In this document: piece after piece, positions 1-37,576 of the stretch
Position numbering within the stretch: position 1 is the stretch's first letter
Layout of the letters: every line of letters starts with the position of its first letter
Source of the DNA: Alphaproteobacteria bacterium
GTDB taxonomy: Bacteria; Pseudomonadota; Alphaproteobacteria; Puniceispirillales; Puniceispirillaceae
Length of the DNA: 37,576 nt
Reading direction: 5' to 3'
Assembly: GCA_011524735.1 (NCBI GenBank)
Contig: WTJS01000169.1
Span: 1-37,576 of the forward strand
Position numbers and translations under genes: made by a program
Notes under the pieces: generated by a model
The model's database searches: none
What the model was told of the DNA's origin: nothing
The model's input: only the letters and a program-made list of their open reading frames with translations

Positions 1-264
1 TGGCCTTCAACCCTCCCAACAGCCGGCGCGCCACTCGATGAGGCAACATCGTCACGATCCTGTCGATGGTTGATGGCCATTTATGAAGGTGCCCTCGCCA
101 TTCAAGCCCCCCTCTTCCAACACGGTTTCATTCGACATGAAGGACATATGCGGCCATTTCAGCGGATTATCCATCCGATTGCTCCACAGCTTGAAAAGCC
201 CAACAACTACCGCGTTCTCACATCGGCCGAGACGCTTGATGATCCAGAATTAATCATCGTCTGA
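1..264 (+). CDS. C-terminal end of an unrecognised protein (partial at left edge)
   Basis: Frame 1 is open from the first base to a TGA at 262-264, giving 87 residues with no need for an internal start. This suggests the 3' end of a gene that begins left of the window. An internal ATG pair at 70/73 could also start a 64-residue protein, but I see no good ribosome binding site before it. The sequence has short hydrophobic stretches (around LAIQAPLFQHGFIR) and an acidic end (DDPELIIV). I recognise no domain. AT-rich non-coding sequence begins just after the stop, which supports this being a real gene end. It could still be a chance open frame. Confidence 0.4.
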   Translation, partial: WPSTLPTAGAPLDEATSSRSCRWLMAIYEGALAIQAPLFQHGFIRHEGHMRPFQRIIHPIAPQLEKPNNYRVLTSAETLDDPELIIV

Positions 265-643
265 AATCGCTATCAACCAGGGACCACCTAAATATTATGA
301 ACAGCGCAATTACATTTTTTATCAATAAGATGATTTAAATTTAACTTTTTAATAACTCATACCCCCTAAACTGCGCACCGATACAGGCGAATGGTTAGGC
401 AAATGACGCGAAAATGAGCAAACATATTGTCACCTACTTCCGCAGGACTGAAGAGGCCACTCAGCATGCCGTCACTCTCAGCATGCCGTCACTCTCAGCA
501 TGCCGTCACTCAAGGCATGGTTGGCAAAATCGATGTTGCCGACGGACGCATTGCCCAGGTCAGCGGTCGTGGCATACGTGCAGCGGAATTCGACGCTTTC
601 ACGTTGCACCAAACCAGCGCCAGATAAATGAAGGAGACGTCGG
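265..643. other. Intergenic region, AT-rich then repeat-bearing, no convincing gene
   Basis: This 379-bp stretch has no convincing gene. Bases 285-375 are clearly richer in A and T than the surroundings and contain the palindrome ATTTAAAT near 334, so this is the likely promoter area for the downstream arsR-like gene. Bases 461-511 hold a perfect tandem repeat. An open frame from ATG 517 to 627 (36 residues, ending just before arsR) reads rather like the first strand of an amidohydrolase (VADGRIAQVSGRG), but it is too short to call. An AAGGAG ribosome binding site at the right end belongs to arsR. Confidence 0.5.
461..511. repeat. Three perfect tandem copies of a 17-bp unit
   Basis: The unit TCAGCATGCCGTCACTC occurs at 461-477, 478-494 and 495-511 with no mismatch. 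It contains the palindromic core GCATGC. A unit of 17 bp is not a multiple of three, so copy-number change would shift any frame crossing it, which argues against the region being coding. It lies about 130 bp upstream of the arsR-like start. It may be slipped-strand expansion or a cluster of protein-binding sites. Confidence 0.9.
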
Positions 644-973
644 ATGGCGCGGCTACCAGACATCGATACAGAGCAATCAAAGCTAACCACTGTGTTAAGG
701 GCCATGAGTAATGCCAAACGAATGCGCATTCTCAACGAATTGTCAGATGGCCGAGAACGATCCGTATCCGAACTGGAAGGTGTGATTGCCTCACTCAGCC
801 AGTCCGCTCTCTCTCAACACCTTGCCCGCCTCAGACGCGCCAACATCGTGCGAACAAGGCGGGAGTCACAAACCATATATTACTCAATTGATGATGTGGA
901 TGTGCTCCGCATCATTCGCCTTCTCGGGCACATCTATAATGACGACCCTGTCATGCAACGGACAAGACACTAA
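644..973 (+). CDS. ArsR/SmtB-family winged-helix transcriptional regulator
   Basis: A 109-residue DNA-binding repressor of the usual ArsR length. Residues 15-40 (LRAMSNAKRMRILNEL) are the typical first helices of the fold. The recognition helix is around SLSQSALSQHLARLRRANIV, and the wing follows (TRRESQTIYYSID). The start is ATG 644, set by AAGGAG seven bases upstream. The protein contains no cysteine, so it cannot use the thiol switch of BigR/SqrR-type sulfur sensors or the cysteine metal sites of ArsR and SmtB. Its position before a TauE exporter and an Alph_Pro_TM protein suggests control of sulfite/sulfonate export. The signal is unknown. A gap of about 218 bp separates it from the exporter, so they may not be one transcript. 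Confidence 0.88.
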   Translation: MARLPDIDTEQSKLTTVLRAMSNAKRMRILNELSDGRERSVSELEGVIASLSQSALSQHLARLRRANIVRTRRESQTIYYSIDDVDVLRIIRLLGHIYNDDPVMQRTRH

Positions 974-1191
974 ACTCACACAGGCTCAGGACTTCACCAT
1001 CAAGCTTTGCGCGATAGCGGCTATGGCTTGCCCGCTGTCTTGATTAAACAGTGTTTCAAACAGAATATCAGCACGCCAATCTGGCAGCCACGCAAGTCTG
1101 ACTATCCTCAGGATGGACACGGGCCTTTAATATGGATTATCTTCAGACATCATAACCAGCGTTCCCTGAACGCCCTATCCGGCCCGTGACC

Positions 1192-2106
1192 ATGTACATT
1201 TATCTCCCTATCGCCGAAGTTTCGATGCATATCGGAATCATCATTGGCTTAGGCGGTGGCGTCGGCTTTCTATCAGGTCTTTTCGGGGTTGGCGGGGGCT
1301 TCCTCATGACACCGCTTTTGATCTTTTTCGGCATTCCACCAGCTGTCGCCGTTTCAACGGAAGCGAACCAGATCGTTGCGTCATCCGTGTCTGGCGTGCT
1401 GGCGCATATGCGCCGCGGTAATGTCGACTTCAAAATGGGTGCCATACTCATGGTTGGCGGCATGATCGGGTCTTCGCTTGGCGTCGCGCTGTTCTCATTC
1501 CTGAGGTCGATTGGCCAAATTGATCTGGTCATTCAGCTCTCCTATGTCGTTTTCCTTGGAATTATCGGCATGTTGATGCTGACCGAGAGCCTGCGCACGA
1601 TCATCAAGTCACGCCAGCCTGGCGCCAAGCGCGGCAAGCTGCATCAACATAACTGGCTTCACGGCTTGCCGTTCAAAATGCGGTTTCGCCGGTCAAAACT
1701 ATATATCAGCGCCCTTCTACCTCTGGGGATCGGAGCCTTTGTTGGTGTTTTGGCGGCGATCATGGGTGTGGGTGGCGGTTTCATCATGGTCCCTGCGATG
1801 ATCTATTTACTGGGCATGCCAACCTCAGTCGTTGTTGGTACATCGCTTTTTCAGATCATTTTCGTGACCGCCAATGTCACCCTCCTGCAATCCATTCAGA
1901 CTCAGACCGTAGATTTCGTGCTGGCTGGGCTACTGTTGTTTGGCGCAGTTGTCGGGGCGCAGTTTGGAAGCCGAGCCGGTGCGTTGCTGCGCGGCGAACA
2001 GCTTCGTGGGCTTCTCGCGCTGATGGTTCTCGGTGTCTGCATCAAAATTGCCTTCGATCTTGTGGTTACACCCGAAGATCTCCTGTCGGTGGAGCTGGTG
2101 CGATGA
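1192..2106 (+). CDS. TauE/SafE (TSUP) family membrane anion exporter
   Basis: A 304-residue inner-membrane protein with eight or so hydrophobic segments in two related halves. Each half carries the family's glycine-rich loop (FGVGGGFLMTPLL in the first, IMGVGGGFIMVPAM in the second). TSUP members move sulfite, sulfoacetate or other small sulfur-containing anions. I start at ATG 1192 because MYIYLPIAEV matches the usual beginning of the alphaproteobacterial members; GTG 1186 is only two codons upstream. There is no strong ribosome binding site. Its end overlaps the next gene by 4 bp (ATGA), so the two are translationally coupled. The substrate is inferred from family and neighbours only. Confidence 0.88.
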   Translation: MYIYLPIAEVSMHIGIIIGLGGGVGFLSGLFGVGGGFLMTPLLIFFGIPPAVAVSTEANQIVASSVSGVLAHMRRGNVDFKMGAILMVGGMIGSSLGVALFSFLRSIGQIDLVIQLSYVVFLGIIGMLMLTESLRTIIKSRQPGAKRGKLHQHNWLHGLPFKMRFRRSKLYISALLPLGIGAFVGVLAAIMGVGGGFIMVPAMIYLLGMPTSVVVGTSLFQIIFVTANVTLLQSIQTQTVDFVLAGLLLFGAVVGAQFGSRAGALLRGEQLRGLLALMVLGVCIKIAFDLVVTPEDLLSVELVR

Positions 2107-2930
2107 GCTTACCGGTGATCATGCCCCGTCTCGCATCTGGCCTTGCCATGCTGGCAGCGTTGATGCTCAGCAGTGCTGCACAGGCGGCACCCACAAGGCT
2201 GGTGGCCGACCTGTCAGATAATCGCGTTGACATTACCAGCACCTATCACGGTACAGAGATTCTGTTATTCGGTGCCTATGAGGGCGAAGAGGGCGATGAC
2301 ATTGTTCTTGTGGTCAGCGGACCTGGAGCCGACATCAAGCAACGCCGAAAGGCCAAAAAAGCCGGCATATGGGTGAATGTTGAAACAGTGACATGGCAAC
2401 AGGCGCCAAGTTTTTATCACATCTTTTCGACCCGAGAGCTTAACGAGATTGCAGACGGGCAGGCGCTGCAGGATGCCGAGATTGGTGCATCCGCCTTACA
2501 ATTGACGCTGACTGCTGACGCCAACACAGGTGCCGGTGGCCATCATGCAGGCCAAAGCACAGGTTCCGACGATACGCAGAAGGCAAGCGCCGGAACCAGC
2601 GAGCAGCTTGCCAATCTCGACCGCAACATGGCTAATATCGGGCTTTGGGCACATCTGCCGTCTTCCATCAAAACACAGCAGAACATGCTGTTCAGAACCA
2701 CCCTTGCCCTCCCCAGCAACGCACCCACCGGGGACTACGCAATCCGTGTTGTTCACTTCCGAGATGGCGTTGCAATCAGCCAGCGCACCACCGATATGAA
2801 TATCAAGAAAGCTGGCTTAAGTGGGCTGATCTATCGGTTTGCGCATGACTATTCAGTTTTCTACGGCCTCTTTGCGATCGCATTTGCGGTGGCATCTGGC
2901 TGGCTGGCGGCTGTCGCCTTCAGGCGCTGA
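2103..2930 (+). CDS. TIGR02186 / Alph_Pro_TM family protein
   Basis: A 275-residue exported, C-terminally anchored protein. Residues 8-29 form a signal peptide ending in AAQAA. The mature part opens with the family signature (LVADLSDNRVDITSTYHG, then ILLFGAYEGEEG). A single membrane helix near the C-terminus (GLFAIAFAVASGWLAAVAF) leaves a very short cytoplasmic tail, so the bulk lies in the periplasm. The family is confined largely to Alphaproteobacteria and commonly sits beside a TauE-type exporter, as here with an ATGA overlap. Its biochemical role is not established; an accessory role for the exporter is inference. A Gly/His/Ser-rich stretch around residues 140-165 is probably a flexible linker. 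Confidence 0.85.
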   Translation: MSLPVIMPRLASGLAMLAALMLSSAAQAAPTRLVADLSDNRVDITSTYHGTEILLFGAYEGEEGDDIVLVVSGPGADIKQRRKAKKAGIWVNVETVTWQQAPSFYHIFSTRELNEIADGQALQDAEIGASALQLTLTADANTGAGGHHAGQSTGSDDTQKASAGTSEQLANLDRNMANIGLWAHLPSSIKTQQNMLFRTTLALPSNAPTGDYAIRVVHFRDGVAISQRTTDMNIKKAGLSGLIYRFAHDYSVFYGLFAIAFAVASGWLAAVAFRR

Positions 2931-2950
2931 CCGCACAAGGGAGTTATGAC

Positions 2951-3421
2951 GTGGCTAAAAAAGATCCACTGTTTCTCGTCGTTGTAGACGATTCTGAAGA
3001 AATGCATCACGCACTTCAGTTCGCCTGTGGTCGCGCCACTGCCGTTGGTGGCAAGGTTGGATTGATGTATTGCATTGTGCCCGCCGAATTTGAATATTGG
3101 GCTGGTGTTGGCGAATTGATGCGTGCTGAAGCCCGCGAAGAGGCGGAAGCCAATATGGCTGTTCATGCTGAATATGCACAACAGCTAACCGGCGAAATGC
3201 CCGTTCTTTATGTCCGTGAAGGTGACATCCGCGACGAGCTGCTGACGCTGATCAATGAAGAACCCCAGATCAGTCTTCTGGTTCTCGGAGCGGACACGAA
3301 CTCTGAAACTGCTGGTCCTCTAATCACCTTCATGATGGCCAAGGGGATGGCGAAATGTCGGGTCCCAATCACTGTCGTCCCAGGCAATCTGACAGACGAC
3401 CAGATTGACGCCTTGTTTTGA
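2951..3421 (+). CDS. Universal stress protein, UspA family
   Basis: A 156-residue cytoplasmic UspA-fold protein. The N-terminal strand is FLVVVDDSEEMHHALQFAC. The C-terminal half gives ISLLVLGADTNSETAGPL and a final strand CRVPITVVPG, matching the usual Usp order. The ATP-binding G-2x-G-9x-G-S/T motif is not clearly present, so nucleotide binding is uncertain. The start is GTG 2951 with AGGGAG upstream, 20 bp after the Alph_Pro_TM gene, so it is probably part of the same transcript. A hairpin lies shortly after its stop. Confidence 0.87.
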   Translation: MAKKDPLFLVVVDDSEEMHHALQFACGRATAVGGKVGLMYCIVPAEFEYWAGVGELMRAEAREEAEANMAVHAEYAQQLTGEMPVLYVREGDIRDELLTLINEEPQISLLVLGADTNSETAGPLITFMMAKGMAKCRVPITVVPGNLTDDQIDALF

Positions 3422-3444
3422 CATCCGAACCACCTCAATTCTAA

Positions 3445-3467
3445 CGGCACAAGACTTTATTGTGCCG
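3445..3467. other. Perfect 8-bp stem hairpin between uspA-like and cyclophilin genes
   Basis: CGGCACAA (3445-3452) pairs perfectly with TTGTGCCG (3460-3467) around a 7-base loop. No run of T follows on either strand, so it is not a standard intrinsic terminator. It could stabilise the upstream mRNA end, attenuate readthrough into the cyclophilin gene, or be a protein-binding site. Confidence 0.5.
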
Positions 3468-3506
3468 CAATCAACAAACCATCTGTTACCCCGGGGAAAG
3501 CCTCTC

Positions 3507-4022
3507 ATGCGTAACCTTATCTTGACTTTAACTGGAGCCCTGTTTCTCACCATGACGACAACTGCAAACGCCGAAAGCGGCAAAACACTACTTCTCGAAA
3601 CAACCAAAGGTCAGGTTGAAATCTCCCTGCTCCCTGATTTGGCGCCAAATCACGTGGAACGCATCACCGAGCTTGCCAATAACGGATTCTATGATGGCGT
3701 GATCTTCCACCGTGTTATCCCAGGCTTCATGGCGCAGACTGGCGATCCTGACGGCACCGGCATGGGCGGATCTGGCCAGAAGCTGAAGGCGGAGTTTACA
3801 GATTACGAATACAAGGTTGGCACCGTCGGCATGGCACGTTCAATGAGCCCTGATTCCGGAGACAGTCAGTTCTTCATCTGTTTCGAAGGCTGTGGTCACC
3901 TGACAGGTCAGTACACGGTCTGGGGCCAAGTAGAGCGCGGCATGGAAAATGTCTACAACATCACACCTGGTGAGCCGCCGGCATCCCCGGACCAGATTTT
4001 GTCTGCCCGGGTGATCGACTGA
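3507..4022 (+). CDS. Exported peptidyl-prolyl cis-trans isomerase, cyclophilin type
   Basis: A 171-residue cyclophilin that isomerises prolyl bonds, probably in the periplasm. It starts with a signal peptide (MRNLILTLTGALFL... ending ANA-ES). I chose ATG 3507, which has GGGGAAAG in front and yields the signal peptide; longer open sequence upstream does not look coding. Cyclophilin motifs are plain: FYDGVIFHRVIPGFMAQTGD carries the catalytic Arg and the Phe/Met/Gln pocket, and GMARSMSPDSGDSQFFI covers the second half of the site. The usual His of the C-terminal active-site loop appears within GHLTGQYTVWGQV. Length and layout fit bacterial PpiA-like enzymes. Confidence 0.93.
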   Translation: MRNLILTLTGALFLTMTTTANAESGKTLLLETTKGQVEISLLPDLAPNHVERITELANNGFYDGVIFHRVIPGFMAQTGDPDGTGMGGSGQKLKAEFTDYEYKVGTVGMARSMSPDSGDSQFFICFEGCGHLTGQYTVWGQVERGMENVYNITPGEPPASPDQILSARVID

Positions 4023-4055
4023 CAGTCAACATGTAAGACCGGCAGCTGACGGGCA

Positions 4056-4946
4056 TTAGCCCTGCCTGTGTCGTGTCCAGAAATAAACAGCCGTTCCCGT
4101 CCAGATCAGGGCAAATGCCCATAGGTCATGTAGCGGGAACGGCACCTCAAAATACAGCAATCCAACCAGCATCTGTGTGGTTGGGTTCACATAGAAGACC
4201 AGACTGGCAACAATTATGGGCAATGCTCGATTACCAGCGTGATAGAGTAGAAGTGGCACAACGGTAACCACCCCAGCAAATAATGCCATCGCCACATTGA
4301 CTACCCCTCCCCCGAAGAAGATTGGCATGCCAGAGATTTGCATCCACAGGATGTAACCGATGGCGAGCGGCATCAGCATCACCGTTTCGATAAACATGCC
4401 CAAAACGGGGTCCGTGCCAAGAGCCTTTCTGATAACACCATAAATGCCAAAGGTGACCGCCAACAGCAACGCAATCCAGGGCACACCGGCAATGGCCTGT
4501 GCCTTGACCAACACACCTGCCGCGACAATGACCAGAGCCAGCCACCCCCACCTGTTCAGGCTCTCACCAAGAATGACAATACCAAGCAGCACGGCAACAA
4601 GGGGATAGATAAAATAGCCAAAGGCGGCATCAAATACCTGCCGTGTCTGAACGGCATATACAAACAGGGCCCAATTTGCTGTCAGCATGATACATGATGC
4701 CAAAAACCCCCAGCGGGCCCGACCTGTTGCAAGCGCACGACCTACGGCGTGAATTCCTCCAGTCATCCGCGGCATGAAACCGATGAACACAGCCAGCATG
4801 ATCCCTGACCAGAGAGCTCGGTGCGCAACAATTTCTATCGGATCCTGACTGTTTACCGCCCCGATATAGACAGGGACGAATCCCCACAAGAGCGCTGCAA
4901 GAAACGACCAAAGGATACCGCTGAGGTTCAGTGAAGGTGGGGTCAC
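4056..4946 (-). CDS. rarD: RarD-like EamA/DMT-family permease
   Basis: A 296-residue inner-membrane protein with about ten hydrophobic helices, the normal size for RarD. The opening GILWSFLAALLWGFVPVYIG and IVAHRALWSGIMLAVF are characteristic of RarD proteins, and the final LLYFEVPFPLHDLWAFALIWTG agrees. RarD is a drug/metabolite transporter of unsettled substrate, named from chloramphenicol sensitivity annotations. The start is GTG 4946, the first usable codon after an in-frame stop at 4959-4961; the ribosome binding site is weak. It converges with the cyclophilin gene across 33 bp. A small hairpin (GGGC-ATTA-GCCC, 4051-4062) overlaps its stop codon and may help terminate both. Confidence 0.87.
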   Translation of the reverse strand: MTPPSLNLSGILWSFLAALLWGFVPVYIGAVNSQDPIEIVAHRALWSGIMLAVFIGFMPRMTGGIHAVGRALATGRARWGFLASCIMLTANWALFVYAVQTRQVFDAAFGYFIYPLVAVLLGIVILGESLNRWGWLALVIVAAGVLVKAQAIAGVPWIALLLAVTFGIYGVIRKALGTDPVLGMFIETVMLMPLAIGYILWMQISGMPIFFGGGVVNVAMALFAGVVTVVPLLLYHAGNRALPIIVASLVFYVNPTTQMLVGLLYFEVPFPLHDLWAFALIWTGTAVYFWTRHRQG

Positions 4947-5283
4947 GTCAAATGCCAGTCAAAAGAGCGAGTAATCTGTAGGACAATTTTCGGATCCAAG
5001 CGGGCCTTACCAAAGATGGGATATCCCCCTGTTTAAGCAGCGATATGCCACATGCCAAGCATCTTATAAGCCCTTTCAGAACCTATAGCCTGACCTAGGC
5101 CGGCCCTGCAGGACGGCCAACATGCCGCAGGTTGGTTGAGTTGACTTTCAGCCAGCATCTCACATTTCATGAACAGAAGCCGTGACGCTATGTGCGCCTG
5201 ATCCCGTGCGAACAGTGCCTCATACGGAGTTATCGAAGCGTGTCCCTGGCTGCGGCGTCAGGGGCATAGAGGAGAATAGGACT
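4947..5283. other. Divergent intergenic region between rarD and the cold-shock gene
   Basis: This 337-bp stretch has no convincing gene. It must hold the promoters of rarD (leftward) and the cold-shock gene (rightward). Most of the right half is probably the long 5' leader usual for cspA-type mRNAs. It contains a GC-rich inverted repeat, GGCCG (5098-5102) with CGGCC (5114-5118), in which CCTAGG, GGCCGGCC and CCTGCAGG overlap in only 19 bp. I could not assign a -35/-10 pair with confidence. Confidence 0.55.
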
Positions 5284-5499
5284 ATGTCTAAAGGCACTGT
5301 TAAGTGGTTTAACACCCAAAAGGGGTATGGATTCATCAATCCAGACGAAGAAGGATCAGATGTGTTTGTCCACATCACCGCAGTTCAGAATTCTGGCATG
5401 GCTGAGCTGAGCGAAGGCCAGCGTGTCGAATTTGAACTGGCGGAACAACGCAATGGGCGCGTTGCTGCCGTCAATCTTTCAATCGTTGAAGAAGCCTAA
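5284..5499 (+). CDS. CspA-family cold-shock protein
   Basis: A 71-residue single cold-shock domain that binds single-stranded RNA and DNA and melts mRNA structure. Both RNA-binding motifs are present: KGYGFI (RNP1) and VFVHI (RNP2), after the standard opening MSKGTVKWFNTQ. The start is ATG 5284, with GAGGAGAAT just upstream. The frame is open further upstream to 5182, but that extension is not family-like and is probably leader. Only 19 bp separate its stop from the convergent dmdA stop, with no obvious terminator, so the two transcripts probably overlap. Confidence 0.96.
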   Translation: MSKGTVKWFNTQKGYGFINPDEEGSDVFVHITAVQNSGMAELSEGQRVEFELAEQRNGRVAAVNLSIVEEA

Positions 5500-5518
5500 A
5501 AGTGAGCGTGGAAGCCCC

Positions 5519-6628
5519 CTAGATGATAGGGAGCTCCACCACTTCGGCTGTGCGATCACCACCGCCTGCATGGACTGTGATGCGCTGACCTGACTCAATG
5601 GCGTCAACATGCACCATCGCGACCGCGATATTTGATTGTTTGCGCGGTGAATAGGCACTTGCGCAGAGGTAACCGGCGTTGGCGCCGTTCCAGCTTAGGT
5701 CCCAACGGTTCTCATTTGTCCCGGTAAAGTCAGGGCCATCGATCAACAGACCCATGAAGCGGCGCGTTACGCCCGCATCCCGTATAGCCTGAAGCGCCTT
5801 TTTTCCGGCAAAGTCGTGCGGCTGATCGACATCCATAAACTTGCCAAGGCCATATTCAAATGGATTACTGGATGGGTCTGTATCGGCGCCGTAGGAGATC
5901 AGGCCACTCTCAACACGCTCGACGTAATTTGGTGTGCCTGGGCCAATATCGTAAGGTGCACCTGCCTCCTTCACAATATTCCACAGCTCTTCGCCCCGGC
6001 TACCATCACGAAGGTAGAATTCAAAACCGCCCTGCTTTGACCACCCAGACCGCGCCACAACCAGCGGGATTCCCTGAAGATCGAAATCCCGGAATGCAAA
6101 ATATTTCAGATCGCGGATCCAATCACCACAAAGTGAGGCGACCACATCAAAGGATTTGGGTCCCTGAATGGCCAGCGGCGACACGTCAGGCTCAAACACC
6201 TCAACATTCATTCCACGCGCGCCCGCAATACCACCTGCCCACAAGGTGATGTCGCTGTCGGCGATGGAAAACCAGAACTCGTCATCACTCACCTGCAACA
6301 GGACAGGATCATTGATCAATGCGCCCTCAAAATTACAGATGGGCGCATATTTACCCTGTCCTATTTTAAGACCATCAAGATTACGCGGCGTGAGATACCG
6401 CGCTAGCGCCATGGCATCCGGTCCTTTCAGCGCAACCTGGCGTTCCACCGCCACGTCCCACATTGCGACGCCGTTGATCAGACGATCATATTCGGCAGCC
6501 GGGTCACCATAGCTTGTCGGCATGTACATGTGATTATAGACGCTGGCAGCGGCCAGACCGTCCGCACGGGCAGCTTCAAAGAACGGGCTTTTGCGAACGC
6601 GTGGCCCAAGCGAAAGGGAGAGTGCCAT
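5519..6628 (-). CDS. dmdA: Dimethylsulfoniopropionate demethylase-like protein (DmdA/GcvT fold)
   Basis: A 369-residue tetrahydrofolate-dependent methyltransferase of the GcvT fold; DmdA of Pelagibacter has the same length. Segments that look like DmdA rather than glycine-cleavage GcvT are YNHMYMPTSYGDP near residue 32, WDVAVERQVALKGPDA, INDPVLLQVSDDEFWFSIAD, SDITLWAGG, VSPLAIQGPKS, ARSGWSKQGGFEFYL and ERVESGLISYG. The reaction would be DMSP + THF to methylmercaptopropionate + 5-methyl-THF in the cytoplasm. It lies 87 bp after ltaE on the same strand and has only a weak ribosome binding site (GGTGA). No dmdB/C/D is visible here. Paralogues in this group can act on other methylated compounds, so the substrate is very likely but not proven. 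Confidence 0.85.
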   Translation of the reverse strand: MALSLSLGPRVRKSPFFEAARADGLAAASVYNHMYMPTSYGDPAAEYDRLINGVAMWDVAVERQVALKGPDAMALARYLTPRNLDGLKIGQGKYAPICNFEGALINDPVLLQVSDDEFWFSIADSDITLWAGGIAGARGMNVEVFEPDVSPLAIQGPKSFDVVASLCGDWIRDLKYFAFRDFDLQGIPLVVARSGWSKQGGFEFYLRDGSRGEELWNIVKEAGAPYDIGPGTPNYVERVESGLISYGADTDPSSNPFEYGLGKFMDVDQPHDFAGKKALQAIRDAGVTRRFMGLLIDGPDFTGTNENRWDLSWNGANAGYLCASAYSPRKQSNIAVAMVHVDAIESGQRITVHAGGGDRTAEVVELPII

Positions 6629-6715
6629 GACATCACCAAACTATTTGAAGGACGGCCGAAGTCTCGCAGATTTCAGGTCCGGCGATATTCCCGATTCGTC
6701 ACTCTTGCGTGTGGT

Positions 6716-7765
6716 TCAGGCAAAAAAGCTCTGGATCTCCTCAACAAACAGATCCACTTCATCAGCACCACAATCCAAATGGGTGACCAGCCGAATGTTT
6801 GGCCCACCTGCATTAATCAGAATCCCGCGGTCAGCAAGATGCTGTTGCATAGGTTTTGCCGCACCATCAGGGATACCCACGAACACCATATTTGACTGCA
6901 CCCCATCCGGGTCCACCTTGAGGTGCGGATGCGGGGCAAGCCGTTCAGCCAGACGGCGAGCATTGGCGTGATCATCTGCAAGCCGGTCGACATGGTTTTC
7001 AAGCGCGTAAAGGCCTGCTGCTGCAAGCCCGCCAATCTGACGCATGCCACCCCCGACAAGCTTGCGAACGCGATGCGCGCGGCGGATGAAATCCTTTGGC
7101 CCGGCGAGTACGCTTCCTGCCGGTGCACCAAGTCCCTTTGATAGGCACAATGAGACCGTATCCACCTCAGCCAGCATTTCGGCAGGGCTGACACCAAGCG
7201 CTACGCAGGCATTCATCAGACGGGCGCCATCAAAATGTATGGATAAACCATGTTCCCGTCCACGCCGGGCGGCGTCATGAATACGCTGCAGTGGCACAAC
7301 GCGGCCAGCACAGGTATTTTCCAGTGTCAGCAGCTTTGAAACCGCGCAATGTTCATCGTCAGGCTTTACCGTTCGGCTGATGGCATCAGGATCGATACCG
7401 CCATCTTCCGATGTTGGCATGGGAGCAAACATAATGCCCCCCAGAACAGATGCTCCGCCGGCCTCATCAATGAAGACGTGATATTCATCGCCAGTGAGGA
7501 TTTCTTCGCCGCGCTGGCAATGCGCCAACATTCCACACAGGTTCGACTGGGTGCCGCTTGAAACGAAGAGCGCAGCTTCCTTGCCCAGCAATTTGGCCGC
7601 ACGTTCCTGCAGGGCATTGACCGTCGGATCATCACCATAGACATCATCGCCAACTTCAGCGGCCATCATGGCATCAAGCATCGCTGGGGTGGGGCGCGTC
7701 ACCGTATCACTGCGCATATCAACACGGGCCGGTGCGTTACTTTGTGCGCGTCCTGCATAATGCAT
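6716..7765 (-). CDS. ltaE: Low-specificity L-threonine aldolase
   Basis: A 349-residue PLP enzyme that splits L-threonine or allo-threonine into glycine and acetaldehyde. The family opening VDMRSDTVTRPTPAML and GDDVYGDDPTVNALQ are present. FVSSGTQSNL binds the cofactor phosphate, HFDGARLMNA carries the Asp/Arg pair, and the Schiff-base lysine is in SLCLSKGLGAP (about K210). It is close to the usual 335-350 residues. ATG 7765 has GGGAG upstream. It sits between a flavoprotein reductase and dmdA on one strand. Glycine produced here could feed one-carbon metabolism on the folate that DmdA methylates, which is inference. Confidence 0.93.
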   Translation of the reverse strand: MHYAGRAQSNAPARVDMRSDTVTRPTPAMLDAMMAAEVGDDVYGDDPTVNALQERAAKLLGKEAALFVSSGTQSNLCGMLAHCQRGEEILTGDEYHVFIDEAGGASVLGGIMFAPMPTSEDGGIDPDAISRTVKPDDEHCAVSKLLTLENTCAGRVVPLQRIHDAARRGREHGLSIHFDGARLMNACVALGVSPAEMLAEVDTVSLCLSKGLGAPAGSVLAGPKDFIRRAHRVRKLVGGGMRQIGGLAAAGLYALENHVDRLADDHANARRLAERLAPHPHLKVDPDGVQSNMVFVGIPDGAAKPMQQHLADRGILINAGGPNIRLVTHLDCGADEVDLFVEEIQSFFA

Positions 7766-7846
7766 GGCTCACTCCCTAAAAATCTGCCTGAAACTCTGAC
7801 TGAACCTGATTTAGGTAAAGTCTAACTCTGCGCGTGAAGCCAGAGC

Positions 7847-9073
7847 TCAGGCAACTGATTTATCTGCGATGAAGGCTTTCACATCAAAAGACGGATCACC
7901 AATCTGTTTCGGGTCAGGGCTGACGTTGCGATCGAGGCAAGTCTTACCAAGCATGTAGCCTGCGGGGTCCCGAACCGCCTCAACAGCGCAAAGCCTGTCT
8001 CCCTCATAGCTCCAAACCGAAAACCCTGTCTCACGCTTTCCAGGCCGGCGAACATAGTGATTGTTTTCGGATGGCGATGGAACAATGCCAGCGGATTGTA
8101 GTCTTGCATCATATTGTTCCGACCAAAACCATGGTGTCTGCAAGGCCGGCAGCTCGTGACCAAGGATCGCCGCTGCGGCGCGTTCAGCCGTGTCCGAAGC
8201 ATTATGCACAGACTCGATGCGCGGCGCGTCTCCCTGACGTGCAACATCTCCAATCGCATAGATACCATCAACAGAGGTACGCATATGCTCATCTACCTGA
8301 ATGCCATTCCCGGCTTCCGCCCCCACCATCTCAGCAAGGGAAATTTCAGGCAGCACACCAATCCCAACAACGAGCATGTCTGCAGTGATGGTCTGTCCAT
8401 CAGCCAGCGTCACCCCAGTGAACTGACCATCGTTCTGAGTCACGCCGGTCACGCCAGTGCCAACATGTACCGTTGCCCCGTGCTCACCATGCAGATCAGC
8501 GAAAAAGGATGACATCACCGGGCTCGCCACCCTTGCCAGAAGCCGATCTGCCGCCTCAATGACAGTCACTGCCTTGCCAGTCTTGACGAGGCTTGCCGCC
8601 ACTTCTAGGCCGATATATCCACCACCAATGATAATGGCCGACTGCGCTGAGGTTGCTGCCTGGCGCAGGCGCTGGGCATCATCAGGGTGCCGAAGCTCGA
8701 AAACGCCGTTCAAACCTTCCGCTCCAGGAAGCTGCCGTGGCGAAGCTCCCGTTGCCAAAACAAGCCTGTCATATGCAAGGTCCCGCCCGTCGGCGAGACT
8801 GACTTTTTGGGTTGCCGCGTCGATCCCTGTCACATCTGCACCGGCAATAAGATCAACACCGGCTTCGTCGTACCAGTCCCCCTTACGAAGAGCGAATTTT
8901 GCGTCATCTGATCCGGCATCGGCCAAAAGATATGCTTTTGACAGCGGTGGGCGTTCCAACGGCAATCCGGCCAGCCTGTCTATCAGTGTCAGGCCACCTT
9001 CAAACCCATGACGACGCATGGCATCCGCAAAGCTAACCCCGGCATGGCTTGCCCCAATTACAACGACATTCAT
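7847..9073 (-). CDS. NAD(P)H:ferredoxin/rubredoxin reductase-like FAD oxidoreductase
   Basis: A 408-residue flavoprotein of the BphA4/rhodocoxin reductase type, which passes electrons from NAD(P)H to a small iron-sulfur partner. The N-terminal FAD dinucleotide fold reads VVIGASHAGVSFA, followed by ERPPLSKAYLL. The NAD(P) fold is IIIGGGYIGLEVAASL near residue 147, and the second FAD motif is IYAIGDVA near 270. A C-terminal reductase domain follows (WFWSEQYDARLQSAG). ATG 9073 has GAGGAG upstream. No ferredoxin or oxygenase gene is visible in the window, so its partner is encoded elsewhere. It is divergent from the aldehyde dehydrogenase gene across 216 bp. Confidence 0.9.
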   Translation of the reverse strand: MNVVVIGASHAGVSFADAMRRHGFEGGLTLIDRLAGLPLERPPLSKAYLLADAGSDDAKFALRKGDWYDEAGVDLIAGADVTGIDAATQKVSLADGRDLAYDRLVLATGASPRQLPGAEGLNGVFELRHPDDAQRLRQAATSAQSAIIIGGGYIGLEVAASLVKTGKAVTVIEAADRLLARVASPVMSSFFADLHGEHGATVHVGTGVTGVTQNDGQFTGVTLADGQTITADMLVVGIGVLPEISLAEMVGAEAGNGIQVDEHMRTSVDGIYAIGDVARQGDAPRIESVHNASDTAERAAAAILGHELPALQTPWFWSEQYDARLQSAGIVPSPSENNHYVRRPGKRETGFSVWSYEGDRLCAVEAVRDPAGYMLGKTCLDRNVSPDPKQIGDPSFDVKAFIADKSVA

Positions 9074-9289
9074 TCACAACTCCTCGGCCCGATTAATTGG
9101 CTCAGCCTAACAGTCACACCCACCAGAGAAAGAGTTGGCATTCCCCGGTAAACCGGTCTCAAAACCTAGATTGACAGAGCTCCAACGTGGTGCGACGTTG
9201 CCACGACTTTTCAGAAATCGCCAGTGTGGAAATGACGCGGCGATCAGCGTGTGGATTTGTGGGACACCACGGCAGAAGGAATAGCGCAA

Positions 9290-10732
9290 ATGCAGGACTA
9301 TTGGCAGAACTATGTGAATGGCAAATGGATCGATGGAGGCGCTGGCAAGCTGGAGGTAATCAATCCGGGCAGTGGCGAACGTTATGGTGATATTGCCATG
9401 GCCAATGCAGCGGATATCGACAGCGCCGTCAAAGCAGCTCTCGCCTGTCACCGGAGCGGCGTTCTGACAGCGATGCGTCCCGTAGAACGCGGCAGGCTTG
9501 TGCGCGGCATGGGTGACTATCTTCTAGCTAATGTGCCCGCCATCGCAGAAATGCTCACTCTGGAATCTGGCAAGCCCTATTGGGAATCGGTGATCGAAAT
9601 CGAGGGGGCTGCCCGCTATTTCGAATATTACGGCAATCAGGCTGAAACCGTCGAAGGCCGTTCCATTCCACTTGGCGGCGACTATCTTGATTTTACGATC
9701 TACGAGCCATTCGGCGTGTCCGCGCAGATCATACCATGGAACTATCCGCTGGAAATGACCGCGCGCGGCATCGCGGCAGCATTGGCAACTGGCAATGCCT
9801 GTGTTGTGAAAACGCCAGAGCTTGACCCAATCAGCAATGTCTGGCTGGCCCGCGCTGCTGAGGCGGTGGGCCTGCCAACAGGCGCTCTTAACATCCTGTG
9901 CGGCTATGGTCATGAGGCTGGCGCGGCGCTCGCAGGACACCCTGAAATCGGCAATGTTGTTTTCACCGGCTCAGTGGAAACCGGCATAAAGGTTGCTGAA
10001 GCGGCAGCGCGTAATGTCAAGCCAGCGATCCTGGAGCTTGGCGGCAAATCAGGTGCGATTGTGATGCCAGACGCCGATCTGGATGTGGTCATGGAATCGG
10101 TCCGGTGGGGAATTTATTTCAATGCCGGCCAGGTCTGTTCAGCCATGTCACGGATGATTGCCCATGAGGATATTCATGACGAAGTTCTCGAACGATGTGT
10201 AGCGTTGGCAGAATCCCTGTCAATTGGACCAGGCATCGATCGCCGGGAATTTGGGCCTAATATGGCAGCCATGGTGTCTGATGGTCAGCGCGACCGTGCC
10301 GTTGGGCTTGTCCAGCGAGCCAGCGAAGACGGGGTAACCGTTGCCACTGGCGGACGCAAGCTCAACATTCCGGGATCCTTTATGGAGCCAACCGTTCTTT
10401 CCGGCGTAACGCCAGATAAGGAAATAGCCGGCACAGAAGTCTTTGGCCCTGTTCTGTCGGTTATGAAGGCCGGTTCAGAAGATCAGGCCATTGAGATTGC
10501 CAACAGCACTGAATACGGCCTTGTTGGCGGCATTTTCACCGCAGACATTGATGCTGCACATCGCGCCGCACGGCGCATCCGTGCTGGTCAGATATTCATC
10601 AATGAATGGTTTGCAGGCGGTGTGGAGACACCCTTTGGCGGCTTTGGGAAGTCTGGATATGGCCGCGAAAAGGGGCGCGAAGCGCTGTGGAATTACGTTC
10701 AAACCAAGAACATCGCGTACCGGACCAGGTAG
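9290..10732 (+). CDS. NAD(P)+-dependent aldehyde dehydrogenase
   Basis: A 480-residue cytosolic ALDH oxidising an aldehyde to its acid. I start at ATG 9290 (MQDYWQNYVNGKW), which has AGAAGGAA just upstream and gives the normal N-terminus. The catalytic pieces are all present: IIPWNYP (Asn of the oxyanion hole, near 152), VVKTPE (cofactor lysine), FTGSVETG, LELGGKSG (general base Glu, about 249), FNAGQVCSAMSR (nucleophile Cys, about 283) and EVFGPVLSV. It resembles betaine/semialdehyde dehydrogenases of the ALDH9 type, but the substrate cannot be told from sequence alone. Its proximity to dmdA and ltaE (acetaldehyde producer) makes acetaldehyde or a DMSP-derived aldehyde plausible. Confidence 0.93.
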   Translation: MQDYWQNYVNGKWIDGGAGKLEVINPGSGERYGDIAMANAADIDSAVKAALACHRSGVLTAMRPVERGRLVRGMGDYLLANVPAIAEMLTLESGKPYWESVIEIEGAARYFEYYGNQAETVEGRSIPLGGDYLDFTIYEPFGVSAQIIPWNYPLEMTARGIAAALATGNACVVKTPELDPISNVWLARAAEAVGLPTGALNILCGYGHEAGAALAGHPEIGNVVFTGSVETGIKVAEAAARNVKPAILELGGKSGAIVMPDADLDVVMESVRWGIYFNAGQVCSAMSRMIAHEDIHDEVLERCVALAESLSIGPGIDRREFGPNMAAMVSDGQRDRAVGLVQRASEDGVTVATGGRKLNIPGSFMEPTVLSGVTPDKEIAGTEVFGPVLSVMKAGSEDQAIEIANSTEYGLVGGIFTADIDAAHRAARRIRAGQIFINEWFAGGVETPFGGFGKSGYGREKGREALWNYVQTKNIAYRTR

Positions 10733-10762
10733 GGCCAGATCAAGTCACTAATCAGGTCCGGT
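10719..10762. terminator. Perfect 8-bp inverted repeat at a convergent gene end
   Basis: ACCGGACC (10719-10726) is matched exactly by GGTCCGGT (10755-10762) with a 28-base loop. It spans the aldehyde dehydrogenase stop and ends 2 bp before the convergent dioxygenase-like stop, which is where a shared bidirectional terminator would be expected. There is no T-run, so termination efficiency is uncertain. Confidence 0.45.
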
Positions 10763-10764
10763 GG

Positions 10765-11142
10765 TTACTGATCAACTCCGCCAAATTGCGCAAGTTTCAG
10801 CGGGCGTACCGCACCCATCCATATGGCATGGTCGCGATGGTCACATAGCTGCGAGTTCAGATCTTCGCCAGTGACGGGATGTGTAAAAATAACCAGCCCG
10901 TTCCGGTGAAGGCTCAGATAGGCCATGACGGCCGAAAACATACCCATCGGGTAGGCAAGCTGAATGCTGAAATCTGGATGAGGCCCCACTGGACGATGAT
11001 GCCAGCGTCCATATTCGATGGCTGCGTCGGGGCCAAATTCAATCTTCATCTCTGCGATCAGGGCTTCAGCAGCGGTCACACTATCAGCATCGAAATAGAC
11101 ATGGCTGTGCCAGTCATGGCCAGTGTCAGATCCACCCGTCAT
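10765..11142 (-). CDS. DOPA 4,5-dioxygenase family protein
   Basis: A 125-residue protein of the small DOPA 4,5-dioxygenase family (PF08883-type), which in fungi opens the DOPA ring by extradiol cleavage. Candidate metal-binding histidines are in WHSHVYFDA, in GRWHHRPVGPHPDFSIQLAY and in LVIFTHPVTG, in the family's order and spacing. Bacterial members are mostly uncharacterised, so the natural substrate is unknown. ATG 11142 follows GGAGGG and lies 5 bp after the HAD hydrolase stop, so the two are co-transcribed. The gene ends against the convergent aldehyde dehydrogenase. Confidence 0.85.
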   Translation of the reverse strand: MTGGSDTGHDWHSHVYFDADSVTAAEALIAEMKIEFGPDAAIEYGRWHHRPVGPHPDFSIQLAYPMGMFSAVMAYLSLHRNGLVIFTHPVTGEDLNSQLCDHRDHAIWMGAVRPLKLAQFGGVDQ

Positions 11143-11147
11143 GCAGA

Positions 11148-11897
11148 TCAGCCCTCCATATATCCAAGCCGGACCAGCAGATCTGGCAGATCAGACAGAC
11201 GCGGGATACAGTTCTCGATCTTCACATCGGCATGAGGGCGCCAGTCAGGGTCATCTGCAATACAGATGAAATCGGCAACCTGGGCGCGGACGGCGGCTCC
11301 AAAGTCGGCCCCTGTATCACCGACCATAAGCGTTTCTGCGGGATTACTTTCATGGTCAGCACAGCACTGTAAGAGGCCTTTTGGCTCGGGTTTCCCACCA
11401 TATCCGCTGTCAGCACCAATCACTGGGTCAAACAACCCCTCAATACCAAGTTCTACAAGGTTCTGGCGGGCAGAGGATTCGCTGTCATTCGTCAGCACGG
11501 CAAGCTTGAATCCAGCATCAGCCAATCTTCGCAAGGGTGTCGCAACATCTCCCTTTGGAATTGTGTTGCCATGTGCCAGCTCCCGCACCAGTCGCTTCAC
11601 CTCAGCACGATAGCTAATATCATGTTCCAGATTGATCATGTCTGGAGGGAGTAATGCCTGCCATGTTGCCCGAATTTCGGCGAAGGAACCCGAGGCGAAA
11701 AGGCCCATCGGGTCAATACTGCCAGTCGCATCATCGACCCCTACACTCGCAAGCAGTGTAGCGCGTGAAACCAGCCCGCTCGCGTTGGAAGGCTGCCGTT
11801 CGATGGTGTAATCAGCAAGCGCCTGAACAACAGGGAACCAGGTGCCTATGAGGTCAAGAATGACGCCATCTTTGTCGAAAACGAGTGATTTAATCAT
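11148..11897 (-). CDS. HAD-family phosphatase (phosphoglycolate-phosphatase-like)
   Basis: A 249-residue haloacid-dehalogenase-fold hydrolase with a helical cap. Motif I is FDKDGVILDL (nucleophile about D8, acid/base D10). Motif II is AVLTNDSESSARQN, the lysine motif is in GGKPEPKGL, and motif IV is MVGDTGADFGAA (GDxxxD). These are all features of active phosphatases of the Gph/PGP group. The substrate could be phosphoglycolate or another small phosphate ester. It sits between a GST gene (44 bp upstream) and the DOPA-dioxygenase-like gene (5 bp downstream), all on the minus strand, which suggests one catabolic or detoxification unit. Confidence 0.9.
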   Translation of the reverse strand: MIKSLVFDKDGVILDLIGTWFPVVQALADYTIERQPSNASGLVSRATLLASVGVDDATGSIDPMGLFASGSFAEIRATWQALLPPDMINLEHDISYRAEVKRLVRELAHGNTIPKGDVATPLRRLADAGFKLAVLTNDSESSARQNLVELGIEGLFDPVIGADSGYGGKPEPKGLLQCCADHESNPAETLMVGDTGADFGAAVRAQVADFICIADDPDWRPHADVKIENCIPRLSDLPDLLVRLGYMEG

Positions 11898-11941
11898 GCT
11901 TTTGGAAATGGCGGGTTAGAGGGCAACTTCAAGACCTTGCT

Positions 11942-12583
11942 TCAATAATCCCGCGCTTTACCGTGAGATTCGTTGACATCGCCAACAATTGCGTTCTGCC
12001 GCATAGCCGTGATGAAGGCTGCCAGGCGCGGGCGACCAGCGAGCATGGCGTCAGGATCGGGTGCCCAGCGGGTGATCATGAACAAATAAAAATCTGCCGC
12101 CATCGGAGATTTACCAGCAAGATAGGGAGACAATTGACCCTCAATGTAATCCCACCAGCGCGCCGCATCGACAGCTGCATATTCCCGAACAGCGTCAAAC
12201 ATCTCCTCCGGCGCATAATAGCGCGTATGATGATGGCGGTGCATGGCCGGATACAAGCTGGTTCCCAAAACCGCAAGTTGTTGCCACATACTGTCACGCA
12301 GCGGATCACCAACTGGCGGCGCCAGCTGCGGAAACGTTTCGACAAGGTGGGTGAAGATAGCCATGGATTCGATGATGTCCCGTCCATCCGGAGTAACGAG
12401 AACTGGTATCCTTGACAGCGGGTTATGTGCCCGAAATTCGGCTGAACCGCTGTCTGATCGTCTCACATGCGTGAAATCATATTCGACCCCTGCTGCCCGA
12501 AGGAGGCATTCAGCAAAAAAAGAACCCGCTGTTGAGCGGCCCAGCAATTCGTAACGATTCATTTTTCCATCCATGTCAGCCAT
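11942..12583 (-). CDS. Glutathione S-transferase family protein
   Basis: A 213-residue GST. The thioredoxin-like N-terminal half runs from NRYELLGRSTAGSFFAEC to the cis-proline and glutathione-binding stretch NPLSRIPVLVTPDG and DIIESMAIFTHL. The helical C-terminal half follows. The open frame continues back to 12790, but that part is not GST-like and would overlap the divergent lysR gene, so I place the start at ATG 12583, which has AGAGGG in front; ATG 12562 is an alternative. The Ser at the RSTAGS position may be the catalytic serine of beta/theta/zeta-like enzymes. Family members detoxify electrophiles or take part in aromatic breakdown. Confidence 0.87.
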   Translation of the reverse strand: MADMDGKMNRYELLGRSTAGSFFAECLLRAAGVEYDFTHVRRSDSGSAEFRAHNPLSRIPVLVTPDGRDIIESMAIFTHLVETFPQLAPPVGDPLRDSMWQQLAVLGTSLYPAMHRHHHTRYYAPEEMFDAVREYAAVDAARWWDYIEGQLSPYLAGKSPMAADFYLFMITRWAPDPDAMLAGRPRLAAFITAMRQNAIVGDVNESHGKARDY

Positions 12584-12688
12584 AGTGGCCCTCTGGCCAA
12601 TTAGATTCAGGACTGTGCCATGCTGGCCGCTGTCTTGCCAGACGGTCGCTACAGAATGTTGTCGTAGTCCCCCAAAAATATGGTCAGA

Positions 12689-12714
12689 TGAATAAAATAC
12701 TGACTTTTTATTCA
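12689..12714. promoter_or_regulatory. Perfect 9-bp inverted repeat, candidate LysR operator
   Basis: TGAATAAAA (12689-12697) is the exact reverse complement of TTTTATTCA (12706-12714), with an 8-base spacer. It lies 37 bp before the lysR start and about 105 bp before the GST start, in their shared 168-bp divergent region. LysR proteins usually bind an imperfect dyad containing T-N11-A close to their own gene. The symmetry and position fit an autoregulatory and divergent control site. Confidence 0.6.
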
Positions 12715-12751
12715 GTAGCCGCCCGACATAAGAATTTGGTATGGTTGCAGC

Positions 12752-13666
12752 ATGCATTCCGTTGACCCCAGACACCTTCTGCAATTTCACGAAATCATCC
12801 GCACTGGATCCTTTACCCGTGCAGCAAGCGCGTTGGGGCTGACGCAGCCAGCGCTGACCCGAAACATGAAATTGATGGAGAGTCGACTTGGATTTCAGCT
12901 CATGGTTCGCTCGCGTCAGGGCATCGTAACCACGCCGCTGGGACTCCGCATTCTAGAAGAGGCAAATGCCATCGTTCTTGCAGAGCGGCGGATCCATGCT
13001 TTGCGTGATAATTTACGCCGCGGCTATCAGGCCGAACTGGCAGTTGGCTGCACGCCGACGATGTGCCTGCATGCACTGGCTCAACCGGTTGCCGAATTTG
13101 CACGCGATAACCCGGCCGTCCGCCTCGATATGCGCCAGGGCCATACCGGTATACTCCGCCAGATGCTAAGCGACCAGAAAGTTGATGTTGTGCTTGGTCC
13201 GCCAGAAATTGCAGATGGTATTGCCGATGCGGTGATCCAGCCCCTGTTTGAAAGCCCGATGGTCATTCTGGCGTCACGCCATCATCCTCTGGCCAATCGA
13301 CCAGTCGTCGCCGTGGATGACTTGAACACTGCCCGCTGGGCATTTCACCAACCCGGCACAGGCATCAGACAGGCAAGCGACCGGCTGTTGTCTAAGATCG
13401 GCGTCAGTGACAGCCTTCAGGCCAACGAACTTCCGTCCAACATGATCCTGTCACTGCTGCGCATGGGAGACCATCTGGCGATTGTACCGAAATATGTGAT
13501 GCAGTCTGCCGGTCTGACGGGAGAGCTTGTCCAGCTGGTGCTGGACACCCCACCAGTTCACCTGGCGCATGCCGCAATCTGGCAGGATCACGCAAACGCT
13601 GCACCGGCGGTTAACAGGTTCGTGACGAAAATGAAGGAGTCACTTGCCGCGCTATCGGGGCATTGA
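12752..13666 (+). CDS. LysR-family transcriptional regulator
   Basis: A 304-residue LysR protein. The N-terminal winged helix-turn-helix is at about residues 6-65 (LLQFHEIIRTGSFTRAASAL, then TQPALTRNMKLMESRLGFQL). The effector domain with two alpha/beta lobes follows from about residue 90 (LAVGCTPTMCLHALAQPV, and VDVVLGPPEI). The length is typical. It is transcribed divergently from the GST-HAD-dioxygenase set and probably regulates it, with the 12689-12714 palindrome as operator. The co-inducer is unknown but is likely a substrate or product of those enzymes. It converges on the bactofilin genes over 27 bp. Confidence 0.94.
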   Translation: MHSVDPRHLLQFHEIIRTGSFTRAASALGLTQPALTRNMKLMESRLGFQLMVRSRQGIVTTPLGLRILEEANAIVLAERRIHALRDNLRRGYQAELAVGCTPTMCLHALAQPVAEFARDNPAVRLDMRQGHTGILRQMLSDQKVDVVLGPPEIADGIADAVIQPLFESPMVILASRHHPLANRPVVAVDDLNTARWAFHQPGTGIRQASDRLLSKIGVSDSLQANELPSNMILSLLRMGDHLAIVPKYVMQSAGLTGELVQLVLDTPPVHLAHAAIWQDHANAAPAVNRFVTKMKESLAALSGH

Positions 13667-13693
13667 CGCAAGGAAAGTACAACCTCGCGAGCT

Positions 13694-14008
13694 TCAGGAT
13701 TTGCGGCCAATCGTGCCACTGACCTCTGCGCCAAGTTCAATGACAAGGGCATTGCTCTTCAGATCGCCATCAATGATGGCTGTTGACCCGATGGTCAACT
13801 CTTCTGTCACAAGCTTGCCACTGAAATTGCCACCAAGCTCAATGCGCTGCGCGTTGAGCTGGCCGTTGAAAACCCCTGTAGGGTCAATAATGACCTCATT
13901 GGCGCTCAGCTCTCCGGTAAAATGTCCAGCAATCAGAACTGGCGACTCACCAGCATCCAGCTTGCCTTCCATGACCATGCCTTCAATGATCGTTGTTGCT
14001 GTGCTCAT
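13694..14008 (-). CDS. Bactofilin (third of three in tandem)
   Basis: A 104-residue bactofilin. It is almost entirely a right-handed beta-helix of short repeating strands with regular glycines (for example ESPVLIAGHFTGELSANEVI and GQLNAQRIELGGNFSGKLV). Bactofilins polymerise without nucleotide into membrane-associated filaments that position cell-wall enzymes. The terminal tails are very short. GAAGGAT precedes ATG 14008, and the gap to the preceding bactofilin is 38 bp. No transmembrane segment is present. Confidence 0.92.
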   Translation of the reverse strand: MSTATTIIEGMVMEGKLDAGESPVLIAGHFTGELSANEVIIDPTGVFNGQLNAQRIELGGNFSGKLVTEELTIGSTAIIDGDLKSNALVIELGAEVSGTIGRKS

Positions 14009-14046
14009 CTCATCAATCCTTCACATTTGTGGTGCGTTTTGCCAGA

Positions 14047-14424
14047 TCAGGCGTTGTCGACAGCGTCAGCATCTTCAGTCGTTTCAGCTGGCGCTGCCTG
14101 CACAGGCTCCTGCCAGTTATGAACAACCCGGCAATTCAACGCTGCACCACGATCCATCTGCAGGCTCTGATAATGGATTTCGCCAGCAATCTGGGCGGTT
14201 TCCGTTGCCCAGATGCTGCCAGCCTGCATGATGCCGTCATAGGCACCGCCAATCACGACAAGGTCACAATTCACCTGCCCAGTGAATTTTCCCGTAGAGG
14301 CAATCGAGAGTTTCTCAGCAGACAGATCCGCTTCAACAGTGCCTTCAATTTCAATCGATTTAACATTGGAAATGGTGCCAACAAACTTGGCATCCGCACC
14401 AATCATCGCCTTACTTCTATCCAT
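14047..14424 (-). CDS. Bactofilin (second of three in tandem)
   Basis: A 125-residue bactofilin with the beta-helix core at residues 5-95 (DAKFVGTISNVKSIEIEGTV, VNCDLVVIGGAYDG, IWATETAQIAGEIHYQSLQ). Its C-terminal tail of about 25 residues is rich in Ala/Glu/Asp (PVQAAPAETTEDADAVDNA), unlike the other two copies. A tail difference of this kind may set partner choice. GGAGAAGGA precedes ATG 14424. It is 83 bp downstream of the first bactofilin and so is likely in the same transcript. Confidence 0.92.
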   Translation of the reverse strand: MDRSKAMIGADAKFVGTISNVKSIEIEGTVEADLSAEKLSIASTGKFTGQVNCDLVVIGGAYDGIMQAGSIWATETAQIAGEIHYQSLQMDRGAALNCRVVHNWQEPVQAAPAETTEDADAVDNA

Positions 14425-14507
14425 ATTGTCCTTCTCCCTTGGTCCACGCCCATCACCTGGACAACGCCCTGCTAAAACAGGCGTCTTTCATTCATTGGCC
14501 GTTTGAT

Positions 14508-14855
14508 CTATCGCCGCTTCTTGCGGAATTTCGCTGCAAGAACAGCGCCGTTTTCAACTTCAATTCCATCTGCCTTGACGACGCCATCAAAATTGCCCGT
14601 GCTCGTCATGCGAAAAACACCAGCTGTCACTTCACCTGTCACCTGCCCAGCGATGGTTGCCTCTTCAACATTAATGGTGCCATTCAAGGTCGCCTGCCCT
14701 TCTACAGTCAGGTGGCGACATTTGATTTCACCCTCTACACCGCCTGCCAGCACGATGTCGCCCGATGACACGACTGTTCCGGTGATTCGCATATCAGCAT
14801 CAATTACCGAGGTCTCCCGGTCTGCATCACCAGACTTTCTGTCACGCTCGAACAT
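14508..14855 (-). CDS. Bactofilin (first of three in tandem)
   Basis: A 115-residue bactofilin with a charged N-terminus (MFERDRKSGDADRETS) before the beta-helix (VIDADMRITGTVVSSGDIVL onward) and a basic end (KFRKKRR). The basic tail could touch membrane phospholipid. It has the best ribosome binding site of the three (AGGAGG before ATG 14855) and is first in the operon, so it may be the most abundant subunit. It is transcribed divergently from a membrane protein/M23 peptidase pair across 182 bp, an arrangement that recalls bactofilin-peptidase partnerships in other bacteria. Confidence 0.93.
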   Translation of the reverse strand: MFERDRKSGDADRETSVIDADMRITGTVVSSGDIVLAGGVEGEIKCRHLTVEGQATLNGTINVEEATIAGQVTGEVTAGVFRMTSTGNFDGVVKADGIEVENGAVLAAKFRKKRR

Positions 14856-14923
14856 CGCATCCTCCTGTATTCACACCAAAAAGAAACAGGGGAAAAATTT
14901 ATCCCCAAACATCTAATGGAAAG

Positions 14924-15009
14924 GTAACAAATTTGGCCTAAGGTCGTTAACGGTTTCGTACGGTGCCTTCTCTGTTGAAGACGCTACATCTGTAACGACC
15001 CAAAGTTAC
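14924..15009. promoter_or_regulatory. Long imperfect inverted repeat in the bactofilin/M23 divergent promoter region
   Basis: The left arm (14924-14949) contains GTAAC, TTTGG and GGTCGTTA. The right arm (14993-15009) contains TAACGACC, CAAA and GTTAC, in mirror order. The inner 8 bases (14942-14949 against 14993-15000) match perfectly, and the outer parts match after two small insertions in the left arm. The arms face the first bactofilin start and the small membrane protein start respectively. This may be a shared operator that co-regulates both transcription units. Confidence 0.45.
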
Positions 15010-15037
15010 AAAATTTAAACGCAACCAGGATCCTGCT

Positions 15038-15400
15038 ATGGCTGAAGACGTAATCGACATTCGCAAGCGTATCGAAGAAATCAGAAATGAGGTTTCATCC
15101 GCCATTACAACAGGTGATGAGACCGTTATTGCTTCGCGGCCCGCCGGAGATATTGCGGAGTTTTCTGTGCCCGGCGTGACCAACTCTGCAGCAGCGGTCA
15201 AACGTGCGGAACCTGAACCGCTGCCAGCCGCTCAAACACTAACACAGACGCATGACGCCCTGGATGACGCGCTGAAGCTACCTTCCTTTCAGCTGAACGT
15301 TCGCAATCAAGGGCCAAATAAGCTTTTGATGTTTCTTGTCGGCACACAGCTGATCACCAACATTGCTCTCATAGCCGTGATCTGGCTCAAGCTCGGATAG
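15038..15400 (+). CDS. Small membrane-anchored protein of unknown function
   Basis: A 120-residue protein I do not recognise. It begins with a charged helix (DVIDIRKRIEEIRNEVSSA), has a Pro/Ala-rich middle, and ends in one membrane helix (LLMFLVGTQLITNIALIAVIWL) that finishes three residues before the C-terminus. It is therefore probably a tail-anchored protein with a cytoplasmic body. The start is ATG 15038, with an AGGA eight bases away. The next gene (M23 peptidase) starts 3 bp after its stop. A plausible role is to link the cytoplasmic bactofilin filaments to the peptidase, but that is inference from position. Confidence 0.75.
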   Translation: MAEDVIDIRKRIEEIRNEVSSAITTGDETVIASRPAGDIAEFSVPGVTNSAAAVKRAEPEPLPAAQTLTQTHDALDDALKLPSFQLNVRNQGPNKLLMFLVGTQLITNIALIAVIWLKLG

Positions 15401-15403
15401 GTA

Positions 15404-16927
15404 ATGACTGGCTTATTGAAACAGATGCTATTGCGGGTGACGCCTCCGATGCTTCGGAGCAACAGCCCCAACCGGCCCATGACCATGCGCCGGCGGCATT
15501 GGTTTCTGCAGGAAACCAAATTTCTGTTTCTGACACGTAAGGGGCCGGTTGAACTTACGGTTAAACCAGCTCTGATCGTCGGCGGTGCCTTTGTCGGCGT
15601 TGTTGGAATGGGCGTGATTACCGCAACAACACTGTTTCTCGGGTTCAAATCAGTCGAGGTTGTTAGCAAGGAAACCATAACGCCTGCAGAGGCAAATGTG
15701 GCTGCAACGGCCGCACCATCAGTGCCGTCAGATCCATCGACGGCAGAAGCAAGACCAACATGGCCGCCCTCTCTGGCTGCGACGACAGATGCGCCAGCAA
15801 TCGACACCACGATATTGTCAGTCCTTCGCGAGCCACATTTGCCGGCCGCTGCCAACCTTGCCGAACCTGATGGCATGATCGCAATCCCTGAGGCAGAGGC
15901 CCTGGCCCCCTCTGACCTGACACGTCTGGCAGGGGAGTATGCCGCAGATGAACTGGTGACCGGTTCACAATCACAGAGAAGTGCAGTTGTCGCTCCGCCA
16001 CTGATTGATATTCCTGACCCCGAAATTCTGCCCCTTCCCTTGCAAGGCCAGTTGGCTTTTCGTCAACCGGCAGGGCACAGCCATGAAGGTCACCCCTCCC
16101 CTAGTCCATTCATGGATCATTCTCTCCATCTCAATCCTGATTTTGAGGGGCGTTTGGATCAGAGCCCCGTTCGCTCGACACCCCCTCAGGTTGAGGCTAT
16201 TGCCTTGGTAACGCCCGTACCGTCTGTCAAACTAGAGGATGAAGAAGGGCCAATGGAGCCGCTGATCCTTGAGCGGAACGTCCCAGTTGTTACAGCTGAA
16301 AGCCGTGAGAAAAAGGTGCTGCGGTCAATGGCAAGTGAGATCCGCAATATCCGGATCAGTCTGGGCGGCCTTGGCGTTGGGAACGAACTGATGCCAACAG
16401 TTGGATCTCTGGAAGACCAGATTGAGAGCGCAGATTTTGCCAGCCTCGCCATGGCGGTGGAAGACCATCGGTCGATGCTACGCAAGATCCCGTTGAAGCC
16501 CCCCATGCTGTATTTCTATATTTCAAGTGAATACGGCTATCGGATGCACCCAGTGCTGAAGAAAAAGACCTTTCATCATGGAATCGATCTTGCCGGCACC
16601 TGGCAGGAAGACGTTCAGGCCAGCGCACCGGGAACAGTTGTATTTGCTGGCACGAAGGGATCATTTGGCAAAGTGGTTCAGGTTCGTCATGACTATGGCA
16701 TCTTCACCACCTATGCCCATCTCGCCAAAATTTCAGTGCGCACCGGCGCCGATGTCTTACCAGGGACCGTCATTGGCAAAATGGGTCGCACAGGCCGCGT
16801 CAAGGGCGCGCATCTGCATTATGAAATCCGCATTGGTGATCAATCAGTCAATCCACGCGCCTTTTTTGACATCGGCCACCGGATTGGCGTCGGCGGCGAA
16901 CTCATGCGAGCACGTGACGACAGTTAG
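15404..16927 (+). CDS. Membrane-anchored M23 (LytM/lysostaphin-type) metallopeptidase
   Basis: A 507-residue inner-membrane protein. A basic cytoplasmic start (MRRRHWFLQETKFLFLTRKG) precedes one membrane helix at about 52-75. A long low-complexity Pro/Ser/Ala periplasmic linker runs to about residue 285, followed by a short helical part. The M23 domain spans about 365-490. Zinc ligands are visible: HHGID (H391 with D395) and HLHYE (H470, H472). The enzyme is therefore predicted to be active, cutting peptidoglycan cross-links. Placement beside bactofilin genes matches the BacA/LmdC-type pairing in which a bactofilin scaffold localises an M23 peptidase. Its start lies 3 bp after the preceding stop. 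Confidence 0.93.
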   Translation: MTGLLKQMLLRVTPPMLRSNSPNRPMTMRRRHWFLQETKFLFLTRKGPVELTVKPALIVGGAFVGVVGMGVITATTLFLGFKSVEVVSKETITPAEANVAATAAPSVPSDPSTAEARPTWPPSLAATTDAPAIDTTILSVLREPHLPAAANLAEPDGMIAIPEAEALAPSDLTRLAGEYAADELVTGSQSQRSAVVAPPLIDIPDPEILPLPLQGQLAFRQPAGHSHEGHPSPSPFMDHSLHLNPDFEGRLDQSPVRSTPPQVEAIALVTPVPSVKLEDEEGPMEPLILERNVPVVTAESREKKVLRSMASEIRNIRISLGGLGVGNELMPTVGSLEDQIESADFASLAMAVEDHRSMLRKIPLKPPMLYFYISSEYGYRMHPVLKKKTFHHGIDLAGTWQEDVQASAPGTVVFAGTKGSFGKVVQVRHDYGIFTTYAHLAKISVRTGADVLPGTVIGKMGRTGRVKGAHLHYEIRIGDQSVNPRAFFDIGHRIGVGGELMRARDDS

Positions 16928-17079
16928 ACGTCTTCTGCAATTTTCGTAGCAGTAAATTTTCAACGTTGTTTCACTAACATCTCCATCTGTCAGGTCGTTA
17001 CCCTCAGTGATGACGTCTCGATCACAGTCGCGTTGATCATCCATTCAGACGCAGGCAACTCAACCAGACGAGGGGTACG

Positions 17080-17505
17080 ATGGCACCAAAATCAGTGGCT
17101 ACCACCATCCTGACATGTGCGCTTGTCGCCATGCTTGTCGGTTGCAAGAGCTATGTGATCGATTTTGAGGGCAAGCTTCCAGATGGCACAGTTCTCGCCC
17201 CGAAACTCACTACACCACCGCTCGAACCACCTATTCCACTTGAAGGCAGCACAGATGTAGCCTTTATGGATAGCACTACAGCTCAGCTTGAAGGATGCCG
17301 TGTCATTACCAACATCCGGCTTGCTTATCAGGGTGATTTCGAAGATGGCATCGTAAAGCTTCGCAATACAGCTATTCAAGTCAACGCCAATAGAATGATC
17401 CCGCTGCGTCTTGTGGAGAGCCGCCAACCATCCCAAGCGCCGCACCATTTGAGCGCCAAGATGGTTCGCTGTCCAAACACCGATGGGGTAATCAGCAATG
17501 GGTGA
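17080..17505 (+). CDS. Small lipoprotein of unknown function
   Basis: A 141-residue exported protein with a lipobox (AMLVGC, lipidated Cys about residue 22) after a short signal peptide; GAGGGG precedes ATG 17080. The mature part has a Pro-rich linker (TPPLEPPIPLEG) and a C-terminal block (GCRVITNIRLAYQ ... LRNTAIQVNANRM) that loosely resembles DUF4156-type lipoproteins. That resemblance is only by eye. The residue after the lipid Cys is Lys, so outer-membrane sorting is expected. Its end overlaps the next gene by 8 bp. It lies 152 bp after the M23 peptidase on the same strand. Confidence 0.82.
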   Translation: MAPKSVATTILTCALVAMLVGCKSYVIDFEGKLPDGTVLAPKLTTPPLEPPIPLEGSTDVAFMDSTTAQLEGCRVITNIRLAYQGDFEDGIVKLRNTAIQVNANRMIPLRLVESRQPSQAPHHLSAKMVRCPNTDGVISNG

Positions 17506-17788
17506 GGTCATCTACCTTCCAAATGCGCGACGCGGGACCACACGCCTTGTCGATGATTCCGAACTCACCAGCGCCGAGATCGCCCGCCTCGAAGCCATTC
17601 GAGATAATGTGGAGGCCCTGCTGAACATGGTGGCAGGTATCCGTCGTGATCCTGAGGCCGTAGCCTACGCCGCTGCAAGGTTTGGTCTGATGCGCATGCA
17701 TTTTCTGCATGGTCGTGCCGCCACGCTTGCCTTTGCAAACAGATGTATTGAAACAGCGGAAATGGCCGAGGACCTATCAAAGGGCTAG
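17498..17788 (+). CDS. Small helical protein of unknown function
   Basis: A 96-residue soluble protein that I do not recognise. It opens with a short strand and basic turn (GEVIYLPNARRGTTRL) and then is predominantly alpha-helical (LTSAEIARLEAIRDNVEALLNMV, then AVAYAAARFGLMRMHFLHG). It has no signal peptide, membrane segment or metal motif. It begins 8 bp inside the end of the lipoprotein gene, which indicates translational coupling and supports it being real. Confidence 0.72.
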   Translation: MGEVIYLPNARRGTTRLVDDSELTSAEIARLEAIRDNVEALLNMVAGIRRDPEAVAYAAARFGLMRMHFLHGRAATLAFANRCIETAEMAEDLSKG

Positions 17789-17895
17789 ATCTGAACAGCG
17801 GTAACCACCCTTTTCATTCCTACTATACCGTTGTTATGCTTCGAGGATTGGTCTTGCGCGGCCAACACTGTGACAGGGCGGATAGTAGGGATTGA

Positions 17896-18816
17896 GTGGT
17901 CGTGAATGTTGTAAGCCAGAAGCGGATGCTTGAAATTCTGAGCCGGTCAAACACCGGTGATCAGACTAGTCGCATTTGCGATCGGTTTCTCTCCACTTTG
18001 ATCCTTCTCAATCTGGTGGCTGTTTCACTAGAATCCATTGATGCGCTACGCCTGTCTCACGGCAGAGCTTTCATGTTATTCGAGGTGGTTTCAGTCACGA
18101 TTTTTGGATTGGAATATTGCCTTCGCATCTGGGCGGCAGCTGCGAATGAAGACAGCCGCTTCAAGACTGCCCTCGGTCGCCGAATGGAATATATTTTCAG
18201 CTTTACTGGCCTAATCGACCTACTTGCAATTCTACCAAGCCTGTTACCGCTCATTCTTGGGGAGGTTGATCTGAGATGGCTTCGCGTTCTGCGCCTTGTG
18301 CGATTACTGAAGATATCTCACTACTCTTCGGCATTGGAAGACCTCGTATCGGCGGTGCGTTCCGAGAAAGCTGCCTTCGGCGCTGCCCTTTACCTGTTCT
18401 GCATCGCTCTGTTCATCTCAAGCTCGCTTATGTACATCGTCGAACATCACGCACAGCCAGAACATTTTTCTTCCATCCCGACAACGATGTGGTGGTCACT
18501 TATTACACTGACAACGGTAGGCTATGGTGATGTGTCACCGATCACGCCAGTTGGCAAGCTGGTTGGCGCGCTGACCGCAATGATGGGCGTATGCGCTGTC
18601 GCGTTACTGACTGGCATTGTCGCCAGTGCCTTTTCTAACCAATTATCTAAGCGTCAGGATCTGTTTGAGGCTGAAATTGTCTCAGCACTTAGCGATGGCG
18701 TGATTTCTGAAGACGAAATGCGTCGGATCACCAAAATGCAAAAGCAGCTTGGCATGTCGGAAGAACATACGCGGGCGATAATAGAGCTGCTCCGTGACAG
18801 ACACGTTCCGAAATAA
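17896..18816 (+). CDS. Voltage-gated potassium channel (6-TM, Kv-like)
   Basis: A 306-residue inner-membrane ion channel. S1 (TLILLNLVAVSLES), S2/S3 (FEVVSVTIFGLEYCLRIWAA) and S4 precede the pore. S4 keeps regularly spaced arginines (LRWLRVLRLVRLLK), so it should sense voltage. The selectivity filter is TTVGYGD at about 206-212, followed by S6. A cytoplasmic helical tail of about 50 residues (SALSDGVISEDEMRRITKMQ) looks like a SHOCT-type short oligomerising domain. The start is GTG 17896 with TAGGGA upstream; ATG 17926 is an alternative. There is no fused nucleotide-binding domain, but two such single-domain proteins follow downstream on the same strand. Confidence 0.92.
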   Translation: MVVNVVSQKRMLEILSRSNTGDQTSRICDRFLSTLILLNLVAVSLESIDALRLSHGRAFMLFEVVSVTIFGLEYCLRIWAAAANEDSRFKTALGRRMEYIFSFTGLIDLLAILPSLLPLILGEVDLRWLRVLRLVRLLKISHYSSALEDLVSAVRSEKAAFGAALYLFCIALFISSSLMYIVEHHAQPEHFSSIPTTMWWSLITLTTVGYGDVSPITPVGKLVGALTAMMGVCAVALLTGIVASAFSNQLSKRQDLFEAEIVSALSDGVISEDEMRRITKMQKQLGMSEEHTRAIIELLRDRHVPK

Positions 18817-18904
18817 GCTCCCTTTTCATCTAAAAATAAAGGTCTCCAGAGACACCCCCTAACATTTGTCAGCCTGTGTCGTTTTGGATTGTAGGAGATC
18901 CAAA

Positions 18905-19258
18905 ATGAGCCATCCACTGTTGTCACTCATTGACTGGCAGACACATCCAAAATGGGTAGTGGACGCTGGAGACACCATCATTGAAGCTGGTGATGCGGCT
19001 GAGACCCTGTTCTATCTACAGCAGGGTGTCGCCCGCACCAGTGATGCGCTCATCTTTCCTCAGGGTGACATTATCATGCTTGCAGAAACACTCGCCCTGG
19101 AAGCGCATAATCAGACCGTTCATGCCTGCCAGCCATGTCACCTTGTCATGATCCCGCTTACACAATTAAAGATCAGTCTTAGTGCCAAAAATCAGGTTGC
19201 ATGGCCGATGTCACGGTCCATCGCAGCTGACATGATCCAACGCCGCGTGGCGGGGTGA
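18905..19258 (+). CDS. Stand-alone cyclic-nucleotide-binding-like domain protein (first of a pair)
   Basis: A 117-residue protein whose opening half fits the beta-roll of cNMP-binding domains (VDAGDTIIEAGDAAETLFYLQQGVARTSD). The phosphate-binding cassette, normally GE...R-[ST]-A, is not recognisable in the later segment (QGDIIMLAETLALEAHNQTV), so cAMP/cGMP binding is doubtful. No DNA-binding helix-turn-helix follows. ATG 18905 has GTAGGAGA upstream. The next gene begins 6 bp after its stop. It may be a degenerate sensor or a structural partner; the family assignment rests on the fold pattern only. Confidence 0.68.
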   Translation: MSHPLLSLIDWQTHPKWVVDAGDTIIEAGDAAETLFYLQQGVARTSDALIFPQGDIIMLAETLALEAHNQTVHACQPCHLVMIPLTQLKISLSAKNQVAWPMSRSIAADMIQRRVAG

Positions 19259-19264
19259 TCGCAT

Positions 19265-19588
19265 ATGACGCACGCACATGACATCATTTCACTATTTCAT
19301 GGAGAAGCTCTGTTTAGAGCCGGCCAGGAGGCCACCCATATCTATTTGGTTCAGACGGGAGCCATTCTTATTCTCAATCAGGCTGGCGATGCCATCGAAC
19401 GGTTTTTTGGCCCAAACGAACTGTTCGGCATTCCCGAGCTGCTAGGCGGTGCCCGCTGGGATTTAACAGCCATAGCGAGTGGTCAAACCACAATAAGAGC
19501 CTTTCCGGCAGACACCCTGTTCAGATCAATCAGCGAAATGCCGGATGATCATCGAGACTTTATCAAGACGCTTGCGTCTGTGGCATGA
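19265..19588 (+). CDS. Stand-alone cyclic-nucleotide-binding-like domain protein (second of a pair)
   Basis: A 107-residue protein with the same beta-roll layout as its upstream neighbour (HGEALFRAGQEATHIYLVQTGAILIL, then GDAIERFFGPNELFGIPELL). The cassette keeps an Arg (LLGGARW), but the usual FGE is FGI and the residues after the Arg differ, so ligand binding is uncertain. No helix-turn-helix is present. GGGGTGA precedes ATG 19265, and the gene is 6 bp from its neighbour, consistent with a two-gene unit. The two proteins could form a heterodimer. Confidence 0.7.
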   Translation: MTHAHDIISLFHGEALFRAGQEATHIYLVQTGAILILNQAGDAIERFFGPNELFGIPELLGGARWDLTAIASGQTTIRAFPADTLFRSISEMPDDHRDFIKTLASVA

Positions 19589-19626
19589 TTCCTGCAGTCC
19601 CGTTAGGCCGACAACAGGAGTTCTCA

Positions 19627-19815
19627 ATGCAGGATAAAGCAGTCTTCCAGGCAAATGAAAATCAGCGCATGACTTCATTACATGATGACACTGATGTGAT
19701 GAAACATTTCGTCCCTGCATGTGGACATACCGGTGTGGAGATCATCAAATTCGACGATGCAAACCAGGTCGCCAGTAGCGAAGTGCGTAGTCTTGAATCC
19801 TTCATCAACGACTAG
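19627..19815 (+). CDS. Small acidic protein of unknown function
   Basis: A 62-residue soluble, acidic protein that I do not recognise. ATG 19627 has CAGGAG eight bases upstream, better than any earlier start in the frame. It contains a single Cys-Gly-His (ACGHTG) and an acidic end (SLESFIND). It lies 38 bp after the second nucleotide-binding-like gene, and its stop is only 2 bp from the convergent rpoN stop. It may belong to the same transcript as the two proteins before it. Confidence 0.6.
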   Translation: MQDKAVFQANENQRMTSLHDDTDVMKHFVPACGHTGVEIIKFDDANQVASSEVRSLESFIND

Positions 19816-19817
19816 CT

Positions 19818-21329
19818 TCAGCCAGCCATGGCAAGACGTGCGCGGCGGCGGCGCTCGGAAGATGACGGGATCTTCAGCATATCACGATATTTCGCCACAG
19901 TACGACGCGCCAGCTTCACACCCCTTTCTGAGACCATACCAGCAATGGCGTCATCACTATAAGGCTTCCCAGCAGGTTCACCCGCCACAATGGACTGAAT
20001 CATATTGCGAACAGCAGCCGCAGCCTTACTGTCCCCTTCATCGGTAGCAAGGGAAACGCTGAACAGTGACTTCAAAGGAAAACAACCTTTAGGCGTTGCC
20101 AGCAGCAGCCCGCTTGTCACGCGGCTCACCGTGCTTTCATGCATACCAACCGCTTCAGCAACATCTTTGAGAGCCAGCGGCTTGAGCGCAGACAGACCAT
20201 CTTGCAGAAAATCTGCCTGACGTCGGATGATTTCTCCTGCAACTTTCAATGTGGTGCTGTTCCGCTGTTCCAGAGCCCGGCGCAGCCAACGTGCGGAACC
20301 CAAGGCTTCATTGGTGAAATGCGCGCCATCCTCTGCCTCTTTGCCACGACCCGACCTAGAGGCAGCAGCAGCATAGTCTTCATTTATGATGAGCGACGGT
20401 AGTGTTGAACGATTGAGATCCACAACCCAGCCATCCTTGCCAGCGGTTACAATGACATCGGGCGCATTAACCCGCATTGGCGCGGTTTCATAGGCTTCGC
20501 CAGGCTTAGGATTTAGCTCACGGATTTGCTTGAGAACGCGACTAATGTCTTCCGTACCGCACCCAGAACGACGGGCCAACGCCGCAATGTCTCCATTGGC
20601 AAGCATTGGCAGATTTTCTAGAACCGATTCCATAACATCGTCCAGGAAACCGCGTTCACGTGCCTGAATGCGAAGACACTCTGCCAAGTTCCGAGCAAAC
20701 ACTCCCTCTGGCTCTAGCCGTTGAACGATATCAAGCACCACTTCCACTGATGCGATGTCGGTGCCACAAGTGAGCGCAATTTCTTCAAGATCGCGTCCAA
20801 GCCAGCCTGTTGGCTCAAGCGCTTCGGCAAGTGCATAGCCAATAACCCGCTGCGCTGGATCAAAAATCGTGAGGTCAATCTGGCGGACAACAAATTCAAT
20901 GAGGCTTTCCGGTCCCTCTTCAGCAATATTGGCCAAAGCATCCCAGTCAGTGTCTGCCGGCTTGCCGCGCTGCGCATGCCCAAAATCAAGTCCTTGTGAA
21001 CCAAATCGGTTTTCAAGATCAGCATGTGCAGTTGGATCGTCGGCCAACGCTGCGCCAGCTTGAATGTCCCGATCAAGGCCCGTCTCTGTCGCTATGGCGG
21101 CAGGATTTTCAGGTGAGCTTTTGTCGCCTGCACCGCTTGGCAGATCCGCAGCTGTTCTCTCGGACATCCCTCCTTCGACTTCAATGAAGGGGTTTTCAAG
21201 CGCCTGATCCTGTAAAAAAGTCTGGATATCAAGATTTGTCATCTGCAGCAGCTTAATTGCCTGCTGCAGCTGCGGTGTCATGACAAGGGCCTGCTTCTGC
21301 TTCACCTGAAGCGATGGCATCATCTGCAT
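19818..21329 (-). CDS. rpoN: RNA polymerase sigma-54 factor
   Basis: A 503-residue sigma-54. Region I is the Gln/Leu-rich activator-contact segment (LQVKQKQALVMTPQLQQAIK, then LLQMTNLDIQTFL). An acidic region II follows, then the core-binding domain (GPESLIEFVVRQIDLTIF) and the helix-turn-helix (LKDVAEAVGMHESTVSRVTS). The C-terminal RpoN box is intact (ARRTVAKYRDML), so -24 promoter recognition is expected. It is required for promoters such as the one at 22639-22654 before pomA. The upstream region holds a perfect CtrA-type box. No usual hpf/ptsN neighbour is present; the gene instead converges on a small unknown gene with a 2-bp gap. Confidence 0.97.
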   Translation of the reverse strand: MQMMPSLQVKQKQALVMTPQLQQAIKLLQMTNLDIQTFLQDQALENPFIEVEGGMSERTAADLPSGAGDKSSPENPAAIATETGLDRDIQAGAALADDPTAHADLENRFGSQGLDFGHAQRGKPADTDWDALANIAEEGPESLIEFVVRQIDLTIFDPAQRVIGYALAEALEPTGWLGRDLEEIALTCGTDIASVEVVLDIVQRLEPEGVFARNLAECLRIQARERGFLDDVMESVLENLPMLANGDIAALARRSGCGTEDISRVLKQIRELNPKPGEAYETAPMRVNAPDVIVTAGKDGWVVDLNRSTLPSLIINEDYAAAASRSGRGKEAEDGAHFTNEALGSARWLRRALEQRNSTTLKVAGEIIRRQADFLQDGLSALKPLALKDVAEAVGMHESTVSRVTSGLLLATPKGCFPLKSLFSVSLATDEGDSKAAAAVRNMIQSIVAGEPAGKPYSDDAIAGMVSERGVKLARRTVAKYRDMLKIPSSSERRRRARLAMAG

Positions 21330-21443
21330 TTCAACCTCCCAAACTCAATTCCGGTATCGGCCACTTTTCTTTAGCTCTTCCCGGCGACACACAGATCATG
21401 AGGGGTCAAAAACAAGACTTCAAAACATCAATTTGACAGTATG

Positions 21444-21465
21444 AATTGTCAGAATTCAGACAATT
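21444..21465. promoter_or_regulatory. Inverted repeat upstream of rpoN
   Basis: AATTGTC (21444-21450) and GACAATT (21459-21465) are exact inverted copies around AGAATTCA. The site is 115-136 bp upstream of the rpoN start and 10 bp from the CtrA-type box. It looks like the operator of a dimeric regulator, identity unknown. Confidence 0.4.
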
Positions 21466-21475
21466 TTAAATAGTA

Positions 21476-21490
21476 TTAACAGATAGTTAA
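21476..21490. promoter_or_regulatory. Perfect CtrA-type box TTAA-N7-TTAA upstream of rpoN
   Basis: TTAA at 21476-21479 and TTAA at 21487-21490 are separated by exactly seven bases (CAGATAG). This is the consensus bound by phosphorylated CtrA, the alphaproteobacterial cell-cycle and motility regulator. It lies about 147 bp upstream of the rpoN start in an AT-rich region, so a chance match is possible but the position is apt. Control of rpoN by CtrA is inferred. Confidence 0.55.
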
Positions 21491-21675
21491 CGAAATTCAT
21501 GCTTGCGCAAGCTCTCCCCTTGTCAAGAACACGACGTGAAATTTGCGGATTTTTGGCATATCCTGGCATGACTTTTGAATAGCGCCCACGGTGAATATCG
21601 CCTGACAGACCTCAATGCCAATACGACCTGCCGCCTGGTAGCGCCTACCACAATATGAAAGATCACATCAGATAA

Positions 21676-21972
21676 ATGCTGACACTTTCAAAAAACCGAC
21701 CGGCCCGGGGGTCTTTTTGTCACCGCTGCCAGGTGATCCGGTTTTTCGTGATCTGCGCTGTCATGCTTGCCATCTTTGCATTGGTAGCTGATGACAGGCT
21801 TCATTACCTTCAGGCTGTAACGCCAATGCGCGCTGCCATCGCTATATGGATCGTCGGCATAGCCGGGTTTGTTGTTAAGCTTGTATTATGGCGCCTTGAT
21901 AAGAGGCAAGCACAGGCCCGCAATCCAGCGGACGATGCTTCGGGGACTAGCGACGATCGCGAACAAGCCTAA
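21676..21972 (+). CDS. Small two-helix membrane protein of unknown function
   Basis: A 98-residue protein with two membrane helices (VIRFFVICAVMLAIFALVAD and AIAIWIVGIAGFVVKLVLW) and a polar C-terminal tail of about 25 residues. The family is not recognised. ATG 21676 lacks a strong ribosome binding site. Its last 26 bp overlap the convergent DUF1566-like gene, which is unusual; one of the two ends may be mis-set, though both reading frames look coding by composition. Confidence 0.6.
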   Translation: MLTLSKNRPARGSFCHRCQVIRFFVICAVMLAIFALVADDRLHYLQAVTPMRAAIAIWIVGIAGFVVKLVLWRLDKRQAQARNPADDASGTSDDREQA

Positions 21973-22432
21973 CGGCCAGCGCCTGAGTTGGGAAAAACCG
22001 ACCATAGGTCCAGCCGTTAAAAAAATTCACTGAATAAATATGACGACTGGCCATGCCGTTGACCTCGCCCGTCCAGTAGGGCTCAGAAGCAGTGCTAGGA
22101 AAGACATCTAAATCAATCATGGGCCTGCCGCATGTGGTGCAGACAAGTCCTTCCAGCTCTGCCCGGGTTGGCAGACGCCACCCGTCACCAAGCTGCTCAT
22201 TGGCCTGAGATATCGCTATTTTGATCTGATCATGGTCCAGCGTCATCACCTTGCCTTCACAGGTGGTCCCATTCCAAACCTGGCCCACCGAACAACGCAG
22301 CCATTCAACGCCGAAGGTTAGATCGATCACAAGATGATCACGTTTCATGAAAGTTGAAGCTGTCGCGACACCAACATGGGCAAACAGCATGAAGGTCACC
22401 GCAGTCACAGATATCGCCCTAGTAAACGCCAT
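21947..22432 (-). CDS. Exported DUF1566 (Lcl C-terminal-like) protein
   Basis: A 161-residue exported protein. I start at ATG 22432, which has GGAAAGG upstream and yields a clean signal peptide (AVTFMLFAHVGVATAS). The single domain has the DUF1566 pattern: W-containing start (GQVWNGTTCEG), GWRLPTRAELEGLV, PYWTGEVNG and a closing AVRLVRD. Four cysteines (RCS, TTCEG, CTTC) could form disulfides in the periplasm. The domain fold is related to C-type-lectin/FGE-like modules and is usually found as repeats in large surface proteins; here it stands alone. Its function is unknown. Confidence 0.75.
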   Translation of the reverse strand: MAFTRAISVTAVTFMLFAHVGVATASTFMKRDHLVIDLTFGVEWLRCSVGQVWNGTTCEGKVMTLDHDQIKIAISQANEQLGDGWRLPTRAELEGLVCTTCGRPMIDLDVFPSTASEPYWTGEVNGMASRHIYSVNFFNGWTYGRFFPTQALAVRLVRDRR

Positions 22433-22638
22433 AGCCTTTCCACCTTTCTTGTTAAAGCATGATACACCGCACACCCTTTGCACAGCAAAAACCAATTATT
22501 TGTCCAACAGGCGGCGTCACAGCCCACCTTGCTCGCCAGATGGTCGATGTCATGATAAATTAGTATGCATCGATGTACCGCAAGCCGTGTACGGGGCGAA
22601 CACAATTCCTTGATAGTAAGGATGTGCCTTCTTCGTTT

Positions 22639-22654
22639 TGGTACGGATATTGCT
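22639..22654 (+). promoter_or_regulatory. Sigma-54 (-24/-12) promoter of pomA-pomB
   Basis: The sequence TGGTACGGATATTGCT matches the consensus TGGCACG-N4-TTGCW with one substitution (T for C after the GG). The invariant GG (22640-22641) and GC (22652-22653) are exactly ten bases apart. Transcription would start near 22665, about 30 bp before the pomA ATG at 22696, leaving room for the ribosome binding site AAGGA at 22682-22686. The rpoN gene is about 1.3 kb away in the same window. No enhancer-binding protein is encoded here. Confidence 0.8.
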
Positions 22655-22695
22655 ACTCAAGTCCCGGTTTGCGCAAACTGTAAGGACACAGACAC

Positions 22696-23457
22696 ATGGA
22701 TCTCGCATCCCTTATTGGTTTTATTGGTGCCGTCGGCATGATTGTCGGCGCGATGATTTCTGGTGGTGGCGTATCGCCATTCATTGATACCGCCTCCATT
22801 CTCATCGTGTTTGGTGGCACCTTTTTTGCGGTCATGTACACGACGCCGCTTGGCACTTTCCTTGGCAGTTTTGGCGTTATGGCAAAGGCCTTCCTCCCAC
22901 CGGTCAAGAAGCAGGACGCCATGATTGAGCGGATGGTTGAGCTTGCTGGCATCGCCCGCAAGGACGGCATGATGGCGCTTGAGGGCCAGGAAGTGCCAGA
23001 CAAGTTTTTTGAAAAGGGCCTGCAGATGCTTGTAGATGGCGCGGATGAAGCCAAGCTGACAGCACAGCTCAAGCAGGAAATCAAATCCATGAAGGCCCGT
23101 CATGAAGCTAACCAGGCCGTCATCAAGGCATGGGTCGATCTTGCCCCAGCGATGGGCATGATCGGCACACTTATTGGTCTTGTTCTAATGCTTGGCAATA
23201 TGGCCGACCCGAAAGCCATTGGCCCTGCCATGGCTGTTGCCCTTCTGACAACGCTGTATGGTGCCTTTATCGCTAATATTATGTTCGCGCCGATGCTGAC
23301 CAAGCTCGAAGGCTACACAGCCTACGAAACGGTCTATCGCGAAATGGTCGTTGAAGGGCTGCGCAACATCGCCCGCGGTGAATCACCACGTAATATCCAG
23401 GATCAGATGCTGTCCAACCTGCCGCCAAAAATGCAGGAGAAACTGGCGGCCGCCTAA
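22696..23457 (+). CDS. pomA: Flagellar motor stator subunit A, Na+-type (PomA/MotA)
   Basis: A 253-residue inner-membrane stator protein, the same length as Vibrio PomA. Four membrane helices are visible. Helices 3-4 carry the PomA-like stretch DLAPAMGMIGTLIGLVLMLG and DPKAIGPAMAVALLTTLYGA, and the cytoplasmic loop has IARKDGMMALEGQEVPDKFF. The opening MDLASLIGFIGAVGM also follows PomA rather than proton-type MotA. With PomB it would form the A5B2 ion channel that drives flagellar rotation. The sodium preference is inferred from sequence resemblance and the marine setting. It has its own sigma-54 promoter and is 48 bp upstream of pomB. Confidence 0.92.
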   Translation: MDLASLIGFIGAVGMIVGAMISGGGVSPFIDTASILIVFGGTFFAVMYTTPLGTFLGSFGVMAKAFLPPVKKQDAMIERMVELAGIARKDGMMALEGQEVPDKFFEKGLQMLVDGADEAKLTAQLKQEIKSMKARHEANQAVIKAWVDLAPAMGMIGTLIGLVLMLGNMADPKAIGPAMAVALLTTLYGAFIANIMFAPMLTKLEGYTAYETVYREMVVEGLRNIARGESPRNIQDQMLSNLPPKMQEKLAAA

Positions 23458-23505
23458 GTAAGGCTTGCGAACACAGCCCTGAGCACGGACACCGGAGACG
23501 GATAA

Positions 23506-24663
23506 ATGAACGAAGCCGCCGAAGCAGAACTGGAAGAACAGGAAGAAGAAGAATGCCCGAAGTGCCCCCCCGTGGGTGCACCGGCATGGATGGCTACCTT
23601 TGCCGACATGGCAACACTGCTGATGGCCTTCTTCGTCCTCATTCTATCCTTTGCCGAATTTAACGTGCCAAAGTTCAAGCAGATATCTGGCTCGCTGAAA
23701 AACGCGTTTGGTGTCCAGAGAATTGTGCCCATCGTAGAACAGCCAAAGGGAACGACAGTACTTTCCCTCAACTTCAGCCCGTCACCGTCACCTTCTGTCA
23801 CTCAGGATATGACGCAGCAGACCACCGACGTTACCAAGCCCGATCTGGATGTGCAGCAGAAAGATAAGGATCAGGATGGCGGCCAGAGCGAAGCGGCTGA
23901 AGAGGTTGTAAAGGCCTTGGAAGACGCCATCGCTCGTGGCGACATCGAAGTCGAAGTACTTGGCGAAAATGTCGTGGTAAACTTCACCCCGACCGAAGCA
24001 AGTGCCGAAGAGCTTCCTAATCTCTTGCAGGAAACACTGAACGCAATCGAAGCTGCAAAGGCTGCAGCAGGAAAGTCTGATCAGGATATTCTGTTTGGCG
24101 GGCTGGAACAACAGCTTACGCAGCTGGCAGCAGCCGCCAGCGAAGCTCTTGAGTCATCTAACGCAGCTTCTGCTGAGGCTCAGGCTGAAGCTAAAGAGCA
24201 GCAACAGGCCAATGAGCGTGCTGAGATCGCTGAAGACGAGCTCAAAGTTGCCCTTCGTCAGGAAATTGGTCAGGGCCTTGTTGCCGTGGATCGTCAGGAA
24301 GACAAGGTTATCATCACCGTCGGTGCTGGTGGTGCCTTCCCTTCAGGTTCAGCTGAACTGACAGCCTCCGCCCGCACCATTATGGAAGAAATTGCCGGCG
24401 TGAATCAGGGCGGCAAAGGCGCAATTACCGTGTCCGGACACACCGACAATGTACCCCTGATCTTCGGGTCGCAGTTCCGCGATAACTGGGACCTTGCTGC
24501 GGCCCGCGCGTCGAGTGTGGTTCAGGCCCTTGAAGACACCGGCAAGGTTCCGGCAGGCCGTATGCAGGCTGTCAGCTTTGGTGAATCGCAGCCGGTAGAG
24601 ACAAACGAGACCGCTCGCGGTCGTGCCACGAACCGCAGGATTGAGATCGAAATCAACTACTGA
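23506..24663 (+). CDS. pomB: Flagellar motor stator subunit B, Na+-type (PomB/MotB) with OmpA domain
   Basis: A 385-residue stator protein. The N-terminus is acidic with Cys-Pro-Lys-Cys-Pro-Pro just before the single membrane helix (WMATFADMATLLMAFFVLIL). The ion-binding aspartate is about D34. The plug region then reads KFKQISGSLKNAFGVQ, as in PomB. A long acidic, Gln/Ala-rich coiled linker (about 95-265) precedes the C-terminal OmpA-like peptidoglycan-binding domain (ITVSGHTDNVPLIFGSQF, RDNWDLAAARASSVV, and GRATNRRIEIEI). It is longer than typical PomB (about 315) because of that linker. It follows pomA in one operon and converges with chrA. Confidence 0.94.
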   Translation: MNEAAEAELEEQEEEECPKCPPVGAPAWMATFADMATLLMAFFVLILSFAEFNVPKFKQISGSLKNAFGVQRIVPIVEQPKGTTVLSLNFSPSPSPSVTQDMTQQTTDVTKPDLDVQQKDKDQDGGQSEAAEEVVKALEDAIARGDIEVEVLGENVVVNFTPTEASAEELPNLLQETLNAIEAAKAAAGKSDQDILFGGLEQQLTQLAAAASEALESSNAASAEAQAEAKEQQQANERAEIAEDELKVALRQEIGQGLVAVDRQEDKVIITVGAGGAFPSGSAELTASARTIMEEIAGVNQGGKGAITVSGHTDNVPLIFGSQFRDNWDLAAARASSVVQALEDTGKVPAGRMQAVSFGESQPVETNETARGRATNRRIEIEINY

Positions 24664-24683
24664 TCCGATCTCAATGAAGGCCC

Positions 24684-24716
24684 GATCAGCTGCAGGCCGC
24701 TATACCGCCGCTGATC
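24684..24716. terminator. Hairpin between pomB and convergent chrA
   Basis: GATCAGC (24684-24690) pairs with GCTGATC (24710-24716), and an inner GGC/GCC pair strengthens the stem after a small bulge. It begins 21 bp after the pomB stop and overlaps the chrA stop codon, the place for a two-way terminator. It lacks a T-run on either strand. Confidence 0.45.
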
Positions 24717-26076
24717 AGATGAGCCCAAGGAAACCGAATACCAGCCCGGCTGTCGCACCGGTCGCCAACACGGTTATCATTCCCGTTCGGAGTATGAAGA
24801 TTGCGCCGAAGGCTGCAAGCGTGATGGCGCTTGCAGCCAAGTCAAAGCTTGTCAGAACGGGCAGATGAAGCTGAGTTGTGATAATCCCAAGAGGCAGTTC
24901 AACCTCAACAAGATCAGTGAACATCACCCGCAGTCCAAACCATATCGCCAAATTCAGAACCACACCCACAACAGCGGCTGTTATTCCCGTCAAGGCTCTT
25001 GCCAGCTTTTGATTTCCGCGAAGAGCCTCGATATAGGGCGCACCAAGAAAAATCCACAGAAAACACGGCGCAAATGTTACCCAGGTCGTGACGAGCGCCC
25101 CCAGCGTCCCAGCAATCATCGGGTCCAGCAGGCCCGGGCTTCGATAGGCGCCAATAAAGCCAACAAATTGTGTCACCATGATCAGCGGCCCAGGCGTTGT
25201 CTCAGCCATGCCAAGCCCGTCGAGCATTTCACCGGCGCTCAGCCAACCATAATGCCCGACAGTCTGTTGCGCCATGTAAGACAATACGGCGTAAGCACCT
25301 CCAAAAGTGACAACCGCGACTTGGCTGAAAAACAAACCCTGCTGCACGAAGATATGACCAGTCCCAAGCCATCCATACAACAGACAGACCGGCAGCAGCC
25401 AGATTGTACCGCAGACAAGAATAACCCGTGTTGCCCGCCATCGTGACGGCCGCTGTTGATGCTCTGCCAGCCTGTCGACCGCCCTCTCGTTCTGGGTATG
25501 GCTACCGCTGTCTTCTTCGCTATGTCTGTCATCACCCGGAATGAAGAGGCCTGCGAGGGCAGCGCCGACGATCACCAGCGGAAAAGGAACGGAAAACACA
25601 AAACTGGCAATGAAAGCCACACAGGTAATTGTAATCAGAAGACGCTGCTTCAGGATCTTCTGCGCAAGCCGCCATACCGCCGCTGCCACCACGACCAAAA
25701 CGGCTGCTTTCACACCAAAAAACACTGACGACACGGCAACAGCTTGCTGATAGGTGACATAAATCATGCTGAGCGCGAGCACCGTGATCGCCCCCGGAAG
25801 CACAAACAGCACCCCTGCAACCACGCCACCCCGCACCCGGTGCAAAATCCAGCCAAGATAGATTGTCAACTGCTGCGCTTCAGGCCCAGGAAGCAACATG
25901 CAGAAATTCAGGGCATGAAGAAAACGTCTCTCACTAACCCATTTCAATTCTTCGACAAGAAGACGGTGCATCACTGCAATCTGTCCAGCAGGGCCACCAA
26001 AGCTCAGCAGACTGATTTTAAACCATACCCGAACTGCCTTTGCGAAGCTGACAACTGTAACCTTCCGATCCTGCAC
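24715..26076 (-). CDS. chrA: Chromate transporter, ChrA (CHR) family, two-domain
   Basis: A 453-residue inner-membrane protein with two homologous CHR domains joined by a hydrophilic His/Glu-rich linker (about 190-225). Domain 1 has SFGGPAGQIAVMH and NFCMLLPGPEAQQLTIYLG. Domain 2 has VVTFGGAYAVLSYMAQQ and GLGMAETTPGPLIMVTQFVG. These are the duplicated family signatures. ChrA exports chromate driven by the proton gradient; many environmental homologues may handle sulfate or other oxyanions. The start is GTG 26076, with GGAGGG at proper spacing. It lies 124 bp downstream of the PDZ-like gene on the same strand. No chrB is seen, so regulation is unknown. Confidence 0.93.
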   Translation of the reverse strand: MQDRKVTVVSFAKAVRVWFKISLLSFGGPAGQIAVMHRLLVEELKWVSERRFLHALNFCMLLPGPEAQQLTIYLGWILHRVRGGVVAGVLFVLPGAITVLALSMIYVTYQQAVAVSSVFFGVKAAVLVVVAAAVWRLAQKILKQRLLITITCVAFIASFVFSVPFPLVIVGAALAGLFIPGDDRHSEEDSGSHTQNERAVDRLAEHQQRPSRWRATRVILVCGTIWLLPVCLLYGWLGTGHIFVQQGLFFSQVAVVTFGGAYAVLSYMAQQTVGHYGWLSAGEMLDGLGMAETTPGPLIMVTQFVGFIGAYRSPGLLDPMIAGTLGALVTTWVTFAPCFLWIFLGAPYIEALRGNQKLARALTGITAAVVGVVLNLAIWFGLRVMFTDLVEVELPLGIITTQLHLPVLTSFDLAASAITLAAFGAIFILRTGMITVLATGATAGLVFGFLGLI

Positions 26077-26200
26077 CCATGCCCTCCAATGGGCAGTCTA
26101 TGGCACTGGCCTGCCGCCTCTGCACCGAAGTATGGCGCAGGCGTCAAGAAGACACAAACTTTGTCCTTTAATCGGATGAGCTGGGGGGTGAAGCGGCCGG

Positions 26201-27091
26201 CTATGTTCTGCGGCGGCGCTTCTTTGGCGGCTCGTCCGTAACAGGTGGACCGACAAGATCGGGTGTGAAAACCGACTTGGCATCAATACGACGGCAGAGC
26301 CGCTGCACTTCTAGCTCAGACTTTGCAGCGACAACCATCCAAATGTGACGTCCCCGCATCATGGCAAAACTGCGACGCAGAACCAGATGGGCCTTACGCA
26401 AATAGAGGCTGAAAAGGATGTAAGCGATTACAAACAGCACCCAGTGTACGGCAAGCGTAGCACCATAAATAAGGAACGTGGCAAGCAACACTTCCCACAG
26501 ACGGTTCTGCATAAGCCAGAGCGGTGGAAAGATCGTTGCCAAAGGCGAAAGGCGGGTGTCTAGGACAATGCAGTTACGGAAGATATCCCGCAAAATTTCG
26601 AAAATAATCAGAGTTTCCTTTGGATCAACAACGAAGCTCGCAAACTCCTTCGCAGCCTGCTCACTGGCTTCTGGTTTGCCGTGCTCAATGACACATCCCA
26701 ACGGGCCGCGAGCCATGACATTGAAGAGGTGGCCAGCGCGCCAGATGGTCAGCACAACGCCGTTCTCCGGATCGCATTCGAACATGATATCCAGAAACGT
26801 GTCGATATCCTTGTGGAACGGCGTGCCATCGATGGCAACGATCATATCTTCAGCCTGCAAGCGGAGAGACCGCGCGCGTGAGATTGACCGAACATCTTTG
26901 ATAACGAGGAATGTTGTTGCCTGAATTGGGTTTTCGTCTTTGCCCTCTGATACGGATGCAGGCTCCATTGTCTGGCTTCCTGTGGTTTTCCGATCCGACG
27001 AATAGGGCACAGCGGCATCTATATCATCTGCGATCGCCGCAGCAGCAAGAGCGGCTTCTAGATGATCCTGATTTGTTTCCTGCTGTGCCAT
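26201..27091 (-). CDS. PDZ-like domain membrane protein of unknown function
   Basis: A 296-residue protein. After an Ala/Glu-rich start, residues about 60-128 look like a PDZ domain (SRARSLRLQAEDMIVAIDG with TPFHKDIDTFLDIMF, then VVLTIWRAGHLFNV). A helical part follows, then one or two membrane helices at about 198-232 (LWEVLLATFLIYGATLAVHW). A basic cytoplasmic tail (PPKKRRRRT) closes it. No signal peptide or protease domain is seen. It lies 63 bp after the coiled-coil membrane protein gene, at the end of the flagellar block, and faces pomA-pomB beyond chrA. A motility or polar-localisation role is inferred from position only. Confidence 0.7.
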   Translation of the reverse strand: MAQQETNQDHLEAALAAAAIADDIDAAVPYSSDRKTTGSQTMEPASVSEGKDENPIQATTFLVIKDVRSISRARSLRLQAEDMIVAIDGTPFHKDIDTFLDIMFECDPENGVVLTIWRAGHLFNVMARGPLGCVIEHGKPEASEQAAKEFASFVVDPKETLIIFEILRDIFRNCIVLDTRLSPLATIFPPLWLMQNRLWEVLLATFLIYGATLAVHWVLFVIAYILFSLYLRKAHLVLRRSFAMMRGRHIWMVVAAKSELEVQRLCRRIDAKSVFTPDLVGPPVTDEPPKKRRRRT

Positions 27092-27154
27092 AGTAAGCCC
27101 TTCACATCGGCAAGTATGGACAAGGCAATGGCCCCCTTAGGGGTTATGCCTGGG

Positions 27155-27892
27155 TTACGGATAGCTGACGCGATTGTCCTTTTCCTTGAACATGCGTGAC
27201 AGATCGGTGTTCTGGGACGAAAGCTCACCAAGCATACGCACGATGGTCTTCTGATTGGCAACCAGCCTGTCAATATTCTTGGTATCGGAAACTGACTTTG
27301 TCATTTTTGCCAGCGCTTCCGCGTTTGCCTGCGACATAGCGTTCAGTTCTTTCACCATGCGGTTTGTCTGTGCACCAAGCTCATTGGCAATCCCGCCAGT
27401 GATGGAAGACGCCATGTCGGCATTGCTTTGGCTGATTGTTGTCGAGCTTGCTTCGATACCGACCATCATGCTCTCGTTCGAGCGCGAAATGATATCGCGC
27501 AGGCCAATCAGCTCATTGATCAACGTCTCATTCTGACCGACTAGGGTTTGCTGTGTGTCCAGCGCTGATTTCATCTTGGACAAAGAGTCATTTACACCAT
27601 CAACGTTCTCAGCAAACAGAACCAGTGCCTCACGGCTTGTCGTGGTCATGGTATTGAGTTCAGACATGGTCTTGAAATAGATCATGCTCGCGAACAGAAG
27701 AGCTGCGACGGCGGCCACCATCGAGCTGGCGAAAATGATAATGGAATAACGATGTACGCTCTTCACTGATGCCTCCAGCTTTTTGTGTTCGCGCTTCGTC
27801 TTGTTGTATTCAGACGTCACATCGGTTGCTGCATCGGCGGCATCAAGCGCGATCTTGATGCTTTCCTGCACCGCATTATATTCGGTGGTCAT
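27155..27892 (-). CDS. Single-pass membrane protein with long coiled coil, flagellar-operon-linked
   Basis: A 245-residue protein with a cytoplasmic N-terminal helix, one membrane helix at about 50-72 (IIIFASSMVAAVAALLFASM) and a long helical, coiled-coil C-terminal part rich in Ser/Asn/Gln (TQQTLVGQNETLINELIGLR and related stretches). The Asn/Ser/Met-rich helices resemble the cytoplasmic hairpin of chemoreceptors in composition, but the highly conserved receptor tip is absent. Its ATG overlaps the previous stop by ATGA (27889-27892), tying it to the flagellar operon. A periplasmic or cytoplasmic spacer or stator-associated role is possible. No family is recognised. Confidence 0.75.
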   Translation of the reverse strand: MTTEYNAVQESIKIALDAADAATDVTSEYNKTKREHKKLEASVKSVHRYSIIIFASSMVAAVAALLFASMIYFKTMSELNTMTTTSREALVLFAENVDGVNDSLSKMKSALDTQQTLVGQNETLINELIGLRDIISRSNESMMVGIEASSTTISQSNADMASSITGGIANELGAQTNRMVKELNAMSQANAEALAKMTKSVSDTKNIDRLVANQKTIVRMLGELSSQNTDLSRMFKEKDNRVSYP

Positions 27893-28119
27893 GCCAGTCT
27901 CCCGTTAGATCCTCTTGGCCTACCGCGCTTTTCCCGCGGCTGGCTCGGTTGGTAGTAAGCACAATTCATGCCAGTTTCCTGAAAAACAGTTCGCGAAGGC
28001 AGGACAGGCCCCTTAAACCCGAACCTGCGGCATCCGTATGGGCGCGACGGCTCATGTGTAATGAAGTGATGGCGACAGACAAAACAATTCGGCCCCCTTT
28101 TTTCTCGCGGCCTGTTCAT
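27889..28119 (-). CDS. Four-cysteine small protein (putative metal-binding)
   Basis: A 76-residue basic protein. I start at ATG 28119, which has GGAG eight bases upstream and overlaps the preceding stop by ATGA; GTG 28134 is possible but lacks a ribosome binding site. Four cysteines (C12-x2-C15, C30, C53) lie in a pattern CFVCRHHFITHEP, YGCRRFGFKG and MNCAYYQP. This matches a family of small proteins often found in flagellated or deltaproteobacterial genomes and sometimes mislabelled as uracil-DNA glycosylase. Zinc binding is likely. The C-terminal tail is basic (EKRGRPRGSNGR, AT-hook-like RGRPRG). It is translationally coupled on both sides. Confidence 0.75.
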   Translation of the reverse strand: MNRPREKRGPNCFVCRHHFITHEPSRPYGCRRFGFKGPVLPSRTVFQETGMNCAYYQPSQPREKRGRPRGSNGRLA

Positions 28120-28340
28120 TTTTGTCTCCGCCACAATCTGGTCACAACATCAGCAATGAGAAAGCGTGCACCTGCCATGACACAGGCAATCCCGGCGCCC
28201 CACAGCCCAAGGGCTTTGATCATGTCGGCGCCCTCATCCTGCACAAGATTACCTTCCAGCAGGAAATAGATGCCTACGGCGTAAAAGCACACCGAGCTAA
28301 TCATCTCTCCCAGAGACCGTTGTCTGTGTTTACGCGCCAT
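28116..28340 (-). CDS. Small two-helix membrane protein downstream of flhB
   Basis: A 74-residue protein with a basic start (MARKHRQRSLGEM) and two hydrophobic helices (ISSVCFYAVGIYFLLEG and ALGLWGAGIACVMAGARF), ending in a basic tail (RLWRRQK). ATG 28340 has GGGAG seven bases upstream; TTG 28346 is two codons further. Its start lies 11 bp inside flhB, and its end overlaps the next gene by 4 bp. It is therefore an integral part of the flagellar transcript. No family is recognised. Confidence 0.72.
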   Translation of the reverse strand: MARKHRQRSLGEMISSVCFYAVGIYFLLEGNLVQDEGADMIKALGLWGAGIACVMAGARFLIADVVTRLWRRQK

Positions 28341-29511
28341 CGCCAACTCCCTCAGAGGACGCTACATCCTGAAGATTACCATGTTCGTCAAACCGTAATT
28401 CTGGTGGCAGCGTGAGGTCCGGCATGTCCATGGGCTCACCGGCATCTACACGAAAGACATAGGCAAGTATCACCGCGACTGCATTATACAACCCTTCAGT
28501 GATCTCGCCCCCAATCTCACTGGTGAAATACAAGGCACGTGCCAGCATCGGTATTCGCAAGGTGCGCACCCTTGCTTTGGAAGCACGCTCAATGATCTGC
28601 TGAGCCATCACACCGCGCCCCATGGCAAGAACAGTTGGTGCGCCAGCCTGTCCGCTCGTATATTTCAACGCCACGGCAAAATGTGTGGGGTTGGTTATGA
28701 CCGCAGTTGCGTCTCCAACATTCTCGAGTGCTTCCCGCTGCCGTGACGATTCCTGAGACTGCTGAAACTGCATACGACGGATTTTTGCCTTAACCTCTGG
28801 CGACCCTTCGGTCTGCTTGCTTTCATCCTTCACTTCTTTGAGCGTCATTCGCAGGGACTGAATATGTGTATGGCGTTGCCAGCTGTAGTCGATGACAGCA
28901 ATCACAAGCAACGCAATGAGGAGTCCCCCGACAAGGAACGGAAAGGACATCATCGACCGGCTCACCGCCTGCCCAAGTGAGCTTGCAGACAACTGGATCA
29001 TCGTTGGCAACTGGCTGTAAATGACCAACCCACCAATGCCAAACAGCAAAACAACCTTCAGAATAGATTTGCCGAGCTCTACGAGTCCCTTCACAGAGAA
29101 AATACGCTTCAATCCAGAAATTGGATCGATCCGATTCCCTTTGAAATTGAGCGCCTGACTCGAAAAATTCAAACCACCAACGGCGGCCTGCGTTAACAGT
29201 GTGACAACCATCATGGGGATGCCAATAGCAAGAGAGATCGCAATCACAAGCCAGAACGCGTACCGCACCTTGGCAAGTCCAAGCGTATCAAGATTGAAAT
29301 TGGAATCGATGACAAATAATCGCCCCCAGCTGCTTAAGCCAAGTTCAACAAACGGCATAAGGCCATAGAACAGCACCAACCCCATGGCCAGCGTGGTAAA
29401 CACCATCATTTCCTTCGAAGTCAGGACCCGGCCTTCCTCAGCAGCCTTATCAAGTTTTCGCTGGGTGGGTTCCTCGGTCTTTTCCTGACCGTCCTGGTTT
29501 TCCTCAGCCAT
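28330..29511 (-). CDS. flhB: Flagellar type III export switch protein FlhB
   Basis: A 393-residue export-gate protein. The N-terminal part begins with the family's GQEKTEEPTQRKLDKAAEEG and contains four membrane helices. The cytoplasmic C-terminal half has the autocleavage site NPTH (about N274-H277, VITNPTHFAVAL), which switches export from rod/hook to filament substrates after FliK measures hook length. A short acidic extension ends the protein. It overlaps fliR by 8 bp upstream and an unknown small gene by 11 bp downstream. Confidence 0.97.
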   Translation of the reverse strand: MAEENQDGQEKTEEPTQRKLDKAAEEGRVLTSKEMMVFTTLAMGLVLFYGLMPFVELGLSSWGRLFVIDSNFNLDTLGLAKVRYAFWLVIAISLAIGIPMMVVTLLTQAAVGGLNFSSQALNFKGNRIDPISGLKRIFSVKGLVELGKSILKVVLLFGIGGLVIYSQLPTMIQLSASSLGQAVSRSMMSFPFLVGGLLIALLVIAVIDYSWQRHTHIQSLRMTLKEVKDESKQTEGSPEVKAKIRRMQFQQSQESSRQREALENVGDATAVITNPTHFAVALKYTSGQAGAPTVLAMGRGVMAQQIIERASKARVRTLRIPMLARALYFTSEIGGEITEGLYNAVAVILAYVFRVDAGEPMDMPDLTLPPELRFDEHGNLQDVASSEGVGDGA

Positions 29512-30325
29512 AAGCCATACCCCCGATTAGCGCCTGAAGAGCTGCAAGAGCCGACTCAATCAAGCTTTTCGAACTCGCACCAAAAGCACCAACAGACACA
29601 TACAGAAGCACAAAGACCGCAAGCAAAGAGATCGGAAATCCGAAGGAAAACAGGTTCAACTGGGGTGCGGAGCGGGTGATAATGCCAATCGTGACATTGA
29701 TCATCAGAAGCACCATCGATATCGGCAGCATGATGATTGTCGCGGCGAGGAACATCGAACCTGCAGCCGAGATTCCAGAGGACACTAGCGCGTCTGTTGC
29801 GACCGGCGCTCCCACCGGCAGAATGGCGTAGGATTCCAGCATTGTAGCGATTGCCAGAAGATGCCCGTCAACGGACAGAAAAATCACCAGTAAGAAAAGA
29901 TACAATATTTGGCTGACAACCGGTGTCTGGCCACCTGTCGCTGGGTCAACCTGAGCGGCATAACCAAGGCCAGCAGTCGAGGCAATCTTTTCACCTGCAA
30001 GCAGTATGGCGGCGAACCAGATTGTCAGCGTCAACCCTGCGGTTAGCCCAATCGCAACCTCGATAAATATCATGGCAACGCCAGCTGACGATGAGATGAC
30101 TTCAGCATCGACCGGGGGCACCTGCCCCACAATCGCAGCAGCTAAACTTAGTGCCATGATGACCCTCACCTGAAGCGGTAACCATCGCGCACCAAAGATT
30201 GGAGCTGCCAGCAGAAAAGCACCGACACGCAAGCTGGCGACAAAATACTGCAGCAGCATGTCGATCATGAACTGTAGGTCCAGTCCGGGAAGCTTCATTA
30301 CTTCCTGTGTCGCCAACCCAAGCAT
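29504..30325 (-). CDS. fliR: Flagellar export-gate protein FliR
   Basis: A 273-residue inner-membrane component of the FliP5Q4R1 gate, with about six hydrophobic helices (VASLRVGAFLLAAPIFGARW, and PLQVRVIMALSLAAAIV early; LNLFSFGFPISLLAVFVLL late). I place the start at ATG 30325, preceded by GAGGGACGG and 7 bp after the fliQ stop; further upstream the frame overlaps fliQ and is not FliR-like. Its end overlaps flhB by 8 bp. Confidence 0.95.
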   Translation of the reverse strand: MLGLATQEVMKLPGLDLQFMIDMLLQYFVASLRVGAFLLAAPIFGARWLPLQVRVIMALSLAAAIVGQVPPVDAEVISSSAGVAMIFIEVAIGLTAGLTLTIWFAAILLAGEKIASTAGLGYAAQVDPATGGQTPVVSQILYLFLLVIFLSVDGHLLAIATMLESYAILPVGAPVATDALVSSGISAAGSMFLAATIIMLPISMVLLMINVTIGIITRSAPQLNLFSFGFPISLLAVFVLLYVSVGAFGASSKSLIESALAALQALIGGMAYG

Positions 30326-30332
30326 CCGTCCC

Positions 30333-30599
30333 TCAGGTGATCTGCGTAATCTGGTCAAAAATGAAATGGAAGTAATCAGACAGCTGCGCCAGCATAAAGC
30401 TGGACAACAGGCCAAATGTCAGGATCACAATAACCAGCTTGGGCACGAAACTGAGCGTCATTTCATTGATTGATGTGGCAGCCTGAATGATGCCAATCAG
30501 CAAGCCAACTGCCAGCGCGACGGCCAGCAAAGGACCTGCAGCCACAATGATCTGCCAGAAGGCAATCCTTAGAAACTCCACATTCGCGTCAAATTCCAT
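30333..30599 (-). CDS. fliQ: Flagellar export-gate protein FliQ
   Basis: An 88-residue protein with two membrane helices (IAFWQIIVAAGPLLAVALAV and FVPKLVIVILTFGLLSSFM) separated by the conserved loop GIIQAATSINEMTL. Four copies wind around the FliP/FliR core of the export gate. Length and motif are standard. It lies 12 bp after fliP and 7 bp before fliR. Confidence 0.97.
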   Translation of the reverse strand: MEFDANVEFLRIAFWQIIVAAGPLLAVALAVGLLIGIIQAATSINEMTLSFVPKLVIVILTFGLLSSFMLAQLSDYFHFIFDQITQIT

Positions 30600-30611
30600 A
30601 GCCTTGATCCT

Positions 30612-31406
30612 CTAGGTGACGGAGTAGGTTGCCACAAGTGAGCCCACCGTCATGGCCCAACCGTCAACCAGTACGAACAGCAGGAGCTTGAACGGAAGTG
30701 CCACCAGCATCGGCGACAGCATCATCATGCCAAGTGACATCAGAATGGACGCAATCACCATGTCGATAACAAGAAATGGCAGGAACAGCAGAAACCCAAT
30801 CTGGAAGGCCGTTTTGAGTTCTGAGGTGATGAATGCTGGCAGCAGCACATTCAAAGGAACAGCCTGCGCATCAGCATATGGCTCATCTCCAACCATTTCG
30901 GTGAACATCACAAGGTCATTGACCCGCGTATTCTGTACCAGAAACTCTTTCATCACGGCGGTGCCGTCAGCCAGGGCAACCTCAGCAGATAATTGCCCAT
31001 CCAGATAAGGTGCTAGCACAGTGTCATTCAAAGTGGTGAAGGTTGGCGCCATAATGAAAAAAGTCAGAAACAGCGCGATGGCCACAAGGACTTGGTTTGG
31101 TGGCGTCTGCTGAGTACCCATGGCCTGCCGCAGAATGGACAGAACAATTATGATACGCGTGAAGGATGTCATACCGAGGACAAGTGACGGTAGCAGAGTG
31201 AGGGCCGTCATCAGCGCCAAAATCTGCAGCGACAGTGAATAGGTGGAGCCGTTATCACCTTCATTCACATTAAAGGCGGGAATGCCGCCCACCTGCGCCG
31301 CTGCCGGCCAGGCAAACATAGTGACGACAAGCATGAATGCTCCAACGCTTATGGCGAAACGCGGCAAAGGCATATGAAATTCTCTTGGCATTTGAAAGTT
31401 CATCAT
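30612..31406 (-). CDS. fliP: Flagellar export-gate protein FliP
   Basis: A 264-residue protein. The cleavable N-terminal signal sequence (FAISVGAFMLVVTMFAWPAA), typical of FliP, is followed by LVLGMTSFTRIIIVLSILRQ and AMGTQQTPPNQVLVAIALFL, and later by FQIGFLLFLPFLVIDMVIAS and ILMSLGMMMLSP. Five subunits form the gate. ATG 31406 overlaps the fliO stop (ATGA). ATG 31373 is a possible shorter start just before the signal sequence. Confidence 0.96.
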   Translation of the reverse strand: MMNFQMPREFHMPLPRFAISVGAFMLVVTMFAWPAAAQVGGIPAFNVNEGDNGSTYSLSLQILALMTALTLLPSLVLGMTSFTRIIIVLSILRQAMGTQQTPPNQVLVAIALFLTFFIMAPTFTTLNDTVLAPYLDGQLSAEVALADGTAVMKEFLVQNTRVNDLVMFTEMVGDEPYADAQAVPLNVLLPAFITSELKTAFQIGFLLFLPFLVIDMVIASILMSLGMMMLSPMLVALPFKLLLFVLVDGWAMTVGSLVATYSVT

Positions 31407-31912
31407 TTGTCGAAACCCAAAGAAGGGTTGTTTCGACGAGCCTGAGCAATCGCTGCGGCAAAGGCTGATTTTGGTTTAGGTGCAGCAGCCTGTGCCTGGG
31501 GTGCTGGCTGGGGGGGTGCCGGCTTAGAGGCAGCTGGCTTTACAGCTGCCTTTCTGGCTCCGTGTTTTGTGCCATCTGAAATCTGATCCGAAGCTGTCGC
31601 CGATTTTTTATTACGCGAAGGTACAGCAACATCCTTCAATGTCGCTGGCGTGCCTTCTACAGGCTGGAAACTGGCCGCGTGACCTTTACCTGCGTGAACC
31701 AGAAAAGTACGACCGTCCACTTCGATAAGATGCAGCCGCTGCTGCGGACCAAGCGCAAGATCCTCGATATGCTGCATACGACGCGCAGGGTGAAGACGAC
31801 TGCTGATCCCACCGCGATAGCGCTTGATGACCCACATCAACACAAACAGCATCGTCAAAAACAGGATCGTAATGATGACCTGCTCGATTGAGATCGTTGG
31901 CTGGACTGGCAT
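31403..31912 (-). CDS. fliO: Flagellar biosynthesis protein FliO
   Basis: A 169-residue protein with one N-terminal membrane helix (QVIITILFLTMLFVLMWVI) and the FliO cytoplasmic domain (RMQHIEDLALGPQQRLHLIE, then VDGRTFLVHAG). The second half is a low-complexity Ala/Pro/Lys tail. I use ATG 31912 (MPVQPTISIEQV), which has GAGGAA in front. FliO helps assemble FliP. It overlaps fliP by 4 bp. A gap of 233 bp separates it from fliN, larger than elsewhere in this block. Confidence 0.9.
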   Translation of the reverse strand: MPVQPTISIEQVIITILFLTMLFVLMWVIKRYRGGISSRLHPARRMQHIEDLALGPQQRLHLIEVDGRTFLVHAGKGHAASFQPVEGTPATLKDVAVPSRNKKSATASDQISDGTKHGARKAAVKPAASKPAPPQPAPQAQAAAPKPKSAFAAAIAQARRNNPSLGFDK

Positions 31913-32145
31913 GGCTGCGTTCCTCACGGTTCTACACGCACCCGTTAAAGGCAAAGACCATGCCAAATGGCTCGATTACCTTCCTGATCGAGCTAACCAA
32001 TTGTAATAGAAGATTATTTTTTTATTTCAGAACAGCCAAGAGTTTATAGACCAGGCCCTGAGGCAAGCCAGTAAACGAAAAGCTGACAAAACCACTCTCG
32101 CAACCCTAACGTCTGTCAAAAAGCTGACATCGGATTTGGTCTCAG
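31913..32145. other. Gap between fliN and fliO
   Basis: This 233-bp stretch interrupts the otherwise tight flagellar block and has no convincing gene. An A/T-rich part (about 32005-32030) and a pyrimidine/purine-skewed stretch lie in it. It may carry an internal promoter for fliOPQR-flhB. I looked for a leftward sigma-54 site here and found none with correct GG-N10-GC spacing. Confidence 0.4.
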
Positions 32146-32466
32146 TTAGATGGACTCCATGCGGGCAGCAGGATCAACAATCTCGGTGAAACGAATCCCA
32201 AACCTCTCACCCACCATGACGACTTCGCCCTTGGCAATCATGGTACCGTTGGCCAAGATATCCAGCGGGTCACCTGCTAGCCGGTCGAGTTCAATAACCG
32301 AACCTTCATTCAAGCGCAGAAGGTCACGGATTTTGATTTCCGCCTTGCCGACCTCAACCGTCAGCTGAACGTCAATATTTTCAAGCAGGCGCATATTTTC
32401 TGCGCTCACACGCTCTGCAACCGCAGGATCCATGGTGGCTTCTGCCACTTCGGTTTCATCAGACAT
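32146..32466 (-). CDS. fliN: Flagellar motor switch protein FliN
   Basis: A 106-residue switch protein. The SpoA domain fills the C-terminal 75 residues (NIDVQLTVEVGKAEIKIRDL, VIELDRLAGDPLDILANG and IAKGEVVMVGERFGIRFTEI). It sits at the bottom of the cytoplasmic C-ring and docks the export ATPase complex through FliH. I start at ATG 32466, with AGGA upstream; seven extra codons are possible. It follows fliM by 53 bp. Confidence 0.95.
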   Translation of the reverse strand: MSDETEVAEATMDPAVAERVSAENMRLLENIDVQLTVEVGKAEIKIRDLLRLNEGSVIELDRLAGDPLDILANGTMIAKGEVVMVGERFGIRFTEIVDPAARMESI

Positions 32467-32519
32467 GGGTTTATCCTTTCTCCTCACACACCGGCTTGGT
32501 CTTGCCGACAGATACGGCC

Positions 32520-33485
32520 CTAGCGCAGGCGTGATTTGAGGTTGATTGCGGCATTGCCGCCAACCTCTCCAAGATCGCCCAAAAAGGCGTCTTCCGTTTC
32601 AATGCTTATTTCCACCCCTTCACCAATGACGATTGGGAAAGTATCGCCAACCTGCATATTGATCAGCTTGTACATGGATACAGTCGGACTGCTCAGACGT
32701 GCAGCAACGCTCAGGGGGATGTTCAGAACAGCACGTTCCATTTTCTCACGCCAGGTGTGATCGTCTTCTGAAACGTCCGCCTGCAGACGCGAGCGCAACT
32801 GAGCAGCAATCGGCTTCAGGGTTTGCAGCGGGTAAATAATATCGAAGCTGGCAGCGTCTGTATCAGGAAGCTGTACAACGAATGAGCAGATGATAACCAG
32901 CTCGGCCCCATCGACGAAGGATGCAAACTGCGGGTTAATTTCTCTGTTCTGATGAGACACATTTATGGGCATCAGATCGCGCCAGGCAACCTGGAGAGTC
33001 TCATTGAGACCGTCCGTGACCAATTCGATAATGCGTTCTTCGGTGGCTGTAAATTCGGTCTTCTTTGACGGCAGGGCCGCTATCTTGCCGCCGTAATAGC
33101 TGTTGGTCAGTACCGAAATAAAGCTTGGTGTCAGCACAGTCAGAAGATTGCCACGGAGTTCTTCAATACGGCTGATATTGAGGCTCATGAAATTTTCGAT
33201 GCCTGCCGTGTATTCGTCGAATGTTTTTACCTCTGGCGGAAAAGACGAAATACGGGGCTGAATACGCAGCATCGGCAGAAAGACCGAGCGAGCAAGACGC
33301 GCAAAACGTTCGTTGATGATCCGCAGCGCGTGATAGTCACCAAGAAGTGACAGGTCGTCAGAGCCAAACTGGAACGGACGAACATCTTCACCATCCATGA
33401 TAGCCGAAGGCGCACCGGACTCGCTACCGAGACCTTCGATCAGAGCGTTGACTTCATCACTGCTGAGTTTGCGCGTCGATGCCAC
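32520..33485 (-). CDS. fliM: Flagellar motor switch protein FliM
   Basis: A 321-residue C-ring protein. The N-terminal phospho-CheY-binding motif is present as LSSDEVNALIEGL. The middle CheC-like domain contains YHALRIINERFARL, ENFMSLNISRIEEL and YGGKIAALPS. The C-terminal SpoA domain follows (LNIPLSVAARLSSPTVSMYK, MQVGDTFPIVIGEGVEISIE). It sets rotation direction. The start at 33485 is 34 bp after fliL. Confidence 0.95.
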   Translation of the reverse strand: MASTRKLSSDEVNALIEGLGSESGAPSAIMDGEDVRPFQFGSDDLSLLGDYHALRIINERFARLARSVFLPMLRIQPRISSFPPEVKTFDEYTAGIENFMSLNISRIEELRGNLLTVLTPSFISVLTNSYYGGKIAALPSKKTEFTATEERIIELVTDGLNETLQVAWRDLMPINVSHQNREINPQFASFVDGAELVIICSFVVQLPDTDAASFDIIYPLQTLKPIAAQLRSRLQADVSEDDHTWREKMERAVLNIPLSVAARLSSPTVSMYKLINMQVGDTFPIVIGEGVEISIETEDAFLGDLGEVGGNAAINLKSRLR

Positions 33486-33519
33486 CTTAATACCTCAGTC
33501 GCTACGTTCCTTGCCCTGC

Positions 33520-34098
33520 TTACTGCAAGACAAAGGATGTGAAATGAACTTCCTCGATGCCACCAAAATTCTCCAGTGCCTCGAGCTTGGTATTGATAAC
33601 GTCTCGGAGCGCATTTGCCAGCCGCAAGCGCCCTTCAGCACCCTTCACATCATCTTCTGAGAAGTCGCTGATTGCGCCAAGGATGACCGAGCGAAGGGCC
33701 AACTGGTGTGACTCCACATTCATCATGACGGTATCGTCATATTGTGTCGATAGCCCAACGCCAACCTGCAGCATCTTGCGAGACCCATTCAGATTGGTCG
33801 TAAAGGTGCCAGGAAACTCGTGGTAGATGGTCTCGAACACTTCATCAGCCGGCGTGTCTTTGGTCTGTTTCGCCATGGCAGTGGCATTGTCAGCCTCTGC
33901 TTCCGCAGCCTCACGTTCCTGCATCTTACGTTCAATAATCTCTTCGATTTGTTCAGACGGATCCGGCTGGGACGAACCAAAGATGAAGTAACCAGCACCA
34001 AGTCCGATCACAATCATCAGCAGCCCACCGCCTCCAAAAATCAGCAGCTTCTTGATCAGGCCGCCACCTGCATTCTGTTCTGCATCATTTTCAGCCAT
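33520..34098 (-). CDS. fliL: Flagellar basal-body-associated protein FliL
   Basis: A 192-residue inner-membrane protein with one helix (LLIFGGGGLLMIVIGLGAGY), an acidic helical linker (EIIERKMQEREAAEAEADNA) and the stomatin-like periplasmic domain (FETIYHEFPGTFTTNLNG, MLQVGVGLSTQYDDTVM, LRLANALRDVINTKLE). FliL rings surround the stator plug and raise torque, so it would work with PomA/PomB in this window. It is 116 bp after fliK and precedes fliM. Confidence 0.95.
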   Translation of the reverse strand: MAENDAEQNAGGGLIKKLLIFGGGGLLMIVIGLGAGYFIFGSSQPDPSEQIEEIIERKMQEREAAEAEADNATAMAKQTKDTPADEVFETIYHEFPGTFTTNLNGSRKMLQVGVGLSTQYDDTVMMNVESHQLALRSVILGAISDFSEDDVKGAEGRLRLANALRDVINTKLEALENFGGIEEVHFTSFVLQ

Positions 34099-34214
34099 GA
34101 CTTACATCCTCTTTCAAATCACTCTGCGCAGGTGGTTCATTCTGTGCTTCGCAAGACCGTATTCAGCTCCTGAAAGAGCAGAAACCAAAATCGGGTGCGG
34201 TTCTAATGCATTGT

Positions 34215-35945
34215 TTATGCCAAAATACTCAAAACAGCGGTTTCGCCACTACGCAACTGGGTGTCGGCTAGCTGCTCATCTGAGACTTTCTGATCCATAT
34301 TATGAGCAAAGCTCTGCTCACCGCTACCGCTTTTGCCATTCTGATCCGCCGAAGTCTGCCCGTCACGCCCAGAGCCCATATCGCTAGACGGCCCACCACC
34401 GGTCAGATCGACAGCCGTCTGGAAGCTGGCAAGTCGCAGACCAGATGTTTCCAGCATTGCATTCAGCTGACCTCGAGCCTGCCCCAACCGATGCGCCGCT
34501 TCGACTGTTTCTGCTGCAACACGGATTGCCGCGCGGCCATTCCGCAGACCAAGCTCAACGTTCAGGCGGCCAAGATGGCGTGGCTCAAGGATAATGCGAA
34601 TGGTCTGAACACCCGACCGTAGGTCAGACTCTAGCCTCCGTACCATTGTTTCTGGCCAACCCGACTGGCTCATATTCAGGCGATGGGATAAGACCCGGTT
34701 TGACGCGTCACCTCCGGCGTCTAAGCTCGTTTGGCTGGAAAAACCCTGTGAGCCGGATTGTGAACCATTCTGACCACTCTGTTGGGCATTGTTCATGCCC
34801 ACAGACTGACCAACAGCGGCACCCTGATTATGCGAAGAATTACCACCAGATGCCGCGGCTGGTGGCTCAAGAGCGGCACCAGAGACGCGAAGCGCCTCAC
34901 CGGGCATGTCAGGAGTACGACCAGCACCCTGAAGAAAATTTCTGCTTGTCTCATTTGCACCAGCCTGAGCTGGGCGTCCTTCAAAGCTGTCTTTTAAAGT
35001 CGTAGAGACGATTTCAGCATCTGCCTGACCGGATCGATTGGTGGCAACAGACAAGACGTCACGCTTCTTCACAGGCAAGCCGTCCGGAGACAGGACTGAA
35101 CCATCAGAAGTTGAGGGCATTCCCGCGGCCACCTGCGGCATCCCATTCAAAGCCTCGGCATTTGGCACCATTGGCATCGGACCTATGAAACTAGAATGAG
35201 TCGGCGCGTAGCTTGCCAGTGGCATTGGCCCAACCGTTGCCACAGTGATTGGCGTTAACTGCACCATCGGCATAGGGCCTACGAAGTTAGATGATGGCGC
35301 ATGTAGAACCGCGTTACGTCCAGATGGCACGCGATGCACAGGCTGGCCTACCGACAGACCAGCAGCAACATCTGAAGCAGATTGTCTATGCTGCATCAGT
35401 GCCAGCGCCTGGGAAATAACGTCTGCGGCACTTAAGACTCGTTCAGAAGCTTCCCTCCCACCATCAACAAGCAAGGCGGTGGCCAGCTCACCCTGATCTG
35501 GCATTCCAGGATCAGTGGCAACATCAACAACTTCCAATGTCATCGGAACATTTTCGCCAACAATCTGAGAGGCCACCATCAGTAACCTTGTCAACCGATC
35601 GCCACTTTCTTGAGGCGCGTCAGTGAGAAAGGCCATGACCTCTTCATCTGAAAGGCGAGGATCACCACCATTGAAGTCGACATGAGCAGCGGCATCCGAT
35701 GGATTGATCGCAGCCGGGCTCGCCATGAATTCTGCTGTTGGCGTCAGACTGGTAGCTGCCTCATCGGCAACGTCTAACGCATGTTTCGAATTGGCTTGAT
35801 CGGGGCGTTCAAGATCGGGGCGTACAAGATCAAACAGACTTGCAAACAGGGCCAGAGCCTCAGCATCCCCACTTGTAGGCGCAGAGGCATCCAGAGTATG
35901 GCCGGTTGCCATCCCGCTTTGTTTTATTGCTTCGAAATTGCCCAT
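34215..35945 (-). CDS. fliK: Flagellar hook-length control protein FliK
   Basis: A 576-residue secreted molecular ruler. The N-terminal two thirds is low-complexity and variable. The C-terminal Flg_hook domain is clear at about 420-520 (MVRRLESDLRSGVQTIRIIL, EPRHLGRLNVELGLRNGRAA, and LGQARGQLNAMLETSGLRLA). On export it signals FlhB to change substrate class. I prefer ATG 35945 over TTG 35954. A Gly/Ser/Gln-rich stretch and a repeated GPMPM element lie in the middle. It lies between fliJ and fliL. Confidence 0.9.
   Translation of the reverse strand: MGNFEAIKQSGMATGHTLDASAPTSGDAEALALFASLFDLVRPDLERPDQANSKHALDVADEAATSLTPTAEFMASPAAINPSDAAAHVDFNGGDPRLSDEEVMAFLTDAPQESGDRLTRLLMVASQIVGENVPMTLEVVDVATDPGMPDQGELATALLVDGGREASERVLSAADVISQALALMQHRQSASDVAAGLSVGQPVHRVPSGRNAVLHAPSSNFVGPMPMVQLTPITVATVGPMPLASYAPTHSSFIGPMPMVPNAEALNGMPQVAAGMPSTSDGSVLSPDGLPVKKRDVLSVATNRSGQADAEIVSTTLKDSFEGRPAQAGANETSRNFLQGAGRTPDMPGEALRVSGAALEPPAAASGGNSSHNQGAAVGQSVGMNNAQQSGQNGSQSGSQGFSSQTSLDAGGDASNRVLSHRLNMSQSGWPETMVRRLESDLRSGVQTIRIILEPRHLGRLNVELGLRNGRAAIRVAAETVEAAHRLGQARGQLNAMLETSGLRLASFQTAVDLTGGGPSSDMGSGRDGQTSADQNGKSGSGEQSFAHNMDQKVSDEQLADTQLRSGETAVLSILA
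35166..35294 (-). repeat. Repeated GPMP(M/L) element within fliK
   Basis: The encoded protein has three near copies of a short element: SNFVGPMPMV, TVGPMPLA and SFIGPMPMV, spaced about 15-20 residues apart. The DNA is also partly repeated (for example ACCATCGGCATAGGGCCTAC against ACCATTGGCATCGGACCTAT). It lies in the ruler part of FliK, so copy number could alter length. Confidence 0.75.
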
Positions 35946-36083
35946 ATTTTCCAACCGATCCAGCAGCTTCGCTACGATGCAGTTCTGAGCGGCAGGACCC
36001 AGAGCGCAGCGACAAACCTAATTCAACCCTGAAAGCTGCAAGATTAATGCCAATTGGCGGCCTCCAGAACGGAGGGTACTTGG

Positions 36084-36512
36084 TCAGGCAGGCAACGGAC
36101 GCCGCGGCGGCATGGCAGCTTCTGCCCTGTCTTCAATGCGCTGCTGTTCAGCGCGATCAAAGTCAATGCTCTTTTCCACAGCCCGACTATGTTGATGGCG
36201 AGTGGCTGCAGCATCGCGACGCTGGGCAGTAACCTCTTCTGTCAGAAACTCGGCGCGGTTGGAAATCGTCTTCAGTTGCTCCTGCACCTGATTGCCATAC
36301 CAACTCGCTGAACGCAGATGCCTGATTGTGGTCTCACCAACAGGCACATTCATGGTTTCCGCCATGTCCGCAAGCTGATCTCGGACGGTGGTGGTACGAT
36401 CAAGTTCATCCTGCAGCGTTTTCACGGCTTGAGCCTTCTTTGCAAGCGCCACCTTTTGTTTCAGCGCCAAACGATGGAAAACACTCCGGCCCTTTTTGGA
36501 TCCATTTGCCAT
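36084..36512 (-). CDS. fliJ: Flagellar export chaperone/stalk protein FliJ-like
   Basis: A 142-residue, highly charged, almost wholly helical coiled-coil protein (VFHRLALKQKVALAKKAQAV, LQDELDRTTTVRDQLADMAE, LTEEVTAQRRDAAATR). FliJ is a two-helix stalk inside the FliI hexamer. Assignment rests on fold, size and its place 4 bp after fliI and before fliK, since FliJ sequences are poorly conserved. GTC/Pro-rich end residues are unremarkable. Confidence 0.82.
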   Translation of the reverse strand: MANGSKKGRSVFHRLALKQKVALAKKAQAVKTLQDELDRTTTVRDQLADMAETMNVPVGETTIRHLRSASWYGNQVQEQLKTISNRAEFLTEEVTAQRRDAAATRHQHSRAVEKSIDFDRAEQQRIEDRAEAAMPPRRPLPA

Positions 36513-36516
36513 CTAT

Positions 36517-37576
36517 CTAGACACCCATCAACGACACAAGTGCATTTCGGCTGGCACCAAACTCAGACTTGTCGTCCTCAAGTTGACGGATGATTTCCAT
36601 TAGCTGTGGCCAGAGATTAACCGCAAGGTCCAGTTCAGGATCCTGTCCAGGTGCATACCCCCCCATCAGGATTAGATCTCTGTTTTCCATATAGAGGGCG
36701 ACCAGTTTCCGAAACTTGCGCGCTGCTTCGGATTGTTTGCCATCGACAATGTCATTCATAACCCGGCTCACCGAAGCTGGCACGTCTATGGCCGGGTAGA
36801 TTCCCATCTGAGTCTGCTGGCGCGACAACAGTATATGGCCGTCAAGAATGGCTCGCGCAGTGTCCACAACTGGATCGTTGGCATCGTCACCGTCGGCCAG
36901 AACCGTATATATTGAGGTGATGGTGCCCTGCCCCGCTGCCCCGCTGCCGGTGCGTTCAATCAGGCGCGGAATCATCGACACGACTGAGGGTGGATAGCCC
37001 TTTGAAGTTGGCTGCTCCCCAAGCGCAAGGCCGATCTCACGGCGGGCGTGCGCTACGCGTGTCAGAGAATCCATGATCAACAAGACATCTTTGCCCTGAT
37101 CACGATAGAATTCGGCAATGGCCGTCGCTCGTTCGGCACCACGAATCCGCAGCAACGGCGATCGGTCAGCTGGAACTGCTACAATGGTGGTGCGCGTCTT
37201 TGCATCACCGACAAAGACCTTATTCACGAAATCGCCAACTTCACGACCTCGCTCACCAATCATGCCGACCACAACAACATCAGCTGTTGTGTAGCGGCTC
37301 ATCATGCCAAGCAGGACAGATTTACCGACACCTGAGCCGGCAATAATGCCAATACGCTGACCACGGCCAACTGTCAGAAGAGCGTTGATTGCCCGCACAC
37401 CAACATCGAGCGGCTTGTCGACCGGCTTTCGAGAAAGTGGATTGATTTCGCGTCCCATGAGAGGCCAGCGGTGATCCAAACGAATGGCTCCGCCACCGTC
37501 AATTGGTTGACCCAAAGCATCCGTAACACGGCCCAGAAGCCCATCCCCAACGGGAACCAGCGCACCATCATCAGCA
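36517..37576 (-). CDS. fliI: Flagellum-specific ATPase FliI (partial, N-terminus beyond the right edge)
   Basis: The frame is open to the right edge, giving 352 residues of a protein usually about 440 long; the missing part is the N-terminal beta-barrel. The visible start continues VPVGDGLLGRVTDALGQPID, which is internal FliI sequence, so the TTG at 37515 is not a start. Walker A is AGSGVGKS, Walker B lies in DVLLIMDSLTRVAHARREIG, and GLALGEQPTSKGYPPSV is the F1-beta-like signature. FliI powers delivery of export substrates to FlhA/FlhB. It leads the flagellar block visible here. Confidence 0.97.
   Translation of the reverse strand, partial: ADDGALVPVGDGLLGRVTDALGQPIDGGGAIRLDHRWPLMGREINPLSRKPVDKPLDVGVRAINALLTVGRGQRIGIIAGSGVGKSVLLGMMSRYTTADVVVVGMIGERGREVGDFVNKVFVGDAKTRTTIVAVPADRSPLLRIRGAERATAIAEFYRDQGKDVLLIMDSLTRVAHARREIGLALGEQPTSKGYPPSVVSMIPRLIERTGSGAAGQGTITSIYTVLADGDDANDPVVDTARAILDGHILLSRQQTQMGIYPAIDVPASVSRVMNDIVDGKQSEAARKFRKLVALYMENRDLILMGGYAPGQDPELDLAVNLWPQLMEIIRQLEDDKSEFGASRNALVSLMGV

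Follow-up and report, generated by a model that had tools for sequence, protein, structure and literature searches.

What is the function of the four genes that follow flhB in the flagellar operon of a SAR116-type ocean bacterium? The window, a stretch of 37,576 nucleotides from an Alphaproteobacteria bacterium of the Puniceispirillaceae, carries an operon in the order fliI, a gene for 142 amino acids in the fliJ position, fliK, fliL, fliM, fliN, fliO, fliP, fliQ, fliR, and flhB, in which fliP to fliR were named by position and by comparison with relatives. The four genes, here called P1 to P4, lie behind flhB, and the features noted in the window are as follows.

17896–18816, plus strand: ion-channel gene (Pfam Ion_trans, E 7e-33)
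22696–23457, plus strand: motA (PomA-like) stator gene, convergent to the module and close to P4 in most relatives (Pfam MotA_ExbB, 1.9e-28)
23506–24663, plus strand: motB stator gene, convergent to the module (Pfam MotB_plug, 1.8e-17)
24715–26076: chromate-transporter gene between P4 and motB
26201–27091, minus strand: P4, 296 aa, predicted PDZ domain and membrane hairpin, after a 63-bp gap behind P3
27155–27892, minus strand: P3, 245 aa, coiled coil, MotF ortholog by sequence, ATGA (4 bp) overlap with P2
27889–28119, minus strand: P2, 76 aa, C-x2-C...C...C, ATGA (4 bp) overlap with P1
28116–28340, minus strand: P1, 74 aa, two predicted membrane helices, 11-bp overlap with flhB
28330–29511, minus strand: flhB, export-gate gene and head of the module (Pfam Bac_export_2, E 5.9e-101)
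33520–34098, minus strand: fliL, in the same operon as P1–P4 (Pfam FliL, E 9.6e-17)

The coordinates, lengths, overlaps (11, 4, and 4 bp), and 63-bp gap given in a preliminary description of this locus are all correct, base for base. A terminator scan gave seven sites, against 3.5 expected, all of them inside flhB and none between flhB and P4. None of P1–P4 has a match above cut-off in Pfam, NCBIfam, or PHROGs, so that annotations either leave them 'hypothetical' or overlook them altogether. The chromate-transporter gene is a genus-level insertion, seen among the relatives examined only in the window's own genus; in the others, P4 directly faces motB.

The order fliP-fliQ-fliR-flhB-P1-P2-P3-P4 is kept in all fetched order-level relatives with an intact region, and motB-motA is convergent behind P4 in many order-level relatives. 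Of 61 order-level genomes, 41 have P3, and precisely these have flhB; P4 is found in those 41 and in one more (G020), where its 4.6-kb contig ends inside the flagellar cluster and flhB was not found. A scan of named species gave 80 loci, mostly from SAR116 and other marine alphaproteobacteria, with flhB in 78, P1 in 78, P2 in 79, and P4 in 79; the gaps that were checked lie at contig ends. Conservation of P1–P4 reaches down to about 20–25% identity, and the commonest P1–P2 and P2–P3 spacing is a 4-bp overlap. Since the four genes and their order are conserved both in the intact relatives and in the named loci, the module is more than a chance arrangement, and the earlier suggestion of a four-gene membrane module, linked to flhB and lying outside the standard flagellar sets, holds.

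The module is not general across the alphaproteobacteria, but is tied to one flagellar cluster type. In a class sample of 289 genomes, of which 189 have flhB, P2, P3, and P4 each gave strong matches in nine genomes, from four families. All nine genomes with a strong P3 match have flhB, while none of the 100 genomes lacking flhB has one; the only strong match to P2, P3, or P4 in a class genome lacking flhB is the contig-end case of G020. Homologues away from flhB, or in nonflagellated genomes, would have spoken against the module, and as far as tested P1, P3, and P4 stay with flhB, whereas P2 belongs to a wider family found mostly away from flagellar genes. Matches to P3 at E about 1e-4 (G252, G301, G340) are mostly to long frames with partial profile coverage, and were discounted as generic coiled-coil matches; most weak P4 matches in class genomes (E 1e-8 to 1e-3) were likewise mostly to long frames with partial coverage, and were set aside as generic PDZ.

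Trees of FlhB and of P3 with P4, made by a quick method that leaves several branches open, show the same main clades, consistent with a module that may have travelled with the flagellar cluster. G148 has, at L235, a strongly diverged module copy, where flhB has an unusually low score and no P1 was recognised; the two other sampled genomes of this family have flhB but not the module, and transfer of the whole cluster is possible. Three contigs in Gammaproteobacteria or Pelagibacterales bins (L156, L166, L225) carry a SAR116-type module and are probably misbinned or mislabelled.

The identity of P3 comes from a comparison with genome G645, which we take, from its replicon sizes and its MotF features, to be R. 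sphaeroides 2.4.1, with seven replicons of 3,188,524, 943,018, 114,179, 114,045, 105,284, 100,827, and 37,100 bases. In this genome, a P3 homologue overlaps the end of flhB, with P1 and P2 absent between them, and a P4 homologue comes next. The P3 homologue was found at E 1.1e-8 with a SAR116-only profile, and at 5e-39 with a family profile built without the G645 protein, while the best of 4,000 shuffles reached 0.24 or worse. The latter profile, which is Rhodobacteraceae-based, scores P3 of the window at 205 bits. For the P4 homologue, E is 1.4e-12, and the best shuffle reached 0.08. The R. sphaeroides protein behind flhB, encoded at L348:5555–6274, has no match above cut-off in Pfam or NCBIfam; from its own ATG, it has 239 aa, a mass of 24.77 kDa, and a membrane helix at 54–72/74. 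We presume that motF is RSP_0067, and we link it to the G645 gene by the matching size, helix position, and gene order. Judged by sequence, P3 is the MotF ortholog. MotF of R. sphaeroides (Ramirez-Cabrera 2012, as cited in PMC7277832) is a protein of 24 kDa with a helix at 54–74 and a periplasmic C-terminus (PMC7277832), and in this species RSP_0066 is flhB and RSP_0067 is a co-regulated unnamed gene (PMC9779115). Thus, the description of the four genes as uncharacterised is right for P1, P2, and P4, but not for P3, the apparent ortholog of a rotation protein that has been studied genetically.

In R. sphaeroides, rotation ceases when MotF is lost, and the deletion is suppressed by mutations in the MotB plug; the location of GFP-MotF depends on MotA/B, FliL, and FlgT, and FliL and MotF act on the same region of MotB (PMC7277832). 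Because rotation stops without MotF, MotB plug changes suppress its loss, and its location needs MotA/B, FliL, and FlgT, the most likely role of P3, and the best supported one by orthology, is stator activation. Stator recruitment was one of several earlier guesses, and it fits the orthology of P3 to a rotation protein. It has also been suggested that the module is an export-gate accessory, and P1–P4 might indeed act together with FlhB in secretion or substrate switching, the effect of MotF on rotation then being indirect. The tight overlap with flhB would fit this, and so would the fact that the module is strictly linked to flhB and not to motAB; the latter is convergent to the module and is absent beside it in R. 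sphaeroides. However, point mutations in the MotB plug rescue motF mutants of R. sphaeroides (PMC7277832), a result that fits stator activation and not export, and the conserved tip of P3 is predicted to be periplasmic. We consider the export-gate role unlikely, and the present data lend it no support.

P3 of the window has a hydrophobic helix at 48–77 (core about 50–70), with basic residues before it and one long helix after it in the predicted topology, and this one hydrophobic segment, at about 48–77, agrees with the single-pass protein first described. The structure prediction also gives one long helix, at a pTM of 0.27, too low to define shape or assembly. P3 varies little in length, most of the proteins having 237, 245, 247, or 249 aa. 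In 101 of 101 proteins, the penultimate residue is F or Y and the final one is P, while the sequence that precedes them is highly variable; the window protein ends in VSYP. So constant an end suggests that a conserved receptor recognises it, and gives MotF a precise, testable feature. P3 resembles R. sphaeroides MotF in homology, in the position behind flhB, in the helix near 54–74, in the large periplasmic C-terminal part, in the [FY]P end, and in the same type of cluster with FliL, FlgT, and FlgP. The R. sphaeroides protein differs in having a Pro/Ala/Lys-rich stretch, rather than a continuous coiled coil, at the end of its periplasmic part, and its locus differs in that P1 and P2 are missing.

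The name MotF has also been given to a protein of Sinorhizobium meliloti and Agrobacterium fabrum, which is a FliL paralog according to the title of Sobe et al. 2022, cited in PMC9812332. That protein is likewise needed for motility and has stator-linked suppressors (in motA), but P3 has no match to the FliL domain, PF03748, at E ≤ 1, and the operon of the window has its own fliL. On present evidence, this is a name clash and the two proteins are not relatives.

In which type of flagellum is the module found? The P3 gene of the window lies within a fla3-type cluster together with FliL and FlgT. FliL, FlgT, FlgP, RpoN, FleQ, and FliA, the accessory set of R. sphaeroides Fla1 (PMC7277832), are all present in two complete SAR116-group genomes. 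The flagellar plasmid pOA238_118 of Octadecabacter arcticus has a cluster of the same layout, with all of P1–P4 behind flhB (E 2e-20, 2e-22, 2e-23, and 2e-36 for P1 to P4). Its P1 and P2 genes (L255:18687–19114) are intact yet unannotated, so annotation-based surveys miss the module. A plasmid search with P3 alone gave no match; the same search with P4 found Octadecabacter. Among 326 Rhodobacteraceae genomes, reached by 16S gene matching, 20 have P3. At loci whose fetched stretch includes a recognisable flhB, P3 is directly downstream of flhB or of P1/P2; at two loci flhB was not recognised on that stretch. P4 comes next after P3 at these loci, except in G860, which has P3 without P4. In some Rhodobacteraceae, there are 600–800 bp between P1 and P3 with no P2 and no obvious replacement. 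The fla3-type cluster of the Rhodobacterales, for which the reference is C. sphaeroides, spread by horizontal transfer (PMC12363192), and the scattered minority of Rhodobacteraceae with P3 fits this cluster type. P1–P4 are a conserved addition to a single flagellum type, the fla3 type (Fla1 in R. sphaeroides).

Four other uncharacterised motility genes inside a flagellar cluster, CP1–CP4 of Phaeobacter inhibens, are reported only in fla1-type clusters and are absent from fla2 and fla3 (PMC12363192). P1–P4 should differ from them because they belong to a fla3-type cluster; the two sets are told apart here by cluster type, not by sequence. MotF was previously described as restricted to some Rhodobacteraceae (PMC7277832), a view that changes with its presence across SAR116 and other marine alphaproteobacteria. 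As far as the literature was searched, MotF far beyond the Rhodobacteraceae, P4 as its PDZ neighbour, and the invariant [F/Y]-P end appear to be new.

P4 is a near-constant neighbour of MotF, with the exception of G860. The preliminary description called it PDZ-like; the sequence profile stays under the Pfam cut-off (PDZ_2, 19 bits against 27, E 0.0018), but AlphaFold2 gives a PDZ fold, with a pLDDT of about 97 over residues 61–280. The predicted layout is a PDZ domain (about 58–139), further strands, amphipathic helices, a membrane hairpin (199–245), and a short C-terminal strand-helix; the tail after the hairpin is basic. The closest PDB folds, for residues about 57–146, are the PDZ domains of GRASP and PDZ2 of RseP, with Z 10–11 and rmsd 1.7–2.9 over 77–87 aligned residues, and these matches are firm only for residues 57–144. 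The likeness to RseP PDZ2 and to the GRASP55/65 PDZ domains is one of predicted fold, without evidence of common function, and P4 lacks both the protease domain of RseP and the tandem PDZ of GRASP. We place the PDZ domain in the cytoplasm because the sequence shows neither a signal peptide nor an N-terminal membrane helix and the hairpin is followed by a basic segment. P4 is probably an inner-membrane partner of MotF. The motor of Campylobacter jejuni also recruits a PDZ-containing protein, PflC, but this is a periplasmic HtrA-like disk protein (PMC12222027), whereas P4 is a predicted membrane-hairpin protein with its PDZ domain probably in the cytoplasm.

A cytoplasmic PDZ adaptor could also tether the motor to polar factors, so that the module would set the position or number of flagella at the pole, as had been proposed, and only the PDZ domain and the coiled coil point in that direction. 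However, the dependence of GFP-MotF location on MotA/B and FliL (PMC7277832) is like that of a late-recruited motor component, and FlhF is encoded separately in the two complete SAR116-group genomes. Polar placement gains no support from the present data, and we regard it as very improbable.

We think it quite likely that P1–P4 form an accessory module of the fla3-type flagellum, in which P3, as MotF, helps stator activation, P4 is a probable partner, and P1 and P2 are auxiliary. The four proteins would be translated together with the export-gate gene flhB. The conserved N-terminal helix of P3/MotF would be cytoplasmic, one helix would pass through the inner membrane, and a long helix would extend into the periplasm and end in the [FY]P tip. 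The rotation role of MotF is published for R. sphaeroides; if P3 acts likewise in SAR116, it probably assists FliL and the FlgT ring in moving the plug of MotB, its proposed target. Once the plug is moved, docked MotA/MotB stators would open and the motor would turn. The cytoplasmic PDZ domain of P4, on its membrane hairpin, may grip a cytoplasmic peptide of the stator, the rotor, or MotF. The unplugging of docked stators is poorly understood, and the module offers three unstudied neighbours of MotF, above all P4, for its study.

A more specific proposal, which we put forward only tentatively and regard as rather doubtful, is that P1–P4 form one physical complex, a PDZ-based stator-gating unit of the inner membrane. 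The long periplasmic helix of MotF would then present its [FY]P end to a fixed receptor, which might be FlgT, the P-ring, or the part of MotB that faces the peptidoglycan. On the cytoplasmic side, the PDZ domain of P4 would read a C-terminus, for example that of MotA, which usually ends in -AA, with P1 and P2 tuning the complex. If true, this would be a third way to license stators, besides FliL alone and MotX/MotY.

P1 has orthologs at all intact order-level loci and is recognisable in most lineages, and it is not found at the R. sphaeroides locus. P2 has four Cys that are invariant in the alignments, within a conserved GFK/P/G context, and probably binds metal; a search of PDB sequences with P2 gave no match. 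By comparison of the loci, P1 and P2 complete a four-gene set, of which the R. sphaeroides lineage has lost part and keeps two genes. Because that lineage lost both P1 and P2, these are best seen as auxiliary, perhaps in assembly, stability, or coupling. The Fla1 motor of R. sphaeroides turns in their absence, so MotF action does not require them in all cases. It is plausible, though we lean against it, that only P3, possibly with P4, acts on the stator, and that P1 and P2 either help assembly in a metal- or redox-linked way or are hitch-hikers in the operon. This would account for the absence of P1 and P2 at the R. sphaeroides locus, and for the loss of P2 from nine Rhodobacteraceae genomes, R. 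sphaeroides and eight others with P3, in which no match was found genome-wide; P2-type proteins elsewhere in the Pseudomonadota are also mostly encoded away from flagellar genes. However, essentially all other lineages with P3 have P1 and P2 between flhB and P3, which argues for shared selection.

P2-like small proteins were found in 59 of 279 genomes of the phylum. The members of this family that were tested have no Pfam or NCBIfam match. In other Pseudomonadota, these proteins (L257–L285, L290–L309) are common, have 60–90 aa, and carry C-x2-C...C...C with a TW[DE]xxxPxGC-like motif. Among the 20 P2-like loci inspected, only that of G516 (L308) is clearly inside a flagellar cluster, with a flagellin gene on one side of the P2-like gene and a FleQ-like regulator on the other.
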